Below, piece by piece: positions 1 to 64,000 of a stretch of 64,000 bases of DNA. Under the pieces are notes generated by a model. That model saw nothing but the letters and a program-made list of their open reading frames with translations. It searched no databases and had not been told where the DNA came from. A program made the position numbers and the translations under genes. The stretch spans positions 496,001-560,000 of the forward strand of contig NZ_JASJOU010000001.1 of NCBI RefSeq assembly GCF_030068605.1. Direction: 5' to 3'. Source of the stretch: Xanthocytophaga agilis. GTDB lineage: Bacteria; Bacteroidota; Bacteroidia; Cytophagales; 172606-1. The first letter of the stretch is position 1. Every line of letters begins with the position of its first letter.

Positions 1-130
1 TCAACAACCTTCTTATTTGTTTGATATCTGACATTTCTACCTGTCTGTGTATTTTATTGCGATACATATTATTTTGTGTATAACTATGTTCATACAGACG
101 TGTTGAACTGGTTTCAGTACATGATAAGTT

Positions 131-305
131 CTGCGGTGAAGTCACCGCAGCGGAGATGTAGAAGTGTGGATCATGGTTGATTGAGTCAAAACAATTTTTG
201 CCCAGAGTTTACCGCAAAATTGCTGATGAGTTGAATTCACCGCAAAAAAGTTTTTGCATAGAATTAACCACAAAATTGGTGTTTAAACGGAATTCACCAC
301 AAAAA
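131..305. repeat. 28-bp-period quasi-palindromic array (TCACCGCA type)
   Basis: A perfect 9-2-9 palindrome, CTGCGGTGAAGTCACCGCAG, lies at 131-150. It is followed by degenerate copies of its right half (ACCGCAAAA or ACCACAAAA) beginning at 211, 239, 267 and 296, that is at 28, 28 and 29 bp steps. Each copy follows a GAATTC-, GAATTA- or GAGTTT-like centre. The left halves are much more decayed. The architecture matches the larger array at 11186-11523 although the core sequence differs. Function is unknown. It sits downstream of the LytTR operon. I see no gene in 1-382. Confidence 0.6.
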
Positions 306-309
306 ATTT

Positions 310-358
310 CATGCGCATAGTTCTGGTCAAAACAAAGATCCATAAAACTATGCGCATG
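310..358 (-). terminator. hairpin downstream of LytTR operon
   Basis: Perfect 13-bp inverted repeat (CATGCGCATAGTT at 310-322 and its complement at 346-358) with a 23-nt loop. Read on the minus strand it comes 24 nt after the stop of the response regulator gene and is followed by a T-rich stretch, so it probably ends the operon. Confidence 0.55.
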
Positions 359-382
359 TAGGGCTATGTTATGCTATACATG

Positions 383-1180
383 TTATTTTCCCATCCATTT
401 CTTAAAATCCTGTACTTTTTCGCGGCTTACCAATATTTCTTTGTCAAGAATAGGTTTTAATACCAGTGATAACCTGTTACCGAAATAGGGTTGAATCTGG
501 TCAACAGACTTATGGGTAACAAGCATTGCCCGATTAATTCGGAAGAAATGGGCTGGATCGAGTGACTGGGATATTTCATCAAGTGTATAATCTACCAGAA
601 ACTTCTGATTGGTGTGGGTTACAAAAAAGCTGTATCGTTCATCTGTAAAGAAATAGGCGATCTCGTTGGTTTCAATAGACAGATACCGTTGCCCTTGCCG
701 TACCAGAAAACGTTTGCGGTAATCTTTAGCAGATTGCAGCTGTAGTTCGCGTAATAGTTTATCTACATTTAAAGTAACATTGGTTTCAGTACCTGCCTGA
801 GTCATTGATGTTTTCAGATCCTGAAATTTTTTGAGGCTGCGCTGCAAATCTTCTTTCTGAATCGGTTTGAGCAGATAATCAATGCTATTTACCTTAAAAG
901 CTTGTAAGGCATATTCATCATAGGACGTAGTAAAGATGACCGTACTATATACTTCTACCTGATCAAAGATTTCAAAACTTTGCCCGTCTGCCAGTTCAAT
1001 ATCCATAAATATCAGATCTGGCTTGGATGGATGGGTACTGTCATATTCTCCAAGCCAGGCAACCGTATCTTCAATGCTGTTGGTGACGCCAACAATGGTT
1101 AAAGAAGGATCAACCTCTGTCAGTAACTTTTGTAATTTGCGGACGGCTAGTTCTTCGTCCTCTACGATTAAGATATTCAT
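383..1180 (-). CDS. LytTR-family response regulator
   Basis: A 265-residue DNA-binding response regulator. The N-terminal receiver (about residues 1-120) has the acidic pocket at E7-D8-E9, the phosphoacceptor D60 in FMDIEL, T84/T85 and the conserved K106 in LLKPI. The C-terminal LytTR domain (about 160-265) contains the typical FFRINRAMLV and VSREK segments. It lies 3 bp downstream of a YehU-like histidine kinase and is the last gene of a three-gene minus-strand operon, so phosphate very probably comes from one or both kinases. Family assignment is clear; target promoters and signal are unknown. Confidence 0.95.
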   Translation of the reverse strand: MNILIVEDEELAVRKLQKLLTEVDPSLTIVGVTNSIEDTVAWLGEYDSTHPSKPDLIFMDIELADGQSFEIFDQVEVYSTVIFTTSYDEYALQAFKVNSIDYLLKPIQKEDLQRSLKKFQDLKTSMTQAGTETNVTLNVDKLLRELQLQSAKDYRKRFLVRQGQRYLSIETNEIAYFFTDERYSFFVTHTNQKFLVDYTLDEISQSLDPAHFFRINRAMLVTHKSVDQIQPYFGNRLSLVLKPILDKEILVSREKVQDFKKWMGK

Positions 1181-1183
1181 AAT

Positions 1184-2383
1184 TTATGGGAGAAAAAGCG
1201 GTAAAACAACAGTAAAGTAATGATCGTCACAAAGGATGGCAGGCTCGGTTATACCCGGTTTTCCTGCTCCTGCTTTGTTTCGGTTTAGCAATCGGTATTT
1301 GGCTGTAATATTGGTTAAGCCAACACCATTGGACGTATCCCTGTTTGAATCCGGTAAATGGATGGTTGCGCCGATTTTGCGCTGAAGGTTATTGCGTATC
1401 AACAGATTTGTTGCAGCTTGATCCTGCTGAATAAATAGTTCCAGCAGAAGAGGCTTTCTGTTTGAAATTACATTGTGCTTAACAGCATTTTCAACCAGCA
1501 TTTGTAATGCCAGAGGAGGTAACCGATAGGTCATATATTCTCTATCTATCTCAATTTGCAGCTCAATACCAGCACGGTAACGGGTTTTAAGCAAATGGAA
1601 GTAGGATTCAATAAAATCCAGCTCAGTTGCTAGAGTTGTGAGTTCACCATTGCCTTCCTGGCCATTGTTTGTTTGCAGAAGATAGCGATATACTTTGGCC
1701 ATTTCGTCTACAAAATGTTCCGCTTGTTGGGGTTCATCAGCGATCAATGATGACAGTGAATTGAGACTGTTAAATAGAAAATGGGGATTTACCTGATGCT
1801 TTAAGCTTTCATACTGACTTTGAAGAGTTACTTTTTCCAGCTCTTCACGTTCTAACGCATTTTCTCTCCACTTACGAAGCGAATAGACTGTTTCATCAAT
1901 ACCTACAGACAATATATTGAACCCCACATTATAGAGTAGAATCCGTGTGGTTAATCCTGGGGTATGTTGAAATCCAAACAGGTGAAAATAACTATAGATA
2001 AAAATTCCAACTACTAAATAAGAGGGTGTAACAAGAAAAAATACCAGAAACGTACGACCTGCGCGGGCTGCACTTTGATCCAATCCAGGGTATTGGCGAA
2101 TAACCTTTTGGGTTAGAGTATCTAGTGTAAGTACACAGCAACCTGTCAGGAAATAGTTAAGAAGTGATGCCTGCAGAAATATTTTTCCATCAGAGAAATA
2201 GGCAGGACCAACCAGCCAGTAGGAAACCAATGGAATGAATACCATAGGCATTAATAAAACATGCCATCGCAAACCTTCTTTTTGCGTTACTGGTATCGTA
2301 TTATGTACAGTAGCATTCTGCTGGTGTTTAGGTAAACGCCTGAATGGTAGTTTGGAGATGATATGTTTTAGTCTGGAGTTCAT
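1184..2383 (-). CDS. LytS/YehU-like sensor histidine kinase, single membrane module
   Basis: A 399-residue membrane histidine kinase of the His_kinase (PF06580-type) family. Residues about 40-165 form a compact module of about four hydrophobic segments, beginning HVLLMPMVFIPL. A short coiled coil (170-195) leads to the phosphoacceptor motif QVNPHFLFNSLNSL with H201. The C-terminal ATPase domain has the N-box LVENAVKHN near 300 and a GVGLTNI G-box. It is co-transcribed with a second kinase upstream (14-bp gap) and the LytTR regulator downstream (3-bp gap). Its membrane module is homologous to each of two modules in the neighbouring kinase. No extracellular ligand-binding domain is visible. Confidence 0.93.
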   Translation of the reverse strand: MNSRLKHIISKLPFRRLPKHQQNATVHNTIPVTQKEGLRWHVLLMPMVFIPLVSYWLVGPAYFSDGKIFLQASLLNYFLTGCCVLTLDTLTQKVIRQYPGLDQSAARAGRTFLVFFLVTPSYLVVGIFIYSYFHLFGFQHTPGLTTRILLYNVGFNILSVGIDETVYSLRKWRENALEREELEKVTLQSQYESLKHQVNPHFLFNSLNSLSSLIADEPQQAEHFVDEMAKVYRYLLQTNNGQEGNGELTTLATELDFIESYFHLLKTRYRAGIELQIEIDREYMTYRLPPLALQMLVENAVKHNVISNRKPLLLELFIQQDQAATNLLIRNNLQRKIGATIHLPDSNRDTSNGVGLTNITAKYRLLNRNKAGAGKPGITEPAILCDDHYFTVVLPLFLP

Positions 2384-2397
2384 ACTATACAGTGCCC

Positions 2398-4011
2398 TTA
2401 TCGATTGCTTTCGAGAAGAGGTACGATTACTTCAAAATATTGATCATTTTCTATGATTTGTGGTTCACTTTTACATAATAACTGATACTTGGCTGCCAGA
2501 TTAGCTAATCCAGACTGACCTGTTTCCAGGCGCATGGTTTTACGTTGTATATTATTTCGTACTCTCAAATGTCCGGGATCACTTGTTGTAATGCAGATAG
2601 TAAGAGGACGGCCCGGAAGCATACTATTATGTTTCATGGCATTGTCAATTAATGTTTGCAGAGTGAGTGGAGGTAATGTACGGTTTTTGTACGCCTCGGC
2701 TATGTGTTGCTCAATAAGAAGGCTTTTGCCATACCGGGTTTTTAATAAGCTGATATAGGAAGCAATAAAATTGAGTTCGGTTTGCAGTGTTACCAACTCA
2801 CTATGTTCGCCATCAGGTTGAGATGATCTGCCTGTTTGTAAAAGATAACGGTATACTTTAGCCAGATCATCCACAAAATGTTCCGCTTGTTGGGTATCTT
2901 CACTGATCAAGGAAGAAAGCGAATTGAGACTGTTAAACAGAAAGTGTGGATTTAGCTGGCCCTTGAGTGTATCAAACTGGTGTTGTAGTTTCTCTTTTTT
3001 TAGTTTTTCAATTTCAACCTGTTGTTTTTGCCACATGGATAAGGCATAAAAATAACCATGTGCTATACAGAACAATAAATCAAAAATTAAACCTAACAGA
3101 ATAAGAGTATACATATTATCGTGAGAAAACCGGACATCCAGTATGTCGATTTTACTAAGTACCCACACACTTCCAATTGCAGATATACTTGAAACAATTC
3201 CGGTTAACAACAACATGAACCCAATGCGAAGTACTGTAAAATGCAGGCTGGGATAACAATAGATTGCCAGTCGTACACTCAACGTTAACAAGGCTGCAAT
3301 GGGAATATATAGGAGTGTTACTACCGCTGATCCTAGTGCGAGTAACAATCCATTGGTCCAGTAGCGGGGGCCAATAATCAGATGGTTGGCAATCGGTATA
3401 AAAACCAGTACGGCCAGTCCATGAAAGCCCCAACCCAGAGGTGAAATTCCTAATCGTGTCAGAGCCGGATTAGCCAGAGCTAGCCAACTAGCTGAATTAG
3501 TGGGGGTGTTGGATTTCCAGATCAGATTTGAGTTGAAAAGAAGAAAGGCTGCACACAGAAAGAAATCAAAGACTCCACCCAGAATAAGGATTGGACAAAC
3601 TGTTTTCCACGAAAATTTTACGCCTGTCTGATGAAATAAACTATAGATCCAAACATCAAAAAAAGCAAGAAAGAAGGTAAGTATGCCTACTACCAGAAAC
3701 AGGAAAGAAGTTCGTATCCACACCTGTTCTTTTTCTGACCAATAAGCCAATACTTTTCGTACTGCCACTGTGAGTATTATAATGGAAAACCAGTATAAAA
3801 TGAATACCAGCAGAGTGCCGATAAGAAACAGGCTGGGTTGCTGAAAGTAGGACTGACCAATAAGGTAATAGTTGCCCAGAGGGAACAACACCGGCATCAT
3901 GAGAAGGTGATACCTCCATTCTGCTTTGGAAAAGAAGCCAGGATGCAAACCTGCTTGTATCAATATGCTGAAGAGTTTCTGTGGAAAGAGTATATATGCA
4001 CTAGTATCCAA
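2398..4011 (-). CDS. LytS/YehU-like sensor histidine kinase with duplicated membrane module
   Basis: A 537-residue histidine kinase, first gene of the operon. Two tandem membrane modules are visible, one starting at HLLMMPVLFPLGNYYLIG and one at HGLAVLVFIPIANHLIIG. Both match the single module (HVLLMPMVFIPLVSYWLVG) of the downstream kinase. After a coiled coil come QLNPHFLFNSLNSLSSLI with the phosphoacceptor histidine, the N-box LIDNAMKHN and a C-terminal ATPase fold. The kinase core is strongly similar to that of the next gene, so the pair looks like a gene duplication followed by internal module duplication. Signal unknown. Confidence 0.92.
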   Translation of the reverse strand: MDTSAYILFPQKLFSILIQAGLHPGFFSKAEWRYHLLMMPVLFPLGNYYLIGQSYFQQPSLFLIGTLLVFILYWFSIIILTVAVRKVLAYWSEKEQVWIRTSFLFLVVGILTFFLAFFDVWIYSLFHQTGVKFSWKTVCPILILGGVFDFFLCAAFLLFNSNLIWKSNTPTNSASWLALANPALTRLGISPLGWGFHGLAVLVFIPIANHLIIGPRYWTNGLLLALGSAVVTLLYIPIAALLTLSVRLAIYCYPSLHFTVLRIGFMLLLTGIVSSISAIGSVWVLSKIDILDVRFSHDNMYTLILLGLIFDLLFCIAHGYFYALSMWQKQQVEIEKLKKEKLQHQFDTLKGQLNPHFLFNSLNSLSSLISEDTQQAEHFVDDLAKVYRYLLQTGRSSQPDGEHSELVTLQTELNFIASYISLLKTRYGKSLLIEQHIAEAYKNRTLPPLTLQTLIDNAMKHNSMLPGRPLTICITTSDPGHLRVRNNIQRKTMRLETGQSGLANLAAKYQLLCKSEPQIIENDQYFEVIVPLLESNR

Positions 4012-4376
4012 AAATACTAACTCTTAAGCCAGATATCAGACCGATATTGGATGAATTGTCAAAAAAGATGTATGAACTGTAGAAGAGAGATTTGAATAGT
4101 AGTGGTTTTTTAGTCTACATATAATTGTCTGATTGAGAAAGTTCGGAAAAATAAAAATCGCTGGCGCAAAAATAGATTTTCATCTCTTGAAAGCTTACGT
4201 TGACAGCATTGTGAGCCTGCTACGAACTATATTTACTTTTATATAGCTATAAAAATCCGATTCACTGAGTCTGTCACCAGAAAAGTGAAAGGGGAGTAGC
4301 AGAATACTCACAAAGTGTTAAAAATGCTACGCCAGACTGATTATTTTCCGACGTGCGCAATATACCTGATTCAGTA
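4012..4376. other. intergenic, no gene seen
   Basis: Lies between the 5' end of the kinase operon and the 3' end of the desaturase gene, both on the minus strand. It should hold the promoter of the kinase operon. I found no convincing open frame, RNA gene or strong hairpin. Confidence 0.5.
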
Positions 4377-5543
4377 CTAAGCCAGTTTAATCAGAGGAAA
4401 CGGCAATACGGTTGGTTGGACAGTAGTAGAAGGGACAAAGGCGTCCTTTCCCAGTTTGCGCAGCATCCGGTAGTGCGACTGAAGAGCAATGAAGAAGGTT
4501 TTATTTTCCAGATAGGGTAAACCAAATTCCTGTGCCGTGTGTCTGACAATGACCGAAAGAGCTGGGTAATGCACATGACAAATTTTAGGAAACAGGTGAT
4601 GCTCAATCTGGCGGTTTAGTCCGCCACATAGAAAAGCTGCCAGTTTACTGTCAGGGGCAAAGTTGGCCGTAGTACGCAACTGATGAACCGCCCAGGCATC
4701 TTCCATATTGCCTTGTGCATTGGGTGTAGGAAAGTTGGTGCCTTCCACTACATGAGCCAGTTGGAAAACCAGACCCAGTGTGATACCTTCTATCAGATGC
4801 ATAATCACAAACCCTAGCCCTACCTGCCACCAGGACAGATCCAATAGTACCAACGGGAGTACAATGAAGAAAAAATAATAGAGTGCTTTGTAGAAAAACA
4901 GATTAAAGTATTCCTTTCTGGGATGCGTATAGGAGTGTGCGCCAATGCGATGATGAAAGAACTTAAGATAGTCTTTACGCAATACCCACGAAAGGGAGGT
5001 TAACGAATAGAGAAAAAAAGCATACAGATGCTGGAAGCGTTGTAGCCTGTTTATCTTCTCTTGTGGATCTACTCGAATAAGTCCTGGTGCAATCTCGATG
5101 TCTTCGTCATGGCCTATTATGTTGGTATAGGTATGGTGAACCACATTATGTGTCAGATTCCATATATAAGGACTGGCTCCCAGCAGATAAAAACTTTTAC
5201 TTAGTAGGTCGTTCACCCATTTATGACCCGAAAAGGCACCATGTACGGCATCATGAGAAACGTTGAAGCCAATGGTTGCTGCAAATATCCCCAGACCCCC
5301 CGCCATTGCCAGCATTGTCCATGCATTAAACTGACCAGACAGGATCAAACCGTATAGCAACAGATAACCAAGCAGAAAGAAAATAGACTTGAACCACATG
5401 GCTGTATTGGCATGTGAAGAAAGACTACGTGTTTTAAAATAAGTATCTACACGTTCACGGACTGTAGAGAAAAAGGCAGAATGGCTCTTGTCAATAAACT
5501 TGATTTTAGGCTGCCTGGCTTTGGTGAATTGGCTGCGTTCCAT
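4377..5543 (-). CDS. membrane fatty-acid (acyl-lipid/acyl-CoA) desaturase
   Basis: A 388-residue integral-membrane desaturase that introduces a double bond into fatty acyl chains with a di-iron centre. All three histidine boxes are present: HDAVH (97-101), HNVVHH (132-137) and QIEHH (312-316). The last has the Q-first form known from front-end and linoleoyl-CoA-type desaturases. Hydrophobic segments lie around 53-70, 76-92, 220-260. There is no fused cytochrome b5 domain. It stands alone, with a large gap upstream. Regiospecificity cannot be read from sequence; a role in membrane fluidity is inferred. Confidence 0.93.
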   Translation of the reverse strand: MERSQFTKARQPKIKFIDKSHSAFFSTVRERVDTYFKTRSLSSHANTAMWFKSIFFLLGYLLLYGLILSGQFNAWTMLAMAGGLGIFAATIGFNVSHDAVHGAFSGHKWVNDLLSKSFYLLGASPYIWNLTHNVVHHTYTNIIGHDEDIEIAPGLIRVDPQEKINRLQRFQHLYAFFLYSLTSLSWVLRKDYLKFFHHRIGAHSYTHPRKEYFNLFFYKALYYFFFIVLPLVLLDLSWWQVGLGFVIMHLIEGITLGLVFQLAHVVEGTNFPTPNAQGNMEDAWAVHQLRTTANFAPDSKLAAFLCGGLNRQIEHHLFPKICHVHYPALSVIVRHTAQEFGLPYLENKTFFIALQSHYRMLRKLGKDAFVPSTTVQPTVLPFPLIKLA

Positions 5544-6187
5544 AGTAATAGAAGTATAATTGTAAACTAGAGTACTAACCTGGCAGAAATGAGAGAGCCT
5601 GGAAGGATTATAGTCAGTAAGGAAAAGAGTATTGACTTATCAGGCTTTGAGATAACTATCGGGTATTCAGAGTTTACAGTGAAATTATCATTCCTCACCA
5701 ACACACGAAGAAAGATGTATGGAATTATGTATTTGCCAAAAACAGGCTTTATACGTTCTCTTGCAGGTTTTCGAAGAGGAATAAGACCAATAGTGCGTTA
5801 AACACCTATTTGCACAAATAGGTGTTTAACGCATAAAAGTGGGGAATTTGTATTGCCGTTTTGGGACTCTCAGAACTCTTGGAGTAAAAGAATGTTTTTT
5901 CTAACGTTATTTCTGATGCTGATTTCTCAATTGCCAATCGGCTTTCAGGTCATGGTTTTCTTTCCTGAATTTTCTATTCCTGATCATCCTACTCACAGGA
6001 CTTGTAAAGCAGCAATGACTAGAAAAACAAATTTCCGTTTTTCCTGTAAAATCAGGAAATGAAACAATGTATTTTGTTGGTAATGTGTGATATATGCAAG
6101 ATTGATTATGTAATATGTAATATTATTACGGTTAAATAAATATACCTTTATATTGAGTACTTACTTATAAACGTACTCACAAAATCC
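5544..6187. other. intergenic region with perfect palindrome
   Basis: A 644-bp region between divergent genes (desaturase on minus, CsbD-like on plus). The only clear structure is the 40-bp palindrome at 5794-5833. Short open frames here have no recognisable domain and unlikely composition. The A/T-rich stretch at about 6085-6150 probably carries the promoter of the next gene. Confidence 0.5.
5794..5833. repeat. 40-bp near-perfect palindrome, ATTTGCACAAAT centre
   Basis: Two 19-nt arms (TGCGTTAAACACCTATTTG and its exact complement) flank a 2-nt centre CA. A sibling with the same centre but different outer stem lies at 26954-26987. With so small a loop it is more likely a cruciform or protein-binding palindrome than a terminator. 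Confidence 0.75.
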
Positions 6188-6442
6188 ATGGATACACAAA
6201 ACAATAATGGTGTAGCTAAATATCCTGCGGGTATAGCTCCTTTTAAAATAACTGGCGACTGGTATCTGCAAGCCAAAGCCCTTCAGCAGAGGTATCCTCA
6301 ATTAACGGATGCTGACCTGAGGTTTCAGACAGGTAAGGTAGAAGAACTCCTTTGCCGTATAGTGACACGGCTCGATCAGACGCGCGAAGAGGTGATTGAG
6401 TGTATCAAAATAATTCAATCAGGCATTCCAATCAGACATTAA
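6188..6442 (+). CDS. CsbD-like stress protein
   Basis: An 84-residue soluble protein. The core ITGDWYLQAKALQQRYPQLT, followed by DADLRF, GKVEELL and RIVTRLDQTREEV, follows the usual CsbD-like layout (W, L..Y..LT..DL, GK..EL, helix ending in T.EE). These small proteins of Bacteroidota are generally stress-induced, with unknown biochemical role. An A/T-rich leader precedes the ATG and no strong Shine-Dalgarno is seen, as usual for the phylum. It is monocistronic. Confidence 0.7.
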   Translation: MDTQNNNGVAKYPAGIAPFKITGDWYLQAKALQQRYPQLTDADLRFQTGKVEELLCRIVTRLDQTREEVIECIKIIQSGIPIRH

Positions 6443-7587
6443 CAGAAATAGCTACTATATCTATGAATAACTATCTGAACATAGGAGCAAGGTATAATGG
6501 CATTGATCTGTTGAACTAATTGGGAACTAATGGAAACATTACCCTTTTGATACATAGGCAGTAGGATAGAATAATATATAATTTCATGAGATGTAAACCA
6601 TTGTAAATCGGTGCATTTAAGACAATCTATTATATTTTTATTTTCTTCCTGTTGCTTATATTCAATTAATCGATGAGGCTGTCCCGCTTATCCTTGAGAA
6701 AAGAAGTATATACTAAAACGGAAGCAATTTGTATCAGTATCTATTGCGGAACAGTGTGAGTGCAGTCGCTACAGAATTCAATAGAATCTGGCTTTGATCA
6801 CTTGAGTTTTAGTAAGGAAGAGTACGCAGCCAGTAGAAAAGGTATCCCCACCTTTGTAGGTAAGAAACAGATTTGCCTGTATAAACAAGAATAGAACATC
6901 CTTCCTTGATTGACTTGAGGGTATACTATCCTCCAAAACCAGTAGTCCTATGTATTTGTTAGTCTAAATTTATAAGCTTCACTTATATTTTCTCTCACTT
7001 CCCGCAATTATAAATCTATAATCAAAACTATCCTTTCAAAATTGCAATAAATGGGGATAGATATGCCTGCTGTTACAAAATAACACTTCCCGTATATCCA
7101 AGAAAAATCATATAAATTTTATTTTTGCCATAAATTCTGCTTATTTCATTTGCACCTCTTATCGGTTTGGGTTATTTTTGCTTTTAGAGATTTACACCTG
7201 AGAAATGATCAAAATCAGGGGCTGGATTTTGACCAGTCTATTTACTTTTTTAGTGCTTCAAACCGTACAACTTTCATGAGAACCGTAAAATTATCCGTCG
7301 AAAAAGGTGTCCCTATTGGCCATTTATCCACAAAAAACACTTTATCTAAAAATCAACCCTTATCATTTTTAGTGCACACAAGTTTCTCACTTGTGAACAG
7401 TTTGTCAGTAATCGACTTATTTGTATCTGGTAGTACCCCTTTATTTTTCAATAATCCTCCAAGTATCCCTCGTCGACCGGGACACTAACCTGCCCTCCGC
7501 AAAAAAGTACAATTAATCAGTTGTACACCCTGCCTCTGCATTCTTTTCTGTTTTATTCTTTTTTTAATTCTCATCCAGGTATACACT
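6443..7587. other. long gene-poor leader of the phage-like island
   Basis: Over 1.1 kb without a credible gene. Open frames at 7150-7488 lack domain features. The right part (7285-7400) contains DnaA-box-like sequences and a small inverted repeat, described separately. The left part is A/T-rich, and I see nothing recognisable in it. Confidence 0.45.
7290..7395. promoter_or_regulatory. DnaA-box cluster and inverted repeat, candidate origin/control region
   Basis: A perfect consensus DnaA box TTATCCACA lies at 7324-7332. Near matches TTATCCGTC (about 7290), TTATCTAAA (about 7343) and TTATCATTT (about 7368) are close by. A 7-bp inverted repeat CACAAGT/ACTTGTG with a 5-nt loop lies at 7377-7395. 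It is upstream of an HTH gene and a putative replication initiator. One perfect box can occur by chance; the clustering and context raise the odds. Confidence 0.4.
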
Positions 7588-7902
7588 ATGGACGCATTGC
7601 GCCTATCCCAGCAACTAGAACAGCTACAAACCGAACTAGCCTGTTTGCAGGCAGAGGTCAAACGATTGGAAGCCCTATACATCCATCAGGCTACAGGTCA
7701 GACTACACGCATCACCATGGCCGAGGCCGAAAATCAACTGGGCGTTTCGCGCTTTCATATTCGCAGACTGATCGGAGCTGGTATCATTCAGAGTGGTCAA
7801 CGCATTGGTGCTGGCAAAAACGCCAAGTGGACGTTTGACTACCAGGAGATTTTGCATCTGGTTAAAAACCCGTCGTTCCTCAACATCGAATCCGTTTCCT
7901 AA
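7588..7902 (+). CDS. helix-turn-helix protein with N-terminal coiled coil
   Basis: A 104-residue protein. Residues 1-32 form a leucine-heptad coiled coil (LRLSQQLEQLQTELACLQAE), probably a dimerisation helix. Residues about 44-95 resemble an excisionase/MerR-type winged helix: ITMAEAENQLGVSRFHIRRL, then GIIQSGQRIG and a final WTFDYQEILHLV strand-helix. It is the first gene of the putative replication block. It may act as excisionase-like or plasmid/phage-type regulator; no integrase is nearby, so an architectural or regulatory job is as likely. Confidence 0.65.
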   Translation: MDALRLSQQLEQLQTELACLQAEVKRLEALYIHQATGQTTRITMAEAENQLGVSRFHIRRLIGAGIIQSGQRIGAGKNAKWTFDYQEILHLVKNPSFLNIESVS

Positions 7903-8049
7903 GAACAGGAAATCCTTTTATCGTTTCTCATTCCCAATGCCCAGTATTGATACTGGCTGCATTTGCCTGATCTAACCATCGGGTAGTGGAATGCTATTGT
8001 CTAAACCCAATTGTCTATTCATTCATCCACTCTTTGTTATCACACTTTT

Positions 8050-9423
8050 ATGAAGTACACACTCATTTATCATGACCTGCTTGGACATTTTGACATCAGC
8101 ATGAACGAACATGCACTGATGAGTCTGATCGATAATTTTTCTGCTCAAACGGGTTGGTGTTACGCCTCCAAAGTAGAACTGGGTAAAGCGCTTCGTCTAA
8201 CCTCGCGCTGGGTGTTTGATGCCATTACCCGGCTAGAGGGCAAAGGATTGGTAGAAATAAATGCAGAATCCCGTTTTTTGCGTGCCTGTCCGGTTTGGAA
8301 AAAAGCAATACATCAGTGTCAGAATCAACTTCCTTTGTCTGAAACTGTACAGGGGTCAGAGGAATGGATACAGGCCATTCAGCAAAAAAAGCGCAGAGCT
8401 GTGCAATACAAACATCGGCAGGCTATGCAGGATGCACACAACCATGATGCAAACCAGGAAGACTCAGAAGGGTATGCAGAAAATGCGCAGCAGCCTATAA
8501 ATACTTTTCCGTCTACAGCTGAAAAAACTTCAACGGTTGTGAATAGTTTTCCTATGCAGCAGGAAGAAAATTCCGTATCTGGTATGGACTATTCAATGAA
8601 CGAATTTCATAACCTATATGAAGAGACTTCACCATTGCCTGTGAATAATTTTCGATCAGGGTATGAAGAGAATTCGCATCAGGATATGAAAACTATTCCA
8701 TTTGCCTATGAACAGAATGCACACTATAATAACATATATAGTAACAGAAATAATAACAAGTATAAAAACAAAAATAATAACAATACAATAACAGAAAAAA
8801 GCGCATGCGCGCAAAGTTTTCAATTTTCAAATGAGCAGGAGATTTTTAAAAATGAACAAGCAGGGGAGAAGCTAGAAAATTTTTTGAAGAGCGAAGAACA
8901 GAACCAACCTGTTGTAGAAGCCGCTATAGTAACCCCTCCCCAGGTTGCGCCGGCCCCCTCCCCTAAGAAGGCTGCACAGATAGAAAATGCTATGCAAAAC
9001 GTGCATAGCCTTAAAACCGATTCTAAGGCCACTCCAGTCGATCCGTGTCTTGTGCCTTGTCGAGAGGTCTATCTGCTATATTTTGGGGCTTACAAGTGGG
9101 TCTATGGGCGTGACGACAAGTTTCTTAAACAGGTCTTGGAACAGATCCGCTACAAGATTGCTGTACAGTGGCAGCAACCCACTATGAATCTGGCAGAGAT
9201 TCCTGATGAGTCAGTGATCCATTCCTTCCAGAGCTTGCTGGAAATGATTCCTACCTGGTATCGCGACAATGGCTACACAGCACCCAACGATCTGAATCGT
9301 TTTTTTGAGAAGTACTATGCGGCTATTAAGTCAGGCAATGGAGGAGGAGCCCGTTCATCATTTGCTCCACCCAGAGATCAGGATGAGGAATATCTCCGTC
9401 TGATGCGTTTGTGTCGCGATTAA
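8050..9423 (+). CDS. putative phage/plasmid-type replication initiator (DnaD/lambda O-like layout)
   Basis: The ATG at 8050 (MKYTLIYHDLL) is preferred over an in-frame start 39 bp earlier because homologous-looking sequence begins there; the product is about 457 residues. The N-terminus is a winged helix (YASKVELGKALRLTSRWVFD, then AITRLEGKGLVEI) as in phage replication proteins. A low-complexity middle holds six degenerate repeats of about 15 residues with the pattern N.F....EE.S, then an Asn/Lys-rich tract. The C-terminal third (about 350-457) has a DnaD/helicase-loader-like helical look (YLLYFGAYKWVYGRDDKFLK). Function as initiator is inferred from architecture and context, not from a catalytic motif. 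Confidence 0.6.
   Translation: MKYTLIYHDLLGHFDISMNEHALMSLIDNFSAQTGWCYASKVELGKALRLTSRWVFDAITRLEGKGLVEINAESRFLRACPVWKKAIHQCQNQLPLSETVQGSEEWIQAIQQKKRRAVQYKHRQAMQDAHNHDANQEDSEGYAENAQQPINTFPSTAEKTSTVVNSFPMQQEENSVSGMDYSMNEFHNLYEETSPLPVNNFRSGYEENSHQDMKTIPFAYEQNAHYNNIYSNRNNNKYKNKNNNNTITEKSACAQSFQFSNEQEIFKNEQAGEKLENFLKSEEQNQPVVEAAIVTPPQVAPAPSPKKAAQIENAMQNVHSLKTDSKATPVDPCLVPCREVYLLYFGAYKWVYGRDDKFLKQVLEQIRYKIAVQWQQPTMNLAEIPDESVIHSFQSLLEMIPTWYRDNGYTAPNDLNRFFEKYYAAIKSGNGGGARSSFAPPRDQDEEYLRLMRLCRD
8500..8800 (+). other. in-gene iteron-like repeats plus A/T-rich tract, candidate origin
   Basis: Inside the putative initiator, repeat units start at 8500, 8542, 8599, 8644 and 8689. The last three are spaced exactly 45 bp. 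They share a core like AATAATTTTC followed by TATGAAGAGAATTC. A strongly A/T-rich, purine-skewed stretch follows at about 8725-8795. This matches the order iterons then unwinding element inside the initiator gene seen in lambdoid phage O genes. The amino-acid repeats could instead be the selected feature. Confidence 0.45.
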
Positions 9424-9487
9424 TGCCTGAATACAAACTAATCAGCAGACAATTTTTTACTATTCAATAACCAGCTAATTTTTTATC

Positions 9488-10531
9488 ATGTCCCTGATTC
9501 AACATCCGTCATCATCTGCCCTGCTGGGCAAGCAGTTCCAGTCTGTGAATCTGATTCAACAAGCTCAATCGCGTATTACAAACCTGCTCGAATGGCTGCA
9601 GCAAAACAACCTTCCGGCTCAACTGACCGTAGCCAAAAAATACCAGATCTATGCCCAAACGCTGATGGAAGGGCTGCAAGCTATTCCGCAACAAAGTGAA
9701 AGTTTGATTTACAATATGCAATCTCTGCAAGCGGACTACGGTGTACTCATTACCCAGATGTACAAGCATGCCAATGAGGAGATTGCCTCTCGTGCTCCGG
9801 CTCTGGAGGTGTTTGCCCGTACGCAAGGCGATGAAATCACCAATCGGCTTTTGTTTGTGCTCATCAAGTATTTTACCGAATCGATTACTGTCAAACAGTC
9901 GCTAACTGTGAAACAAACCACTGCCATGGCAAGTATGGTACAGGTAGACTTTCGGGATCTGTCACTGACCGATGTGCTGCTATGTCTTCGCAATACCCAG
10001 AGTGGCAAGTATGGGCAGCTCTATGAGTCGTTTGATTTTATCAAGCTGGGTGAATTTCTGCGAAAATACCGAAAAGAGAAGGAAGAGGTGAAAGCCCAGA
10101 AACACAAAGATCTGAAGTATTCACAGAGTTCAATCCTGTATGACATTGTAAGCAATCTGGACAAAGCCCCTGAACAGTTCAGAGAGCCTTTCCAAAGCCT
10201 GTCGGCTCAAAAGATTGCCCAAAAGTTGTCAACAGAACAGGATACCCACTCAGCCACACCCGACAGACCCGAGATAGGGGTAGACCTGGACGCAGTATTT
10301 GCAGAGGCAAACAAACCTACTTCCAAACTACCTCGACCCAAGCCATTGACAGAGAGCGAAAACCGCCAGCGAATTATGTCTGAGTTGACGCTGTATATGG
10401 ACCATATGACCGAAGCGGAATACCTCTATTATGTGGATTACTATGAAACGTATCGACAACCCGAACTGGTCGAATGGCTCAAGGTAGAGTGGAAGAAGGT
10501 GCAGGAGAAACAGAAAACCAAAGCATCGTAA
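9488..10531 (+). CDS. uncharacterised protein, putative replication partner
   Basis: A 347-residue soluble protein. It is mostly helical up to about residue 225 (LLEWLQQNNLPAQLTVAKKY), with a central block ITVKQSLTVKQTTAMASMVQ, then LSLTDVLLCLRNTQSGKYGQ, that resembles Bacteroidota phage/mobile-element proteins encoded next to initiator-like genes. An acidic, charged linker (240-300) leads to a C-terminal helix region ending in Lys-rich residues. It starts 64 bp after the putative initiator. By position it could correspond to a helicase loader, as lambda P follows O. No Walker motif is visible, so this is inference. Confidence 0.45.
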   Translation: MSLIQHPSSSALLGKQFQSVNLIQQAQSRITNLLEWLQQNNLPAQLTVAKKYQIYAQTLMEGLQAIPQQSESLIYNMQSLQADYGVLITQMYKHANEEIASRAPALEVFARTQGDEITNRLLFVLIKYFTESITVKQSLTVKQTTAMASMVQVDFRDLSLTDVLLCLRNTQSGKYGQLYESFDFIKLGEFLRKYRKEKEEVKAQKHKDLKYSQSSILYDIVSNLDKAPEQFREPFQSLSAQKIAQKLSTEQDTHSATPDRPEIGVDLDAVFAEANKPTSKLPRPKPLTESENRQRIMSELTLYMDHMTEAEYLYYVDYYETYRQPELVEWLKVEWKKVQEKQKTKAS

Positions 10532-10578
10532 ACAGGCTGGCAAAATGTCAATTCTAGCAACAATTATTCCGATACCCT

Positions 10579-11127
10579 GTAGGGGCAATCACGCCCAAAC
10601 ATTTCCCCTCCGAACGATTGGGAATATGCCAAACCAATGTAGGGGCGCACCTGCGTGTGCGCCCATGTTTCGTGCAGACCGTGTTTAGGTTTATAAACCA
10701 ACATCGGGAAATGTAGGGGTGCCCCTTGCGGGTACCCGTGTTTCCGACAACGAATGTCTGGGATTAATCCGAAAGGTTTGTCTAATAAACCCAATCATTC
10801 GCGAATGGAAACCGGGCAGGGGCAAGCCCAGCCCCTACAGGATCGGAAATACACAAACGCGGTCTGTGGGAATCAGGGCGCACCTGTGTGTGCCATGTTT
10901 CGTGCAGACAATGATTGGATTGGCGAATTACCATTGTGAAATGTAGGGGCGATTGGCAGATCGCCCTGGTTCGTGCAGACACGGCATGGGATACATCCGA
11001 AATGATGGTCGGAATATCATAATCATTCGGCGGGGAATCAGGGCGATCTGCCAATCGCCCCTACGATATCGGATTGTCACAAACAGGGTTTGCCGGAAAC
11101 CGGGCGCACACATGGGTGCGCCCCTAC
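10579..11127. repeat. eight GTAGGGGCG hairpin repeats in both orientations
   Basis: Copies lie at 10579-10596, 10639-10664, 10713-10738, 10812-10838 (reverse), 10875-10893 (partial), 10943-10967, 11039-11064 (reverse) and 11101-11127 (reverse). A unit is GTAGGGGCG, a variable stem-loop, CGCCC, then often ATGTTTCGTGCAGAC. Stems differ between copies (CGCAC/GTGCG, CGAT/ATCG, GGGTGCCC/GGGTACCC) yet largely keep pairing. Copies at 10943 and 11039 are exact 26-bp inverted repeats of each other. The 10532-11561 interval has no credible gene. Open frames through it are by-products of the repeats. Confidence 0.8.
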
Positions 11128-11185
11128 ATCGGTTCGGAAAAATACCTATGTGTTGGATGGTAACAATCAGGTGATTTGCCATATG

Positions 11186-11523
11186 TGACCGGAGTTCCGG
11201 TCACACAGAAGAAATATCCGAAGTATGGTCAACACCCGTGATTGATCGGAACTATGGTCAAAATGGTAATCGCTGACTGAGTGAACAGAAAAATGTTCAG
11301 CAAACGAAGTGAACAGAAATCGAATCACTTTGTAAAATGACTGGAACTCTGTTCACTTTTGCGTTTGACCATACTTCCGGTCGCTTTTTGGTTTGACTGG
11401 AATACCAGTCGCTTTCCAGAAATATTCGAACTCTGGTCACTTTACAGAATGACCATACTTCCAGTCAAACTCTTGGCTGACCATAGTTCCAGTCACCAAC
11501 CTGTTTGATCGTACTTCCGGTCA
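11186..11523. repeat. 12-unit, 28-bp-period quasi-palindromic array (TGACCGGA type)
   Basis: 18-bp units start at 11186, 11214, 11243, 11282, 11310, 11338, 11366, 11394, 11422, 11450, 11478 and 11506. The first, TGACCGGAGTTCCGGTCA, is a perfect palindrome. Others vary, for example TGACCATACTTCCAGTCA, TGAACAGAAAAATGTTCA and TGACTGGAATACCAGTCG. Spacers are 10 bp and often start CTTT (ctttccagaa, ctttacagaa). One 11-bp extra insert breaks the phase after the third unit. The array ends 38 bp before the XRE start codon, so it may be its operator array, an iteron set or a centromere-like site. Not CRISPR: the spacers are too short and alike. Confidence 0.8.
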
Positions 11524-11561
11524 GCAGAAAACAAACAAATACACACGAAACCAGCCATACC

Positions 11562-11798
11562 ATGAATCTAAAAGACATCGGCGAACGCATCCGCCTCTTT
11601 CGAATGGAAGTACTCAACCTCTCTCAACGCGAATTTGCTCAGCGCATGGGAGTAGCCCAGGGCAACCTATCCTCTCTGGAAAAAGGCCACCAGCTACCAA
11701 GTTGCTTCTTCCTGTGGTGCCTACATGCGACCTATCAGGCCAATGTGCATTGGCTCTTTACAGGAGATGGTGAGCCGGTGGTGAAAGCAAATAAATAA
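11562..11798 (+). CDS. XRE-family transcriptional regulator
   Basis: A 78-residue single-domain HTH_3 protein. The ATG at 11562 (MNLKDIGERIRLFRMEVLNL) is chosen because an earlier in-frame start at 11505 lies within the repeat array. The HTH spans about residues 5-60: REFAQRMGVAQGNLSSLEKG carries the two recognition helices. The end VHWLFTGDGEP is typical of phage-type Cro/C1-like proteins. It follows a 12-unit palindrome array directly, which suggests autoregulation through it. A decayed copy of its 3' end lies at 12471-12562. Confidence 0.85.
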   Translation: MNLKDIGERIRLFRMEVLNLSQREFAQRMGVAQGNLSSLEKGHQLPSCFFLWCLHATYQANVHWLFTGDGEPVVKANK

Positions 11799-11863
11799 GT
11801 ATTTCGTTTGTAAAAGCTTTATTTTGTTCTTTAATCAGTATTACCAAACTACAATCTTTAATT

Positions 11864-12424
11864 ATGGAGGGACTTAAATTATGCCCACAAATTCATGAAG
11901 TGTTCTTTGATCAACATGAAGAATACAAGAAATACTTTAAGCCACTGGTTTCTATCAATCTTTCATTGGTAAATCCACAGTGGAATGGTCAACTATTTAT
12001 TGTTTATTCGAATAATGATCCCTACTGTACTGCTGCCCAAGCACATATGAATACGTTTTGTCATCAAACAAAAGTGACATTTGATATTGTGGATGGGAAA
12101 TATAAGTTTAAAGCAGATTTTGGTTATTTTCAGACTAATACTGATTGGAAAGAATGGCTTGAGATGGGAAATAAATCTTATAGTGAGTTTTTAACACAAC
12201 AGGAAAGAAAACCTGCAAATCCTAAAAGATATATTCGCCAGTTTAATAAAATTCCTAAATGGATACAGATGAATGAAACGCCTCTAAACTCTCGTGGAGA
12301 CAAAATGACCTTTATCTGTCAAATGAATTCTGGGGATATCATTAGCGATTATTGTGAAGAAGAGATATACCTGTTTTATGATGATTTTGACAAAGTTGCA
12401 GTACAGATACAACAGATAGATTAA
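11864..12424 (+). CDS. uncharacterised cargo protein, immunity-like
   Basis: A 186-residue soluble protein that I cannot assign with certainty. The overall build (beta-rich, VNPQWNGQLFIVYSNNDPYC early, C-terminal GDKMTFICQMNSGD and acidic EEEIYLFYDDFD) recalls YwqG/DUF1963-type or contact-toxin immunity proteins. It lies between the XRE gene and a decayed copy of the 3' end of that gene, so it appears inserted as cargo. It has lower G+C than the replication block. Confidence 0.5.
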   Translation: MEGLKLCPQIHEVFFDQHEEYKKYFKPLVSINLSLVNPQWNGQLFIVYSNNDPYCTAAQAHMNTFCHQTKVTFDIVDGKYKFKADFGYFQTNTDWKEWLEMGNKSYSEFLTQQERKPANPKRYIRQFNKIPKWIQMNETPLNSRGDKMTFICQMNSGDIISDYCEEEIYLFYDDFDKVAVQIQQID

Positions 12425-12470
12425 TCATCTGGAGGCTTGATATTTTAACTGTAACTAGTATAAGTATTTC

Positions 12471-12562
12471 TGTTTTTTGTCCTCTAGCGCCTACATGTGA
12501 ACTTTCACATAAACCTGTATTGGTTAATAGCGGGTGAAGAAGGGAGCAAAGAACATTCTTGA
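12471..12562 (+). pseudogene. relict of XRE regulator 3' end
   Basis: In the frame of CTA at 12491 this reads LHVNFHINLYWLIAGEEG, then SKEHS and a stop. It aligns with the XRE C-terminus LHATYQANVHWLFTGDGEP. Upstream the alignment continues, with TGG changed to the stop TAG (tcctctagcgcctacatg against tcctgtggtgcctacatg). The 5' part, including the HTH, is gone. The relict marks an old duplication around the cargo gene at 11864-12424. Confidence 0.7.
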
Positions 12563-12641
12563 TGCATAGTGAGAAAATAGTTAGTCGAAAAGGTTCATAT
12601 ATTTACGAAGTACAACTTTTATAAAAGCACTTACAAAGACA

Positions 12642-13508
12642 ATGACAGAACAGGAAATTCTGGATAAACTTGATAATAGCAGCATTGAATATTATGGTTC
12701 TTTTGTTCAACTCGGACATCCTTATTCTTTTTTGCTGGATACACGGCTGAATGTGTTTCGGGGAGATAATGATCGTTGGGCTATTGCTGTTGAAAAGCTT
12801 GGGTATAACCCCCGAGGAGAAGCCATTATTCTGGAGATTTACTACTATGGCAACTGCCTGATAAACCTTGGAAGTTATAATAATATACCCCTAAATGATT
12901 ATGGTATTTATCCAATAGACATGGATAACTTTGAGGAGATAACTGACGGTGAAGCCTTGAAACCGGATGCGAAATTTTGGCTGGTTCGTGGACACCAGGT
13001 GCCATTAACCCATACAAAACAAGCGTATGCAGATGCCGGTATTGAATTGAAGGAATACGAACCTGATACAATTCGTGTAGAAGAGGCAGCCAGACTTGTG
13101 TTGTTAACAAATCGTGATTTGTTTCGTGCTACTGACAATGAACTTTATAAGTGCATTCCAGCAGATCTGAAAAAGATACTGGTGCTTAATGAGTGGTTTC
13201 ACAAAGATTTCTTCCTAAACCTGTCCCCAACACTGTCTGACGAACATCTACGCCAAACCTATGAGTTCAACAAAAATCTGACGGGTCTGCCTGGAATAAC
13301 TTTTGAAACTTTTGCTCAGGCACGTAGAATGCACGAAATACAGGCAAGTGAATTGGATAGGGAAGAATGGGAAACTAACAGACCTGGTTCGTATGAAACC
13401 TGGCAATTGATTGCAAAAGTAATTGTCACTAATGATCTCACACACTACAAGCCGACATTACAGCCCAATACACATTGGATACACTGGCCAGATTCTGGAA
13501 GTTTGTAA
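12642..13508 (+). CDS. uncharacterised protein (DUF7003-like)
   Basis: A 288-residue soluble acidic protein starting MTEQEILDKLDNSSIEYYGS. The pattern, with an early LDTRLNVFRGDNDRWAIAVE and GYNPRG segment, then LINLGSYNN and a long C-terminal helical part, fits a Bacteroidota family that I recall as DUF7003. Members scatter singly in genomes and have no known activity; an immunity or stress role is only guessed. No signal peptide or membrane segment is present. It is part of the cargo run between the XRE and lysis genes. Confidence 0.6.
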   Translation: MTEQEILDKLDNSSIEYYGSFVQLGHPYSFLLDTRLNVFRGDNDRWAIAVEKLGYNPRGEAIILEIYYYGNCLINLGSYNNIPLNDYGIYPIDMDNFEEITDGEALKPDAKFWLVRGHQVPLTHTKQAYADAGIELKEYEPDTIRVEEAARLVLLTNRDLFRATDNELYKCIPADLKKILVLNEWFHKDFFLNLSPTLSDEHLRQTYEFNKNLTGLPGITFETFAQARRMHEIQASELDREEWETNRPGSYETWQLIAKVIVTNDLTHYKPTLQPNTHWIHWPDSGSL

Positions 13509-13526
13509 AAACACTGAAAAATAACA

Positions 13527-13763
13527 GTGAGTACGATAGGCCTAGCAGTAAATCGGCTGATGTGCATTGATGAGACATTAAAAAGTATAAACTTTGTCAT
13601 AAGAATTGATCTAATATACTTGCTTGCTATATTATTAATTCCAAGTGAGCCACTGGAAGGAGTTGTTTTTTCAACAAATCAAAAAAAGCTAAAAATAAGT
13701 AGAGCAGATACAAAGTTCAAAGTTATAAAACGGGGAAATGCCTTCTTTTTAGAAAAGATATAG
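13527..13763 (+). CDS. short doubtful reading frame, possibly a gene fragment
   Basis: 78 codons, or 67 from a second ATG at 13560. The product has one hydrophobic segment (LIYLLAILLIPS) and a basic C-terminus. It ends 4 bp before the next gene and lies 18 bp after the previous one, so the space is fully used by this frame. No family is recognised. It looks like the C-terminal remnant of a larger protein or a spurious frame. Confidence 0.25.
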   Translation: MSTIGLAVNRLMCIDETLKSINFVIRIDLIYLLAILLIPSEPLEGVVFSTNQKKLKISRADTKFKVIKRGNAFFLEKI

Positions 13764-13767
13764 AATT

Positions 13768-14580
13768 ATGTTGAGACTATTTTCAAAACCATTTTTGCAT
13801 AGTTGTTTCTTTCTGGTTTTTACACTACTGATTTGTGAAGACACTCTGGCTCAGAGCAAGGACATTGTGAAACAAGAGAGCCACTTTGTAAAACTATATT
13901 CAAAGCTGAGTTCTTTTATCCAAACAGACTACGACAGCATTCAGTTTTATACCCATGTGTTTGAAAAAGAGTTTACAAGCTTTATAAAAAACAATCCGGC
14001 AACACTCAGTTATCCATTTACCAAACTCAGTGATAATCATTCCTGTGACATAAGAACTTCTGAAGATGGAAATTTCAGGATATACAGCTGGGACACCTGG
14101 ACAGGTGGAACTATGCATGTGTTTAGAGAAATCTATCAGTGGAAAGCAAACGGCAAAGTATTTACAAAAATACCACACTATGAAGAAGGTGATGGAGGTA
14201 CATCTTGCTCAAAAGTTTTTACAGTCAGCATTCACAACAAACCCTGTTATTTTGCCATTACGAATGCCACGTATTCAACGAAAGATGCCAGGCAATCCAT
14301 TACCGCTTTCAGCATTGAAGGTAATCAGTTGGTGGATACTATGAAGGTTTTCAAGACGAAAACACAAAAGCTCAATAAGATAGATGTCGATTTTGACTTT
14401 TTCAGTGTAGTGGATCGACCTGAACGTCCCCTGGAATTAATTAACTACGACCACAGACAGAAAATAATCTATATTCCTTTGGTAAACGACAAGGGTCAAG
14501 TGACAAAGAAGAATCTACTTTACCAACTCAAAGATCGTTATTTTGAGTTCATAGGCATAGAGACAGGCATGCGGAAGTGA
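13768..14580 (+). CDS. secreted/periplasmic protein of unknown function
   Basis: A 270-residue protein with a Sec signal peptide (basic start, hydrophobic SCFFLVFTLLICEDTLAQ; cleavage probably after LAQ near residue 29). The mature part is rich in beta-strand patterns: FRIYSWDTWTGGTMHVF, then two cysteines around DGGTSCSKVF and KPCYFAI that could form a disulphide. The final sections mention repeated aromatic strands. I do not recognise a catalytic motif. Possibly a periplasmic cargo or immunity factor. Confidence 0.7.
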   Translation: MLRLFSKPFLHSCFFLVFTLLICEDTLAQSKDIVKQESHFVKLYSKLSSFIQTDYDSIQFYTHVFEKEFTSFIKNNPATLSYPFTKLSDNHSCDIRTSEDGNFRIYSWDTWTGGTMHVFREIYQWKANGKVFTKIPHYEEGDGGTSCSKVFTVSIHNKPCYFAITNATYSTKDARQSITAFSIEGNQLVDTMKVFKTKTQKLNKIDVDFDFFSVVDRPERPLELINYDHRQKIIYIPLVNDKGQVTKKNLLYQLKDRYFEFIGIETGMRK

Positions 14581-14758
14581 TAGTGTATACATAACTTGGT
14601 CATGATGCAGACTGAAGAAACACGTTTGAGCTAAAAACAAGATCAGAAGAAGCAATTCCAAATTTGTATTAACAAACTGTAAATCTTTTTTATCAGAGAA
14701 ATACCATTTCCAGTATCTGCCAAAAGATACCCAACAGGATTGCTCTTTGTGAAAAGTA

Positions 14759-15559
14759 ATGGCAGACAAGATATACGTATATACGATGAAAAAGCCTACA
14801 GGTCCTTATCTCGAACAAAACTTTTACTACTCTAATCTTTCTCATACAGAAGCCTTTCGCCGATTGGTCTCAACCGTAATACAACTGGGTGCTAATTTTG
14901 GAGGAATAGGTGAAGCCCACCTCGCCCCAGGTATTCGGGATCAGCTTTTTGCAGGTATCCATGATCAGGTTTTGACTACGATAGCCATACAGGATTATAC
15001 TACATTTGAAACATATCTGAATAGTCCGGATGTACTGCTTATTCAGCTGCTACTAACTGAAGCCAAAAGACACTCCTTCAAACAGAAAAGTCATGATTTA
15101 ATTACCTGCCTGAGTGTATCTGAGCAGAGCATACCTCACTATAGTCATCCAGTAGCGATCTGGTCAGAAGATTTGATTTTTGATCCGGGAAGGCTTGCTC
15201 CATCCGAAAAAAGAAAAGAGGGTTTAGCTATATACGAACGCTTTAAAGAGATAATTGAACTCAGTTCACCAGATTATGCTGCTATTACTACCGAATACTC
15301 ATTAGAAAATCCTGGTATGCTAAAAGATGGTCGGGAAAGTTATGCTTTTACTAACTTCTATATACGAACCAATTTTCTGGGAGAGATTACTTTACAGAAG
15401 ATAAAAGACCTTTATAAAGATGCCTACTCGGAATCTGTGCATGATGGATTATATATTTCAACCACTTGCTGGTTAAATCCTGAACAAAAAGAAATAGACA
15501 GCGATGAAGCTAGCCAATTGTCGGTAAAGGTTGGGAAATATATCGGGAATGTGGAATAG
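14759..15559 (+). CDS. uncharacterised cargo protein
   Basis: A 266-residue soluble protein. It starts MADKIYVYTMKKPTGPYLEQ; a second ATG at codon 10 is an alternative start. No signal peptide, membrane segment or known motif is visible. The middle (DQVLTTIAIQDYTTFETYLN) is helical and the C-terminus is acidic. Solitary proteins of this type are common as self-immunity or DUF cargo in Bacteroidota. It converges with the broken gene at 15581-16165. Confidence 0.55.
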   Translation: MADKIYVYTMKKPTGPYLEQNFYYSNLSHTEAFRRLVSTVIQLGANFGGIGEAHLAPGIRDQLFAGIHDQVLTTIAIQDYTTFETYLNSPDVLLIQLLLTEAKRHSFKQKSHDLITCLSVSEQSIPHYSHPVAIWSEDLIFDPGRLAPSEKRKEGLAIYERFKEIIELSSPDYAAITTEYSLENPGMLKDGRESYAFTNFYIRTNFLGEITLQKIKDLYKDAYSESVHDGLYISTTCWLNPEQKEIDSDEASQLSVKVGKYIGNVE

Positions 15560-15580
15560 TATTTTAATTACGAGATTCTA

Positions 15581-16165
15581 TTACATTCCCACAAAACCCA
15601 CATATTCAACCCCCTCAGCTTCCATGCAATTCATATTGGCCAGCAGACTATGTAAATCATTGATCAGGCGTTGTTCTCCATATTTTCGTTGTGAGGGCTT
15701 AACCGAAAAGTAATCTCCCCAACCTTCTGCATCTTTGATGTGTTTACCAAAATCGGGTTGCTCTTCCATTTTTTGTATCAACGTCTGTACTACCTGACGC
15801 ATTTCTGTCAAAAGTGTCCAACCTCTATGATCTGTGTCATAGTTCTTATCCCAGTCCACTTTTGCTTGTTCTATCTGAACTTTGACTTAAGCAATTTTGA
15901 CGGTATCATTTTCTTCTTCAGCCAGATAGAGACTATATTCCAGTTCGCCTGTATCGAGCATATAATTAGCTGGAGATCTCTTAAAGGCTGACAGGTCTAT
16001 AGCAAGAATAGCTTCTACCTGTTTCAATCCATTTTCTCCAACCTCTCCCGAATGAAAAAAGGTAAATGTTTCACTTAGATCCGTATTCTTTTCTTCACAC
16101 AGAGTAATCCTGTATTCCTTTTCTTCATCACGCGTTTTAGGCATTAAAAAGATATCGTATCCCAT
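15581..16165 (-). pseudogene. uncharacterised gene interrupted by an in-frame stop
   Basis: Two halves on the minus strand lie in the same frame: 16165-15887 begins MGYDIFLMPKTRDEEKEYRI and ends DTVKIA-stop; reading through the TAA at 15889-15887 continues VKVQIEQAKVDWDKNYDTDH to the stop at 15581. Without the TAA the protein would be about 194 residues with smooth composition. A CAA to TAA change (Gln to stop) explains it. The second half could start at GTG 15859, but that cuts into the natural sequence. Function unknown. Confidence 0.65.
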
Positions 16166-16341
16166 AGAGTTGAATTGTTGGTCAAGAGAGGTAAAATCAT
16201 GTAGTAGTAGCTACAAAGTAGACAAAGACAACTCTATCCGCAAAGAGATTTTTCTGCTATCTTTTTCTGAATACAAACCAATTTGTTACCAATACTGGCT
16301 GGCTTAGGGTAACAGATTTGTATGTGGATGATAATCAGGCA

Positions 16342-16374
16342 TGACCATAGATCGGATGATCCGAACTATGGTCA
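16342..16374. repeat. 33-bp palindrome of the TGACCATA family
   Basis: TGACCATAGATCGGA and its near-complement TCCGAACTATGGTCA flank a 3-nt centre; only one position in each arm fails to pair. The half-sites TGACCATA and TATGGTCA are those of the array at 11186-11523. It stands in the 16166-16527 gap, about 150 bp before the next gene, so it may be a regulatory site. I see nothing else in this gap. Confidence 0.65.
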
Positions 16375-16527
16375 GTTTCATATTGTCCAAATCCCGATCT
16401 TTGTATCATCAATCCGGTCAGAAAAAGACAACGCAACCGCAACTTTTTACCCTGTCCATTCTTCTGTATCCGGATACTTTTTCATCTATTTTTTAACCAT
16501 TTTTTTCATCTAACCCTTTTTAAAACT

Positions 16528-16947
16528 ATGGCACTAAGTGTAGCCCTATTAACCTCACGAGCCGATTGTGACAAAGTCCTTAACGAGCTGTCAGACATCA
16601 AAGGCAATCTGGAATTCCGTCAGATCTCACTGACACGTAGTAAAGATAATGCAGCCGACAGAGCCTCTACCATCGACGCAGATCTGGCTGCTGCTGAAGC
16701 AGAGGTAGAATCGTTGATTTCGATTATCGCAGCCCTTCCTGAAAGCGCCACCAAAACCGAGATGGAAAACCGTAAGGTACGTGCCGACTATCGGTTGTTC
16801 ACCTTACAGCAACGGAAGGCACAGTTTGGTACTACGGCTGTGATTTTGTATGAATCCGAGTTAGGAGAGATCGAACAGCGTTTGTCTGTGATTGATGGTT
16901 CCATGAACGACGTTACCGTTCGTAAAGCAGCTTTGCCAGCAGGCTAA
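16528..16947 (+). CDS. small coiled-coil protein, phage-like context
   Basis: A 139-residue protein, almost entirely helical (AADRASTIDADLAAAEAEVE, LISIIAALPESATKTEMENR). The heptad pattern indicates a coiled coil or helical bundle. There is no signal peptide. It is the first of five small genes that end with the amidase. The G+C-richer, alanine-rich composition differs from the cargo genes upstream and resembles the amidase block. Function unknown; a structural or assembly role is possible. Confidence 0.5.
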   Translation: MALSVALLTSRADCDKVLNELSDIKGNLEFRQISLTRSKDNAADRASTIDADLAAAEAEVESLISIIAALPESATKTEMENRKVRADYRLFTLQQRKAQFGTTAVILYESELGEIEQRLSVIDGSMNDVTVRKAALPAG

Positions 16948-17106
16948 GCGTAAGATTATACGCAGAGGCAGCGTAGATAATAGCCGTATAGAGAATAGGT
17001 TGGTGGTTTGGGGAAGCAGTTCGGTCATTGACCAACTGCTTCTTTTGTAACCGTTCTGTGTGTCTAGCTGCTTCTGGTTTGTTTCACCCTTTATCTATTT
17101 CGATGT

Positions 17107-17361
17107 ATGAAAGTACTGATTTTGATTTCGGCTTTATGTTTTGTGGTGGGTTTGGCTGGTGGCTTGTTGGTAGAGCATCATTTCAATCCACCGGAAGTAT
17201 ACGAGTGTGAAGTGATTGACTACAGCCAGATTGAGCAGATTGTAGCTAAACAGGTTGCCAGTCATCCGGTACAGATGCTGGATGTGGAGAAGATCAAACA
17301 TGTACGTCAGTTTACGTATGCGCCTGTATTTTGTGTGAGAGATACCTGTAAAGGGCCGTGA
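17107..17361 (+). CDS. small membrane-anchored protein
   Basis: An 84-residue protein with one N-terminal hydrophobic segment (MKVLILISALCFVVGLAGGL) and an exported acidic tail containing two late cysteines (FCVRDTC). It could be an inner-membrane component such as a spanin-like subunit, given the holin-like and amidase genes just downstream. That role is inferred from context only. Confidence 0.5.
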   Translation: MKVLILISALCFVVGLAGGLLVEHHFNPPEVYECEVIDYSQIEQIVAKQVASHPVQMLDVEKIKHVRQFTYAPVFCVRDTCKGP

Positions 17362-17430
17362 ATTATTGTAGGAGCAATCACTGTGTAAGGGATTGTTTCT
17401 CTTTTTTTCTCAAAAAGACCCTCCTTTTTT

Positions 17431-17542
17431 GTCCTTCTGAAAGAATTTTGTGACAAGACCGGCGACCTTTCCGACTGGAGATTATTTTCTTTCTCATAAC
17501 ACAAACGCCACTCTATTTGTCACAAGATTCTTTCAGAAGGAC
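17431..17542. repeat. 26-bp inverted repeat flanking a 60-bp spacer
   Basis: Left arm 17431-17456 starts GTCCTTCTGAAAGAATTTTG; right arm 17517-17542 is its reverse complement with one mismatch. The enclosed 60 bp contain no gene. It lies between the small membrane protein gene and the holin-like gene. It may be a long RNA hairpin controlling lysis genes, or a vestigial MITE-like element. I saw no clear target-site duplication. Confidence 0.7.
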
Positions 17543-17630
17543 AGGAACGAAAGAGTGATTCTTCCAAAAGAACAATCAGAGGAGGTGTTCCTTTCAGGAG
17601 GATAGTAGTATTACTTAATCTTAAAACCAC

Positions 17631-17816
17631 ATGGCAAAATCGATATACGACTATATCCAGTTTGTGCTAAACAACTGGAAAACTTCTACCCTTGGGCTCT
17701 TTACTTTTTCAGGATACCTGCTCTGGATGATCAACCGGATCGATACCCAATCGTTTGTATCGTTACTGGCTTTTATCTCTACCGTTGGATTCTTCTCGAT
17801 GCGAGATCCTAAATAA
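17631..17816 (+). CDS. holin-like small membrane protein
   Basis: A 61-residue protein with two predicted membrane helices (TLGLFTFSGYLLWMI and SFVSLLAFISTVGFFSM) joined by a short polar turn (NRIDTQ) and a charged C-terminus. Size and topology fit class II-type phage holins, and the amidase follows two genes later. Small two-helix proteins are easy to over-interpret, so the holin role is inference. Confidence 0.5.
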   Translation: MAKSIYDYIQFVLNNWKTSTLGLFTFSGYLLWMINRIDTQSFVSLLAFISTVGFFSMRDPK

Positions 17817-17894
17817 TACTTCAGAAGGCGAATAACCGTCCTCTGATTCTTACCCTTCTTACTTATCAGTAAACCTTTATCAAACTATACCAAA

Positions 17895-18185
17895 ATGACT
17901 ATTGCAACTACTGCCGTTCAACCAATTTGTGAATCAAATCTAGCTGTTGACAACATCTGTTTGACCCTTGCCAACGAACAGTTAGCCTTTGAGAAAAAGC
18001 TGCTTGAAAACGAAATCCAGCGCCTGCAATTATTGCTTGAAGATACCCAGCTACAGCTGGAAATGCTCAAAGAACAAAACGAGGAGCTGGAAGGTGAAAA
18101 CCAGGATTTACATATGGAAGTATCTGAACTACAGGACGAAATCATTGACCTGATGGAAACAGTGGAAGATCTGATGGACGTGTAA
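17895..18185 (+). CDS. coiled-coil protein next to lysis amidase
   Basis: A 96-residue, strongly acidic protein. Residues 25-95 form a long continuous heptad coiled coil (LLENEIQRLQLLLEDTQLQL, LEGENQDLHMEVSELQDEII). No signal peptide. It lies between the holin-like gene and the amidase. Possible roles are structural or regulatory; no family recognised. Confidence 0.5.
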   Translation: MTIATTAVQPICESNLAVDNICLTLANEQLAFEKKLLENEIQRLQLLLEDTQLQLEMLKEQNEELEGENQDLHMEVSELQDEIIDLMETVEDLMDV

Positions 18186-18285
18186 TCACTCAAATGATGA
18201 ATCACTCAAACGATCATTCTGGTTGCTCAACGATCAGAATGATCCTTTTCCTCCAACATTCCTTCACCAGCTAAATCACCCAACC

Positions 18286-18807
18286 ATGAAATTTCAATAC
18301 TTAATCATTCACTGCACCGCTACACTCGCCGGACGCTGGGTATCTGCCGAAGACGTCAAAAAATGGCACACCAAACCCAAACCCTACGGCAACGGCTGGA
18401 AGCAAGTAGGCTACTCCGATCTGATCCTGTTAGATGGCTCCCGTCACCAGTTCGTCAAACACAACAACGACCAGATCATTGACTCCTTCGAGATTACCAA
18501 TGGGGTAGCAGGTATCAACTCCATTTCCAGACATTTGTGCTATGTAGGTGGCCTGGACTCTTCCCATAAAGCACCATTGGATAGTCGGACGCCTCAACAG
18601 ATCTCGACCATGCTCGATATAATAGGGGAGGTGTTAGGTTATGCACCCAATATCAAGATTGCCGGACATAACCAGTTTGATAACAAAGGCTGTCCGTCTT
18701 TCTTCGCCCCAACATGGCTTAAGCAGCTAGGTATTCCCGAACACAACATCGAGTGGCGCGATCCGTTTGGCTATGAACGGTATTTTAAGCAGGCCTGGAA
18801 GCGATAA
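18286..18807 (+). CDS. N-acetylmuramoyl-L-alanine amidase (phage-type endolysin)
   Basis: The ATG at 18286 is chosen, where the catalytic domain begins (MKFQYLIIHCTATLAGRWVS); the product is 173 residues. It belongs to the Amidase_2/T7-lysozyme fold, which cleaves the bond between muramic acid and the stem peptide. Visible zinc ligands are the early H in IIHCTA, the H in IAGHNQFD and the C in NKGCPSFF. It lacks a signal peptide and a cell-wall-binding domain, as expected for a holin-dependent endolysin. It ends the lysis-like block. A decayed 3' copy lies at about 22025-22229. Confidence 0.9.
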   Translation: MKFQYLIIHCTATLAGRWVSAEDVKKWHTKPKPYGNGWKQVGYSDLILLDGSRHQFVKHNNDQIIDSFEITNGVAGINSISRHLCYVGGLDSSHKAPLDSRTPQQISTMLDIIGEVLGYAPNIKIAGHNQFDNKGCPSFFAPTWLKQLGIPEHNIEWRDPFGYERYFKQAWKR

Positions 18808-18947
18808 ACATGAGGACTTTGAGAGAAAAGTAAGATACAAGTAGCTTGGTGACCTACTTTTCTTTTGTACAAACATAACTGAAGAAGTCGGTGGAAGAAA
18901 ATGTATCAGAACAATAAACAAACATAGGTAGCAAGATTTGTCAAAAA

Positions 18948-18992
18948 TTAACCAGCGACTATACCCTTTTCAAAAGTATAGTCGCTGGTTAA
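18948..18992 (-). terminator. intrinsic terminator
   Basis: Perfect 17-bp stem (TTAACCAGCGACTATAC at 18948-18964, complement at 18976-18992), 11-nt loop. On the minus strand a T-rich run follows, 82 nt after the stop of the PorT-like gene. It may also serve the amidase gene from the other side. Confidence 0.75.
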
Positions 18993-19073
18993 AAGACCCA
19001 CAGTATCATTCAGGATGGCTCATGTATCATGAGTATAAACAGATGCGTTGAAACCTGGCTGATATGTTGTGTG

Positions 19074-19757
19074 TTAAAAACCGAATCCTACATAAATCTG
19101 GAAGACGCTGTTTTTAGAGTCTCTTAGCAACCGACTGGCGTTGGTAGAACCATTCAGGCTGATCCCTCCATCTTTTCCTACCTCACGTAAACCATAGTTA
19201 TAACGGAATCCCAGTGTAGCTCCCTTCAGATCAAAACCGAGACCTCCAGCCAGACCATAATCAATGCTATTGAATTTGTCTTTATTCAATTCGGTTACTC
19301 CATCTATCGATCCATCATCGTCTACATCTTTTATATTCACATTCGTCAGAAAGGCCGCGTACGGACCGGCGTGAATGTTGAGAGGGCCCAGATTTACCAT
19401 CAACAGAATAGGTACCTGAATATATCCCAGGTTGAAACGGTACTTACCACTGCCCTGTAAAAAATTGCTATACTCGGTTTCAGAGCCCACCAGTGTATAT
19501 AAAACCTCAGGCTGTATGGATAAAACTTCTCCTGCAATGGGTGCCTTTAGAAATACGCCTGCATTGAATCCGGGTTTAATCTTTTCGTCTCCGACTTCTG
19601 TTTTATAAAAGTTGGAAAGGTTAAGTCCCCCCTTGATCCCAAATTTTACTCCATCTGCTTCTTGTGCATAGGAATAGGTACTCACACTTAACAAGGCAAG
19701 CAAACTGAAAGTTAGATGCTTAAACGCCTGTTGTTTGATTGCAAAAAGATTTTTCAT
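19074..19757 (-). CDS. PorT-family outer-membrane beta-barrel protein
   Basis: A 227-residue protein. A signal peptide (LTFSLLALLSVSTYSYAQ, cleaved after YAQ near residue 31) precedes a barrel with alternating aromatic strands: VKFGIKGGLNLSNFYKTEVG, then PGFNAGVFLK and a terminal FQIYVGFGF ending in F, the BAM recognition signature. It belongs to the 8-strand opa/PorT-like family that is abundant in Bacteroidota. Specific substrate or role unknown. The gene is monocistronic with its own terminator. Confidence 0.88.
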   Translation of the reverse strand: MKNLFAIKQQAFKHLTFSLLALLSVSTYSYAQEADGVKFGIKGGLNLSNFYKTEVGDEKIKPGFNAGVFLKAPIAGEVLSIQPEVLYTLVGSETEYSNFLQGSGKYRFNLGYIQVPILLMVNLGPLNIHAGPYAAFLTNVNIKDVDDDGSIDGVTELNKDKFNSIDYGLAGGLGFDLKGATLGFRYNYGLREVGKDGGISLNGSTNASRLLRDSKNSVFQIYVGFGF

Positions 19758-20975
19758 GCTGGTTGTGATTAGTTAGTATAAGTAAACTTAGTTGTTGTAG
19801 CGATTGATTGTATATCAGTCAGATCCTACAGCATATAGGTATGTTTCGTTTTACATACCTGGGCAATCTGTTTTCGCTTTACCTGTACCACAGTAGGCCA
19901 TGCTGATAAAGTTTACGTCCATATCTATATCCTATTCCTTCTGTTGAAAACACATCTGCAGAAAGCAGGAACTTTATTTTCATACTGAGATCTCAGGAAA
20001 GCAAATCGAATGAGTCAGTGAGTACAAAATTTGTGAATTGCTACATAAGTGAGAGGGTGTAGTGTTGGGAGTATGCCAGTATGCATACTATTTCTTCCAA
20101 ACATTGGTATTAGAAAAGAAAGTAAAAAAAGTTATCAGCATCGCAATAACTCTTTCTTGGGATTTTCTATGGACATTACTTTTATCTTATCTCATTTTTA
20201 TCTCACATACTCTTCTGATTTTATAGAGTCCACGTAGAGAACCCATAGTGGCAGAAGTACTAGTAAAGACATACTATGCTAACAAAGAGAATCAACTACA
20301 GTTTGTCAGTTAGCTTTTACAACAAACGGTACAATATATATGTGATAAAACAGTGCCACCAAATCATCTGGTAATTGAGAATCAGTATTCTATGTGGTAA
20401 ATACTTAAACTGATAAATAGGTGTTTTGTGCAGAAAGTCTTCTTTATACACTTTCTCTCAAAGAGTATATTGCGTTTTATGCTCAGATGACCACAATCGA
20501 CAAAAATACATACTTGCGTAGGGTGTGGCAAATACCTATAATACACTTCTTTGGTACAAGTGATAGTTGTTTATATATGTTGAGGTACAGTTTTTACAGA
20601 GAACAGGTAAAATAATATGTAGATTTTTAGTCCGGAATTAATTTCTCATCAGAGACTTTATGCTACATGTTTTTTTGTTGAGAAAATTTTTGCAGTTATA
20701 TCATATACTTTGTCTGCTTAACTTCTAACTTCAACAATCAGACATGCCACATATAACAGTATGATTATTTGAGTAGGAATACTATCTCAGATAAACCTGG
20801 GAAAAACTAACAACAAGACTAATTAAAAGCTTGTCGTAAAGTATGGAAATCTGGTATTCACTTTTTTTAGCGGGATTTTTGGCGATATCCTATCTTTATG
20901 AAGGTATTTATCGTATAAAGCTTACCTGATGTATTTTTTGATCCCATCTTTAAGAGCCATACCTGGAAAATCCTT
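19758..20975. other. 1.2-kb gene-poor region
   Basis: Between the PorT-like gene (minus) and the bestrophin gene (plus). Apart from the tiny frame at 20843-20929 I see no credible gene; short frames at 20049-20237 and 20421-20615 have random-looking composition. The region is A/T-rich and may be a decayed end of the phage-like island. Confidence 0.45.
20843..20929 (+). CDS. possible 28-residue membrane micro-protein
   Basis: ATG at 20843 encodes one strongly hydrophobic helix (WYSLFLAGFLAISYLYEGIY) followed by a basic tail (RIKLT). It ends 46 bp before the bestrophin start, so it could be a leader or a small membrane subunit. It is too short to assign and may be chance in A/T-rich DNA. Confidence 0.25.
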   Translation: MEIWYSLFLAGFLAISYLYEGIYRIKLT

Positions 20976-21866
20976 ATGTTGTTGAACAAACCAATCTCGC
21001 TGTCATATTTTATTAACCTCATTAAATATGATGCACTCATTATTGTACTTTATAGTGGTATTGCTATGGTTGTTCGCCATCACAAATACCTTCACTCTAT
21101 TTCAATCCCCCTTCCCGTAGCCGCCATAATTGGTACATTGATATCTTTGTTGCTGGCATTCAGAATATCGCAGTCGTATGAACGCTGGTGGGAGGCCAGA
21201 ATTATCTGGGGAGGGATTGTGAATGAGAGCCGTACTCTCATCCGTCAGGTAAAGCAGTTCTTACCAGCAGATCCGATGGCTAAAACCCATATGATCGACT
21301 TTGCCGAGCGACAGATTATCTGGGCGTTTGCCCTGGGAGAATCTCTCAGAAAGCTTCCGTTTTCACAAAAAGTAACTACTTATCTGAACAAACATGAATT
21401 GCAAAGCAACAACATTCCCAATCTGTTGCTGGATAAGCACTCCGAACAATGGCAATATGTAAGCAGTCAGTACAATCTGGACCCCAACAAACAGGTACAG
21501 CTTGATTCAACGTTGGTGAGATTAACCGATGCAATGGGAAAATGCGAGCGCATTAAAAGCACAGTTTTTCCAAAATCGTACAGTGTGCTAATCCGTTTTA
21601 TCATTTATGTGTTTTTAACCGTTTTTCCTTTTGGTCTGGAAGAGGTTGGCGATATACCAGAAATTATATTATCCATATTGATTCCACTCCTTTTTATTAT
21701 GATTGAACAGACATCCGTCCTTATGCAGGACCCCTTTGAGAATCGCCCAACAGATACCCCGGTTACAACCATCGCTCAAACCATTGAGATCAATTTAAGC
21801 GAGATGACTAGTTCGGTTATGATTCAAAAACAATCTCCTGTGGATAGCAGCTATTATATATTGTAA
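20976..21866 (+). CDS. bestrophin-family (YneE-type) channel protein
   Basis: A 296-residue membrane protein of the bestrophin/UPF0187 family. The conserved N-terminal region is present: PVAAIIGTLISLLLAFRISQ followed by SYERWWEARIIWGGIVNESR. The two C-terminal helices (FIIYVFLTVFPFGLEE and IILSILIPLLFIMIEQTS) precede the family's DPFENRPTDTP signature. Bacterial homologues form pentameric ion channels. It is solitary, between the relict amidase and a gene-poor stretch. Confidence 0.9.
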   Translation: MLLNKPISLSYFINLIKYDALIIVLYSGIAMVVRHHKYLHSISIPLPVAAIIGTLISLLLAFRISQSYERWWEARIIWGGIVNESRTLIRQVKQFLPADPMAKTHMIDFAERQIIWAFALGESLRKLPFSQKVTTYLNKHELQSNNIPNLLLDKHSEQWQYVSSQYNLDPNKQVQLDSTLVRLTDAMGKCERIKSTVFPKSYSVLIRFIIYVFLTVFPFGLEEVGDIPEIILSILIPLLFIMIEQTSVLMQDPFENRPTDTPVTTIAQTIEINLSEMTSSVMIQKQSPVDSSYYIL

Positions 21867-22024
21867 GAGTATACGATGCTGGCCAACTTAACAAGCAGAC
21901 ATAGTAAAAACACTTCTGTGAATAGGTATTACAAGCTATGATAGCAGTATATCCGGTATCTATTGTAAAAGAGCTGGTTATTCCGGAACGACTCAGCAGA
22001 GTATGCAGGCTACTCTATACAGTA

Positions 22025-22229
22025 AGCAGGGGTCAGTCATTGCAGCCTAGCTGACATTTTCTGGGAAGTGCCAGGCTATGCTTCTGGCATCAGCATGACT
22101 AGTTTGATAATCCAAGGATGTACAAGCTTTGTTGTACCCACCTGGCTTAAGCAGCTCCCGAACATACTATTGAGTAGAGCAATTCGTTTGGTGCTGAACG
22201 GTACTTTAAACAAGCCTGGAAGCGATAAA
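22025..22229 (+). pseudogene. decayed 3' fragment of the phage-type amidase
   Basis: The sequence aligns without doubt to the 3' part of the amidase at 18286-18807. Examples are CTGGCTTAAGCAGCT, a segment with AGTTTGATAA, GAACGGTACTTTAAACAAGC and a shared terminal CCTGGAAGCGATAAA. Several deletions and frame shifts break the frame; the region equivalent to GHNQFDNKGC is partly lost. Homology stops right after the stop codon. It shows that a second copy of this module, or part of it, once lay here. No other gene lies in 21867-22373. Confidence 0.8.
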
Positions 22230-22296
22230 TAAGAAAATAGCCTTAAGTAGCAGGTGTGCTATTTGTTGATATTCAGAGATTTATATTTTGTGGGTG

Positions 22297-22344
22297 GACA
22301 AATAGAAAAGCCTGTCAGACAATTGACAGGCTTTTCTATTTGTC
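22297..22344. terminator. bidirectional intrinsic terminator
   Basis: Perfect 21-bp stem (starts GACAAATAGAAAAGCCTGTC) with a 6-nt loop GACAAT and T-rich flanks on both sides. It ends the minus-strand gene at 22374-22709. Confidence 0.85.
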
Positions 22345-22373
22345 TTTATACCATTTCTTTTTCGTTTTATATT

Positions 22374-22709
22374 TTACATAGTTCTTCGGTACATATCAAT
22401 AGATAAATAGGCTTCCGAACTGATTCTGGTCATATCGTCGACTTGTCTTTGCTGGCAGGCATCAACCATTAAAGCTTGGGCACCTTCCAGTGCTGTAAGC
22501 AATCGTTTACGCGCCAAACAAGTTAACGATTCTTCGGGTTCCAGTGCAAATCCATTAATTGTATCACAAGCCGATCCGATAAGCGATTGCAGCGCAACGG
22601 GTGTATGAGCCTCTGACATATAGGGAGCCAGCTTTTCAATTTCTTCCAGAATAACTATCAGTGTCTTCTCGTTGTCTGTCCTAAAAGTAGGAGTATGGCG
22701 TGTATGCAT
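22374..22709 (-). CDS. uncharacterised small helical protein
   Basis: A 111-residue soluble protein starting MHTRHTPTFRTDNEKTLIVI. It is mostly helical (ILEEIEKLAPYMSEAH, LLTALEGAQALMVDACQQRQ). No known domain. It lies downstream of the giant CheB/CheR kinase on the same strand, 274 bp away, and has its own terminator. Function unknown. Confidence 0.55.
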   Translation of the reverse strand: MHTRHTPTFRTDNEKTLIVILEEIEKLAPYMSEAHTPVALQSLIGSACDTINGFALEPEESLTCLARKRLLTALEGAQALMVDACQQRQVDDMTRISSEAYLSIDMYRRTM

Positions 22710-22983
22710 ATGGTTTGATAGTTTATATATGTAACAGTTTATTTATTCACTAATCTGTAGTTGTGGGATATCATAACAACCCGTCTATCTGTATTTTATT
22801 TCACTCTTTACCTTACTGTATACAAAGGATAAAAAATGATGCCATGTGTTTGTAATTTATTGTAAATCAGTTAAATCTATCTATAGATGACAGTTCTGTT
22901 TGCCATTTGTGAGCTTCATGTGTAAAGAAAAGCAATCCATAAGGATGTTTATCTATGTCAATGATAAACACTATTTTTACGTT

Positions 22984-25900
22984 TTACTCCGATTTGAAAT
23001 ACAGTCTGAAAATAGTGCCCTTGTCAAGTGAGCTCTCAACTTCGATTTTCCCTCCGGCAGCATATATCAGCTTTTTAACCAAATACAGACCAATGCCTTG
23101 CCCTTCTATGTGCTGCTCAATCCGATGGTAAAGTGAAAAGATTTGGGGTAGCTGTTCGGCATCCATTCCTTTTCCATTATCCTGGACAGTCAGGAGTTGA
23201 AATCCGGGCAGTGATTCGGTACGGATGAGAATTTCCGGTTTTCGGTTTACAGAACGATATTTAACTGCATTGCTAATCAGATTATAGAGGATGCTGCGAA
23301 CACTCTTGCGTGATACTGTGATAACCGCAACCTGAAAGTCAGTTTTAATGGTAGCCTGAGTAGCATTTAGCTGATCAAGAATACTCAGACGAATGTCTTC
23401 GAATAATTCAGCCCAGTTAACCAAATCTTGTTGCTGGACTATCTGCGATTCCATATTGCCAATGTAAGCCAGTTCTTTTACCAAAGTCCTGAATCGTTTC
23501 AGTGCCTGCTCAATCATCTCATAAAACGAATGCTTTTCTTTGTCAGTGGTCTTGTTGTCCTGTAACAAAAGAATAAGCCCCTCAATATTAGCGAGCGGAG
23601 CCAGCAGATCATGAGATGCCGCATATACAAATGTGTCCAGCTCTGCATTGATGCGCAGCAGACTCTGATTGCTTACCTGAAGTTCTTCCTGTGTTTTCTT
23701 TAAATGGGAAATATCATAAAATGTAATAATGGCTCCGTCAACTTTCTGATCATTAAGGCGAATGTATGGAACGGTCATTACCTGATAATAATTACCTGTA
23801 ACAGACTCTGCTTCCCTGACAATCGATTGCCCACTGGCAATAACCTTTTGTATATCAGTGAGCAAGGTTTCAAAGCGGATGTTGGTCGTAATATGGCCCA
23901 GAGGTCGTCCAATGTCACTCTCCCGCATATTAATGTGCTGGACAGCAGCTGGAGAGAATTTTTTAAGCCTTAGATCTGAATCTACAAATAACTGTCCATT
24001 CTGATTACTTCGAAAATAATTGTTCAGATCATCATTGAGTTCGGTAAGTTCGCGGATCTTAAGCTGATATTCATTATTAATCGTTTGTATTTCTTCATTG
24101 ACAGATTGTTGTTCTTCGTTAGCGCTCTGCAATTCTTCATTGACAGACAGGAGTTCCTCATTAAAGGAAAGCATATTCTCTCTGGAAAGATCCAGCTTCT
24201 CATGCGCCTGCAGCAAGCGTTCCCGTGCATTTTTGAGTTCTTCTTCAAGATGGACAATATATTCCATGGTATGCTGCGAATGATGAAACTGTTCAACAGC
24301 ATGTTGGGAAGAGGGGTGTTCTTCACGATCCGGTTGTAGTGTACTTTCTCTGAAAGCAGCTTCCTTATTCTGTTGTCTATCCGGACTGGGGTTGCTATGT
24401 GGCATTTCTTCACTGAACAGCACCAGCAAAGACTGCATATTTCGCTTATCCTTGATTTGTTGTAGCTTCAGGCGTACTGACCTGAAAGGCTCTGTGGACA
24501 GAACAATGCCTGTAAGAGTCACTTGTGCATGGGGTTGTTGACTCATATTGTTTATTCGGTGTAAGCCAGCACCAAAGGCAATTGCCAATGGCTCTGGTAA
24601 CAACTCTGGCAATTGAAAGGTAAGAACTTTGGGTAATAAATATTTTTCTACCGGGCCAAAAGATTGTACTACCTGCATGGCTTCATTGATACATACAGCC
24701 GCCTGTCCGGATTCTTCCAGCAGTACCTGTGCAACGGCTTCTCCCAATTGTGGTTTCGGAAAGGCACTTTCACGTATAGAGCTTACAGCCAGGTTTTCAG
24801 GCAGATTTTCCGGTATTACTGGCAGCGAAAAATGACTCAGGCGCAACGGAGCCTGCTGCGTTTTCTGATAGATTTTCCATTTGCGGCTAACTTCCTGCAC
24901 ATAAGGCTTGAGGGTAGAAATAGACTCACTGGCTCCCAGAAATAAATATCCCCCCAGCTTCAGACCAAAATGCAACTGATAGAAAATCTTGTGTTGAAGC
25001 ACAGAATTCATGTAAATCAAAAGATTCCGGCAACTGATCAGATCCATATGACAATAGGGTGGGTGAGTCCCTAAGTCATGATGCGCAAAGACAAGCATGT
25101 GTCGTAGCTGAGGTATAACCCGATAAGACTCTTCTTCCCTGACAAAAAAACGCTCCAGTCGCGAAGGAATCAACTGATTTTCGATACTGATCGGATATAC
25201 TCCACGGGCAGCTACAGCCAGCGCGTTTTTGTCCAGATCCGTAGCAAAGATTTTCACATGCTGCTTCTGACCATGTCGCTCCAGATACTCCACAATCAGC
25301 ATAGCAATAGAGTAAGCTTCTTCGCCTGTGGCACAGCCCGCCACCCATACTTTGATCTCATTCTGTGAGTGGGTAGTATCTGATTGATTATAAGTAAGTA
25401 TAGAAGGAATCGTTTCTTTTTCGAGAATATCAAAAGCATCCGGATCACGAAAAAATGAGGTAACACTGATGAGAAACTCCTGAGCCAATACCTGAAGTTC
25501 CAAAGGATGAACTTTTAAAAAAGCCAGATAGGCGTCAGACTCAGCAAGATGGTGGTGAGCCATCCGTTTACGGATACGACGGAAGATGGTGGCACGTTTG
25601 TATCCGGAGAAATCAAACGGCAACTGATTTTTTAACAGATCCAGAATGGCTACAATGGTGTTTTCTTCGTTGATAAGCTTTTCTTCGCTGACGAGTATAA
25701 ATGAGCTGTCGGGTGTAATGGTTGATACAATATCAGTAGATAAGGCAGCCTCTGTAAGAGATGAGTCAATGTCTGTCATTGTCTTATCGTCTTCGATGAT
25801 CAGGTCAGGGTTTGCACCAATAGAATGAACTGGCTGCACCTCAGGCAAAATAGATGATAGTTGTTCTTTATCCTGGTTAGTTGTTTGCACCGGATTAGTT

Positions 25901-26484
25901 TCCTTGTCTTGCTCTATATAGCGCAGAATGGCCTCAGGCATAGCATGTGTGGCAAGAACCTTATCTACTATACCGGTAGCCAAGGCATGTGCAGGCATGT
26001 CCGGATACGCAGCTGTTACAGGATCTTGCACCAACACGAGACCCCCTGCTTTTTTTAATGCTATCACGCCTTTGCTTCCATCATTTCCCATTCCGGAAAG
26101 AATCACACCGATGGCCTTATTGCCCTGATCAGCGGCAAGTGCCTCAAAGAATGTATCAATCGTTCGATGGGGATATTTATGACCTTGTTTACTGATCAAA
26201 AATAGCTCTCCTCCCCGAATAGTCAGGTAATGTTGGGGTGGAATTACATATATTTTGTTCCGTTCTACTTTCATATGAGTCGTTACCTCATAGATAGACA
26301 GCTTGCTATGGACTGCCAATAGCTGTGCCAGATGACTCTGATGATCGGCAGACAAGTGCTGAATGATGATATAGGATACTTCATCCGGTAAGGTATGATC
26401 AAAAAAGTCGAAAATAGCCTCAATGCCACCGGCAGAAGCGCCCAGGGCAATAATATACTGACCTGACAGAGAAAAGAGTGGCAT
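22984..26484 (-). CDS. CheB-CheR-PAS-histidine kinase fusion
   Basis: An 1166-residue multidomain signalling protein. Residues 8-190 are a CheB methylesterase with the catalytic triad S17 (GASAGG), H43 (IQHL) and D135 (GMGNDGS). Residues about 270-545 are a CheR SAM-dependent methyltransferase (VAGCATGEEAYSIAMLI, then CRNLLIYM). A long coiled coil (about 740-830, many QSVNEE/LQSANEE repeats) leads to a PAS domain (about 840-945). The C-terminus is a HisKA/HATPase kinase (VYAASHDLLAPLANIEG; N-box NLISNAVKYRS; GKGMDAEQ; GIGLYLVKKLI). No receiver domain is present. Such fusions are non-chemotactic sensors; the free receiver at 27581 may be its partner. Confidence 0.95.
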   Translation of the reverse strand: MPLFSLSGQYIIALGASAGGIEAIFDFFDHTLPDEVSYIIIQHLSADHQSHLAQLLAVHSKLSIYEVTTHMKVERNKIYVIPPQHYLTIRGGELFLISKQGHKYPHRTIDTFFEALAADQGNKAIGVILSGMGNDGSKGVIALKKAGGLVLVQDPVTAAYPDMPAHALATGIVDKVLATHAMPEAILRYIEQDKETNPVQTTNQDKEQLSSILPEVQPVHSIGANPDLIIEDDKTMTDIDSSLTEAALSTDIVSTITPDSSFILVSEEKLINEENTIVAILDLLKNQLPFDFSGYKRATIFRRIRKRMAHHHLAESDAYLAFLKVHPLELQVLAQEFLISVTSFFRDPDAFDILEKETIPSILTYNQSDTTHSQNEIKVWVAGCATGEEAYSIAMLIVEYLERHGQKQHVKIFATDLDKNALAVAARGVYPISIENQLIPSRLERFFVREEESYRVIPQLRHMLVFAHHDLGTHPPYCHMDLISCRNLLIYMNSVLQHKIFYQLHFGLKLGGYLFLGASESISTLKPYVQEVSRKWKIYQKTQQAPLRLSHFSLPVIPENLPENLAVSSIRESAFPKPQLGEAVAQVLLEESGQAAVCINEAMQVVQSFGPVEKYLLPKVLTFQLPELLPEPLAIAFGAGLHRINNMSQQPHAQVTLTGIVLSTEPFRSVRLKLQQIKDKRNMQSLLVLFSEEMPHSNPSPDRQQNKEAAFRESTLQPDREEHPSSQHAVEQFHHSQHTMEYIVHLEEELKNARERLLQAHEKLDLSRENMLSFNEELLSVNEELQSANEEQQSVNEEIQTINNEYQLKIRELTELNDDLNNYFRSNQNGQLFVDSDLRLKKFSPAAVQHINMRESDIGRPLGHITTNIRFETLLTDIQKVIASGQSIVREAESVTGNYYQVMTVPYIRLNDQKVDGAIITFYDISHLKKTQEELQVSNQSLLRINAELDTFVYAASHDLLAPLANIEGLILLLQDNKTTDKEKHSFYEMIEQALKRFRTLVKELAYIGNMESQIVQQQDLVNWAELFEDIRLSILDQLNATQATIKTDFQVAVITVSRKSVRSILYNLISNAVKYRSVNRKPEILIRTESLPGFQLLTVQDNGKGMDAEQLPQIFSLYHRIEQHIEGQGIGLYLVKKLIYAAGGKIEVESSLDKGTIFRLYFKSE

Positions 26485-26953
26485 ATGATTCTAATCGTTA
26501 GGATGTAACTACTAAGAATAGAGTTTCAGGACAATCAGCTGGATAGAATAGAAACAAGTTAAAGGGAATAAGGCTATGAGTTAAGTGACCACAGGTTCAT
26601 ATTCAGCAGTCTACAAGATTATGCACATACAAAGGATGGACAAAGACATAAAACGGATCAGGTTCATCAAGCAAAGCGGCAAACTTACACTTTGTATCCG
26701 GTTGTTGTGATCGAGCAGGTATTGAAATAAACTGACTCTCTTTTGCCGCTGCTTTCGTGTTAACTGGTTATATGAAAACAAATCAGACAACACAAATCCA
26801 ATAGTTACAATATAGGTAATTAGTACGGACAATTAGTATACCTTACTGTCTGTACCTGACTAAAGCTATCGGACAGGAGCAGGAAAATATTCATTAGACA
26901 TACTTGTTAGCGTCTGAAAACCCGTTTTGTGAAAATATTTTCTACCTGATTAC

Positions 26954-26987
26954 GTGAAATACTCATTTGCACAAATAAGTATTTCAC
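26954..26987. repeat. palindrome with ATTTGCACAAAT centre
   Basis: Arms of 16 nt (GTGAAATACTCATTTG and complement with one G-T-type mismatch) around a CA centre. It shares centre and layout with the 40-bp palindrome at 5794-5833 while the outer stem differs, suggesting a small dispersed family. Confidence 0.65.
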
Positions 26988-27516
26988 ACACTCCGTCCCT
27001 AAAAAGTTACTACTCAATAGGTGTGAATAATGTAAATCGTTTTCAAAGATGTGTAATATATTCCTACCTCAGATACACCACCTTTGCACGATAGTTTTAA
27101 GAGTATATAATTGAAAATTACCTACGGCAAACTTCTGCTAACCACTGGTAACAATACACATACAAACCACTTAAGCCTAAACGTAAAAAAGAATCATGTC
27201 TTTTATCATCCGTATTCTACTAAAAAGAAAATACTATGATAAGCAATACCTATCTGCACTTTCCCTTCAGACCTCTGTTTCAACATGGTTGAAATAAACC
27301 GTTAAAAGAGTGAAAGTCGATCTGACAATTTTATAGTTGGTTTCAGATAAATGACTATATACTTGTTCAGACCTGAATACTAATTGTACTATACGTCTAA
27401 CTGGATTACTCTAGTAATGTGAAAACACTATAGTTGATTTAGGTGAAAATGGTATTTAATCTGTGGGTCTATCTGAGCTATTCAGTGCAAAACACCTTCC
27501 TAGAGTAATAAAATAG

Positions 27517-27545
27517 AAAGATCAGACTATCTTAGTCTGATCTTT
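27517..27545 (-). terminator. intrinsic terminator
   Basis: Perfect 13-bp stem AAAGATCAGACTA/TAGTCTGATCTTT with a 3-nt loop, 36 nt beyond the stop of the receiver gene on the minus strand, with flanking A/T runs. Confidence 0.75.
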
Positions 27546-27580
27546 TTGTTGATTCCGGATATAGTTACTCTGCCCGGAAT

Positions 27581-28021
27581 TTAGTTTACAACCGGTTGTT
27601 TACAAACAGACCAGTAGTCTAGAATTATTTTTACAAGATCTTTCAACTCTGTATACTCAAAAGGCTTCTCAAAAGCACCCTGGAGAGCAATAGTAGTATA
27701 GATATCTGTAATAACAGTATTTGAGATAGCATTGGACATAAACACAAATGGAATACTTTTGATTTTCATTTGTGTAAGCTCATCTACCCGCTTTTTAAAT
27801 TCTACTCCATTTTCCATAGGAAGCATCATATCACAAATAATCAGAAATGGAATAGGAGTATTGTTTGCCAAATAGTCAAAAGCTGAATGGGTGTTGGTAA
27901 AATAGAGTCTTTCCTGAGGAGTATTTAACTCCTGAAAGATTTTTTCCATTATGAATTCCTCATCCTCATCATCATTAATGATCAAGATAGGACCACGGTG
28001 TAAGGTTTGCGGTAAGGCCAT
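27581..28021 (-). CDS. single-domain response regulator (receiver)
   Basis: A 146-residue stand-alone receiver. The acidic pocket is in INDDEDEE (D17-D18), the phosphoacceptor is D64 in ICDMMLP, the conserved Ser/Thr position is S96 in FMSNA, and K119 is in FEKPFEY. There is no output domain. The type resembles receivers that serve CheY-like phosphorelays with hybrid sensors in Bacteroidota. It lies 1.1 kb upstream of the CheB/CheR kinase on the same strand. Partner assignment is inference. Confidence 0.9.
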   Translation of the reverse strand: MALPQTLHRGPILIINDDEDEEFIMEKIFQELNTPQERLYFTNTHSAFDYLANNTPIPFLIICDMMLPMENGVEFKKRVDELTQMKIKSIPFVFMSNAISNTVITDIYTTIALQGAFEKPFEYTELKDLVKIILDYWSVCKQPVVN

Positions 28022-28142
28022 TTAAGATAAATTTATTGCTCGTATAACCATTAATGGACAATGCTGTAATAGGGTGCAGGCATGGATGATTTTGTACTAT
28101 TACCCTGATCGTTTGATTATATACGGGAACATTCCAGCATAA

Positions 28143-28955
28143 TTAAACACTGGTTTTAGAAACCTGAGACAGTTGCATTTCCATCCATTCAAAGACCTGC
28201 ATGGCTACTTCTTCCCAACCTTGTTCGCCACAGATATAGTGTGAACGATTGGCAAACTCACGATATTCTACACGAAAGTTTTCATCTGTATAGGCTTTGC
28301 TGTTCTTTTCGACCAGTTCGTGTGGAATAATCTGATCTTCTTTTCCACTGATAAATAACAAAGGTACATGAGGGGTATCCAGTTCAATATATGCCGATGA
28401 GCCCAAACATCCTCTGAGTATATTGCGGCTGTCATGTGTAGCAGTTTCTTCATAGGCTAGTCTGGCATGCTGCTCACTCAATGTATTACAAAAGTTTTTA
28501 TGGAAGCTTTCAACGGTTTGCTTAAAAGGTTGATCTCCTTTGAACGGATTGGTGATAGCTGCTACATTCTTAAAGAACGGCCAATCAAAGGTCATCATCA
28601 TATTAGGTGCTACCGGACTGATAGCTATACCCAAACTTGCCAGATTCCGGTTAACAAAAATCTGTGTGAGCAATCCCCCAACGGAATGGCCAATGAGGAT
28701 AGGCTTTTCGTTTATGTCTTCATTCAGACCACCTGCTGCCCGTATAGTACTTTCCATAGCAGAGATCACATCATCCAGCATCAAATCACCCAAACCAGCT
28801 GGAGGATTGGCACGTAATTGAGCAGGATCACCGACATGACTAGGCCAAGCGGGAGCTATACAGTTGAAACCACGTGCCGTAAAATACAAGATCCATTTTT
28901 CCCAGCTTTTGGGATTTTGAAACATACCATGAATAAATACAATCGTCTTTTTCAT
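28143..28955 (-). CDS. alpha/beta hydrolase
   Basis: A 270-residue cytoplasmic hydrolase of the alpha/beta fold. The oxyanion segment is FIHGMFQNPKSW, the nucleophile elbow is GHSVGG (S91), the acid is probably D in SGKEDQIIP, and the base is H in NRSHYICGE near 240. The start MKKTIVFIHG gives a compact N-terminus typical for the family. Substrate cannot be read from sequence; candidates are small esters or lipids. Confidence 0.9.
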   Translation of the reverse strand: MKKTIVFIHGMFQNPKSWEKWILYFTARGFNCIAPAWPSHVGDPAQLRANPPAGLGDLMLDDVISAMESTIRAAGGLNEDINEKPILIGHSVGGLLTQIFVNRNLASLGIAISPVAPNMMMTFDWPFFKNVAAITNPFKGDQPFKQTVESFHKNFCNTLSEQHARLAYEETATHDSRNILRGCLGSSAYIELDTPHVPLLFISGKEDQIIPHELVEKNSKAYTDENFRVEYREFANRSHYICGEQGWEEVAMQVFEWMEMQLSQVSKTSV

Positions 28956-29089
28956 ATAAAATGTATAAAAGAGGTAAGTGGTAAATTACTATGCGTGAGT
29001 GCTATAAAAATAAGCCAGATGCCTTCCTCAGAATACAGTATACATTGTTCAGATGCATATATACCCAGATGATTATATAGTCAGGTTGG

Positions 29090-29443
29090 TTATAGACTCA
29101 TGGTAAAACTTTCGATAGAGGTATAGACCCTGGCTATTAAATTTACTAATAGCACAGGATCTTTTTCCTGCTCATTCTCATAGGTAGAGAGTCCCTCATC
29201 TACAGTCTCAAAGAAAAACAGCGCCTTATCCTTCATGATAAAGGCAAGGCTTTTCCCCTCAATGTCTAACCCGTTAATGAGTACCGTTGCATGCAGAGTA
29301 ATAGTTCTCAGTTCATGACATACTGCAGAATCATCTGCTTTATGGAACAAACTTTTCACTTTGGGTAATAATTCAATGAGTTCTGCTTTAGACATGTTGA
29401 ATCTCTGTTCTTTGGGCATGCGGGTTTTCGTTTGTGATGACAA
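29090..29443 (-). CDS. uncharacterised small protein
   Basis: A 117-residue protein. The first ~15 residues are basic (SSQTKTRMPKEQRF); an alternative start is the ATG of MSKAELIELLPKVKSLFHKA at codon 18. The body is helical with two strand-like segments (LHATVLINGLDIEGKSLAFI, DKALFFFETVDEG). No known domain recognised. It lies between the hydrolase and transaldolase genes on the same strand but with gaps that argue against a tight operon. Confidence 0.5.
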   Translation of the reverse strand: MSSQTKTRMPKEQRFNMSKAELIELLPKVKSLFHKADDSAVCHELRTITLHATVLINGLDIEGKSLAFIMKDKALFFFETVDEGLSTYENEQEKDPVLLVNLIARVYTSIESFTMSL

Positions 29444-29499
29444 ACTTAGGTGCGTTTAATTGATAGAGGTATGTAAAGAACAGGATCTAAAGTAAGTTA

Positions 29500-30654
29500 C
29501 TAACTAGCCGTTTGAGTGGCGAACTGCTCACGTTTTTCTTCCAGCCCTTTCATCAACTTCTCAAATGGGTCATTGAATTTGTAAATACCTTCTTGTTCTA
29601 ATTGAGCTGCGATAGTTTCCAAATCGATTCCTAGCTCTGGTAAACGGGCAAGTAAGGATTCTGCTTGTTCAAGATTATCTTCCAGACGTATTACGGGCTT
29701 TCCATCTGCCCGGTAAATCTGTAACGTTTCCAACGGAACTGTATTAACTGTTTTGGGACCAATCAGTGATTCAACGTATTTGAGTGGGGAGTAGAGAGGG
29801 TTTTTATTACCTGTGCTAGCCCATAACAATCGTTGCGTGGCTGCTCCTTTATCCATTAACTCCTGAAAACGCATGGATGAAAATACTTCTTTATAAACGC
29901 GGTAGGCTGTTTTGGCACTGGCAATGGCTACCTGACCCAACATTTCCTGAGCAAGTGCTCCTTTTTCACCACCTGACTGGACTATCTTTTCCAATAATGG
30001 ATCTAGTAGCAAATCAATCCGGGAAAGAAAGAAGCTGGCTACTGATGAAATGCCATCAATTGGTTTACCACTGGCGGCACGTGCTGCCAGTGCTGCTATG
30101 TATGTTTCGGCTACAGCCCGATAACGCTCCACACTAAATAATAAAGTGACATTCACATTAATGCCTTCGGTCAGAAGCGTTTGAATGGCAGGTAGTCCTT
30201 CTTCTGTCCCTGGTACCTTAATCATCAGGTTAGGACGGTTAACAGCTTTCCATAAACGTCTGCCTTCTTCAATCGTACCCTGTGTATCATGTACCAGCGT
30301 GGGGGCAACTTCCAGGCTTACATAGCCGTCGGTACGATTGTTATCCGGATCATTATACACAGGAAGAAAAGCATCACAGGCTCGTTGTACATCAGCTACA
30401 GCCATGGCTTCGTATATCTCTTTGGTCGTATGCTCCTGTTGAGTGAGCTGACGAATATCATCATCGTATTCATTACTGCCTGTCATAGCTTTTTCGAAGA
30501 TAGCCGGATTAGAAGTCATTCCACGCAAACCGTCTTCATCAATAAGCCGTTGCAGATTGCCATCTCTCAGAAGCTGGCGGTTAATAAAGTCTAACCAGAT
30601 GCTCTGACCTAGTTCATTGACCTGTACCAATGGATTTAACGTATTCTTTTTCAT
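29500..30654 (-). CDS. tal: transaldolase
   Basis: A 384-residue transaldolase of the non-oxidative pentose phosphate pathway, transferring a dihydroxyacetone unit from sedoheptulose 7-phosphate to glyceraldehyde 3-phosphate. The Schiff-base lysine lies in PNLMIKVPGTEEGL. The early GMTSNPAIFEKAM signature and YVSLEVAP segment are conserved. Length (about 370-390) and layout fit the Tal type found in cyanobacteria and Bacteroidota. It is probably monocistronic. Confidence 0.95.
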   Translation of the reverse strand: MKKNTLNPLVQVNELGQSIWLDFINRQLLRDGNLQRLIDEDGLRGMTSNPAIFEKAMTGSNEYDDDIRQLTQQEHTTKEIYEAMAVADVQRACDAFLPVYNDPDNNRTDGYVSLEVAPTLVHDTQGTIEEGRRLWKAVNRPNLMIKVPGTEEGLPAIQTLLTEGINVNVTLLFSVERYRAVAETYIAALAARAASGKPIDGISSVASFFLSRIDLLLDPLLEKIVQSGGEKGALAQEMLGQVAIASAKTAYRVYKEVFSSMRFQELMDKGAATQRLLWASTGNKNPLYSPLKYVESLIGPKTVNTVPLETLQIYRADGKPVIRLEDNLEQAESLLARLPELGIDLETIAAQLEQEGIYKFNDPFEKLMKGLEEKREQFATQTAS

Positions 30655-31406
30655 TTCATTTGTTGGATTTCATTACAAAAAGCTGGATATAGATTCTGCT
30701 ATACCCATTTATTTTATTTTCTGCTATCGGGATAGTGAATAAACCTATAATAAATCAGCATTCCTTTCCTGAATAAATACGATTTTGAACACTGACCCAC
30801 ACAATGGCTTATCTCAAAACTATAGGTGAATTTTAAATGGAAAAGAGAAGTGAGAGAATGAGATTGACTGAAGCTGAAGAATAAAATTATGCATAACTAT
30901 CTGTTATTCATAAATAAGCATGCCTGTTGCAACCTCAGGAATTTATTTTTACTAAAAGAGGACAGCGATAGGTTGAGGTATCTCTTCTGATTTTCTACCA
31001 AACAAATTCAGAAACGAGGCTGACAGACTTTTAAGGGAATAATTTGACGTGCTAACAGGAAAGAGGCAGGCAGAAAGTGATTTAAATTGTTTTAATCCCT
31101 ATTAACATATTGTATCAACCAGGCAGATACTTTACCTGGTAGCAGCATTGTAAACTCTATTGTACCTAATTAAAAGTGAGATAATTACTGACAGTGAGAT
31201 AATAAGGTACATATAGTGTCAGATCTGCCCCAATAATGACTTAGGTTAAAAAATGGTAATTTTGTTTCAACATAGTATTGACATTTGCCATTGTCTGTTT
31301 CAGATTCATACTGGCATGTGTACAGGATGAAATAGTACAGTTCTTTCAAATGAATTTAAAGAACTGTACAAACATATACGATCATGAAAGGTAATTCCCG
31401 CAGATA
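30655..31406. other. intergenic, one hairpin
   Basis: A 752-bp region upstream of the transaldolase gene. Only the hairpin at 31335-31369 stands out. I see no credible gene; it should hold the tal promoter. Confidence 0.5.
31335..31369 (-). terminator. intrinsic terminator of the lipoprotein gene
   Basis: Perfect 12-bp stem GTACAGTTCTTT/AAAGAACTGTAC with an 11-nt loop, 38 nt past the stop of the lipoprotein gene on the minus strand. Confidence 0.65.
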
Positions 31407-31955
31407 TTATTCACTTGGATCGAAATCAAAATCCGCGCCATCATTCACACTAGGCGTCGTGCTTATATTCATCACGGTTTCTCCCTGACTGTTTTTGCGA
31501 ATGACATAATAATACTTTTGCGTTTTTAATTCGTCTGCATGTGCATCACGTTTGAAGTTTTTACTGGGTGCACAGGAATAATAGCCACGCATAGTGCCTG
31601 ATAGAGGGCGAATGGTAAATGTACCTTCGGACTCATTGAAGGTGACATTACCTGTATTGAAGGTAAATGCCTCCGTGCGACAGTTGTAACTCGTGGCTGC
31701 ATTGATAACATAGAGTTCATATTTTCCATTGGGCTTGAAATAAAATACCATCCCTTGTTCAAATGCTTTTCCTCCATAGGACCCATCATAGTTTTCGAAG
31801 TCATTGAGTGAGAAAGAACCTCCAAATGCCCACTTCCCTTTTACATTGGAAGGAATAGAAGTTCCAGGACCTGGGTCGTCTGAGGAGTTGTTTTTGGTAC
31901 ATGCAGATGTAGCCAGCGTAAGTAAGGTCAGGAAATTTAAAAATAATTGTTTCAT
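31407..31955 (-). CDS. lipoprotein of unknown function
   Basis: A 182-residue lipoprotein. The signal peptide ends at the lipobox LATSAC (Cys at 19), followed by an Asn/Ser/Asp-rich linker typical of surface-exposed Bacteroidota lipoproteins. The mature part is a small beta-rich domain (GKWAFGGSFSLNDFENYDGS, KYYYVIR) with two cysteines (YNCRTEAF, YYSCAPSK). No enzyme motif. It resembles lipocalin-like domains in strand pattern, which is a weak suggestion. Confidence 0.75.
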   Translation of the reverse strand: MKQLFLNFLTLLTLATSACTKNNSSDDPGPGTSIPSNVKGKWAFGGSFSLNDFENYDGSYGGKAFEQGMVFYFKPNGKYELYVINAATSYNCRTEAFTFNTGNVTFNESEGTFTIRPLSGTMRGYYSCAPSKNFKRDAHADELKTQKYYYVIRKNSQGETVMNISTTPSVNDGADFDFDPSE

Positions 31956-32088
31956 AGTGTAAGTGTTAAATGATTACTGAGCCAAATTTGCTGCCCAATG
32001 ATCTTACTTGCACTGTTATTCGGTTGAATTGATAGTATTATTACATGAATTGAAGTGACTATGGGGAAATTGTAGCTAGTGAATTGCA

Positions 32089-32118
32089 TTGAATATATCA
32101 ATAGAATAGTTACCTTCG
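32089..32118 (+). promoter_or_regulatory. Bacteroidota-type promoter of the glycerol-3-phosphate dehydrogenase gene
   Basis: TTG at 32089-32091, 19-bp spacer, TACCTTCG at 32111-32118. This fits the TTTG-N19-TAnnTTTG consensus closely, and the start codon follows 27 bp later. Confidence 0.5.
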
Positions 32119-32144
32119 ATTATCCGGATAATAGCTAATTGATC

Positions 32145-33821
32145 ATGTCTGAATTCTTTTCAACTCAAAACAGAGCCCGATTTATTGAACAAATGTGCCA
32201 AAAGCCTCTTGATCTTTTGGTGATTGGTGGGGGCATTACAGGTGCAGGAATTGCATTGGATGCAGTGACACGGGGCATGAGAACAGGATTGCTGGAAATG
32301 CAGGATTTTGCAGCGGGTACATCAAGCCGGTCAACCAAGCTGATACATGGTGGATTGCGTTATTTAAAACAACTTGAAATTAAGCTTGTGGCTGAGACCG
32401 GCAGAGAGCGTAAGATTGTCTATGAGAATGGCCCACATATTACCAAAGCAGAACCTATGTTACTGCCTTTGGTAAAAGATGGTTCATTAAGCAAATGGAG
32501 TGCCTCGCTGGGACTGGCTGTATATGACTGGCTGGCGAAAGTTCCGGTATCAGAAAGAAGACGGATGTTATCTGTTGAGGAGACGAAGACGATGGAGCCA
32601 TTGCTTGACAATAGTTCCCTAATTGGGGGTGCTCATTACTATGAGTACCGGACAGACGATGCCCGACTGACCATAGAAGTATTAAAAGAAGCAGTTGACA
32701 GGGGAGGGAGGGCCGTAAATTATATGAAGGTGATTGACTTCCTATATAAAGACAAAAAGATTGCCGGGGTTGTGGTGGAAGATCAGTTGACAAATGACAA
32801 ACATGAAATATATGCTCAGGTAATTGTAAATGCTACAGGCCCCTGGGTAGATACGCTGGATGTATTGAATGATACAACAAAAGGAGAGAAACTGTATTTA
32901 ACCAAGGGTGTACATATTGTAGTAGCACAATCCCGGTTGCCTATCCGGCAGGCTTTGTATTTTGATACACCAGATGGACGAATGGTATTCGCTATACCCC
33001 GTGCCGGCAAAACGTATATTGGTACTACAGATACTCCTTATAAAGGAGATACAGCGCATCCTCATATGACAAATGAGGATCTGACCTATCTGCTGAATGC
33101 TGTCAATCATATTTTTCCATCTGTTCAACTGGTAGCAAGTGATGTAGAATCACATTGGGTGGGGCTGCGGCCACTGATTCGGCAGACAGGAAAAGGTCCT
33201 TCTGAAATTTCCAGGAAGGATGAAATATTTCAGTATGAATCCGGGTTGATTTCAATTGCAGGAGGAAAGCTGACAGGATATCGGAAGATGGCAGAACGGA
33301 TTGTGAATCTGGTAGCGATTCGTTTAAGGCAGAAGGAGGGACGTAAATTTACTGCTTGCCAAACACATAACTTGCCTGTATCCGGAGGAAATGTTGGAGG
33401 GTCAATAGGGTTTGAAAACTTTGTAAAGGAAAAGATGCAGCAAGGGGTTTTACTGGGATTAACTGCTGGTGAATCCGAAAAACTGGTGCGTATGTATGGG
33501 TCTAATGTGGGACAGGTATTTTCATACTTACAAAACTGGAAAGTGGAAAGTGCTGCTTATGGGCTGACACCTGTACTGTTTGCTCAGTTGCAATATGCAT
33601 TGAATCATGAAATGGTTGTGACACCTGCCGACTTTTTTATACGACGTACAGGGGCTCTATATTTTCACATTGACTGGGTACGCAATTGGGAAACTGTTGT
33701 GTGGACGTATCTAATGAATGAATTGAAATGGAGCAAAGAAAAGGCTATAGAATACAGACAACAAATGCGAGAGTTGATTCAGGAGGCTGAAGGAGAGGCT
33801 CTGGTGAAGAATACCAAATGA
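32145..33821 (+). CDS. glpD: FAD-dependent glycerol-3-phosphate dehydrogenase
   Basis: The ATG at 32145 (MSEFFSTQNRARF) is preferred over an upstream in-frame TTG, because it follows the promoter and starts the usual N-terminus. About 558 residues. It oxidises glycerol 3-phosphate to dihydroxyacetone phosphate and feeds electrons to quinone at the membrane. The FAD-binding motif VIGGGITGAGIALDAVTRGM and the family signatures FAAGTSSRSTKLIHGGLRYL and IGTTDTPY are present. The C-terminal cap domain is complete. It is monocistronic with a hairpin at the stop codon. Confidence 0.95.
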   Translation: MSEFFSTQNRARFIEQMCQKPLDLLVIGGGITGAGIALDAVTRGMRTGLLEMQDFAAGTSSRSTKLIHGGLRYLKQLEIKLVAETGRERKIVYENGPHITKAEPMLLPLVKDGSLSKWSASLGLAVYDWLAKVPVSERRRMLSVEETKTMEPLLDNSSLIGGAHYYEYRTDDARLTIEVLKEAVDRGGRAVNYMKVIDFLYKDKKIAGVVVEDQLTNDKHEIYAQVIVNATGPWVDTLDVLNDTTKGEKLYLTKGVHIVVAQSRLPIRQALYFDTPDGRMVFAIPRAGKTYIGTTDTPYKGDTAHPHMTNEDLTYLLNAVNHIFPSVQLVASDVESHWVGLRPLIRQTGKGPSEISRKDEIFQYESGLISIAGGKLTGYRKMAERIVNLVAIRLRQKEGRKFTACQTHNLPVSGGNVGGSIGFENFVKEKMQQGVLLGLTAGESEKLVRMYGSNVGQVFSYLQNWKVESAAYGLTPVLFAQLQYALNHEMVVTPADFFIRRTGALYFHIDWVRNWETVVWTYLMNELKWSKEKAIEYRQQMRELIQEAEGEALVKNTK

Positions 33822-33851
33822 GGAGTTATATAATACTACTATATAACTCCT
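33821..33851. terminator. hairpin between convergent genes
   Basis: Perfect 12-bp stem AGGAGTTATATA/TATATAACTCCT with a 7-nt loop. It overlaps the glpD stop codon by one base and lies 9 bp from the end of the convergent barrel gene, so it may serve both. The T-run is weak. Confidence 0.55.
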
Positions 33852-33859
33852 GAAATAGA

Positions 33860-34492
33860 TTACAATATTTTCAGACCCAGAGAAAGTTGATAAAGACCAC
33901 CTTTGGGCTTTCCAAGATTTACCCGGTCCCAGTCTCCGGTTTCGGTAAATGAACCTTCATATCGTGCATCAATGGTAAACGATCCGAGATCCAGTCCTAA
34001 ACCTGCCTGATAGCCCAGAACAGCTTTTTTATACGCTTCTTCTACAGAGCCTGTTTCTTTCAAAAAGTCTTTAACTCCTTCTCCATTCAGATTATAAGAG
34101 GCCATCGGTCCACCAAACACACGAATGTTAAATAGCTTGTTCTGAATCAATGTTAATCCGATCAGAACAGGGATATCTACATTGTATAATTTGAGTTCGT
34201 ATTTACCTGACTTTACATCCGGATCTACGGATTGATTGATAGTGATGGAAGCACCTTTGGTAGAAAAGATACCTTCTGGCTGGATGTACAGGCGACCTAC
34301 GTTAAAGCGAAGAAATAAACCGGCATTATATCCTAAACGATAATCTGCAGAAAAGTTGCGTGTGTCCCGTACCAGTGTAGAAAAGTTCACACCCGCTTTG
34401 GGACCGAATGTAAAGAACGGAGGCTTATCTTGTGCTTGTGTCAATTGGATACAGCCCAGAAAAAGGCTTACCAAAAATAGTTTTTTTAACAT
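33860..34492 (-). CDS. PorT-like outer-membrane beta-barrel protein
   Basis: ATG at 34492 (MLKKLFLVSLFLGCIQLTQA) is chosen: it starts a proper signal peptide, and the longer frame would read through a terminator hairpin at 34586-34624. The mature protein of about 190 residues has barrel strands (FTFGPKAGVNFSTLVRDTRN, YNAGLFLRFNVGRLYIQPEG, YQAGLGLDLGSFTIDARYEG). Same family as the 19074-19757 product, though not close. Role unknown. Confidence 0.88.
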   Translation of the reverse strand: MLKKLFLVSLFLGCIQLTQAQDKPPFFTFGPKAGVNFSTLVRDTRNFSADYRLGYNAGLFLRFNVGRLYIQPEGIFSTKGASITINQSVDPDVKSGKYELKLYNVDIPVLIGLTLIQNKLFNIRVFGGPMASYNLNGEGVKDFLKETGSVEEAYKKAVLGYQAGLGLDLGSFTIDARYEGSFTETGDWDRVNLGKPKGGLYQLSLGLKIL

Positions 34493-34585
34493 AATTGTAA
34501 GGGTTGTGTGTTGCAATAACGTCAGAATAAATAATAGATTGCATGAGCCGGAATGTTCTGAATCAAAAACTATACCTGTTAAATA

Positions 34586-34624
34586 AAAAAGCATAGAATG
34601 GGTATATTCCATTCCATGCTTTTT
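34586..34624 (-). terminator. intrinsic terminator of the DUF937 gene
   Basis: Stem AGCATAGAATGG/CCATTCCATGCT (one mismatch) flanked by A and T runs; on the minus strand it comes about 104 nt after the DUF937 stop and ends in a T tract. Confidence 0.7.
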
Positions 34625-34727
34625 GTGGGCAATAACCAATAAGAAGTAAACAGATCTAGCTGTTAAAAATAAAATTGTGTTAGTGAGGAAGTTGTGCTAT
34701 TTGATAGGACACTAAACTGAATAAAAG

Positions 34728-35252
34728 TTACTTAAACAGGCCTCCCAGTAAACCACCCAGTGGGTCTTGTTGATTCTTCTGTGTAGAAGGAGTGGATGTA
34801 GAATTGTTTCCCCCCATCATTCCACCTAATACAGAACCTAATAATCCACCACCTGCATTGCTTCCACCTCCCAGTAGACCGCCAAGCAATCCACCCAGAT
34901 CTCCGCTCTTTACTTTCCCATTCAGCATATTTAAAATGATAGGAATTGCTATAGTGGCTATAGTTTGAGCTATGGCAGGTGAAATATTTAATTTACTGCT
35001 TAACTGAGATACGACAGTAGGAGCCAGACCATTCACTACAGGGCTGTTGGCATGGGTTTCTTCTCCTGAAAGTAATTCCTGAACTCCAGACATATCTCCG
35101 TTTTGTACCTGTTGCATCAGTGAATCCAGAATAGCATTACTGGTTACACCAGCTACTTCCTGTGTATTTACATTCAGACCTTGTACTGCTGGATTTTTAG
35201 GCAAGCTTTCCCCCAATTGAGACTGAGCCATTGATAATAATTCGTCAAACAT
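34728..35252 (-). CDS. DUF937-domain protein
   Basis: A 174-residue protein of the DUF937 (YidB-like) family. The N-terminal half is helical (LLSMAQSQLGESLPKNPAVQ, then LLSGEETHANSPVVNGLAPT). The C-terminal third is a glycine-rich tract of LGGLLGGLLGGGS-type repeats, common in this family. No signal peptide. Biochemical function unknown. It is monocistronic with terminator. Confidence 0.85.
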   Translation of the reverse strand: MFDELLSMAQSQLGESLPKNPAVQGLNVNTQEVAGVTSNAILDSLMQQVQNGDMSGVQELLSGEETHANSPVVNGLAPTVVSQLSSKLNISPAIAQTIATIAIPIILNMLNGKVKSGDLGGLLGGLLGGGSNAGGGLLGSVLGGMMGGNNSTSTPSTQKNQQDPLGGLLGGLFK

Positions 35253-35364
35253 AGTATTTTCGTGTTAGGTTATAAAAATAATACGATACTCAGTGACTGT
35301 ATCCTTCTTCCATAATTGGCAGAAAGTACAGGATTTTTTTGACCAGAGTCAAACATATTCTTCT

Positions 35365-36096
35365 TTATTCGATAGGCCATCCAATCAGATCTCGGATCAC
35401 AACCGACGCGCAAGTCATGCCAAATACAGCAGGCAGATACGATATAGTACCATAGGCTGATTTTTTAAACCGATTTCCGTCAGTATACATTAATGCCTGA
35501 TCTACATGCTTTTCACGGGAATATACGGTTTTAATACCGGAATGGATACCAAGTCGTCGGAGTCGTTTGCGAACATCAGACGCGAGTCGGCAAATCCGGG
35601 TGTCTGCTATGTCTGCTACGCGAAGCTGGGTAGGGTCAAGTTTTCCTCCTGCACCCATAGAACTTACAATTCGCTGTCCTTGTTTGTAAGCTGTGCTTAA
35701 CAACATGAGTTTAGGAGTAAGACTGTCAATGGCATCTACCACATAATCATAGTTGGAGTTAAGTAGAGAAACCATTTGATCTGGCTGCAAAAACTGTTTT
35801 TGTGTAAACAACTGAACTTCCGGGTTGATTTGCTTCATGCGTTCAGCCATAATATCTACTTTGTATTGTCCCTGTGTGGTAGCTAGTGCCGGGAGTTGTC
35901 GATTGCGATTCGAAGCCTCTACTTCATCTCCATCTGCAATCGTTAGTGTACCAACACCTGCCCTGCAAATAGCCTCTGCTGCAAAAGATCCTACTCCTCC
36001 CAGACCCACAATCAGCACATGGGCGTTTTGCAGTTTTTGTATGTTTTCGTCTCCAATCAGTAAAGTTGTTCTGGATAACCAGCTTAAATCAGACAT
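35365..36096 (-). CDS. tcdA: tRNA threonylcarbamoyladenosine dehydratase
   Basis: A 243-residue ThiF/E1-like ATP-dependent enzyme that cyclises t6A at position 37 of ANN-decoding tRNAs to ct6A. The adenylate-binding motif VLIVGLGGVGSFAAEAICRA, the DGD and N.NRQ segments (IADGDEVEASNRNRQLPAL), and AIDSLTPKL are conserved. Length matches TcdA/CsdL. It lies 43 bp downstream of the TatD-like gene on the same strand, probably co-transcribed. Confidence 0.93.
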   Translation of the reverse strand: MSDLSWLSRTTLLIGDENIQKLQNAHVLIVGLGGVGSFAAEAICRAGVGTLTIADGDEVEASNRNRQLPALATTQGQYKVDIMAERMKQINPEVQLFTQKQFLQPDQMVSLLNSNYDYVVDAIDSLTPKLMLLSTAYKQGQRIVSSMGAGGKLDPTQLRVADIADTRICRLASDVRKRLRRLGIHSGIKTVYSREKHVDQALMYTDGNRFKKSAYGTISYLPAVFGMTCASVVIRDLIGWPIE

Positions 36097-36139
36097 TGTT
36101 GTATAAAATGGGTTTTAAAATAAAACAGGCCAGAGCATC

Positions 36140-36832
36140 TCATTTCTGAGATGATGTATATGTATGAGCTATTTCAGGAAATAAGTTTAATACTCTTGTG
36201 AAAATATCTTTAGTAAGTGCCTCAATGGAATTATTTAGAATAGAAGAAGCCATCTGATAAATCTCCTCTATTGTAATATACTTGTCATCTGTTTCCAGGA
36301 AAAAACGATCCGGTGGTATGACTTTCAGGAGTTGTCCAGCATTGGATGTTGTATGTAGTAATGCTGAACCTAATGAAAAGTAAAATCCATGATCTAATAA
36401 CTGTGTAGCAATAGTGAGATTAGCATTGTATCCATGTACAATCCAGGTAACTGTACTATACTTTTGTTTTTTTAGTTGTATAAGTTCTGGAAATGCCCGT
36501 ACACAATGAATCACAAGCGGTTTCTGGAGTTGTTCGGCCAACGAAATATGTTTGGTAAAGATCTCTATCTGCGTTTCTATTGTAGCCTGTGCGTTGCGGT
36601 CCAGACCCGCCTCTCCAATGAGTAATGCAGATGGTTCCTTTGCTTGTTTTTCTACATAGTGCCATTGTTCATCCAGATCCGGTAAATGCACATCCCAGGG
36701 GTGAATACCTACAGATATATATTCATTTATTTGCGATAAAGAATTACGTTCAGATGCCCGTACATTCCGAAATGCTATTTCGTTACGTTGCCTGGAGGAA
36801 TGTATATGAAAATTGACAAACGGATATAGCAT
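36140..36832 (-). CDS. TatD-family metal-dependent hydrolase
   Basis: ATG at 36832 (MLYPFVNFHIHSSRQRNEIA) is chosen because the metal-binding FHIH motif then sits near the N-terminus as in the family; a longer frame adds 17 residues without homology. The product of 230 residues is short for TatD (usually about 255). Further signatures: GIHPWDVHL, IGEAGLD, VIHCVRAF, ETDDKYI. The second motif has HCVRAF in place of the usual H.R.A, and there is little of the final D-rich block. Probably a divergent DNase/exonuclease-like member. Confidence 0.8.
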   Translation of the reverse strand: MLYPFVNFHIHSSRQRNEIAFRNVRASERNSLSQINEYISVGIHPWDVHLPDLDEQWHYVEKQAKEPSALLIGEAGLDRNAQATIETQIEIFTKHISLAEQLQKPLVIHCVRAFPELIQLKKQKYSTVTWIVHGYNANLTIATQLLDHGFYFSLGSALLHTTSNAGQLLKVIPPDRFFLETDDKYITIEEIYQMASSILNNSIEALTKDIFTRVLNLFPEIAHTYTSSQK

Positions 36833-36890
36833 AGTTACCTCATTCTTTTGAACATTGTGGTGCAAGTTAGGCATTCGGTACAAAATATGT

Positions 36891-36921
36891 TTTATGATTG
36901 CCGTTTTCTATGCTATCTTTG
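36891..36921 (+). promoter_or_regulatory. promoter of RNase P RNA gene
   Basis: A -7 element TATCTTTG at 36914-36921 ends 7 nt before the first paired base of the RNA (36928). A T-rich element (TTTATG at 36891) lies at the expected -33 distance. This agrees with the RNA start. Confidence 0.6.
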
Positions 36922-36927
36922 CACTAT

Positions 36928-37318
36928 GCAAGCCGTCCTATCGCTATTCTGTTTTGGCAGAGTGGAGGAAAGTCCGGGCAGCACAGAGCAGCGTACTTCC
37001 TAACGGGAAGGCTATGAACGGGCAACTGTTTATAGACAGATAGTGCCACAGAAAATATACCGCCAGATTCTGGTAAGGGTGAAATGGTGGAGTAAGAGCC
37101 CACCGCATGGATGGTGACATCAATGGCAGGGTAAACCTTACGCGCTGAAAGACCAAATAAGCTGGCGATGTAGGTAGTGCATACCCTGTACTACGTATGA
37201 AAGGGCTGCTCGCCCGAGTCAGTGGGTAGGTCGTTAAAGGCCAATGGTGACGTTGGTTCAAGATAAATGATAGGAGTCTGAATCTATTCAGAACACAGAA
37301 CCCGGCTTACAGGCTTGC
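36928..37318 (+). ncRNA. rnpB: RNase P RNA (class A)
   Basis: Catalytic RNA of ribonuclease P, which matures tRNA 5' ends. The diagnostic P4/CR-I sequence GAGGAAAGTCCGGGC lies at about 36962-36976. CR-V lies near the 3' end as ACAGAACCCGGCTTACAGGC. The first helix pairs GCAAGCC at 36928 with GGCTTGC ending at 37318. The length of about 391 nt fits. The last 12 nt overlap the 3' end of the convergent HAMP-GAF gene. Confidence 0.95.
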
Positions 37319-39025
37319 ATAATTTTTACGTTGGTGTAGCGCTTCCACCATTTTCAGGTGAGCAAACGTAGCTGCAATACTTTGTCCTACCTTTTCCAGA
37401 AATTGAATCTCATGAGGCTCAAAGTAATGAAAAGAGGCTAGTTCCAATACACCTTCTTTGGTATGATTGGCAATCAAAGGCACCAGTAAGATAGAACGCG
37501 GTGTAGCATCTCCCAATCCGGAGGTGATGGCAGGGTAATCCTGAGGGACTTCCTTCATATAGATATATTCCCCTTCCTTCCAGCATTGACCTACTAGGCC
37601 AAAGGACTTATCAATCTGTTTCTGAATATACTTTTTCTTGTCAAAAGCAATACAGGCTTTCATTTCCAGTATATCTGTATCAGGCAGTTCTACAAAAATA
37701 GCTCCCTGGCATGCCCTGACGTACTGAATCAGTTCACGAAGTACTTCATGGCTTATTACAGTAATTTCTGCATTGCGTTGAAGAATCTCGGCAATTCGGG
37801 CATAACCTACATTTATCCAGTTTTGACGTGTTTCTTCTTCCTTAAGCAAACGTAATTGCCGGGTCAGATGCAACAGAGAATTATTCAGCTTATCTTTTGA
37901 AGATGCAACCACAATATCTGTTTCCAATTTTCCTTCTGAAATCTCTGTCAGATGCTGAGATGTTTGTTGCAGTCGGTCTACTACTTTGCTAAAACCCGCT
38001 AATAGTTTATTAAGAGAGTTATGATGCAAGGATATGGCTAATGAGGTATCAATGTTTCCCTCTGCTATATGTTGTGTAATAGTGGTAAGTTCCTGAATTG
38101 GTGTAACAACCAGTCGCTTGAATAGATAACTGCTTACTGCCAGCCCAATGATAGATAATGCAATCAATAGTATAAGAATACCTACTATCCAACGTATGGC
38201 CGTATGTGCATACTGATTCAGATCAGAGTTTATTGTAGCTATATCAGTTTGGATTTTCTGATATGTGAGGTTCATTTCCTTACGCAAGCCTTCATTTTCA
38301 TCCAATCCTACTCTTTTTTCTATTTCTACAATTTTGAAGAACACAACTCCATAGGTTTCCAGAGCTGCTTTCACATGGTCGCCTATTTCTGGACTTTTAC
38401 CGCCTGCAATGATACTATCTATTTTATTCTGAAATTTATTGAGCTGATACGCAAACGTTTTTACATAATGTTTGTCTTTACGTAAAAAGAAATCTTTCTC
38501 TTCCCTACGAAGCAGAAGCAAATCTGTTTTATCTGTTGGGAAATTTGCTTCTTCCACAAAATACACTGCAACACGCATTTGTCCTTCCAGTCCCATATCA
38601 TTGAAACCTCTTTCCCGGTATAATTTTCCAACGGTTTCAAATGCAGTATTATAGCGGGCAAGATCCTGTTGAAGGGCAACCAGGGCAAGTTCATTCTTTT
38701 CAGACTGGCAAACACTAATTTTCTGAAGAATTTTGATAAGGCTATCCGACTCCTGTAAAATCTGTTGATTTTTATCGAAAAAAGTACTCTTGCCAGTTCT
38801 GATAAAAACTTCACTGTTAAAATCTTTGAGCAGAAAGTCTTTTTCTGCGCGTCTGGCTTCTCCTATCTTAGTAAGCACCTCCTCAATAGTAGTGCTGGCC
38901 TGATAACTTTGTTTCAGCTGATTAATTAAAAAGAACAGGGCGACAACAATACCTCCTATACTAATGCAGAGTATGGCTGCAATATAAACTTTAGAGCGAG
39001 CAATCCGGTTGAAACCGTGAAACAT
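37307..39025 (-). CDS. HAMP-GAF membrane sensor protein
   Basis: A 572-residue signalling protein. An N-terminal membrane helix (VYIAAILCISIGGIVVALFF) and a second one (AIRWIVGILILLIALSIIGL at about 280-305) enclose a helical periplasmic sensor of about 240 residues. HAMP follows (RLVVTPIQELTTITQHIAEG), then a coiled coil (about 365-395) and a C-terminal GAF domain (about 410-560). No kinase, cyclase or methyl-accepting core is visible, so it may signal through a partner, perhaps the regulator divergently encoded at 39363. Its stop codon lies inside the 3' end of rnpB. Confidence 0.85.
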   Translation of the reverse strand: MFHGFNRIARSKVYIAAILCISIGGIVVALFFLINQLKQSYQASTTIEEVLTKIGEARRAEKDFLLKDFNSEVFIRTGKSTFFDKNQQILQESDSLIKILQKISVCQSEKNELALVALQQDLARYNTAFETVGKLYRERGFNDMGLEGQMRVAVYFVEEANFPTDKTDLLLLRREEKDFFLRKDKHYVKTFAYQLNKFQNKIDSIIAGGKSPEIGDHVKAALETYGVVFFKIVEIEKRVGLDENEGLRKEMNLTYQKIQTDIATINSDLNQYAHTAIRWIVGILILLIALSIIGLAVSSYLFKRLVVTPIQELTTITQHIAEGNIDTSLAISLHHNSLNKLLAGFSKVVDRLQQTSQHLTEISEGKLETDIVVASSKDKLNNSLLHLTRQLRLLKEEETRQNWINVGYARIAEILQRNAEITVISHEVLRELIQYVRACQGAIFVELPDTDILEMKACIAFDKKKYIQKQIDKSFGLVGQCWKEGEYIYMKEVPQDYPAITSGLGDATPRSILLVPLIANHTKEGVLELASFHYFEPHEIQFLEKVGQSIAATFAHLKMVEALHQRKNYASL

Positions 39026-39362
39026 ATAAACAGGAAGCGATACTAAGTATAATAATTTTAAAATCAGCTAATTATTAAATCTACAAAGAGGATATACATT
39101 ATTCAAACAGTCCGTTGTTATCATATAAGCCAATGAAAATCAAACTTCTTTGATTTGTCTGATAAAGAAGAGGAATACCAGAGTTTACTGAAAAACTTAC
39201 ATATTTTTAGCTATAGTTCATTTAAAGAAGTAAAGGAACAATAAAGTAATTCTGCTGGGAGATAGGTACATGACTAACTTCTATTCAAAATATTATATAT
39301 AGTTTTGTGTAGTTCAATTTTATCATTTGATTTGCTTTGTAACCTATTAAACATACTGATAC
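39026..39362. other. divergent promoter region
   Basis: A 337-bp A/T-rich spacer between the HAMP-GAF gene (minus) and the NtrC-like gene (plus). It must hold both promoters. I see no gene or strong hairpin. Confidence 0.5.
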
Positions 39363-40520
39363 ATGCCCCGATTATTAATTATTGATGACGAAAAAAGCAT
39401 TCGGTATACACTGAAGGAAATTCTCGAATATGAGAAATATGAAGTAGATGAAGCTCAGGATGGAGAAGAAGGACTACGCAAGCTAACTGAAAATCATTAT
39501 GATGTTGCCTTGTGTGATATCAAAATGCCTAAAATGGATGGCGTAGAGGTACTAACCAAAGCAAAAGAGCAGGGCATAGATACACAGTTTATTATGATAT
39601 CCGCTCATGGAACTATTGAAACGGCTGTAGAGGCTACCAAAAAAGGAGCCTACGATTTTATTTCCAAACCACCTGATTTGAATCGCTTACTGGTTACTGT
39701 GCGAAATGCCATGGATAAGTCATCACTAGTGACAGAAACCAAGGTGTTGCGTAAAAAAGTAAGCAAAGGATCTGATATTATTGGAGCTTCGGAACCCATA
39801 CAACGTGTAAAAGAAGCGATTGAGAAGGTAGCCCCAACGGAAGCACGGGTATTGATTACCGGACCGAATGGAGCTGGAAAAGAGCTGGTAGCCCGTCAGT
39901 TACATGAAAAAAGCAATCGTTCTGGTGCAGGTCTGGTTGAAGTAAACTGTGCAGCTATCCCCAGTGAATTGATAGAGAGCGAGTTGTTTGGACATGAAAA
40001 AGGTTCTTTTACCTCAGCTGTAAAACAACGGATCGGAAAGTTTGAACAGGCCGATGGCGGTACACTTTTTCTGGATGAGATAGGGGATATGAGTTTGTCT
40101 GCTCAGGCCAAGGTATTACGGGCATTACAGGAAAACAAAATTACCAGAGTAGGAGGGGATAAAGAAATTAAAGTAAATGTACGTGTACTGGCGGCGACCA
40201 ACAAAGACTTAAAAAAAGAGATTGCCGAAAACCGTTTTCGGGAAGATTTGTACCATCGGTTGAGTGTGATTCTGATACATGTCCCTTCTCTGGATGATCG
40301 CAAGGATGATATTCCGTTATTAGTAGATAAGTTTCTGGGTGACATTGCAGAAGATTATGGAACCGCTCCCAAACGAATTGATGCAGGTGCGCTTGCTTAC
40401 CTGCAAAGTCTTTCCTGGAGTGGAAATATTCGGGAACTGCGAAATGTAGTAGAACGACTGGTGATTATGAGTGGCAATGAAATCAGTGAAGCAGATGCCA
40501 AAGCCTATACTGGTAAGTAA
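39363..40520 (+). CDS. NtrC-like sigma-54 response regulator without HTH domain
   Basis: A 385-residue AAA+ activator. The receiver (1-120) has D8-D9, D52 (CDIKMP), S80 and K102. The AAA+ part has Walker A GPNGAGKE (167-174), Walker B LFLDEIGD (about 235-242) and the arginine-finger region RFREDLYHRL. The sigma-54 contact loop, usually GAFTGA, reads GSFTSA (214-219). The protein ends right after the AAA+ lid; the usual Fis-type DNA-binding helix is missing. It may act from solution. A hairpin terminator follows. Confidence 0.92.
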   Translation: MPRLLIIDDEKSIRYTLKEILEYEKYEVDEAQDGEEGLRKLTENHYDVALCDIKMPKMDGVEVLTKAKEQGIDTQFIMISAHGTIETAVEATKKGAYDFISKPPDLNRLLVTVRNAMDKSSLVTETKVLRKKVSKGSDIIGASEPIQRVKEAIEKVAPTEARVLITGPNGAGKELVARQLHEKSNRSGAGLVEVNCAAIPSELIESELFGHEKGSFTSAVKQRIGKFEQADGGTLFLDEIGDMSLSAQAKVLRALQENKITRVGGDKEIKVNVRVLAATNKDLKKEIAENRFREDLYHRLSVILIHVPSLDDRKDDIPLLVDKFLGDIAEDYGTAPKRIDAGALAYLQSLSWSGNIRELRNVVERLVIMSGNEISEADAKAYTGK

Positions 40521-40551
40521 GCTGATGTAGTATTTAAAAGAAGTTATCAGG

Positions 40552-40584
40552 AATCCTGTAAAGCTGCCTTTACAGGATTTTTTA
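40552..40584 (+). terminator. intrinsic terminator
   Basis: Perfect 12-bp stem AATCCTGTAAAG/CTTTACAGGATT, 4-nt loop, then TTTTTATT, 31 nt after the sigma-54 regulator stop. Confidence 0.85.
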
Positions 40585-40657
40585 TTGAGAGAAACTATAA
40601 TTCTGGTAACTCAACCTCTTTATTGTCTATATTCACTAAACCTGAATAACAAGCCCT

Positions 40658-41482
40658 ATGAAAAAGCTTTTTCTACTAATCTCTCTGTTTCTACTTTATA
40701 CATCTTTTAAACCCAAAGAACTTACCTGGGTAGCCATTGGGGATTCAATTACGTATCTCAACGACCATCCTGACGAAACAGGCAATCGAATCACCAAAGG
40801 ATACCTGACAGGAGTGACAGAAAAGCTTCCACATATACATGTCATCAATCAGGGACACAATGGGTGGACTTCCGGAGGTATTGCGGAATCATTAGACAAG
40901 CTGGGATTAGTAAAGGCTGATATCTATTCCATTTTTCTGGGCACTAACGACTGGTGGCGTGGTAGACTACTAGGTAAACTAAGTGATTACCAGAATAACA
41001 CTGGCAATGGTACCGTCTATGGCTCCTTTCGTCTCATTACTAATAAACTACGTGAACTGAATCCACAAGCCAAAATTATTCTGATTACCCCAATGCAGCG
41101 GGGTGACTTTGTATATATCAATAATCCTAAGAACAATGCGTATGGTTCCTATAAGCCTAAAAACGAACAAATGCTGGAGCAGTTTGTCTGGGCTATTGAT
41201 AGTATTGCAAAGGTAGAGAAATTTGCAGTGGTAGACTTATACCATCAGAAAGAACTGGATTTGAAACACATAGTACAATTTAAACGCTTAAAAGATCCTA
41301 CTACAGGAGAGTATAAAAATTATCCATACCCAGAGTATATAGGTATACCCTACAATCCTGAAACAGACGAATATCCATATCCTGTACAATCCATTGATAT
41401 GACCTACGATGGCCTACATCCTTCAGACAAAGGATATGAAGTTATCACCCGGATGTTGGTAGCGATTATGAAGAAGTATTGA
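40658..41482 (+). CDS. SGNH/GDSL hydrolase, exported
   Basis: A 274-residue lipase/esterase-like protein. A signal peptide (MKKLFLLISLFLLYTSF) precedes block I AIGDSITY with catalytic S30; block II is GHNGWTSGG; block III GTNDWW; block V DGLHPSDKGYE carries the catalytic Asp and His. These are carbohydrate esterase- or lipase-type enzymes of the periplasm or surface. Substrate unknown. It is monocistronic and converges with a lipoprotein gene. Confidence 0.9.
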   Translation: MKKLFLLISLFLLYTSFKPKELTWVAIGDSITYLNDHPDETGNRITKGYLTGVTEKLPHIHVINQGHNGWTSGGIAESLDKLGLVKADIYSIFLGTNDWWRGRLLGKLSDYQNNTGNGTVYGSFRLITNKLRELNPQAKIILITPMQRGDFVYINNPKNNAYGSYKPKNEQMLEQFVWAIDSIAKVEKFAVVDLYHQKELDLKHIVQFKRLKDPTTGEYKNYPYPEYIGIPYNPETDEYPYPVQSIDMTYDGLHPSDKGYEVITRMLVAIMKKY

Positions 41483-41531
41483 TAAAGAGTTTCCTTATCA
41501 TTTTGTTGGCTTAGGAAAATGAATTTACAAA

Positions 41532-42398
41532 TCATTCACAATCCGGATGGTAATACTCTCTAGGATAGGTTTTTATTGGGCGAAAAATTTGTTCAGAAGG
41601 GCAAAAGATAAAATCAAAGTGGATTTTACGATCAGGAATTTTTTTTGTGCAAATCATTTTCAATACAGAAGAAAAACGTAAGTCATTGTACCCGTCTTTA
41701 TTTAAGTCTCTTATATCAATATTCATGAAATAGGGATCGTATATATTATCATCTTCATGCATATCTATAGTGTTAGGTATATCTATATCATCAGTAAGGG
41801 CGTCTCTGATTTTTCCCTTATGATACATATACAAATGATGACCTCCATTACCAAACCCTGTTACATAAGCTGTTAATAAGAAGGGATTTTTGTTCTTAAA
41901 TACTGAAAAATACTTTAATGAATCACAATGATCCTGATAAAGTAATATCTTACCAGATTTATTAAGGATACATAGTATCTGTGGTGGATAAGAGCTGGAC
42001 GATCCTCCGAAAAATTCAAAAAAAAGCATAAAGAATTTTTGATCACTTCCATATATCTTATGTTGTTCAAATGAAAGGATTTTTCCATAATCCCAGTTTT
42101 TAGGATAAATGCTTAATGTATCTCCATATTCTTGTGCGGAATAGATACACTCTATCTTTCTAAGAAAGTCAGATGTATCTTTAACCTGTAAATAGTAAGA
42201 AGCAGGATTGAAGTTTTGGAGTTCTGAGAAAAATAATGTATCAACTTCTTTCTGAGGAGGAGCTAGGGTTTCACAATATTTTAACGCAACTTTTGTCGAT
42301 TGTAAAGATTTCTTAGTAGATGATTTTTCATCTGGCTTGGTTTGGGATGATTGACAGGATACTAAAATTACAAATAGGAATGGTATAAGTCGATACAC
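41532..42398 (-). CDS. lipoprotein of unknown function
   Basis: A 288-residue lipoprotein with lipobox ILVSC (Cys 15) and a Ser/Lys-rich linker. The mature part is A/T-rich, beta-strand and aromatic-rich (KFFMLFFEFFGGSSSSYPPQ, FLLTAYVTGFGNGGHHLYMY). A late DLNKDGYNDLRF segment resembles an EF-hand or FG-GAP-like calcium loop. Function unknown. Confidence 0.7.
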   Translation of the reverse strand: MYRLIPFLFVILVSCQSSQTKPDEKSSTKKSLQSTKVALKYCETLAPPQKEVDTLFFSELQNFNPASYYLQVKDTSDFLRKIECIYSAQEYGDTLSIYPKNWDYGKILSFEQHKIYGSDQKFFMLFFEFFGGSSSSYPPQILCILNKSGKILLYQDHCDSLKYFSVFKNKNPFLLTAYVTGFGNGGHHLYMYHKGKIRDALTDDIDIPNTIDMHEDDNIYDPYFMNIDIRDLNKDGYNDLRFSSVLKMICTKKIPDRKIHFDFIFCPSEQIFRPIKTYPREYYHPDCE

Positions 42399-42509
42399 TT
42401 TTTATGGGATTTTAAGGATAATAACTAACCTTGAAATATACTTGTTTTAATGCTGATTTCTGGTATTAGGTCTTTACTATATCTTTTTGTATTATCTTGA
42501 AACAAACAG

Positions 42510-43298
42510 ATGATTACTATACGGTTACTGGAGGAAACAACAGACTTAAGCACACCCAGACGTGTCATGCGGTATGTGCTGGTGTATTGCTCAGAAGGAA
42601 GCATCAGGATGAATGTCGATGAAAAAAATTTTATTCTGCAAGCTGGAGACGTGATTACTATTACCTCAGGACAAATTCATGCTCTGCAAACCAATTCTTA
42701 TACGAAAGGATATATCCTCGAATTTACTCTCGACTTCTTTTGCAAGGATGATCAGGATATTGAGCTGATCTTTCATAATGGTCTTTTCTGTCACTTTGCG
42801 ATGAATGAAGTAATCCAGGTGGATAGGCGTATAACAGAAATGTATCTTCAAGCTATTCAGTATGAACTGGTTCGACAACCATATCAGTATTTTGTATCAA
42901 TCCATAGTTATATCAAACTCATGCTGGTTGCGATCAACCGTGCCAAGGTGGAACGGGGTGATGAAATTTGGAAACCTGACGCCTTATTTCTTCGCTTTCT
43001 GGAAGCTGTTCGGAATAGTTTTGAACACAACTATACAGTTGCACAACTAGCCCAACAACTGGGTACTACAGAAATAAAACTCAACGAACTGGCTAAGCTG
43101 CATACTGGTAAGACTGCTCAAAGTGTAATATATGGATTGGTAACTTCGGAAGCTAAACGCTTACTCACCTATGAGAAGCTGACAATAAAAGAAGTGGCTT
43201 ATAAACTTGGCTTCAATGATCCGTTTTATTTCTCCAATTTCTTTAAAAAACAAACTCAAATTTCTCCCTCCCAGTACAAGGAAACATATGCTTTGTAA
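42510..43298 (+). CDS. AraC-family transcriptional regulator
   Basis: A 262-residue regulator. An N-terminal cupin-like arm (about 1-130, ILQAGDVITITSGQIHALQT) and a C-terminal AraC domain with two HTHs: YTVAQLAQQLGTTEIKLNEL, and TIKEVAYKLGFNDPFYFSNF, followed by FKKQTQISPSQYK. It is upstream of a DoxX-like gene and a broken cupin gene, and may regulate them. Ligand unknown. Confidence 0.92.
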   Translation: MITIRLLEETTDLSTPRRVMRYVLVYCSEGSIRMNVDEKNFILQAGDVITITSGQIHALQTNSYTKGYILEFTLDFFCKDDQDIELIFHNGLFCHFAMNEVIQVDRRITEMYLQAIQYELVRQPYQYFVSIHSYIKLMLVAINRAKVERGDEIWKPDALFLRFLEAVRNSFEHNYTVAQLAQQLGTTEIKLNELAKLHTGKTAQSVIYGLVTSEAKRLLTYEKLTIKEVAYKLGFNDPFYFSNFFKKQTQISPSQYKETYAL

Positions 43299-43389
43299 AA
43301 AGTACATGATTTTCTGAAGATTCTCTATTCTTTTCAGATGTTGTCTCCTGCATCTTTGTATCGAATTCTATTATATACAGAGTCAGAAG

Positions 43390-43806
43390 ATGAATACCTA
43401 TCAGAATATAGCTGGTTTTTTAGTACGTATAGCATTGGCATCCGGATTTCTATCTGCTGTAGCTAGTCGCCTGAGTTTATGGGGTACAAATTCTTCTGGC
43501 TGGAGTGCCTTTGTAACTTATACCGCCAAGGTAAATTCTTTTTTACCCGAACGTCTTGCTCTCTTTCTGGCTATAATAAGTACCATAGTTGAAGTAGTTC
43601 TCGGCCTTTTGTTGCTGATAGGCTTTAAAACCCGTTGGGCAGCCTTCGGAGCCGCTGTGCTTTCCTTGTTGTTTGCTTTAGCCATGACATATTCCTATAC
43701 CATCAAAGAGCCTTTAGACTATTCGGTTTTTGCTTTTAGTATGGGTGCTTTTTTGTTGAGCACATTGCCTGTGTACAAATGGAGTATAGATTCTTTATTC
43801 ACCTAA
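43390..43806 (+). CDS. DoxX-family membrane protein
   Basis: A 138-residue protein with four hydrophobic segments (VRIALASGFLSAVASRL, LALFLAIISTIVEVVLGLLL, WAAFGAAVLSLLFALAMTYS, VFAFSMGAFLLSTLPVY). This is the four-helix DoxX/TQO-like family, often in redox-linked operons. It lies 92 bp after the AraC gene, followed 9 bp later by a broken cupin gene, with which it was probably an operon. Confidence 0.85.
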   Translation: MNTYQNIAGFLVRIALASGFLSAVASRLSLWGTNSSGWSAFVTYTAKVNSFLPERLALFLAIISTIVEVVLGLLLLIGFKTRWAAFGAAVLSLLFALAMTYSYTIKEPLDYSVFAFSMGAFLLSTLPVYKWSIDSLFT

Positions 43807-43814
43807 TCACTTTT

Positions 43815-44014
43815 ATGAATATGAAAAATACAAGCACCAACATTCAGGATTATCTGGTACGAAGAGATACCAAAACCTGGCAACATTGGAAAATACTACT
43901 TTGAAAGAAGGTGATTATCTTTATACACCACCCAGTTTCAAACATTCCGTAACCAGTCAGACTGGTTGTACCTTACTACTAATCATTCCGGAAGAAGTAG
44001 AGATCCTTGTCTGA
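43815..44014 (+). pseudogene. cupin-domain gene with internal deletion
   Basis: The N-terminal part reads MNMKNTSTNIQDYLVRRDTK from 43815 and meets a stop after 29 codons. In another frame the downstream part reads TLKEGDYLYTPPSFKHSVTS followed by GCTLLLIIPEEVEIL to the stop at 44012-44014, a typical cupin C-terminal end (metal-binding G.Y..P....H). The frames do not connect, so a deletion, probably removing the middle of a ~110-residue cupin, destroyed it. It follows DoxX directly. Confidence 0.65.
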
Positions 44015-44173
44015 GTATAATAGAAGAGGATTTAATAAAGCCAGTATGGAGATCCTGTACTGGCTTTGGTCTAATAAGAAGTTATCTAAGGAAATGAAAG
44101 TAATTGGAGTAATAGTGAGAGTCAGATAATTATATCATTTATTTTTATGATATCACTAAGCCTGACTTGACAA

Positions 44174-45079
44174 ATGAATTCAAATTTTAGGTTGCTGAAA
44201 ACCCAGCTACTTGCTGATTTTCCATCAGGTTCATCCATCATCTTTTATAAAGGACAATTTTATATCATTGGGGATGATGCTACATGTATCCTGGTTCTTG
44301 ATAGGTCTTATCAAAAAGTTGATTCAGTGCAATTATTTGAGTATCCGGATAAAAGAATTCCCAAAGCTCATAAAACTGACTTTGAAGGCGCTACTATACT
44401 GACTATTGATGGTATAGAGTATATTCTGATTGTAGGATCTGCTGCAACTGAACTTCGCAAACGAATATGTTTAATTCCATTGCTGAACAATAAGTTAGGT
44501 GTCAAAGCACAAACAACTCTTTTTTTTGAAACTCAGGTATTTATTAACAGAATCCAGGATCAGGGAATAAAGGAGATAAACATTGAAGGTGTTTGTACCA
44601 TAGGCAACGAACTCTTATTGGGAAATCGCGGGAACAGAACAAATCCTACCAATCATATCATTATCACTAGTCAGAATTTTTGGGAACATCAGGAAGATGC
44701 CAAACTTAAGATTCTGAGTCTGATTATACCTGGCACTGATCTTCAGAATATAGTAGGATTATCAGAGCTTTGTTATATCGCTGCATCCGATTTGCTTTTA
44801 ATCACACTGACAAGTGAAAATACAACCAATGCATATGATGACGGAGTTATTGGCGATAGCTACATAGGTTTGATTGAAAATGTAAGTGAACAGCTAAAAG
44901 ATACTACACTAACAATCAATCGGATGGTTAACCTTTCACAAATAGATTCACGTTTTAAAAATGAGAAAATAGAAGGCATCTGTGTCGAATTTATTTCGTC
45001 ATCAGATATCCTGATTCATTTGATTACTGATAATGATACTGGAGAGAGCCGATTGTTTACTCTGAAGTGTTTGTCTTAA
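44174..45079 (+). CDS. uncharacterised beta-propeller-like protein (DUF6929-like)
   Basis: A 301-residue soluble protein without a signal peptide. Repeated strand-plus-EG motifs (DFEGATIL, NIEGVCTIG, KIEGICVEF) and long strand patterns (IIFYKGQFYIIGDDATCILV) suggest a propeller. The layout fits a Bacteroidota family I recall as DUF6929. Function unknown. It ends at a strong bidirectional terminator. Confidence 0.6.
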   Translation: MNSNFRLLKTQLLADFPSGSSIIFYKGQFYIIGDDATCILVLDRSYQKVDSVQLFEYPDKRIPKAHKTDFEGATILTIDGIEYILIVGSAATELRKRICLIPLLNNKLGVKAQTTLFFETQVFINRIQDQGIKEINIEGVCTIGNELLLGNRGNRTNPTNHIIITSQNFWEHQEDAKLKILSLIIPGTDLQNIVGLSELCYIAASDLLLITLTSENTTNAYDDGVIGDSYIGLIENVSEQLKDTTLTINRMVNLSQIDSRFKNEKIEGICVEFISSSDILIHLITDNDTGESRLFTLKCLS

Positions 45080-45100
45080 AGACTATTTTCAATATTGAAA

Positions 45101-45146
45101 TACATAGAAAGAGGGGTCTTTTCTCAAAGACCCCTCTTTCTATGTA
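45101..45146. terminator. bidirectional intrinsic terminator
   Basis: Perfect 21-bp stem (starts TACATAGAAAGAGGGGTCTT) with a 4-nt loop TCTC. It separates the convergent genes ending at 45079 and 45197. Confidence 0.9.
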
Positions 45147-45196
45147 ATAACCTCATAAATGAAACGCTTATTCTTCTATTGGTAACAATAGAGAGA

Positions 45197-45931
45197 TTAT
45201 CTACTGGTCAACGTGTTATTTTCCAGTAAGGATTGGAATTGATTCACCTCATCCTGAAATGCTTCAACGGTATTTTTCGCTATTTGCTTTGTGGCCATAT
45301 CCCTACCATGCTCAACTTCTGCCTGTGCTATATCAATAACTCCCTGATAAAGAGTCTTCATCAAAACTACAAATTCCTGATCTACCTCACCTGTCAACTC
45401 ATCTTCGCTTATCTGCTGATCCATTTTTGTAAGAGTTTTGGAAACCATCTGAGAAAATTTATTGGTAGTGAATTGTTTGTTATCCTGTTTTTTGGATTGT
45501 TTTTCTATTTTTTGTGTATGTGCTGTTAGCCTGGACATCTGTTCTTCCATAGTCGCAACAATTTGTCTGGCTTTCGCTTTCAATACATTGTTTTTGCCTA
45601 GTTCTATTTCTATCTGTGCCATGTCGATGGCTCCTTGGTGAAGTTCCTTCATCAGTCCTGCAAAATCTTTGTCCGCATGGTTGTTTAATGTGATCTGCTG
45701 CATATTTTCCCTCATTTCCACTATAGCATCCGCTACCATTATCTCATCCTTGGACTGTGCTTGAGGCTGAGGTGTGGTGAGGTTTTCACGAGTATCTATT
45801 TTATGTGTTTCCACTGGAGTATTTTCCACATTTGTAGCTTCTCCATTGTTGGAATGAATGGATACAGCAAATATATAGAAGGAGGCAATAGAAAGTAGAG
45901 GGACACTCAGAGCCATTCGTAGAGTTTTCAT
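45197..45931 (-). CDS. membrane-anchored protein with two DUF305-like domains
   Basis: A 244-residue protein. An N-terminal hydrophobic anchor or signal (LSVPLLSIASFYIFAVSI) precedes two helical domains: DKDFAGLMKELHQGAIDMAQ (about 83-145) and DQEFVVLMKTLYQGVIDIAQ (about 180-244). DUF305 proteins bind metal, often copper, through H and M residues; here the first repeat keeps one H and the second has Y in its place, so metal binding may be weak. Probable periplasmic stress or metal-related role. Confidence 0.8.
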   Translation of the reverse strand: MKTLRMALSVPLLSIASFYIFAVSIHSNNGEATNVENTPVETHKIDTRENLTTPQPQAQSKDEIMVADAIVEMRENMQQITLNNHADKDFAGLMKELHQGAIDMAQIEIELGKNNVLKAKARQIVATMEEQMSRLTAHTQKIEKQSKKQDNKQFTTNKFSQMVSKTLTKMDQQISEDELTGEVDQEFVVLMKTLYQGVIDIAQAEVEHGRDMATKQIAKNTVEAFQDEVNQFQSLLENNTLTSR

Positions 45932-46437
45932 ATTCTTATAACATATTATTTAGGTTGTAACATAGGTAAACTGATACACAAGCTGTGATATAAGCTTTCC
46001 GGATGGACATTTGTAATATGACATAGCTTGTTCCATAGTTCGACGGAATGAAATTGTGTTCCGTTTCTTCTATAATGCTAAATAACTATGCCATAGAGAG
46101 AGCTGCTCTACTATTTCTGGAGACTTTTTGATAAACGGTTAGTTTTAGAAGGATTTTGGTTAGAGAAGAGTTATTTACCTTCTATATTTCTTGTGCATTA
46201 ATATCTATGTTCTATTACTAGCTATGTTTTTTAGTCATATATCCTCTTGCTGTAACTCTTATTATATGAGTGAAAGTTATACCTGCTACTTCATTTAACG
46301 CTTTTAACTTTTAAATCTGAAAAACGGGTACTATCTGAAGATTAGAAAGATGACTGGAAAATAACTATCGGATAAGATGTAAATAAATATAGAAACTTTC
46401 AAATTCTCATTTAGGCTTAACAGTAAACTCTATTTTT
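45932..46437. other. intergenic, no gene seen
   Basis: A 506-bp A/T-rich spacer between divergent genes (DUF305 on minus, repeat lipoprotein on plus). I found no gene or conspicuous hairpin; it should hold both promoters. Confidence 0.5.
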
Positions 46438-47499
46438 ATGCACAATACATACACCATTTACTTTAGAGGAATGATTCTACTAACTTTCTTTGTAATAGTT
46501 TGCTGCAAAAAAGGTGATGAACCCTCTATTTCTAATCCAGGTTCAGGGAGTGATTCTGTTATCATACAACCAACTGGCGTTTATGTGAGTGGCTATGAAG
46601 ATAAAGGTTCTACTGCGGTTGTTAGCTATTGGAAGAATGGATCAATTACTAAACTGACAGATGGTTCCAAATATGGTTATGCGAGTGATATATATGTCTT
46701 AGGTAGTGATGTTTATGTTGCAGGTGTAGAATCCAATGGTAGCAAGAATGTAGGGAAATACTGGAAAAATGGAAAATCTGTAATCCTTACAGATGGCAAG
46801 TATACTGCTACTGTTAATTCTTTACTTGTATCAGGTAATGATGTGTATGTAGCAGGCGCAGAAAGCAACGGAACATTTGCTGTGGCTAAATACTGGAAGA
46901 ATGGAAGATCCATTAATCTGAGTAATGGAATAACCAATGTTTATGCCCGTGATATTTTTGTATCAAATAAAGATGTATTTATAGTCGGTGACGAATATAT
47001 CGGGAAGAAGTATGTTGCAAAGTATTGGAAGAATGAAATGGAGATAAATCTTACGGATGGAAAAAATAATGCCTTTGCAGAGGCTGTTTATGTAAAACAA
47101 AACGATGTGTATATAGCAGGTTATGAATCCAACGGATATTTTACTGTCGGTTCCTACTGGAAAAATGGTATTAAGGAAGAGTTAACAGATGGTACAAGAG
47201 ATGCTTTTGCCACTGATATTTATGTTTCTGGAAATGATGTATATGTAACTGGCTATGAGTATTATGGAGATAAATCTGTTGCCAAATACTGGAAAAATGG
47301 TGTGGAAGTGCAGCTTTCAGAGAAAACTGGAAATGCATTTGCTACTGGGCTATTTATATCTGGTAATGACGTATATATTACAGGGAATAAGTTGAATGGA
47401 GCGAAATATGTGGCAACCTACTGGAAGAACGGAACAGAGGTAATGCTTTCAGATGAAGCATATGATGTAAAAACTACCTCAATTTTTGTTACTAAATAA
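46438..47499 (+). CDS. lipoprotein with seven YWKNG repeats
   Basis: A 353-residue lipoprotein. The lipobox is FVIVCC (Cys near 22-23). Seven repeats of about 46 residues follow, each with DVYV.G.E.NG, then V..YWKNG, a short strand and L(T/S)DG or similar. The repeats start about residue 50 and give regular beta strands, consistent with a seven-bladed propeller. YWKNE replaces YWKNG in repeat 4. A cell-surface binding role is plausible; no enzyme motif. A hairpin of the TGACTGGA repeat family follows the stop. Confidence 0.85.
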   Translation: MHNTYTIYFRGMILLTFFVIVCCKKGDEPSISNPGSGSDSVIIQPTGVYVSGYEDKGSTAVVSYWKNGSITKLTDGSKYGYASDIYVLGSDVYVAGVESNGSKNVGKYWKNGKSVILTDGKYTATVNSLLVSGNDVYVAGAESNGTFAVAKYWKNGRSINLSNGITNVYARDIFVSNKDVFIVGDEYIGKKYVAKYWKNEMEINLTDGKNNAFAEAVYVKQNDVYIAGYESNGYFTVGSYWKNGIKEELTDGTRDAFATDIYVSGNDVYVTGYEYYGDKSVAKYWKNGVEVQLSEKTGNAFATGLFISGNDVYITGNKLNGAKYVATYWKNGTEVMLSDEAYDVKTTSIFVTK

Positions 47500-47538
47500 T
47501 AATACAAGAATAAAGAAATACTAGTTGTTTTTAAAAAA

Positions 47539-47613
47539 ATATTCGAACTCTGTTCATGTTGAAGTTTGACTGGAGTTACGGTTGATTTTTCAGATCAACC
47601 GTAACTCCAGTCA
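47539..47613 (+). repeat. two-unit relative of the 28-bp array, second unit forms a terminator
   Basis: Unit 1 (47539-47556, ATATTCGAACTCTGTTCA) differs at one base from the unit at 11422-11439. Unit 2 starts exactly 28 bp later at 47567 as TGACTGGAGTTACGGTTGA and pairs perfectly, 19 bp, with TCAACCGTAACTCCAGTCA at 47595-47613, loop 9 nt, then TTTTTTA. It lies 67 nt after the lipoprotein stop, so it looks like a terminator built from the repeat. I see nothing else in 47500-47835. Confidence 0.75.
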
Positions 47614-47835
47614 TTTTTTATTTTAACTGCACCTCCAGGTAGTAGAAATAAACTATTGGAATTAGTTCTTGAGTTTTTCCCGCTTATAGACAGAGTTTGA
47701 ATAGGGTTGAACAAGCTTTTAAAATCACAAAGACACAAGAGTATTTTTTAGTTTTGTAAAAAGTAGAAATAATCTGTCACGTTTTTTCTTGCATACTGGT
47801 CATAAGTACAGATTTCATTTAAAACAAAAATACTT

Positions 47836-48318
47836 ATGAAAACAAGAATTTCATTTCAGGAAGCTCCCAAAGGATTTATGGACGGATTAATGAAAACACA
47901 TCTGTATCTGAAAAAATCAGGACTAGATGCCAAGTTGATTGAATTAATCAATTTCCGTGTCTCTCAAATCAACGAATGTGCTTATTGTCTGGATATGCAC
48001 TACAAGGATGCAATTCAACTAGGTGAATCGGAGCAACGCCTTTACTCACTAGCTACCTGGAGAGAAACTCCTTACTATTCCAAAGCAGAAAGAGCTGCAT
48101 TGGCTTATACAGAATCCTTAACCCGGTTGAATAATCATGAGTCGGCAGAAAAGGAGTGGGAAGAATTATCTATCTATTTCTCTACAACCGATATCGCCAA
48201 CCTGACTTTAGCCATTACCCAGATCAATACCTGGAATCGGCTTAACCGTGCTTTTGGTACTGTTCCGGGCAACTATCAGCCAGGCGAACATGAAGTGGCT
48301 CCAGCCGTAGCGGTTTAA
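47836..48318 (+). CDS. carboxymuconolactone decarboxylase/AhpD-family protein
   Basis: A 160-residue AhpD-like protein. The family redox motif is C48-AY-C51-LDM-H55 (INECAYCLDMHYKDAI), as in alkylhydroperoxidase-type proteins that reduce peroxides with two cysteines. The remaining helices (AERAALAYTESLTRLNNH, ANLTLAITQINTWNRLNRAF) match the family. It is preceded by a long A/T-rich leader and followed by a hairpin. Confidence 0.93.
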   Translation: MKTRISFQEAPKGFMDGLMKTHLYLKKSGLDAKLIELINFRVSQINECAYCLDMHYKDAIQLGESEQRLYSLATWRETPYYSKAERAALAYTESLTRLNNHESAEKEWEELSIYFSTTDIANLTLAITQINTWNRLNRAFGTVPGNYQPGEHEVAPAVAV

Positions 48319-48328
48319 ATAGATAACT

Positions 48329-48360
48329 ATCAGCAGCAGGAATTATTTCCTGTTGCTGAT
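48329..48360 (+). terminator. intrinsic terminator
   Basis: Stem ATCAGCAGCAGGAA/TTCCTGTTGCTGAT (one mismatch), short loop, 10 nt after the AhpD-like stop. Confidence 0.7.
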
Positions 48361-48481
48361 TAGGTACCAACTAAAAAAGTGAAATATGTATAAAGTAAAA
48401 GCCGTTTTTAACCGTCTTCGAAGGTAGAAGAGTTAGCTTAATACATATGATTACCCGTTAGTATTCAATATCTTATCAACC

Positions 48482-48709
48482 TTGCTTATGCGACACATAC
48501 TTGAAAAATTCAAAACAAAGATTTTATCTTGGTTAATCGGCTATCCAGGTATTATCCTTTTATTGATCTTATTAGGAGAGGTTTTGATGCGGATTCATCC
48601 TGTACCAGTTACTACAATGGTGGTTCTCCTGATAGGAGTACGTTTACTGGTGTTTCTTCTCACACCGTGGATAAACAAACATTTTCCCGTCTGGAAGTAT
48701 ATTTTATAA
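48482..48709 (+). CDS. small membrane protein
   Basis: A 75-residue protein with two hydrophobic segments (WLIGYPGIILLLILLGEVLM and TTMVVLLIGVRLLVFLLTPW) and a basic N-terminus. No family recognised. It converges on the MreB-like gene with a 25-bp gap. Confidence 0.5.
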   Translation: MLMRHILEKFKTKILSWLIGYPGIILLLILLGEVLMRIHPVPVTTMVVLLIGVRLLVFLLTPWINKHFPVWKYIL

Positions 48710-48734
48710 AATACTTCTCAAATTCCTGGATAGC

Positions 48735-49688
48735 CTAAATCATAAGATAAGGTTTGTAGGCTGTTGGTTGGGTAATTACCATTTTTAATCCATTGATAGT
48801 ATCCAGTAAAGGACTTTGGCTAAGAGTATAGGAAATTTCCTGATCAAAGGTGAGTTGTTTCCTCATATATTCAAAAATCGATCCTCCGCCGGTATAATGA
48901 ACTCCTTTGCTCATTACTTTTTCTAAATCTACTGAAGTTTTGACAGCTGCAAGAGTGTTCTGAATTTCAAGGTTGACAAAGGTAAAATAGGCATCCAGAA
49001 TAGGTTGGATACTCTGAAAAGAGATTATTGTTGTACCAATTCTGAATTCATTTTTAGAAGAGATTGCCTTTAAATCCATTAAGATATGTTCTATATCTTT
49101 GTTGATAATAGGAACCTGGTAATTGCTGGAAAGATGATTGAGAAGGAGATTACTCAATGTTCGAATACCCATGCGGACACTTCCTACTGATACGGGAAAT
49201 CCTTTAACAAACACAGAAATATCAAATTTACTGGCACCCCACTCAATCAGAATGAAGTCTTTCTTTTCGTGTAGTATATTCATTCCCAAAGCAGCACAGA
49301 TATTCTGATAAATCATATATACCTCTTTAGCTCCTGCATGTTCTGCACTGTCTTTGTATGTTCTTTTTTCTGCTTCTGTAGCCTGAGTAGGTAGACTGAA
49401 AAAAACTTTGTATGATTTATAGGATCTATACCTATTTGCTAAGCCTTGTTTCAGTGCCAGCTTTATTAAATGCTCAAAGCCAATAAAGTCACTTATTGTG
49501 TAGTTAACTGGAGATACAACTATGCTTTCTTTGGTTGTACGTGTCGTATTGCCAATACCTGAAATTTTGTTTTCAACTGAATCAATAGAAAAATGGGCAG
49601 GTTCATTAAATATTAACTTGTTGTTATGAATAATTCGTAAATATTGGCTACCAGGATCTATACCGACAGTTTCAGAAAAAAAGGACAT
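48735..49688 (-). CDS. divergent MreB-like actin-fold protein
   Basis: A 317-residue relative of MreB (usual length about 340). Recognisable pieces: phosphate-1 loop VGIDPGSQYLRIIHNNKLIF, then NEPAHFSID; IADF-like block VSPVNYTISDFIGFEHLIKL; and the adenosine region GVHYTGGGSIFEYMRKQL. The phosphate-2 loop DIGGGTT is replaced by IEWGASKFDISVF, so nucleotide hydrolysis may be impaired. It has no mreC/mreD neighbours. Role could be cell shape, or a plasmid-like ParM role. Confidence 0.75.
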   Translation of the reverse strand: MSFFSETVGIDPGSQYLRIIHNNKLIFNEPAHFSIDSVENKISGIGNTTRTTKESIVVSPVNYTISDFIGFEHLIKLALKQGLANRYRSYKSYKVFFSLPTQATEAEKRTYKDSAEHAGAKEVYMIYQNICAALGMNILHEKKDFILIEWGASKFDISVFVKGFPVSVGSVRMGIRTLSNLLLNHLSSNYQVPIINKDIEHILMDLKAISSKNEFRIGTTIISFQSIQPILDAYFTFVNLEIQNTLAAVKTSVDLEKVMSKGVHYTGGGSIFEYMRKQLTFDQEISYTLSQSPLLDTINGLKMVITQPTAYKPYLMI

Positions 49689-49717
49689 AATAGATTATTG
49701 GAGTAAGATGACAAGCT

Positions 49718-50383
49718 TTACTTGGTTTTAACTTTGTCTGGAAGATCATACAACTTAGAACTTTTAATTGTTCCATCCGTATTATATCTCACATGTTTGC
49801 CATATTGATATTTGGGCTTAAGCCGATCACTAAGCGTTTTTTCAAATTCAGGAGAAACAAGAGAATAGGTGTCTGTTAGCACTTCGTTTTTGTCATACAA
49901 TCTCCAATTCTCTATTAACACTACTTTCTGGTTCAGAGTGTCTAGAGTACTTGTCATCTTTCGTACTCTGATAAGTGAATCTGTTTTTCCTTGTAAAAAA
50001 GCATCCTGGGCAATCATATTTCCTTTTTGATCGTATTTCCTTTCGATATGATATGCTCCAGTTTTCAAATCCAATGAATTTTTTTTTGGAAATGTGACGT
50101 ACCATTCTCCTACCTCTACAAAGTTGTACATGGTACCTTGTTTTTCTACCAGGATTTTGCCATTTTCCACTTCATTTCCTTTTCTGTCATACAGAGTGAT
50201 TCCTTTGACAAGCCTTCCCTTTTCTTTAATTATAGCTTTTTCACTTTCAGTTAATGATCTCTCATATAGAAGATACAATCCGTTAGGTGCTCCTTTGCTG
50301 CCTATCAATCCACAAGCATACAAAAACATGCAACATCCAATCAGGAAACATACTTTTGGGTAGTATAACAGATATAATTTCAT
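49718..50383 (-). CDS. putative lipoprotein/exported protein
   Basis: ATG at 50383 (MKLYLLYYPKVCFLIGCCMF) is preferred over one 18 bp upstream because it begins the signal sequence directly; a lipobox-like FLYAC follows. About 221 residues. The mature part has MORN-like or antitoxin-type repeats of the form YDRKGNEVENGKILVE, YDQKGNMIAQDAFLQG, YDKNEVLTD, YNTDGTIKSSKLYD. Such YD..G repeats occur in toxin_15/MORN-variant lipoproteins of Bacteroidota. It lies 29 bp upstream of the MreB-like gene on the same strand, so the two are likely co-transcribed. Confidence 0.65.
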   Translation of the reverse strand: MKLYLLYYPKVCFLIGCCMFLYACGLIGSKGAPNGLYLLYERSLTESEKAIIKEKGRLVKGITLYDRKGNEVENGKILVEKQGTMYNFVEVGEWYVTFPKKNSLDLKTGAYHIERKYDQKGNMIAQDAFLQGKTDSLIRVRKMTSTLDTLNQKVVLIENWRLYDKNEVLTDTYSLVSPEFEKTLSDRLKPKYQYGKHVRYNTDGTIKSSKLYDLPDKVKTK

Positions 50384-50401
50384 ATGTATAGGCTGGTTCA
50401 A

Positions 50402-50949
50402 TGGCTCGTTCTTAACTCAAAGTTTGGTTAGCCATCTGTTAAATATGCAACAAAGATATATACGTTTATGGAAGATACATGTTATAAACCTGCAGATGAA
50501 TTAATACAATTGCATGCAAAGACAACATGTATTCAGTATATGAAATAAATAATGGAAGTATATTGTAAACTAACAATTATCCTTAACTGTATGACACTTA
50601 AAATTTACTGCTTCTATATTCAAACCAAACTGGTTTTATTACTATTGTTCGTATTCATTGGATGCAAAAATGAATTCGGTAAAAGCAAAGTTGAGGTCGT
50701 TGACATCCAAAAGTCACTAAGGGAGATATCTGATATAGTTTAGAAAAAGTAGTGATAGAAACGTTCAGAAACAAGGCTTTAACTATAGAAAGTTGGCTCT
50801 GTACAAATACTCCTCCCCATCGTTTATCTTCCAATAGGGTTACTTAATTTTGATTCGTCCATTAAGAGTTTTAATAACATCCAAATACTTGAATTTCCAT
50901 AGTTGGTTATACTTACTTTGAAGAATAAATAAAAACATATATTCCTGAT
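50402..50949. other. intergenic, possible lipoprotein fragment
   Basis: A 548-bp spacer. It carries the doubtful short frame at 50591-50743. Otherwise I see only A/T-rich DNA and the start region of the next small gene. Confidence 0.4.
50591..50743 (+). CDS. possible truncated lipoprotein
   Basis: From the ATG at 50591 the frame gives 50 residues with a signal-like segment and lipobox (KLVLLLLFVFIGC) followed by a charged tail (KNEFGKSKVEVVD). It ends after about 28 mature residues. It could be a small lipoprotein or the decayed start of a larger one. Confidence 0.3.
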   Translation: MTLKIYCFYIQTKLVLLLLFVFIGCKNEFGKSKVEVVDIQKSLREISDIV

Positions 50950-51153
50950 ATGATACTAGCAATTATTATTATAGCTTCCATTAGCTTCTGTTTTTTGTTA
51001 ATTTATTATAAGTATCGTCAATACCAAAGGGTAAAGAACGATCCTGAAGCTTTAAAGAAATGGCAGAAAAAACACGAAAAATATGAAGCAATTGGTAGTG
51101 TTTTATCTGGTATTGGTTCCATATTAGAGATACTAGGTGCAATCTTTTTTTAA
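50950..51153 (+). CDS. small membrane protein
   Basis: A 67-residue protein. An N-terminal membrane helix (LAIIIIASISFCFLLIYYK) is followed by a basic amphipathic segment (YRQYQRVKNDPEALKKWQKK) and a hydrophobic C-terminus (SVLSGIGSILEILGAIFF). No family recognised. Topology suggests a membrane-anchored small protein. Confidence 0.5.
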   Translation: MILAIIIIASISFCFLLIYYKYRQYQRVKNDPEALKKWQKKHEKYEAIGSVLSGIGSILEILGAIFF

Positions 51154-51217
51154 TAACTGAGTTTCGGTCAGGAAAGATAGCTTTCAAATACAATATTTGT
51201 ATTTGCATACTAATCTC

Positions 51218-51700
51218 TTAATTATATGCATCTCCCAACGAATGAAAGTCATCTCGTAACCAATACCAGTACTCTCCTTTGTGCTGATAAAGTGATTCCA
51301 ATAACTCAGTAAAGCTTGTCGCAATAACAGGACAATTGCCCTTAAGTGCATGGGTTTCCCAAAAGCTATCATAACACCGACCTAATCTTTCCTGAGCCAG
51401 ATCAATCGTAATATATTGAGAGCCGGATTCTCCAATAATAAACCAATTATAGCTTCTGTCATACTCTCCATCTGTTCCTGCAATAATCGGATTGGCTCTT
51501 ACAAAATCCTGAGGAGCTACTATCTTCATCGAATAATTTTTATTCGGAAAGAGTTCTACTCCACCACAATGGGTATAAAATAGTATGACATCTTCTGGCA
51601 AAAGTATACCTTCAGGAGGTCGAGGGATAAACGATCTGTCCAGATAAATGCATTCTTTATCTTCTCTGATTTTAGTAAGTAATTCCAGGAATAGTTTCAT
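51218..51700 (-). CDS. SMI1/KNR4 (SUKH) family protein
   Basis: ATG at 51700 (MKLFLELLTKIREDKECIYL) is preferred over one 18 bp upstream, which adds only MSYFVC. About 160 residues. The SUKH fold is recognised by LLPEDVILFYTHCGGVELFP, then WFIIGESGSQYITIDLAQER, and a final SFTELLESLYQHKGEYWYWL. SUKH proteins are typical immunity proteins against contact-dependent toxins, though many are orphans; no toxin gene is next to it. Confidence 0.85.
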   Translation of the reverse strand: MKLFLELLTKIREDKECIYLDRSFIPRPPEGILLPEDVILFYTHCGGVELFPNKNYSMKIVAPQDFVRANPIIAGTDGEYDRSYNWFIIGESGSQYITIDLAQERLGRCYDSFWETHALKGNCPVIATSFTELLESLYQHKGEYWYWLRDDFHSLGDAYN

Positions 51701-51810
51701 ACAGACAAAATAACTCACTTATAGCCAATTCCTCTAAACAAGCTGGCACTAAATTTTTGCATGGTAGGACATCTGTATGGTAATTTTTTACACTTAGCTC
51801 GTATACTGGA

Positions 51811-52770
51811 ATGGCTTTAATTGGATACCACGCATCACACGAACAGTTTAAACCCAGTGAACTGCTCACTTATGTCTCTATGGCAGAACAGGCTGGATTT
51901 CAGGCAGTGAATTCATCAGACCATTTTTATCCCTGGAGTGAACGGCAGGGGCAAAGTGGGTTTTCTTTTGCCTGGCTAGGAGCGGCCATGAATACCTCTT
52001 CGCTTCCATTTGGTATGGTAGTGTCTCCGGGACCACGGTATCATCCTGCTGTACTGGCACAGGCTATAGCTACCTTATGTGAAATGTTTCCTGAGCGATT
52101 TTGGGTATCATTGGGTAGTGGCGAGGCATTAAATGAGGCTATCACAGGCGAACTTTGGCCTGCAAAGCAGGATCGAAATATACGCTTGAAAGAAAGTGTA
52201 GAGGTTATTCGTCAGCTATTGAATGGCGAAATGGTGCATTACAAAGGTTCGTTTACCGTCGAAAATGCAAAACTCTATACGCTTCCCAAAATTAAACCTT
52301 TGCTGATTGGTGCTGCTGTCACAGCTGAAACTGCCGGTTGGATGGGAGGCTGGACAGATGGGATAGTGACTATATCGAAGCCAATAGAAGAATTGAAAAA
52401 GACGGTTGACGCATTTCGCCAGAATGGAGGGGACGGGAAGCCTATGTATCTGAAGGTGCAACTATCCTATGCCCGTTCAGAAGAAGAAGCTTTGATGGGT
52501 GCCTATGATCAGTGGCGTACCAATATCTTTCAGGGAAATGTGTTGGGACAATTGCGTACGGTAGCCGAATTTGACGCGCTGGGTGAGTTGGTTAAACCCG
52601 AAGATCTACCCGACAAAATAGACATTTCTTCTGATACAGAATTTCATATTGAGAAAATACGTCAATACAAGGCGCTTGGCTTTGAAAGGATTATCCTGCA
52701 CAACGTAAACAGAGATCAAAAAACATTTATACAGGATTTTGGAACAAAAGTCATCCCTCAGGTAATTTAA
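51811..52770 (+). CDS. LLM-class FMN/F420-type oxidoreductase (TIGR03885-like)
   Basis: A 319-residue TIM-barrel, luciferase-like monooxygenase-type oxidoreductase. The layout begins MALIGYHASHEQFKPSELLT, then SSDHFYPW and WVSLGSGEALNE. The family TIGR03885 is known to occur next to trehalose-synthase-like GH13 enzymes, and such a gene starts 10 bp downstream here. The two are almost certainly co-transcribed. Cofactor is FMN or F420; substrate unknown. Confidence 0.88.
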   Translation: MALIGYHASHEQFKPSELLTYVSMAEQAGFQAVNSSDHFYPWSERQGQSGFSFAWLGAAMNTSSLPFGMVVSPGPRYHPAVLAQAIATLCEMFPERFWVSLGSGEALNEAITGELWPAKQDRNIRLKESVEVIRQLLNGEMVHYKGSFTVENAKLYTLPKIKPLLIGAAVTAETAGWMGGWTDGIVTISKPIEELKKTVDAFRQNGGDGKPMYLKVQLSYARSEEEALMGAYDQWRTNIFQGNVLGQLRTVAEFDALGELVKPEDLPDKIDISSDTEFHIEKIRQYKALGFERIILHNVNRDQKTFIQDFGTKVIPQVI

Positions 52771-52780
52771 GCACTTAACT

Positions 52781-54406
52781 ATGTTAGAACATCTCTGGTA
52801 CAAAAACGCAGTAATTTATAGTCTGGATCTTGAATCGTTTAAAGATGGAAATAACGATGGAGTAGGGGATTTTGAAGGTCTTATCGAACGGTTGGATTAT
52901 TTGCATGCATTAGGGGTAGATACAATATGGCTGGCTCCGTTTCAGCCAACTCCCAACAAAGACAATGGATATGATATTTCCGATTATTATGGTGTTGATC
53001 CCCGGCATGGTTCCTCGGGTGACTTTGTGAATTTTATGCATAAAGCCAGAGGACTAGGTATACGGGTTATCATTGACCTGGTAGTGAATCACACATCGGA
53101 TCAGCATCTCTGGTTTAAAGAAGCTCGTGCTTCCAAAGACAATCCCAAACGGAACTGGTATGTGTGGTCTGATCATAAACCTTCCAACTGGAACAAGGGT
53201 ATGGTGTTTCCAGGTGTACAGAAAGCTACCTGGACTAAGGACCCCAAAACCGGGTCTTATTACTTTCATCGGTTTTATGACCATATGCCCGACCTGAATA
53301 CAGACAACCCTGAGGTGCGGGATGAAATCTTAAAGATCATTGGATTTTGGTTGCAGTTGGGTGTTTCTGGTTTTCGGATGGATGCCGTTCCGTTTGTGCT
53401 GGAATCTCCCAAGCCGGATGTTGACAGCACTACGCTACATTATGGCTATCTCAAAGAATTACGGCGGTTTCTGCAATGGCGAAAGGGAGATGCAATTTTA
53501 TTGGGAGAAGCCAATGTGTTGCCAGAGGAAACGGTCAACTACTTTGGCGAGGCAGGTGACGGCATTCATCTGATGTTTAACTTCTTTGTGAACCAACATC
53601 TGTTTTATGCGTTAGCCTCAACTGAAATCGAACCTTTACAAAAGGCACTGGAAGCTACTCGTGAAATTAATCCGACTTCTCAGTGGGCGCATTTTCTTCG
53701 AAATCACGATGAACTGGATCTGGGACGGCTTACAGAGGAACAAAGACAGCGTGTGTTCCAGGAATTTGGTCCGGAAAAAAACATGCAGATCTATGACCGG
53801 GGCATTCGTCGCAGGCTCGCCTCTATGCTGGGCAATCGCCAGCAGATTGAGCTCGCTTATAGCCTGATGTTTACTTTGCCTGGCACTCCGGTAATTCGTT
53901 ATGGAGATGAGATTGGGATGGGAGACGATCTGTCGCTGAAAGAACGTGAAGCTGTTCGTACACCTATGCAATGGTCCTCAGAAGGTCAAGCTGGGTTCTC
54001 TGATTCAGACAAAGAAGTAAAACCTGTAATTTCAGAAGGAATCTATTCGTATAAGCAGGTCAATGTGAAAGACCAGAAACGAGATCCCAATTCGTTGTTT
54101 AACTGGATGGCATTTATGATCCGCCTTCGGAAAGAATGTCCCGAGATAGGCTTTGGTTCCTGGGAGATCATTCCTGTAAAGCCTAAAGGTATTCTGGTGA
54201 TGCGTTACGAATTCAAAGAAGAGATCCTGGTTTTTGTTCATAATTTCACTGCCAAAGGGGAAGAATTGGTTTTAACAACCCGGCAAGCAAAAACTCAACG
54301 GTTGATTGATCTAATTAATAAGGTGGAAAGTATTGCCGATGAGGACGGCAGACACACAATTATTCTCAACGCCTATGGGTATCGATGGTTTAGAGGAGGA
54401 GAATAA
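52781..54406 (+). CDS. GH13 alpha-amylase/trehalose synthase-like enzyme
   Basis: A 541-residue glycoside hydrolase family 13 protein. The conserved regions are I DLVVNHTSD, II GFRMDAVPF (catalytic Asp nucleophile), III GEANVLPEE (acid Glu) and IV FLRNHDELD (third carboxylate). The N-terminus WYKNAVIYSLDLESFKDGN is trehalose-synthase-like. It begins 10 bp after the LLM oxidoreductase gene. It probably isomerises or hydrolyses alpha-1,4/1,1 glucosides; maltose-to-trehalose conversion is inferred from the family. Confidence 0.92.
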   Translation: MLEHLWYKNAVIYSLDLESFKDGNNDGVGDFEGLIERLDYLHALGVDTIWLAPFQPTPNKDNGYDISDYYGVDPRHGSSGDFVNFMHKARGLGIRVIIDLVVNHTSDQHLWFKEARASKDNPKRNWYVWSDHKPSNWNKGMVFPGVQKATWTKDPKTGSYYFHRFYDHMPDLNTDNPEVRDEILKIIGFWLQLGVSGFRMDAVPFVLESPKPDVDSTTLHYGYLKELRRFLQWRKGDAILLGEANVLPEETVNYFGEAGDGIHLMFNFFVNQHLFYALASTEIEPLQKALEATREINPTSQWAHFLRNHDELDLGRLTEEQRQRVFQEFGPEKNMQIYDRGIRRRLASMLGNRQQIELAYSLMFTLPGTPVIRYGDEIGMGDDLSLKEREAVRTPMQWSSEGQAGFSDSDKEVKPVISEGIYSYKQVNVKDQKRDPNSLFNWMAFMIRLRKECPEIGFGSWEIIPVKPKGILVMRYEFKEEILVFVHNFTAKGEELVLTTRQAKTQRLIDLINKVESIADEDGRHTIILNAYGYRWFRGGE

Positions 54407-54440
54407 GGATTGCCTTTGACTTATTATTGTGTGAATTTTA

Positions 54441-54448
54441 TACTTTTG
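54441..54448 (+). promoter_or_regulatory. -7 element very close to the AraC start codon
   Basis: TACTTTTG at 54441-54448 fits TAnnTTTG and lies only 5 bp before the ATG at 54454. If used, transcription would start at or next to the ATG, giving an almost leaderless message. The same TTTATACTTTT string recurs at about 55338 and 55384. Confidence 0.4.
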
Positions 54449-54453
54449 TATAA

Positions 54454-55335
54454 ATGAAAACACTTCATACTTTTCCAACCCTGGAATTAAACGACGACCT
54501 GAAACTAAAAGGTTTTAGGGTATATGAAGCTGCCCTATGCCAGACAGGCCATTCCATGTTTGGTCGTAGGCATTTCTATAAAATTGTATTAAGCACTGGC
54601 AAAACAGTAATCACCTATACTGACCGCAGTAGTGTTAAACTAGATGGTGTGTGCCTGTATTTTGCGAATCCACACATTCCTTATAGTGTTGACATTCTTT
54701 CTGGCGAGCCAGGAGGATATGCGTGCATTTTTACAGAAAACTTTATCAAGCCTCTGGAACGTTCGGAAATTTTGCTACAATCTCCCTTGTTTAAAGCAGA
54801 TGGAAACCCTGCCTTTCGGCTTACTGAACAACAGAGGGTAAAAATTACCGGAATCTTTGAAAGCATGATAGCCGAACAGGCTACCAATTATGTATACAAG
54901 GCTGATTTGCTACGTAATTATATCCAACTGATTGTGCATGAAGCTTTGCGTATGCAACCAGAGGATTTTTCTATCCACTATCGAAATGCTTCTACACGTA
55001 TCACTAATCAGTTTCTGGATCTGCTGGAGCGACAGTTTCCTATAGAAAGTATAACTTCACCCTTAATGCTAAAGACTGCCCAGGACTATGCGAACCAGCT
55101 AGCTGTACATGTAAACTACCTGAATCGTGCTGTTAAGGAAGAAACCGGAAAATCAACCACTACCCATATAGCAGACCGTGTCACCACTGAGGCTACAGTC
55201 TTGCTGCAGCATACAGACTGGAGTGTAGCGGAGATTGCCTATGCGCTGGGATTTGAATATCCTAATTACTTCAGCAATTTCTTTAAGAAGATGACAGGCA
55301 ATATTCCCAAAGCTTACCGCACCCGTCAGGTTTGA
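54454..55335 (+). CDS. AraC-family transcriptional regulator
   Basis: A 293-residue AraC regulator with an N-terminal cupin-like sensor arm (ITYTDRSSVKLDGVCLYFAN) and a C-terminal double HTH (SPLMLKTAQDYANQLAVHVN, and WSVAEIAYALGFEYPNYFSN, followed by FFKKMTGNIPKAYR). An aldo/keto reductase gene follows 131 bp downstream on the same strand, a pairing often seen in Bacteroidota, so regulation of that gene is likely. Effector unknown. Confidence 0.92.
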   Translation: MKTLHTFPTLELNDDLKLKGFRVYEAALCQTGHSMFGRRHFYKIVLSTGKTVITYTDRSSVKLDGVCLYFANPHIPYSVDILSGEPGGYACIFTENFIKPLERSEILLQSPLFKADGNPAFRLTEQQRVKITGIFESMIAEQATNYVYKADLLRNYIQLIVHEALRMQPEDFSIHYRNASTRITNQFLDLLERQFPIESITSPLMLKTAQDYANQLAVHVNYLNRAVKEETGKSTTTHIADRVTTEATVLLQHTDWSVAEIAYALGFEYPNYFSNFFKKMTGNIPKAYRTRQV

Positions 55336-55365
55336 AATTTATACTTTTCTGTTTGAATCGTTTAC

Positions 55366-55394
55366 TTTGCCAAGAGAGGTTGTTTATACTTTTG
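55366..55394 (+). promoter_or_regulatory. promoter of the aldo/keto reductase gene
   Basis: TTTG at 55366-55369, 17-bp spacer, TACTTTTG at 55387-55394; the gene starts 73 bp later. The string TTTATACTTTT at about 55338 and 55384 forms a direct repeat that could be the AraC operator. Confidence 0.5.
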
Positions 55395-55448
55395 CATCAC
55401 TGGTTTTCATTGTAGAAGATGAGAATTCAGGACATATCAATAATGTGA

Positions 55449-56426
<978 letters not shown>

Positions 56427-57000
56427 AGGGAAAAAATCTCAAATTGACGAAGTGTCAGAAAAACCAAAAACACATCATATTGCCAAACAACTCGTGGCAA
56501 TATGATGTGTTTTTGGTTTTTATATGGCAAAATGTGTATAGTAAAATAACTGATTAGTATTTCATTATACAGACAGATTACCCTCTTGTGAAGTTGAAGT
56601 AATATCAGATAATGAAGTTTTACCAATGACAGATTTCAGTTAGTAAGCCATAATCTGTAGTATTTTTGTGTATTTGAGCGACTATCTTGTCTAAATATCC
56701 AATACATATGAAACCTTAAAATGATAAAATGCAATTAATTGATTATCTGAAGAAATTATACTGAGGTAAAAAATAATTACCTTTTTCTTAGGGGTAATTC
56801 TCTTTTAGCCTGTTATACACATGAAATTGTTTCATTCCTGACAAATACTTTTATCTGCTTTGTTAGAAATGATAAACAAATCACTGCGCAACAGAGATGA
56901 AGATGCTGGCTACAAATAAATAAAGTACAATTTTACTTGTTTGCAGTCAGTCTATACCTGTTTTAACGCTTAGACCAGCTAGTTAAATCTGAGAATCCTT
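56427..57000. other. intergenic region, terminator then empty
   Basis: A 574-bp A/T-rich region. The strong hairpin at 56459-56521 is at its left end. I see no credible gene in the rest; it should hold the promoter of the secreted protein gene at 57001. Confidence 0.5.
56459..56521 (+). terminator. long perfect intrinsic terminator
   Basis: A perfect 27-bp stem with a 9-nt loop (AACAACTCG). The arms begin AAAAACCAAAAACACATCAT and end with GTGTTTTTGGTTTTT, so both A and T tracts are inside the stem and it works in both directions. It starts 33 nt after the reductase stop. Confidence 0.9.
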
Positions 57001-58257
57001 ATGCAATTCACTTTTCTTTTACGGAAATGCGTTTCCGTTTTGCTATTGTTTTGCCCATTCTTATCTGTCTATGCCCAATGCACCTATACTTCTGTGGCAG
57101 GTGGAGGGAACTGGAGTGATCCCGCTACTTGGACTATTACAGGAAGTGGATGCAGCACAACTCCTTCCTCTACAAGTACTGTGATTATAGATTCACATGT
57201 CATCCTCGATCAGAATTTTGCAGTTTTGTCTGCTGGTTCCAGGCATGGATCGATTACTATTAATACGGGTGCTTCGCTGCAAGAAAGCTCTACTGCTCAG
57301 ACTTTAAACTTTGGGGATGGAACCGGCTCTCAGCAACAGCGGTTAATAGCGAATGGTTTACTGAATGTGTCCAATGTGTTTTTTGATAAATCGGATGCTT
57401 TATTTACTGTACATTCAACTATTAAGTGTAATCTGACTGTTAACAATCAATCTACTATTACCATATCAGGTACTCAGCTTACTGTTGAAGGGAATTATAA
57501 CTTTATCAATGGGAATATTGCCTCCGGAGGCAATGGTAAACTTCTTATTGTCGGTTGTGTTACAGGCTCCAATGGATTTTTGAATAGTTCTATCATTGCA
57601 CCGCTGATTGTATGTGTTTTGAATCAGCCTACTACCTGTGGTACAGGTACCTGTAATGGAGATGTTCCTCTTAACAATGATCAGAATTGTATGCTGATGA
57701 TGCCCGTTGACTGGTTATCATTTACCACTACCTATAATGAAGAAAAGAAATATGTTGTCTTGCAATGGGAAACTGCCAGTGAAGAAAACAACGCCTATTT
57801 TGTGATCGAGTATTCAGAAGACGGAATAAATTTTACATCTATTGGGCAGGTAATGGGTGCTGGAACCTCAACAGAGAAACACACCTACTCATACATGGAT
57901 TCAAAGCCTTCTTATGGTACACACTATTATCGTATACGTCAGGTAGATGATACCAATATCTCCTCTTACTCGAAAGTAAATACTATCCGCATTTTTGCTG
58001 ATAATGCCAGTCTGCATATGGTTTCCAATGGAAATGGCAGCTATACATTACAAATTTATGGTGCTGGAAATATTAAACAGGTACAGGTGTTTGATCTTTT
58101 AGGGCGTATCATTTATTCAGATCAGAGTCAGGCATCGGCAGAAGCGTCGTATGTAGAGAAGAGTATACCGCTGGCTTTCAGCAGTGCAGTGTATACAGTG
58201 AGAGTAGTGACAGATAAAGGGGCATTTTTCCGGAAAGTTGCTCTTCAGAACGAGTAA
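57001..58257 (+). CDS. secreted protein with T9SS-type C-terminus
   Basis: A 418-residue exported protein. Signal peptide to YAQ (about residue 26). Residues 30-200 form a beta-helix-like module typical of Bacteroidota surface proteins (GGGNWSDPATWTITGSG, then VIIDSHVILDQNFAVLS). Next comes the DWLSFTTTYNEEKKYVVLQW module with ENNAYFVIEYSEDGINF, which usually precedes a type IX sorting domain. The C-terminal QVQVFDLLGRIIYSD and AVYTVRVVTDKGAFFRKVAL are that domain, so T9SS export is likely. Four cysteines near CTYTS, CSTTP, CGTGTC may form disulphides. Confidence 0.88.
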   Translation: MQFTFLLRKCVSVLLLFCPFLSVYAQCTYTSVAGGGNWSDPATWTITGSGCSTTPSSTSTVIIDSHVILDQNFAVLSAGSRHGSITINTGASLQESSTAQTLNFGDGTGSQQQRLIANGLLNVSNVFFDKSDALFTVHSTIKCNLTVNNQSTITISGTQLTVEGNYNFINGNIASGGNGKLLIVGCVTGSNGFLNSSIIAPLIVCVLNQPTTCGTGTCNGDVPLNNDQNCMLMMPVDWLSFTTTYNEEKKYVVLQWETASEENNAYFVIEYSEDGINFTSIGQVMGAGTSTEKHTYSYMDSKPSYGTHYYRIRQVDDTNISSYSKVNTIRIFADNASLHMVSNGNGSYTLQIYGAGNIKQVQVFDLLGRIIYSDQSQASAEASYVEKSIPLAFSSAVYTVRVVTDKGAFFRKVALQNE

Positions 58258-58549
58258 TGTAATATGGATCTGGAAGGGTTATTTTATTTGTAGGTTTTAC
58301 AGAGAATAAAAATAGGTGTAGTGGTTAGAAGAATTGGGTAAAATAAATTTGTCTTTACTCTTCTATCGTTTATTTTTTCTACAGACCCAAATGTAATTTA
58401 TATGTCTCTATAAGTTGTGTTTCCTGGGTATCCATCTTAAAAGTAGTGTTTCTGCACGCAAGGTACATTACTCTACTCTATTGGCAAAATGTTGAGGTTA
58501 TTCCTTTATTTTTTAGAGTATAATACCAATAGTAAAAGCTAATGATACT

Positions 58550-59470
58550 TCACTGAAAGGCTTGTCTAAATTCAGAGGGGGAGAGATTTGTCTTGTTTTT
58601 AAATAGCTTGCTAAATGATTGTGGGTATTCAAAACCAAGTTCATAGGCAATCTCATTCACTGAGAAGTCTGTAGTTGAGAGAAGTTCTTTGGCTTTGTTT
58701 ATCAGTCGTTCATGGATATGTTGCTGCACATTGTTGCCCGTTAGTTGACGGAGCATATCGCCCAGGTAGTTGGGAGAAATATTCATGGCATCTGCAAAAT
58801 ATTTGACTGTAGGCAGTCCTTTGTCTGTCATTTTATTGTCAAAGTACTCGTTCAGGAGCTTTTCAAACTTTCCCAGTAATGTGTGGTTGGTGGCCTTTCT
58901 GACAATAAACTGTCTGTTATAATAGCGATTGCAGTAGGTGAGTAGTAATTCGATGTTGGAAATCACTACATCCTGGCTAAAATTGTCTATAGGTAAGGTA
59001 TATTCTCTTTCAATCTGTTGAAAGATAGCTATAATAGATTTTTCTTCCTCTTCCGAAAGTATCAGTGCTTCATTAACTGCATATTCAAAAAAGCCATAAT
59101 CCTTTATTTTCTGTGCCAGGGGATAGGTTCGTAAAAAATCCGGATGGATGTTGAGTAACCACCCGGATCTTGCCAGTACCTCTCCAGGTTCTAAAATGTT
59201 TACCTGTTTCGGTGCAAAAAAGGACATTACACCTTCATCAAAGTCATACATGGTTTGTCCGTATTGCAATTTGCCAGGACAATTCCTTTTCAGGGTGATT
59301 TGGTAATAACCAAAAATCAGACGTAAGCGGGAATCCAATGCTTGCTGCTCTATATCTTCGAACCGGACAATGCTGAACAAGGGATGCTTCGGCTTGTCTA
59401 TCCTCATTAATTGATGGCTTTGGGTTATACTGTCGATATGTATGGTTTCTATGGGCTCTTTTTTCATCAC
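58550..59470 (-). CDS. AraC-family transcriptional regulator
   Basis: A 306-residue regulator. N-terminal arm with cupin-like strands (RLIFGYYQITLKRNCPGKLQ) and C-terminal HTHs (PTVKYFADAMNISPNYLGDM; FSVNEIAYELGFEYPQSFSK, then LFKNKTNLSPSEFR). It follows the SDR gene by 8 bp on the same strand, so the two form an operon. It probably controls SDR expression or acts in the same pathway. The gap 58258-58549 downstream holds nothing I recognise. Confidence 0.9.
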   Translation of the reverse strand: MMKKEPIETIHIDSITQSHQLMRIDKPKHPLFSIVRFEDIEQQALDSRLRLIFGYYQITLKRNCPGKLQYGQTMYDFDEGVMSFFAPKQVNILEPGEVLARSGWLLNIHPDFLRTYPLAQKIKDYGFFEYAVNEALILSEEEEKSIIAIFQQIEREYTLPIDNFSQDVVISNIELLLTYCNRYYNRQFIVRKATNHTLLGKFEKLLNEYFDNKMTDKGLPTVKYFADAMNISPNYLGDMLRQLTGNNVQQHIHERLINKAKELLSTTDFSVNEIAYELGFEYPQSFSKLFKNKTNLSPSEFRQAFQ

Positions 59471-59478
59471 ATACTACA

Positions 59479-60273
59479 TTACAGGTTCATTTTCTTTCTT
59501 TTGGTATTGGCAAAGGTTCTGGCAATGGTAGCATTGGGTATCAGGCTTATTAGTTTTACAGTCAGTGCATTGATACGTCCTGAAACATGGAATGATTTCT
59601 TCTTTTCCCACGCCTGTATCATTTCGATTGCTACCTGTTCTGCTGTTTGGGTGTAGGCATTTTCAGTTAATGTCTTGCCCCAGCTATTGTTATTGGCTGG
59701 TGTATTCATAAAATTGGTTGTTGTAAAACCTGGACTAAACAGCATTACCTGTACATGATAGGGTTTGCATTCTTCAGTAAGAGCCTCGGTAAATGAGCGC
59801 ACAAATGCCTTTGAGGCTGCATAGGCTGCCATGTAAGGGCTTGGAAAAAACGAAGCCAGCGATCCTACATTAATAATTCCTCCGCTTTTGTTCGCTACCA
59901 TATTAGGCAGAAACAGGCGACACAGAGCCACCAGTGATACATTGTTAAGTTCCAGCATATCCAGTTCGGATTGTAGGTTGTTATGCACAAACTCCCCACT
60001 GGAACCAATGCCTGCGTTATTGATTAGTAAATTTACGAATAAGTTTTTCTTTTTGCTTTCAACATACACAAAGTTAGCAGCATCCGGTTTACTCAGATCG
60101 GCCACAATGTAATGAGCTGTAATGCCATTTTTAGCTGTTATTTCTTCGCAAAGTTGTTTGAGTGCCTGTTCATTACGGGCTACTAACACCAAGTTGTGTT
60201 TCTTAGCTGCCAGTTGGTGTGCTAGAGCCTTTCCGATTCCGCTTGAAGCTCCTGTTAATAATGTTACTTGCAT
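59479..60273 (-). CDS. short-chain dehydrogenase/reductase
   Basis: A 264-residue SDR of the classical type. The cofactor motif TGASSGIGKALAHQ (residues 7-20), NNAGIGSSGEF, the catalytic Y-x-x-x-K in YAASKAF and the serine in NVGSLAS are all present. The C-terminus (IQAWEKKKSFHVSGRINALT) resembles DltE/YohF-like SDRs. NADP(H)-dependent oxidoreductase of unknown substrate. It is the first gene of a two-gene operon with the AraC regulator. Confidence 0.92.
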   Translation of the reverse strand: MQVTLLTGASSGIGKALAHQLAAKKHNLVLVARNEQALKQLCEEITAKNGITAHYIVADLSKPDAANFVYVESKKKNLFVNLLINNAGIGSSGEFVHNNLQSELDMLELNNVSLVALCRLFLPNMVANKSGGIINVGSLASFFPSPYMAAYAASKAFVRSFTEALTEECKPYHVQVMLFSPGFTTTNFMNTPANNNSWGKTLTENAYTQTAEQVAIEMIQAWEKKKSFHVSGRINALTVKLISLIPNATIARTFANTKRKKMNL

Positions 60274-60902
60274 GAGACTGTTAGGTATTTGTACATGACA
60301 AAATTCCGAAAGTCTCTTATAAATAATCTATCCGGATTACGGATACTTGTGTTTAAAATGAGGATCTTGCTTTCTGTGCAAACTTTGCTGTATTGGTATG
60401 GATTTTTTGTTAAAGGGGATACTAGAAAATATGTTGTGAAAAACAGATTGTTTTTTTTCTCTAACTAATAATCTATGGCTTTAGGCAATGAAGATCAATA
60501 CCTGGCAGATCATATCCTGATTCGCGAACTGATTTGATAATGTACCTGTAAACGATCGAGTACAAACTGTAATAACTTTGCAAGTAAACTAATGCTTAGT
60601 GAGATATAGCCAAATCAGCAGTTTATCCTTCGATTGCATTAGCATCCACAGATGAATAAGATAGATACTCAGATAATCTTCCGGGTCTGATAGTATACTA
60701 GTTACTGTTTTGTAATTTAGTAATAATTATAGAAGAAAGCACTTATTTGTTTTATGAAGTTAACTGGAATATTGAGTGGCAACTATGATCCCATACAATG
60801 AAAAGGTCTACCTTATTTGTGAACCTACCCGCTCCAGTGAGATTGAAGATCAGGCCATATCTTCTATATATGTTATAGCATTAGTAAATAAACACACACA
60901 AC
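60274..60902. other. intergenic, no gene seen
   Basis: A 629-bp A/T-rich spacer between divergent transcription units. A frame at 60268-60468 has no family signal. I see no RNA gene or strong hairpin; promoters for both sides should lie here. Confidence 0.45.
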
Positions 60903-61739
60903 ATGAAGTATAATCTGCATGCAAGATACTTACAAGGTGAGACTGTAGAAGTATGGAATGAGATAATTGCTTTGAAAGAAAAAATATTTACACCACCTTT
61001 TCGAGAAGTCGTTTTGCAGGTAGTCAATACAATGGTAGATCGCATAGTATACAATCTGGAACTGATTTATACTGAGTTACTAATAAAAGGCTATGTATTT
61101 GATAAAATGGGTGAAAATGGCTATGAAGATTGTTATGTAAAACCTGTGTTTTTTCAAAAGACAACTATAGATAAAACAGCTCTGGTTGTCGATTTACTTA
61201 CTAAGTTGGAGCCTTTTGGCGTTCCTCCTCTTATCTTAATAGAACTTTACAAAAAAGTTAATATTGTTGATCTTAGGGGATATTTCCCAAATTTACGAAG
61301 CTATTTTCCACTAGATCCTCTCTATATTGAACCTATTGAAGTACTAATTGAGTTTGTAAACCATTATGATACAAACTATAATGATATAAAGGATACAAAT
61401 TATATTCTTATCTCTCCTGATGCTTTGATTAAAGATAATATTAGTGGTGGAACAGGATATGGTATTACTATATCGGATAATATGGTGGCAGATGGTGATT
61501 TGATTGATTATGGAAAAGATATAACATTTGTTGAATACCTACGTCAGGTATTTCGGTGGGGAGGATTTCCCAATTTGGAATACATTGCCAAACCGAAAAA
61601 AGAACCTTCCAAACAAACATACTACTGGGGAGGAAAGCCTCTGGAAGATCCCAATAAATGGGATGTTAGCAAGGAAATAATCGATTACCAGATTATAGAT
61701 ATAGCAGTTGAAATTGCAAGCAAGACCTTGCCTATTTAA
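60903..61739 (+). CDS. uncharacterised protein, immunity-like
   Basis: A 278-residue soluble protein. Late block FVEYLRQVFRWGGFPNLEYI resembles SUKH/immunity-type proteins of contact-dependent toxin systems. A hydrophobic core segment (PPLILIELYKKVNIVDLRGY) and an acidic C-terminus (EDPNKWDVSKEIIDYQIIDI) follow. No signal peptide. It is the first of three linked small genes; no toxin is adjacent. Confidence 0.55.
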   Translation: MKYNLHARYLQGETVEVWNEIIALKEKIFTPPFREVVLQVVNTMVDRIVYNLELIYTELLIKGYVFDKMGENGYEDCYVKPVFFQKTTIDKTALVVDLLTKLEPFGVPPLILIELYKKVNIVDLRGYFPNLRSYFPLDPLYIEPIEVLIEFVNHYDTNYNDIKDTNYILISPDALIKDNISGGTGYGITISDNMVADGDLIDYGKDITFVEYLRQVFRWGGFPNLEYIAKPKKEPSKQTYYWGGKPLEDPNKWDVSKEIIDYQIIDIAVEIASKTLPI

Positions 61740-61767
61740 TAAAGATTGTATATCACTACATTAGTAA

Positions 61768-62244
61768 ATGAATACCCCGGAAAATGAATTAACCCGCTTA
61801 GTGGAATGGATACGACTTTATATACGTAAAGTAGAGGAAATTCATCTAACCTTCATAAAAACCTTTGAAATTACCTCACCTTTGTCAGCTTGGGTAGCCG
61901 GACAAATTCCCCAAATGGGATTTATACATGTTAATGGCATATTGTCCAGCTATCAATTTCATGGTATTGGATGTAGAGTTACTATCAGGAAGCAAACAAT
62001 AGATTTTGATTATGGTAGAGATCATCGCACTGATGGATTTGATCCATGGAGGATCTTTTTGTTCTTACGTGATAAAACGAAAGATCCACTATCCACACTT
62101 TCAGTTAAAGAGCTGGAAACGCTTTTTGGTGTATTGGGAAAAAATGGAGTTATCCTAAAGCCAAGTATGTCACTCGGCTCACACTTGTATTATTTTAATT
62201 CGTACCTGGTACCCAACGAAACTAAAGTACCCACACACAAATGA
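61768..62244 (+). CDS. DUF6896-like protein
   Basis: A 158-residue protein. FIHVNGILSSYQFHGIGCRV followed by IDFDYGRDHRTDGFDPWRIF matches the pattern of the DUF6896 family (HG.GC, DFD.G, GFD.WR), found in immunity-type loci of Bacteroidota. It starts 28 bp after the previous gene and overlaps the next by 4 bp (ATGA), so the three form an operon. Function unknown. Confidence 0.7.
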   Translation: MNTPENELTRLVEWIRLYIRKVEEIHLTFIKTFEITSPLSAWVAGQIPQMGFIHVNGILSSYQFHGIGCRVTIRKQTIDFDYGRDHRTDGFDPWRIFLFLRDKTKDPLSTLSVKELETLFGVLGKNGVILKPSMSLGSHLYYFNSYLVPNETKVPTHK

Positions 62245-62888
62245 CACTTAAACTCAATTTATACACTGAAATAGAGAAAACTTTACCCACTACAAGCCGA
62301 TATATTTTAGGTCAGTATAACCAGGATTCGATTATCGTTTATCAGGCTTTTAATGAAGCCATTGCTGCACGAGCTGTCAGAAACCAGAAACTTGGTGGAG
62401 GAGGTTTTAAGTTTGATCGAATGAGCTGGATCAAAACAGGTTTTCTATGGATGATGTATCGGAGCGGCTGGGCTTCCAAACCCAAACAGGAGCGAGTGTT
62501 AGCTATTCATGTAAAGCGGGATGGATTTGACAGCTTGCTGAAAGCTGCTGTGCATAGCTCTTATGTGGAGCCTATATATCAAACCCACGAAAACTGGCAG
62601 CAGCAAGTGACTAATTCAGAAGTAAGACTGCAATGGGACCCAGACCATGATCCCTATGGGAATAAACTGGAACGAAGGGCTATTCAACTTGGTTTGCGAG
62701 GAGATGCTTTAAGCCGTTATGCTTCAGAGTGGACAATAGGAATTGAGGATATAACAGATTTTGTCAAACAACAGCATGAACATGTCCTGGAACACGCTCT
62801 GGACAAATTACTAATCCCTGTTGAAGACATTTATCATGTTACAGATTCGGCTGTTTTTTCTAAATTGGGGATAGGGTTAGTCATATGA
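62241..62888 (+). CDS. DUF4291-family protein
   Basis: A 215-residue protein with the DUF4291 signatures YNQDSIIVYQAFNEAIAARA, then RMSWIKTGFLWMMYRSGWAS and the QWDPDHDP and RRAIQLGLRG segments. Function of the family is unknown. It is translationally coupled (4-bp overlap) to the DUF6896-like gene. Confidence 0.88.
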   Translation: MTLKLNLYTEIEKTLPTTSRYILGQYNQDSIIVYQAFNEAIAARAVRNQKLGGGGFKFDRMSWIKTGFLWMMYRSGWASKPKQERVLAIHVKRDGFDSLLKAAVHSSYVEPIYQTHENWQQQVTNSEVRLQWDPDHDPYGNKLERRAIQLGLRGDALSRYASEWTIGIEDITDFVKQQHEHVLEHALDKLLIPVEDIYHVTDSAVFSKLGIGLVI

Positions 62889-63049
62889 CTAATCCTACCC
62901 TCATCGAGTTAAATTAAAAATGTTGTATTGTAGGGATAATCGATATGAAAAACCTCAGTACATTTCCTATTTCTAACTCCCTCTTCATGTTTTATAATTT
63001 AGCTCTTCGAATAAGTGGGTTGCATTAACTTAAGGAGATACCCATTTTA

Positions 63050-63424
63050 TTACCGCATACTTTGTTTGATCTTTTCCCTGTGTTGACCTCCCCAGTCACT
63101 TAGTTCACGAAGTACGTTTTTTAAGGTTCGGCTGTAATCGGTTGCTTCATAAACGATGGTAACCGGTGTGGTTGGGTACACATTGCGTTGAATAAAATCA
63201 TTCAGTTCCAGATCTTTCAGTTCATCGGCTAAGACCTTTGGAGATATACCCGTAACGGCATTCTGTATTTCGTTGAACCGCTTGGGGGATTGCACCAAGT
63301 TAAGGATAATAGCCAGCTTCCATTTGCCATTAAGGACATACAAAGCATCAAGTATATTATTGAGTGAACCGGCACATTCTTCTTTGCCAGGAATTGTATT
63401 TTGGATCATCGTTGCCATACCCAA
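63050..63424 (-). CDS. HxlR-family transcriptional regulator
   Basis: A 124-residue winged-helix regulator of the HxlR/MarR-like type. The N-terminal Cys (KEECAGSLNNILDALYVLNG), KWKLAIILNLVQSPKRFNEI and the wing (NVYPTTPVTIVYEATDYSRT) are typical. A single cysteine near the N-terminus is used by HypR/QorR-type members as a redox sensor. It is divergent to the azoreductase gene, which it probably controls. Confidence 0.92.
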   Translation of the reverse strand: MGMATMIQNTIPGKEECAGSLNNILDALYVLNGKWKLAIILNLVQSPKRFNEIQNAVTGISPKVLADELKDLELNDFIQRNVYPTTPVTIVYEATDYSRTLKNVLRELSDWGGQHREKIKQSMR

Positions 63425-63626
63425 AGATACGCACTTTCCTGAAAGTAAGCGCTTACCTTTGGGTAAGTACTATTCTTTGAATAGCTGTTCCCACTATTTT
63501 TGTCTGCACAACTGCAAAACAGATATGCTGCTTAGGTAACACGTGCTGATTTTAATTTACTGGTTGTACTATCAGAAATCAGTGCTTTTGTCTGGCAGAA
63601 GTCGGTAACATTTAATCAAAATTTTT

Positions 63627-64000
63627 ATGAAACGTATCCTTCATTTAATTTCAAGTATTCAGGGCAATAAGTCTCACAGCTTGGAACTGGGCAATGCCAT
63701 TATCGAAAAGGTCATTGAAAAGTATCCAGGTAGTACTGTAGAAGAAGTCAATCTGGTCGACCTGGATATTCCGCATTTAAGTCCAGCTACTTTGCAATCC
63801 TTATTTATTCCAGGAGACAAGCTAACGGCAGAAGACAAAGAGTTAATCCGATTTTCCAATGAGGCAGTCAATCAGTTAATGGCATCTGACATTATTGTCA
63901 TTGGTGCCCCACTCTATAACTTTACCATTCACACATCCCTAAAATCCTGGATTGACCATATCACACGGCCTGGAATTACTTTTGGGTATACCGAAAATGG
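63627..64000 (+). CDS. FMN-dependent NADH-azoreductase, N-terminal part (runs off the window)
   Basis: The start is ATG 63627 (MKRILHLISSIQGNKSHSLE). It belongs to the flavodoxin-like AzoR family: the FMN-binding segment is HLISSIQGNKSHSLELGNAI and the later GAPLYNFTIHTSLKSWIDHI is typical. It reduces quinones or azo compounds with NADH. It is divergent to an HxlR gene, a well-known arrangement. Only about 125 residues are in the window; the rest lies beyond 64000. Confidence 0.92.
   Translation, partial: MKRILHLISSIQGNKSHSLELGNAIIEKVIEKYPGSTVEEVNLVDLDIPHLSPATLQSLFIPGDKLTAEDKELIRFSNEAVNQLMASDIIVIGAPLYNFTIHTSLKSWIDHITRPGITFGYTEN

Follow-up and report, generated by a model that had tools for sequence, protein, structure and literature searches.

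What does a row of evenly spaced quasi-palindromes do directly in front of a small XRE gene, and which protein, if any, would occupy it? The question is raised by a locus in the window, i.e., the whole stretch of 64,000 nucleotides of Xanthocytophaga agilis DNA analyzed here. Evidence was drawn from the array itself, from the window's own genome (G000; 9.77 Mb, 66 contigs), from a genome taken to be that of X. flavus YF14B1 (G001), and from more distant relatives.

The array and the gene that follows it

The first-pass annotation had described a 12-unit array with a 28-bp period, and this description was borne out. The array (positions 11186 to 11523, + strand) is a predicted A-type operator lattice of 12 sites of 18 bp with the half-site consensus TGAcCnGAa. 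Its sites, all on the + strand, are located at 11186 to 11203 (site 1, TGACCGGAGTTCCGGTCA), 11214 to 11231 (site 2, with a divergent left half, ATATCCGAA), 11243 to 11260 (site 3, followed by a 39-bp step), 11282 to 11299 (site 4), 11310 to 11327 (site 5), 11338 to 11355 (site 6), 11366 to 11383 (site 7), 11394 to 11411 (site 8), 11422 to 11439 (site 9, with a divergent left half, ATATTCGAA), 11450 to 11467 (site 10), 11478 to 11495 (site 11), and 11506 to 11523 (site 12). The steps between unit starts are, in order, 28, 29, and 39 bp and then eight of 28 bp; 9 of the 11 are exactly 28 bp. At lag 28 the identity of the interval is 0.516, whereas 500 dinucleotide shuffles averaged 0.252 and did not exceed 0.336; no other lag between 5 and 60 is as strong. 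Between the end of the last unit (11523) and the ATG of the XRE gene (11562) lie the 38 bp reported earlier. The claim that the units are 18-bp quasi-palindromes depends on scale: palindromy is unexceptional within this single array (7 windows with at least 6 of 9 pairs; shuffle mean, 3.2; maximum, 9), whereas it is clear over the 57 A arrays called in the two genomes, with 4.99 of 9 pairs in register versus 1.37 to 3.65 at other offsets. The array is not a slice of a longer unrelated repeat, given that the similarity among copies consists of the lattice and extends little past it. A CRISPR array was rejected as a candidate, since the 12 units differ among themselves and are not near-identical repeats.

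The XRE gene (11562 to 11798, + strand) encodes a 78-aa protein with a phage-repressor-like HTH and the recognition helix VAQGNLSS, as judged from Pfam, the PHROG repressor families, and a family profile. The protein scores 22.6 bits against Phage_CI_repr (cutoff, 22) and 27.4 bits against HTH_3 (cutoff, 23), and the Pfam and 434 repressor profile matches place it among the HTH repressors of the CI class. The profile of the XRE family has 16 matches, the best of which is named DBP48, followed by dh434; they include P22 c2 and the 434 repressor, the latter with an E value of 4.6e-6. We take the residues that define groups within the family to lie in the recognition helix, based on the alignment with the 434 repressor and the presumed place of the helix in that protein.

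Further genes of this A-type element, all on the + strand, lie on both sides. Upstream are a small HTH-like gene (7588 to 7902) labeled xis_A, a function that we assume from the look of the protein, a gene for a 457-aa protein that by eye resembles a winged-HTH replication protein (8050 to 9423), and a gene for a 347-aa protein (9488 to 10531); all three are without a Pfam match. Downstream are genes for a 139-aa protein also encoded downstream of XRE in other elements (16528 to 16947), an 84-aa membrane-like protein (17107 to 17361), a coiled-coil-like protein (17895 to 18185), and an Amidase_2-like protein (18223 to 18807; 24.6 bits, under the cutoff of 26), the homologue of which at locus L013 is above the Amidase_2 cutoff and matches a PHROG lysis family. 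Across elements, the neighbors of XRE include an HTH_17 protein (AlpA under the cutoff), a helicase or VapE-like primase, an AAA ATPase that also has a weak terminase match (E value, 0.0015), a nuclease that matches PHROG endonuclease and Holliday-junction-resolvase entries and is presumably of the VRR type, and an amidase related to phage lysis proteins. Neither a capsid gene nor an integrase was recognized near XRE by eye or among the proteins scanned; replication and lysis-like genes are present. The elements in which XRE sits are phage-like and are predicted to be integrated. Between the gene at 9488 to 10531 and the array, positions 10570 to 11130 contain many repeats of the type TAGGGGC...GCGCCC, which also occur upstream of other XRE loci. 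A fragment at 12488 to 12547 (RLHVNFHINLYWLIAGEEGS in a by-eye translation) looks like the C-terminal portion of XRE family proteins, and a partial XRE match is also found near the C20 element.

Lattices and recognition helices across the XRE family

Protein matches to XRE at an E value of ≤1e-8 numbered 15 in G000 and 13 in G001, and the other 37 relatives contained one weak match (G030). A scan of GTDB genomes, which may omit the window's own genome, returned 12 loci, 10 of them in X. flavus and two of them weak deltaproteobacterial matches. We examined 27 loci, namely, 15 of G000 and 12 of G001, the G001 match C11 being left out. Plain identity at lag 28 was above all of 200 shuffles in 20 of the 27 upstream regions, the exceptions being C10, C2, and C13 of G000 and C2, C5b, C33, and C22 of G001. 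Lattices were then fitted with a half-site learnt for each locus from its 360-bp upstream region, preset allowed steps, and one shuffle each. The fit scored 94 to 202 at 22 loci, compared to 44 to 61 for their shuffles, and 48 to 80 (shuffles, 47 to 63) at five loci without a clear lattice, of which C2, C13, and G001 C5b are near the shuffle level and C10 and G001 C33 are slightly higher. The tie between a phased array and an XRE gene, proposed initially from the window, therefore extends to 22 of the 27 loci examined, where dyad sites, which are predicted operators, stand beside the repressor gene. The 360-bp stretches contain 6 to 11 sites with a main step of 28 bp. A single gap interrupts 18 of the 22 lattices, measuring 39 bp in six and 41 bp in twelve; the gap is 67 bp in two others, and C20 and G001 C26 have none within the stretch.

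Each recognition helix comes with a half-site of its own. VAQGNLSS (five loci, subtype A) is accompanied by TGAcCnGAa; TAQGNLSS (four loci and the pseudogene C8d, assigned to this group by its remnant helix) by tAACCgGaA; INQSNIS (four loci) by TGCGgTnAA; LGQSNISA (two loci) by TGCnnnGAA; LGQSNISQ (two loci) by TGCgcatAg; MGQGNISK (two loci) by TGAaCngtA; and IAQSHISK (one locus) by TGATCanTA. G001 C26, which has the helix LGQSNISQ, carries TGCngtGAa and reads closer to the remaining B subtypes than to the group that shares its helix. For the 22 lattice-bearing loci in seven helix groups, the five lattice-less loci being left out, the distance between half-site matrices is 0.063 within groups and 0.360 between them, a difference reached by 0 of 5,000 label permutations; many of these loci are orthologues or duplicates, so that the permutation overstates their independence. 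The three B helix groups are mutually closest (matrix distance, 0.16 to 0.26). The sequence of the half-site tracks the recognition helix of XRE, and G001 C26 fits its group poorly. Among distant XRE relatives, L124 and L125 have no period above the null, L194 is slightly above the null at lag 36 although repeats are absent, and the palindromic repeats of L064, three in number and at 37 and 52 bp, amount to an ordinary small operator set. At L161, G001 C22, a subtype E lattice (TGATAGGTATAGTGATCA) and its XRE are found downstream of subtype C-like replication genes.

Iteron origins of replication are also phased arrays, and in the elements the array lies between the replication genes and XRE; it might hence serve the element as an iteron-type origin, with a replication initiator rather than XRE as the protein that binds it. 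Sixteen element proteins were compared with 25 XRE regions. XRE itself was found in every region, which carries no weight as evidence since the regions were chosen for XRE. The replication modules differ by group: (i) A elements have one replication set of their own; (ii) C and E elements carry a helicase, an ATPase, and a nuclease, individual parts of which are missing at some loci; (iii) VapE is found in most B elements and in D; and (iv) the nuclease is present in B, C, and E elements and the helicase in C, D, and E elements. The same kind of lattice nevertheless occurs in A elements and in those of types B and C, the replication genes of which do not match the A set, and the sequence of the sites follows the helix of XRE. 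The loci L013 (subtype C) and L161 (subtype E) share upstream blocks of 3,035 and 331 bp that are 88 to 89% identical; the alignment ends just ahead of the lattice, and the lattice, XRE, and all fetched downstream DNA are unaligned (E value, 1e-3). In this one clear case, lattice and XRE differ together despite common replication genes. As nothing downstream of XRE aligns, the exchanged piece may far exceed the lattice and XRE. The arrays do not track the replication genes, and we consider an iteron origin quite unlikely.

Dispersed arrays between host genes

Sites of the A type are not confined to XRE loci. Among the matches listed, a degenerate A-site pattern with one mismatch matched 146 + 161 times in G000, compared to 48 + 41 for the reversed control. 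An array search, in which 40 of 92 candidates were scored in G000 and 40 of 86 in G001, gave at least 41 and at least 31 matches, respectively, which are pieces and sometimes several per array; the search of six other relatives turned up no A array. When sites were called in 58 loci (31 of G000 and 27 of G001), 57 arrays with 541 units were obtained, with steps of exactly 28 bp in 410 of 484 cases, 39 bp in 22, and 29 bp in 20. Only 5 of the 57 arrays adjoin an XRE (three in G000 and two in G001). An array of at least four sites was present in 26 of the 28 dispersed A loci of G000, L034 and L049 being without one. At 47539 to 47641 (+ strand), the window has a further A-type lattice, short and degenerate, in which about four units can be read by eye.

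A second site type, B (halves TGCGGTGAA, TGCGCATAG, and alike), is also dispersed, among the matches listed. B arrays were found in 25 of the 26 G000 loci given, five at XRE loci and 20 dispersed, and L166 had none. Steps of 28 bp account for 97 of 151, a count that includes the steps of the A array in the window, since this array is detected by the B model as well. B arrays have single gaps of 39 to 41 bp, or of 66 to 70 bp where a site is missing, and some B sites have one A-like half. One of the dispersed B-type lattices lies in the window at 75 to 356, where 7 or 9 sites were called. It has no XRE match near it, and some of its sites are hybrids that combine a B half with an A half, as in TGCGCATAGTTCTGGTCA; in comparison with X. 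flavus, its sites differ at 15 of 162 positions and its flanks at 10 of 474, i.e., the sites differ more. Exact matches to the C type were confined to the three C XRE loci or to places of A arrays, and D-type matches beyond their own element were scattered two-mismatch matches near the control level (4 of 15 forward matches in the element; control, 6). A tblastn search for element remnants beside dispersed arrays, with 18 element proteins including XRE against 48 loci, gave one 27-residue match (L166).

The 45 dispersed arrays (26 A and 19 B) that are flanked by ORFs on either side lie between convergent genes in 16 cases, tandem genes in 26, and divergent genes in 3, compared to 13, 85, and 27, respectively, of the 125 other junctions in the array loci; on these counts, which rest on ORFs called by length only, convergent junctions are enriched (P = 3e-4) and divergent ones depleted (P = 0.024). 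REP/BIME elements likewise exist as many noncoding intergenic copies and favor 3' ends. The arrays may accordingly be viewed as REP-like dispersed repeats, mobile or passively multiplied noncoding sequences of which the XRE-adjacent copy is one landing of many; this would fit the gene orientations as well as the 26 A and 20 B arrays of G000 that lie away from XRE and between genes. Such an origin is unlikely in view of the C sites, found only at XRE loci or places of A arrays, the D extras near the control level, the separate lattice of each XRE subtype, and the apparent constraint on key half-site positions described below. Moreover, in contrast to REP/BIME elements, which are hairpin palindromes with covarying stems, the arrays lack hairpin covariation, form a 28-bp lattice, and have a matched DNA-binding gene.

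The absence of covariation runs counter to the earlier proposals that the two halves of a unit vary together and that symmetry rather than sequence is kept. The halves of 370 distinct A units match slightly less than re-dealt halves (z = -3.5, mostly due to position 9), and those of 155 distinct B units also fall slightly below (z = -1.9), position 3 being homotypic (z = +4.8); there is thus no net covariation in either type. Because the halves vary independently, two protein half-sites are favored over hairpins. Transcribed hairpins, i.e., RNA or single-stranded DNA structures such as a row of terminators or 3'-end stabilizers, would account for the quasi-palindromic sites, the often T-rich one-strand spacers of A arrays (by eye), and the preference for gene 3' ends. 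They are hardly credible, however, given that there is no net covariation (B position 3 being the one exception), that units 2 and 9 of the window array form 3 of 9 pairs each, and that Rfam at gathering scores matched nothing in the arrays from seven sources. The covariation and Rfam results led us to reject the RNA hairpin. The Rfam matches obtained were a tRNA in L042 and the bacterial RNase P class A RNA (RF00010) at 36925 to 37325 of the window.

Many dispersed arrays are shared with X. flavus. Counterparts of 17 of the 28 dispersed A loci were present among 36 fetched G001 loci, with L039 and L046 matching on one flank only, and of the 21 B loci, 13 had a match, strong in 9 cases, among 40 fetched G001 loci. 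At L052, the two flanks match different X. flavus array loci (L130 and L135), with the break near the array. Arrays may be recombination points. Two of the 11 A loci without a counterpart were flank-searched in G001, and neither gave a clean empty site. The G001 counterpart of L032 is without an array and measures about 180 bp, compared to about 1,410 bp in G000, so that no insertion point or target duplication is readable; L043 has no continuous counterpart in the flank search. Indels within arrays include ones of 28 and 56 bp, and small ones also occur. Over all 17 A pairs, including XRE-adjacent ones, divergence is 8.5% in sites, 11.2% in spacers, and 9.9% in flanks.

Constraint was assessed in 12 A pairs (two XRE-adjacent pairs, L039, L046, and L054 being dropped) and the 9 strong B pairs, using sites called in either species. 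Half-site positions 1, 2, 3, and 8, picked after seeing the A data, differ at 68 of 1,447 (4.7%), compared to 175 of 1,807 (9.7%) for other site positions (P = 6e-8) and 7.9% for spacers (P = 9e-5); the B pairs alone give P values of 1.3e-4 and 0.03, respectively. Whole sites evolve no slower than flanks, which include coding DNA (A, 7.1% versus 6.5%; B, 8.1% versus 6.4%). The key half-site positions of dispersed arrays look constrained, and gene conversion between copies could be an alternative keeper of these four positions. Lattices that are dispersed, intergenic, strictly phased, and in many cases at the same places in two species might also be chromosome-organizing sites, to which a host nucleoid or segregation protein binds and which the XREs of the elements borrowed. 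A single host protein would not explain why every one of the seven XRE helix groups comes with a lattice of its own, and the lack of A arrays in the six other relatives also argues against such sites, which we regard as very improbable.

A probable operator lattice and its possible wider role

The reading that we prefer, with a probability of about 65%, is that the array is the operator lattice of XRE, which sequence comparison predicts to be a short repressor of the 434/P22 type encoded by a phage-like integrated element, with a putative role in immunity and autoregulation. XRE dimers would bind the 18-bp sites, each consisting of two independently recognized 9-bp half-sites. The sites would probably fill cooperatively, and the filled lattice would repress the XRE promoter region and set the immunity specificity of the element. 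At 10.5 bp per turn, a 28-bp step amounts to 2.67 turns and would place neighboring dimers about 240 degrees apart around the helix; since the gap is 41 bp (326 degrees) and not 39 bp (257 degrees) in 12 of the 18 gapped lattices, it is doubtful that helical register is kept. The operator lattice alone leaves the XRE-free majority of A and B arrays unexplained. The dispersed copies may also be bound, in which case they could act as a reservoir that titrates the repressor and/or as road-blocks to transcription where genes end.

Parts of this arrangement have precedents. (i) The datA locus and iteron clusters bind replication initiators and could titrate a DNA-binding protein. The arrays resemble them as site clusters with such a capacity, but they are numerous and have a repressor-like partner. 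(ii) The 434 and P22 c2 repressors have in common with XRE that a short HTH repressor is accompanied by dyad sites beside its gene. The lambdoid phages 434 and P22 have about three operators per side, whereas 6 to 13 sites form a 28-bp lattice here, and XRE, with only 78 aa, is about the size of a DNA-binding domain. (iii) Stoperators of L5-type mycobacteriophages are described as many intergenic repressor sites proposed to halt elongation, with >20 asymmetric 13-mers in the phage genome predicted to be bound by monomers (PMC9283540). The likeness lies in the many predicted repressor sites in intergenic spaces, and the difference in the two-half sites, their arrangement in arrays, and their presence in the host chromosome too. 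Asymmetric single sites oriented with transcription are not what we found, as the sites have two halves and 16 of 45 arrays lie between convergent genes. The arrangement is new although its parts are known: strictly spaced predicted sites precede a phage-type repressor gene, and two kinds of them are dispersed. No described element of such a shape was found in the PMC literature, among the matches listed, in agreement with the first-pass annotation.

A more far-reaching and tentative possibility is that the operator lattice of an element has turned into a genome-wide binding system, in which two repressor specificities would each own dozens of phased lattices between host genes, kept over speciation. 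Bound repressor might then form helical filaments that insulate gene ends and/or buffer the repressor level, and the host chromosome would be part of the immunity circuit. If repressor does occupy the dispersed lattices, host DNA would become a determinant of superinfection immunity, repressor titration, or transcription insulation. The closely related HTH proteins, each with its own array of sites, offer a direct system in which to study how a repressor and some ten sites jointly acquire a new specificity.
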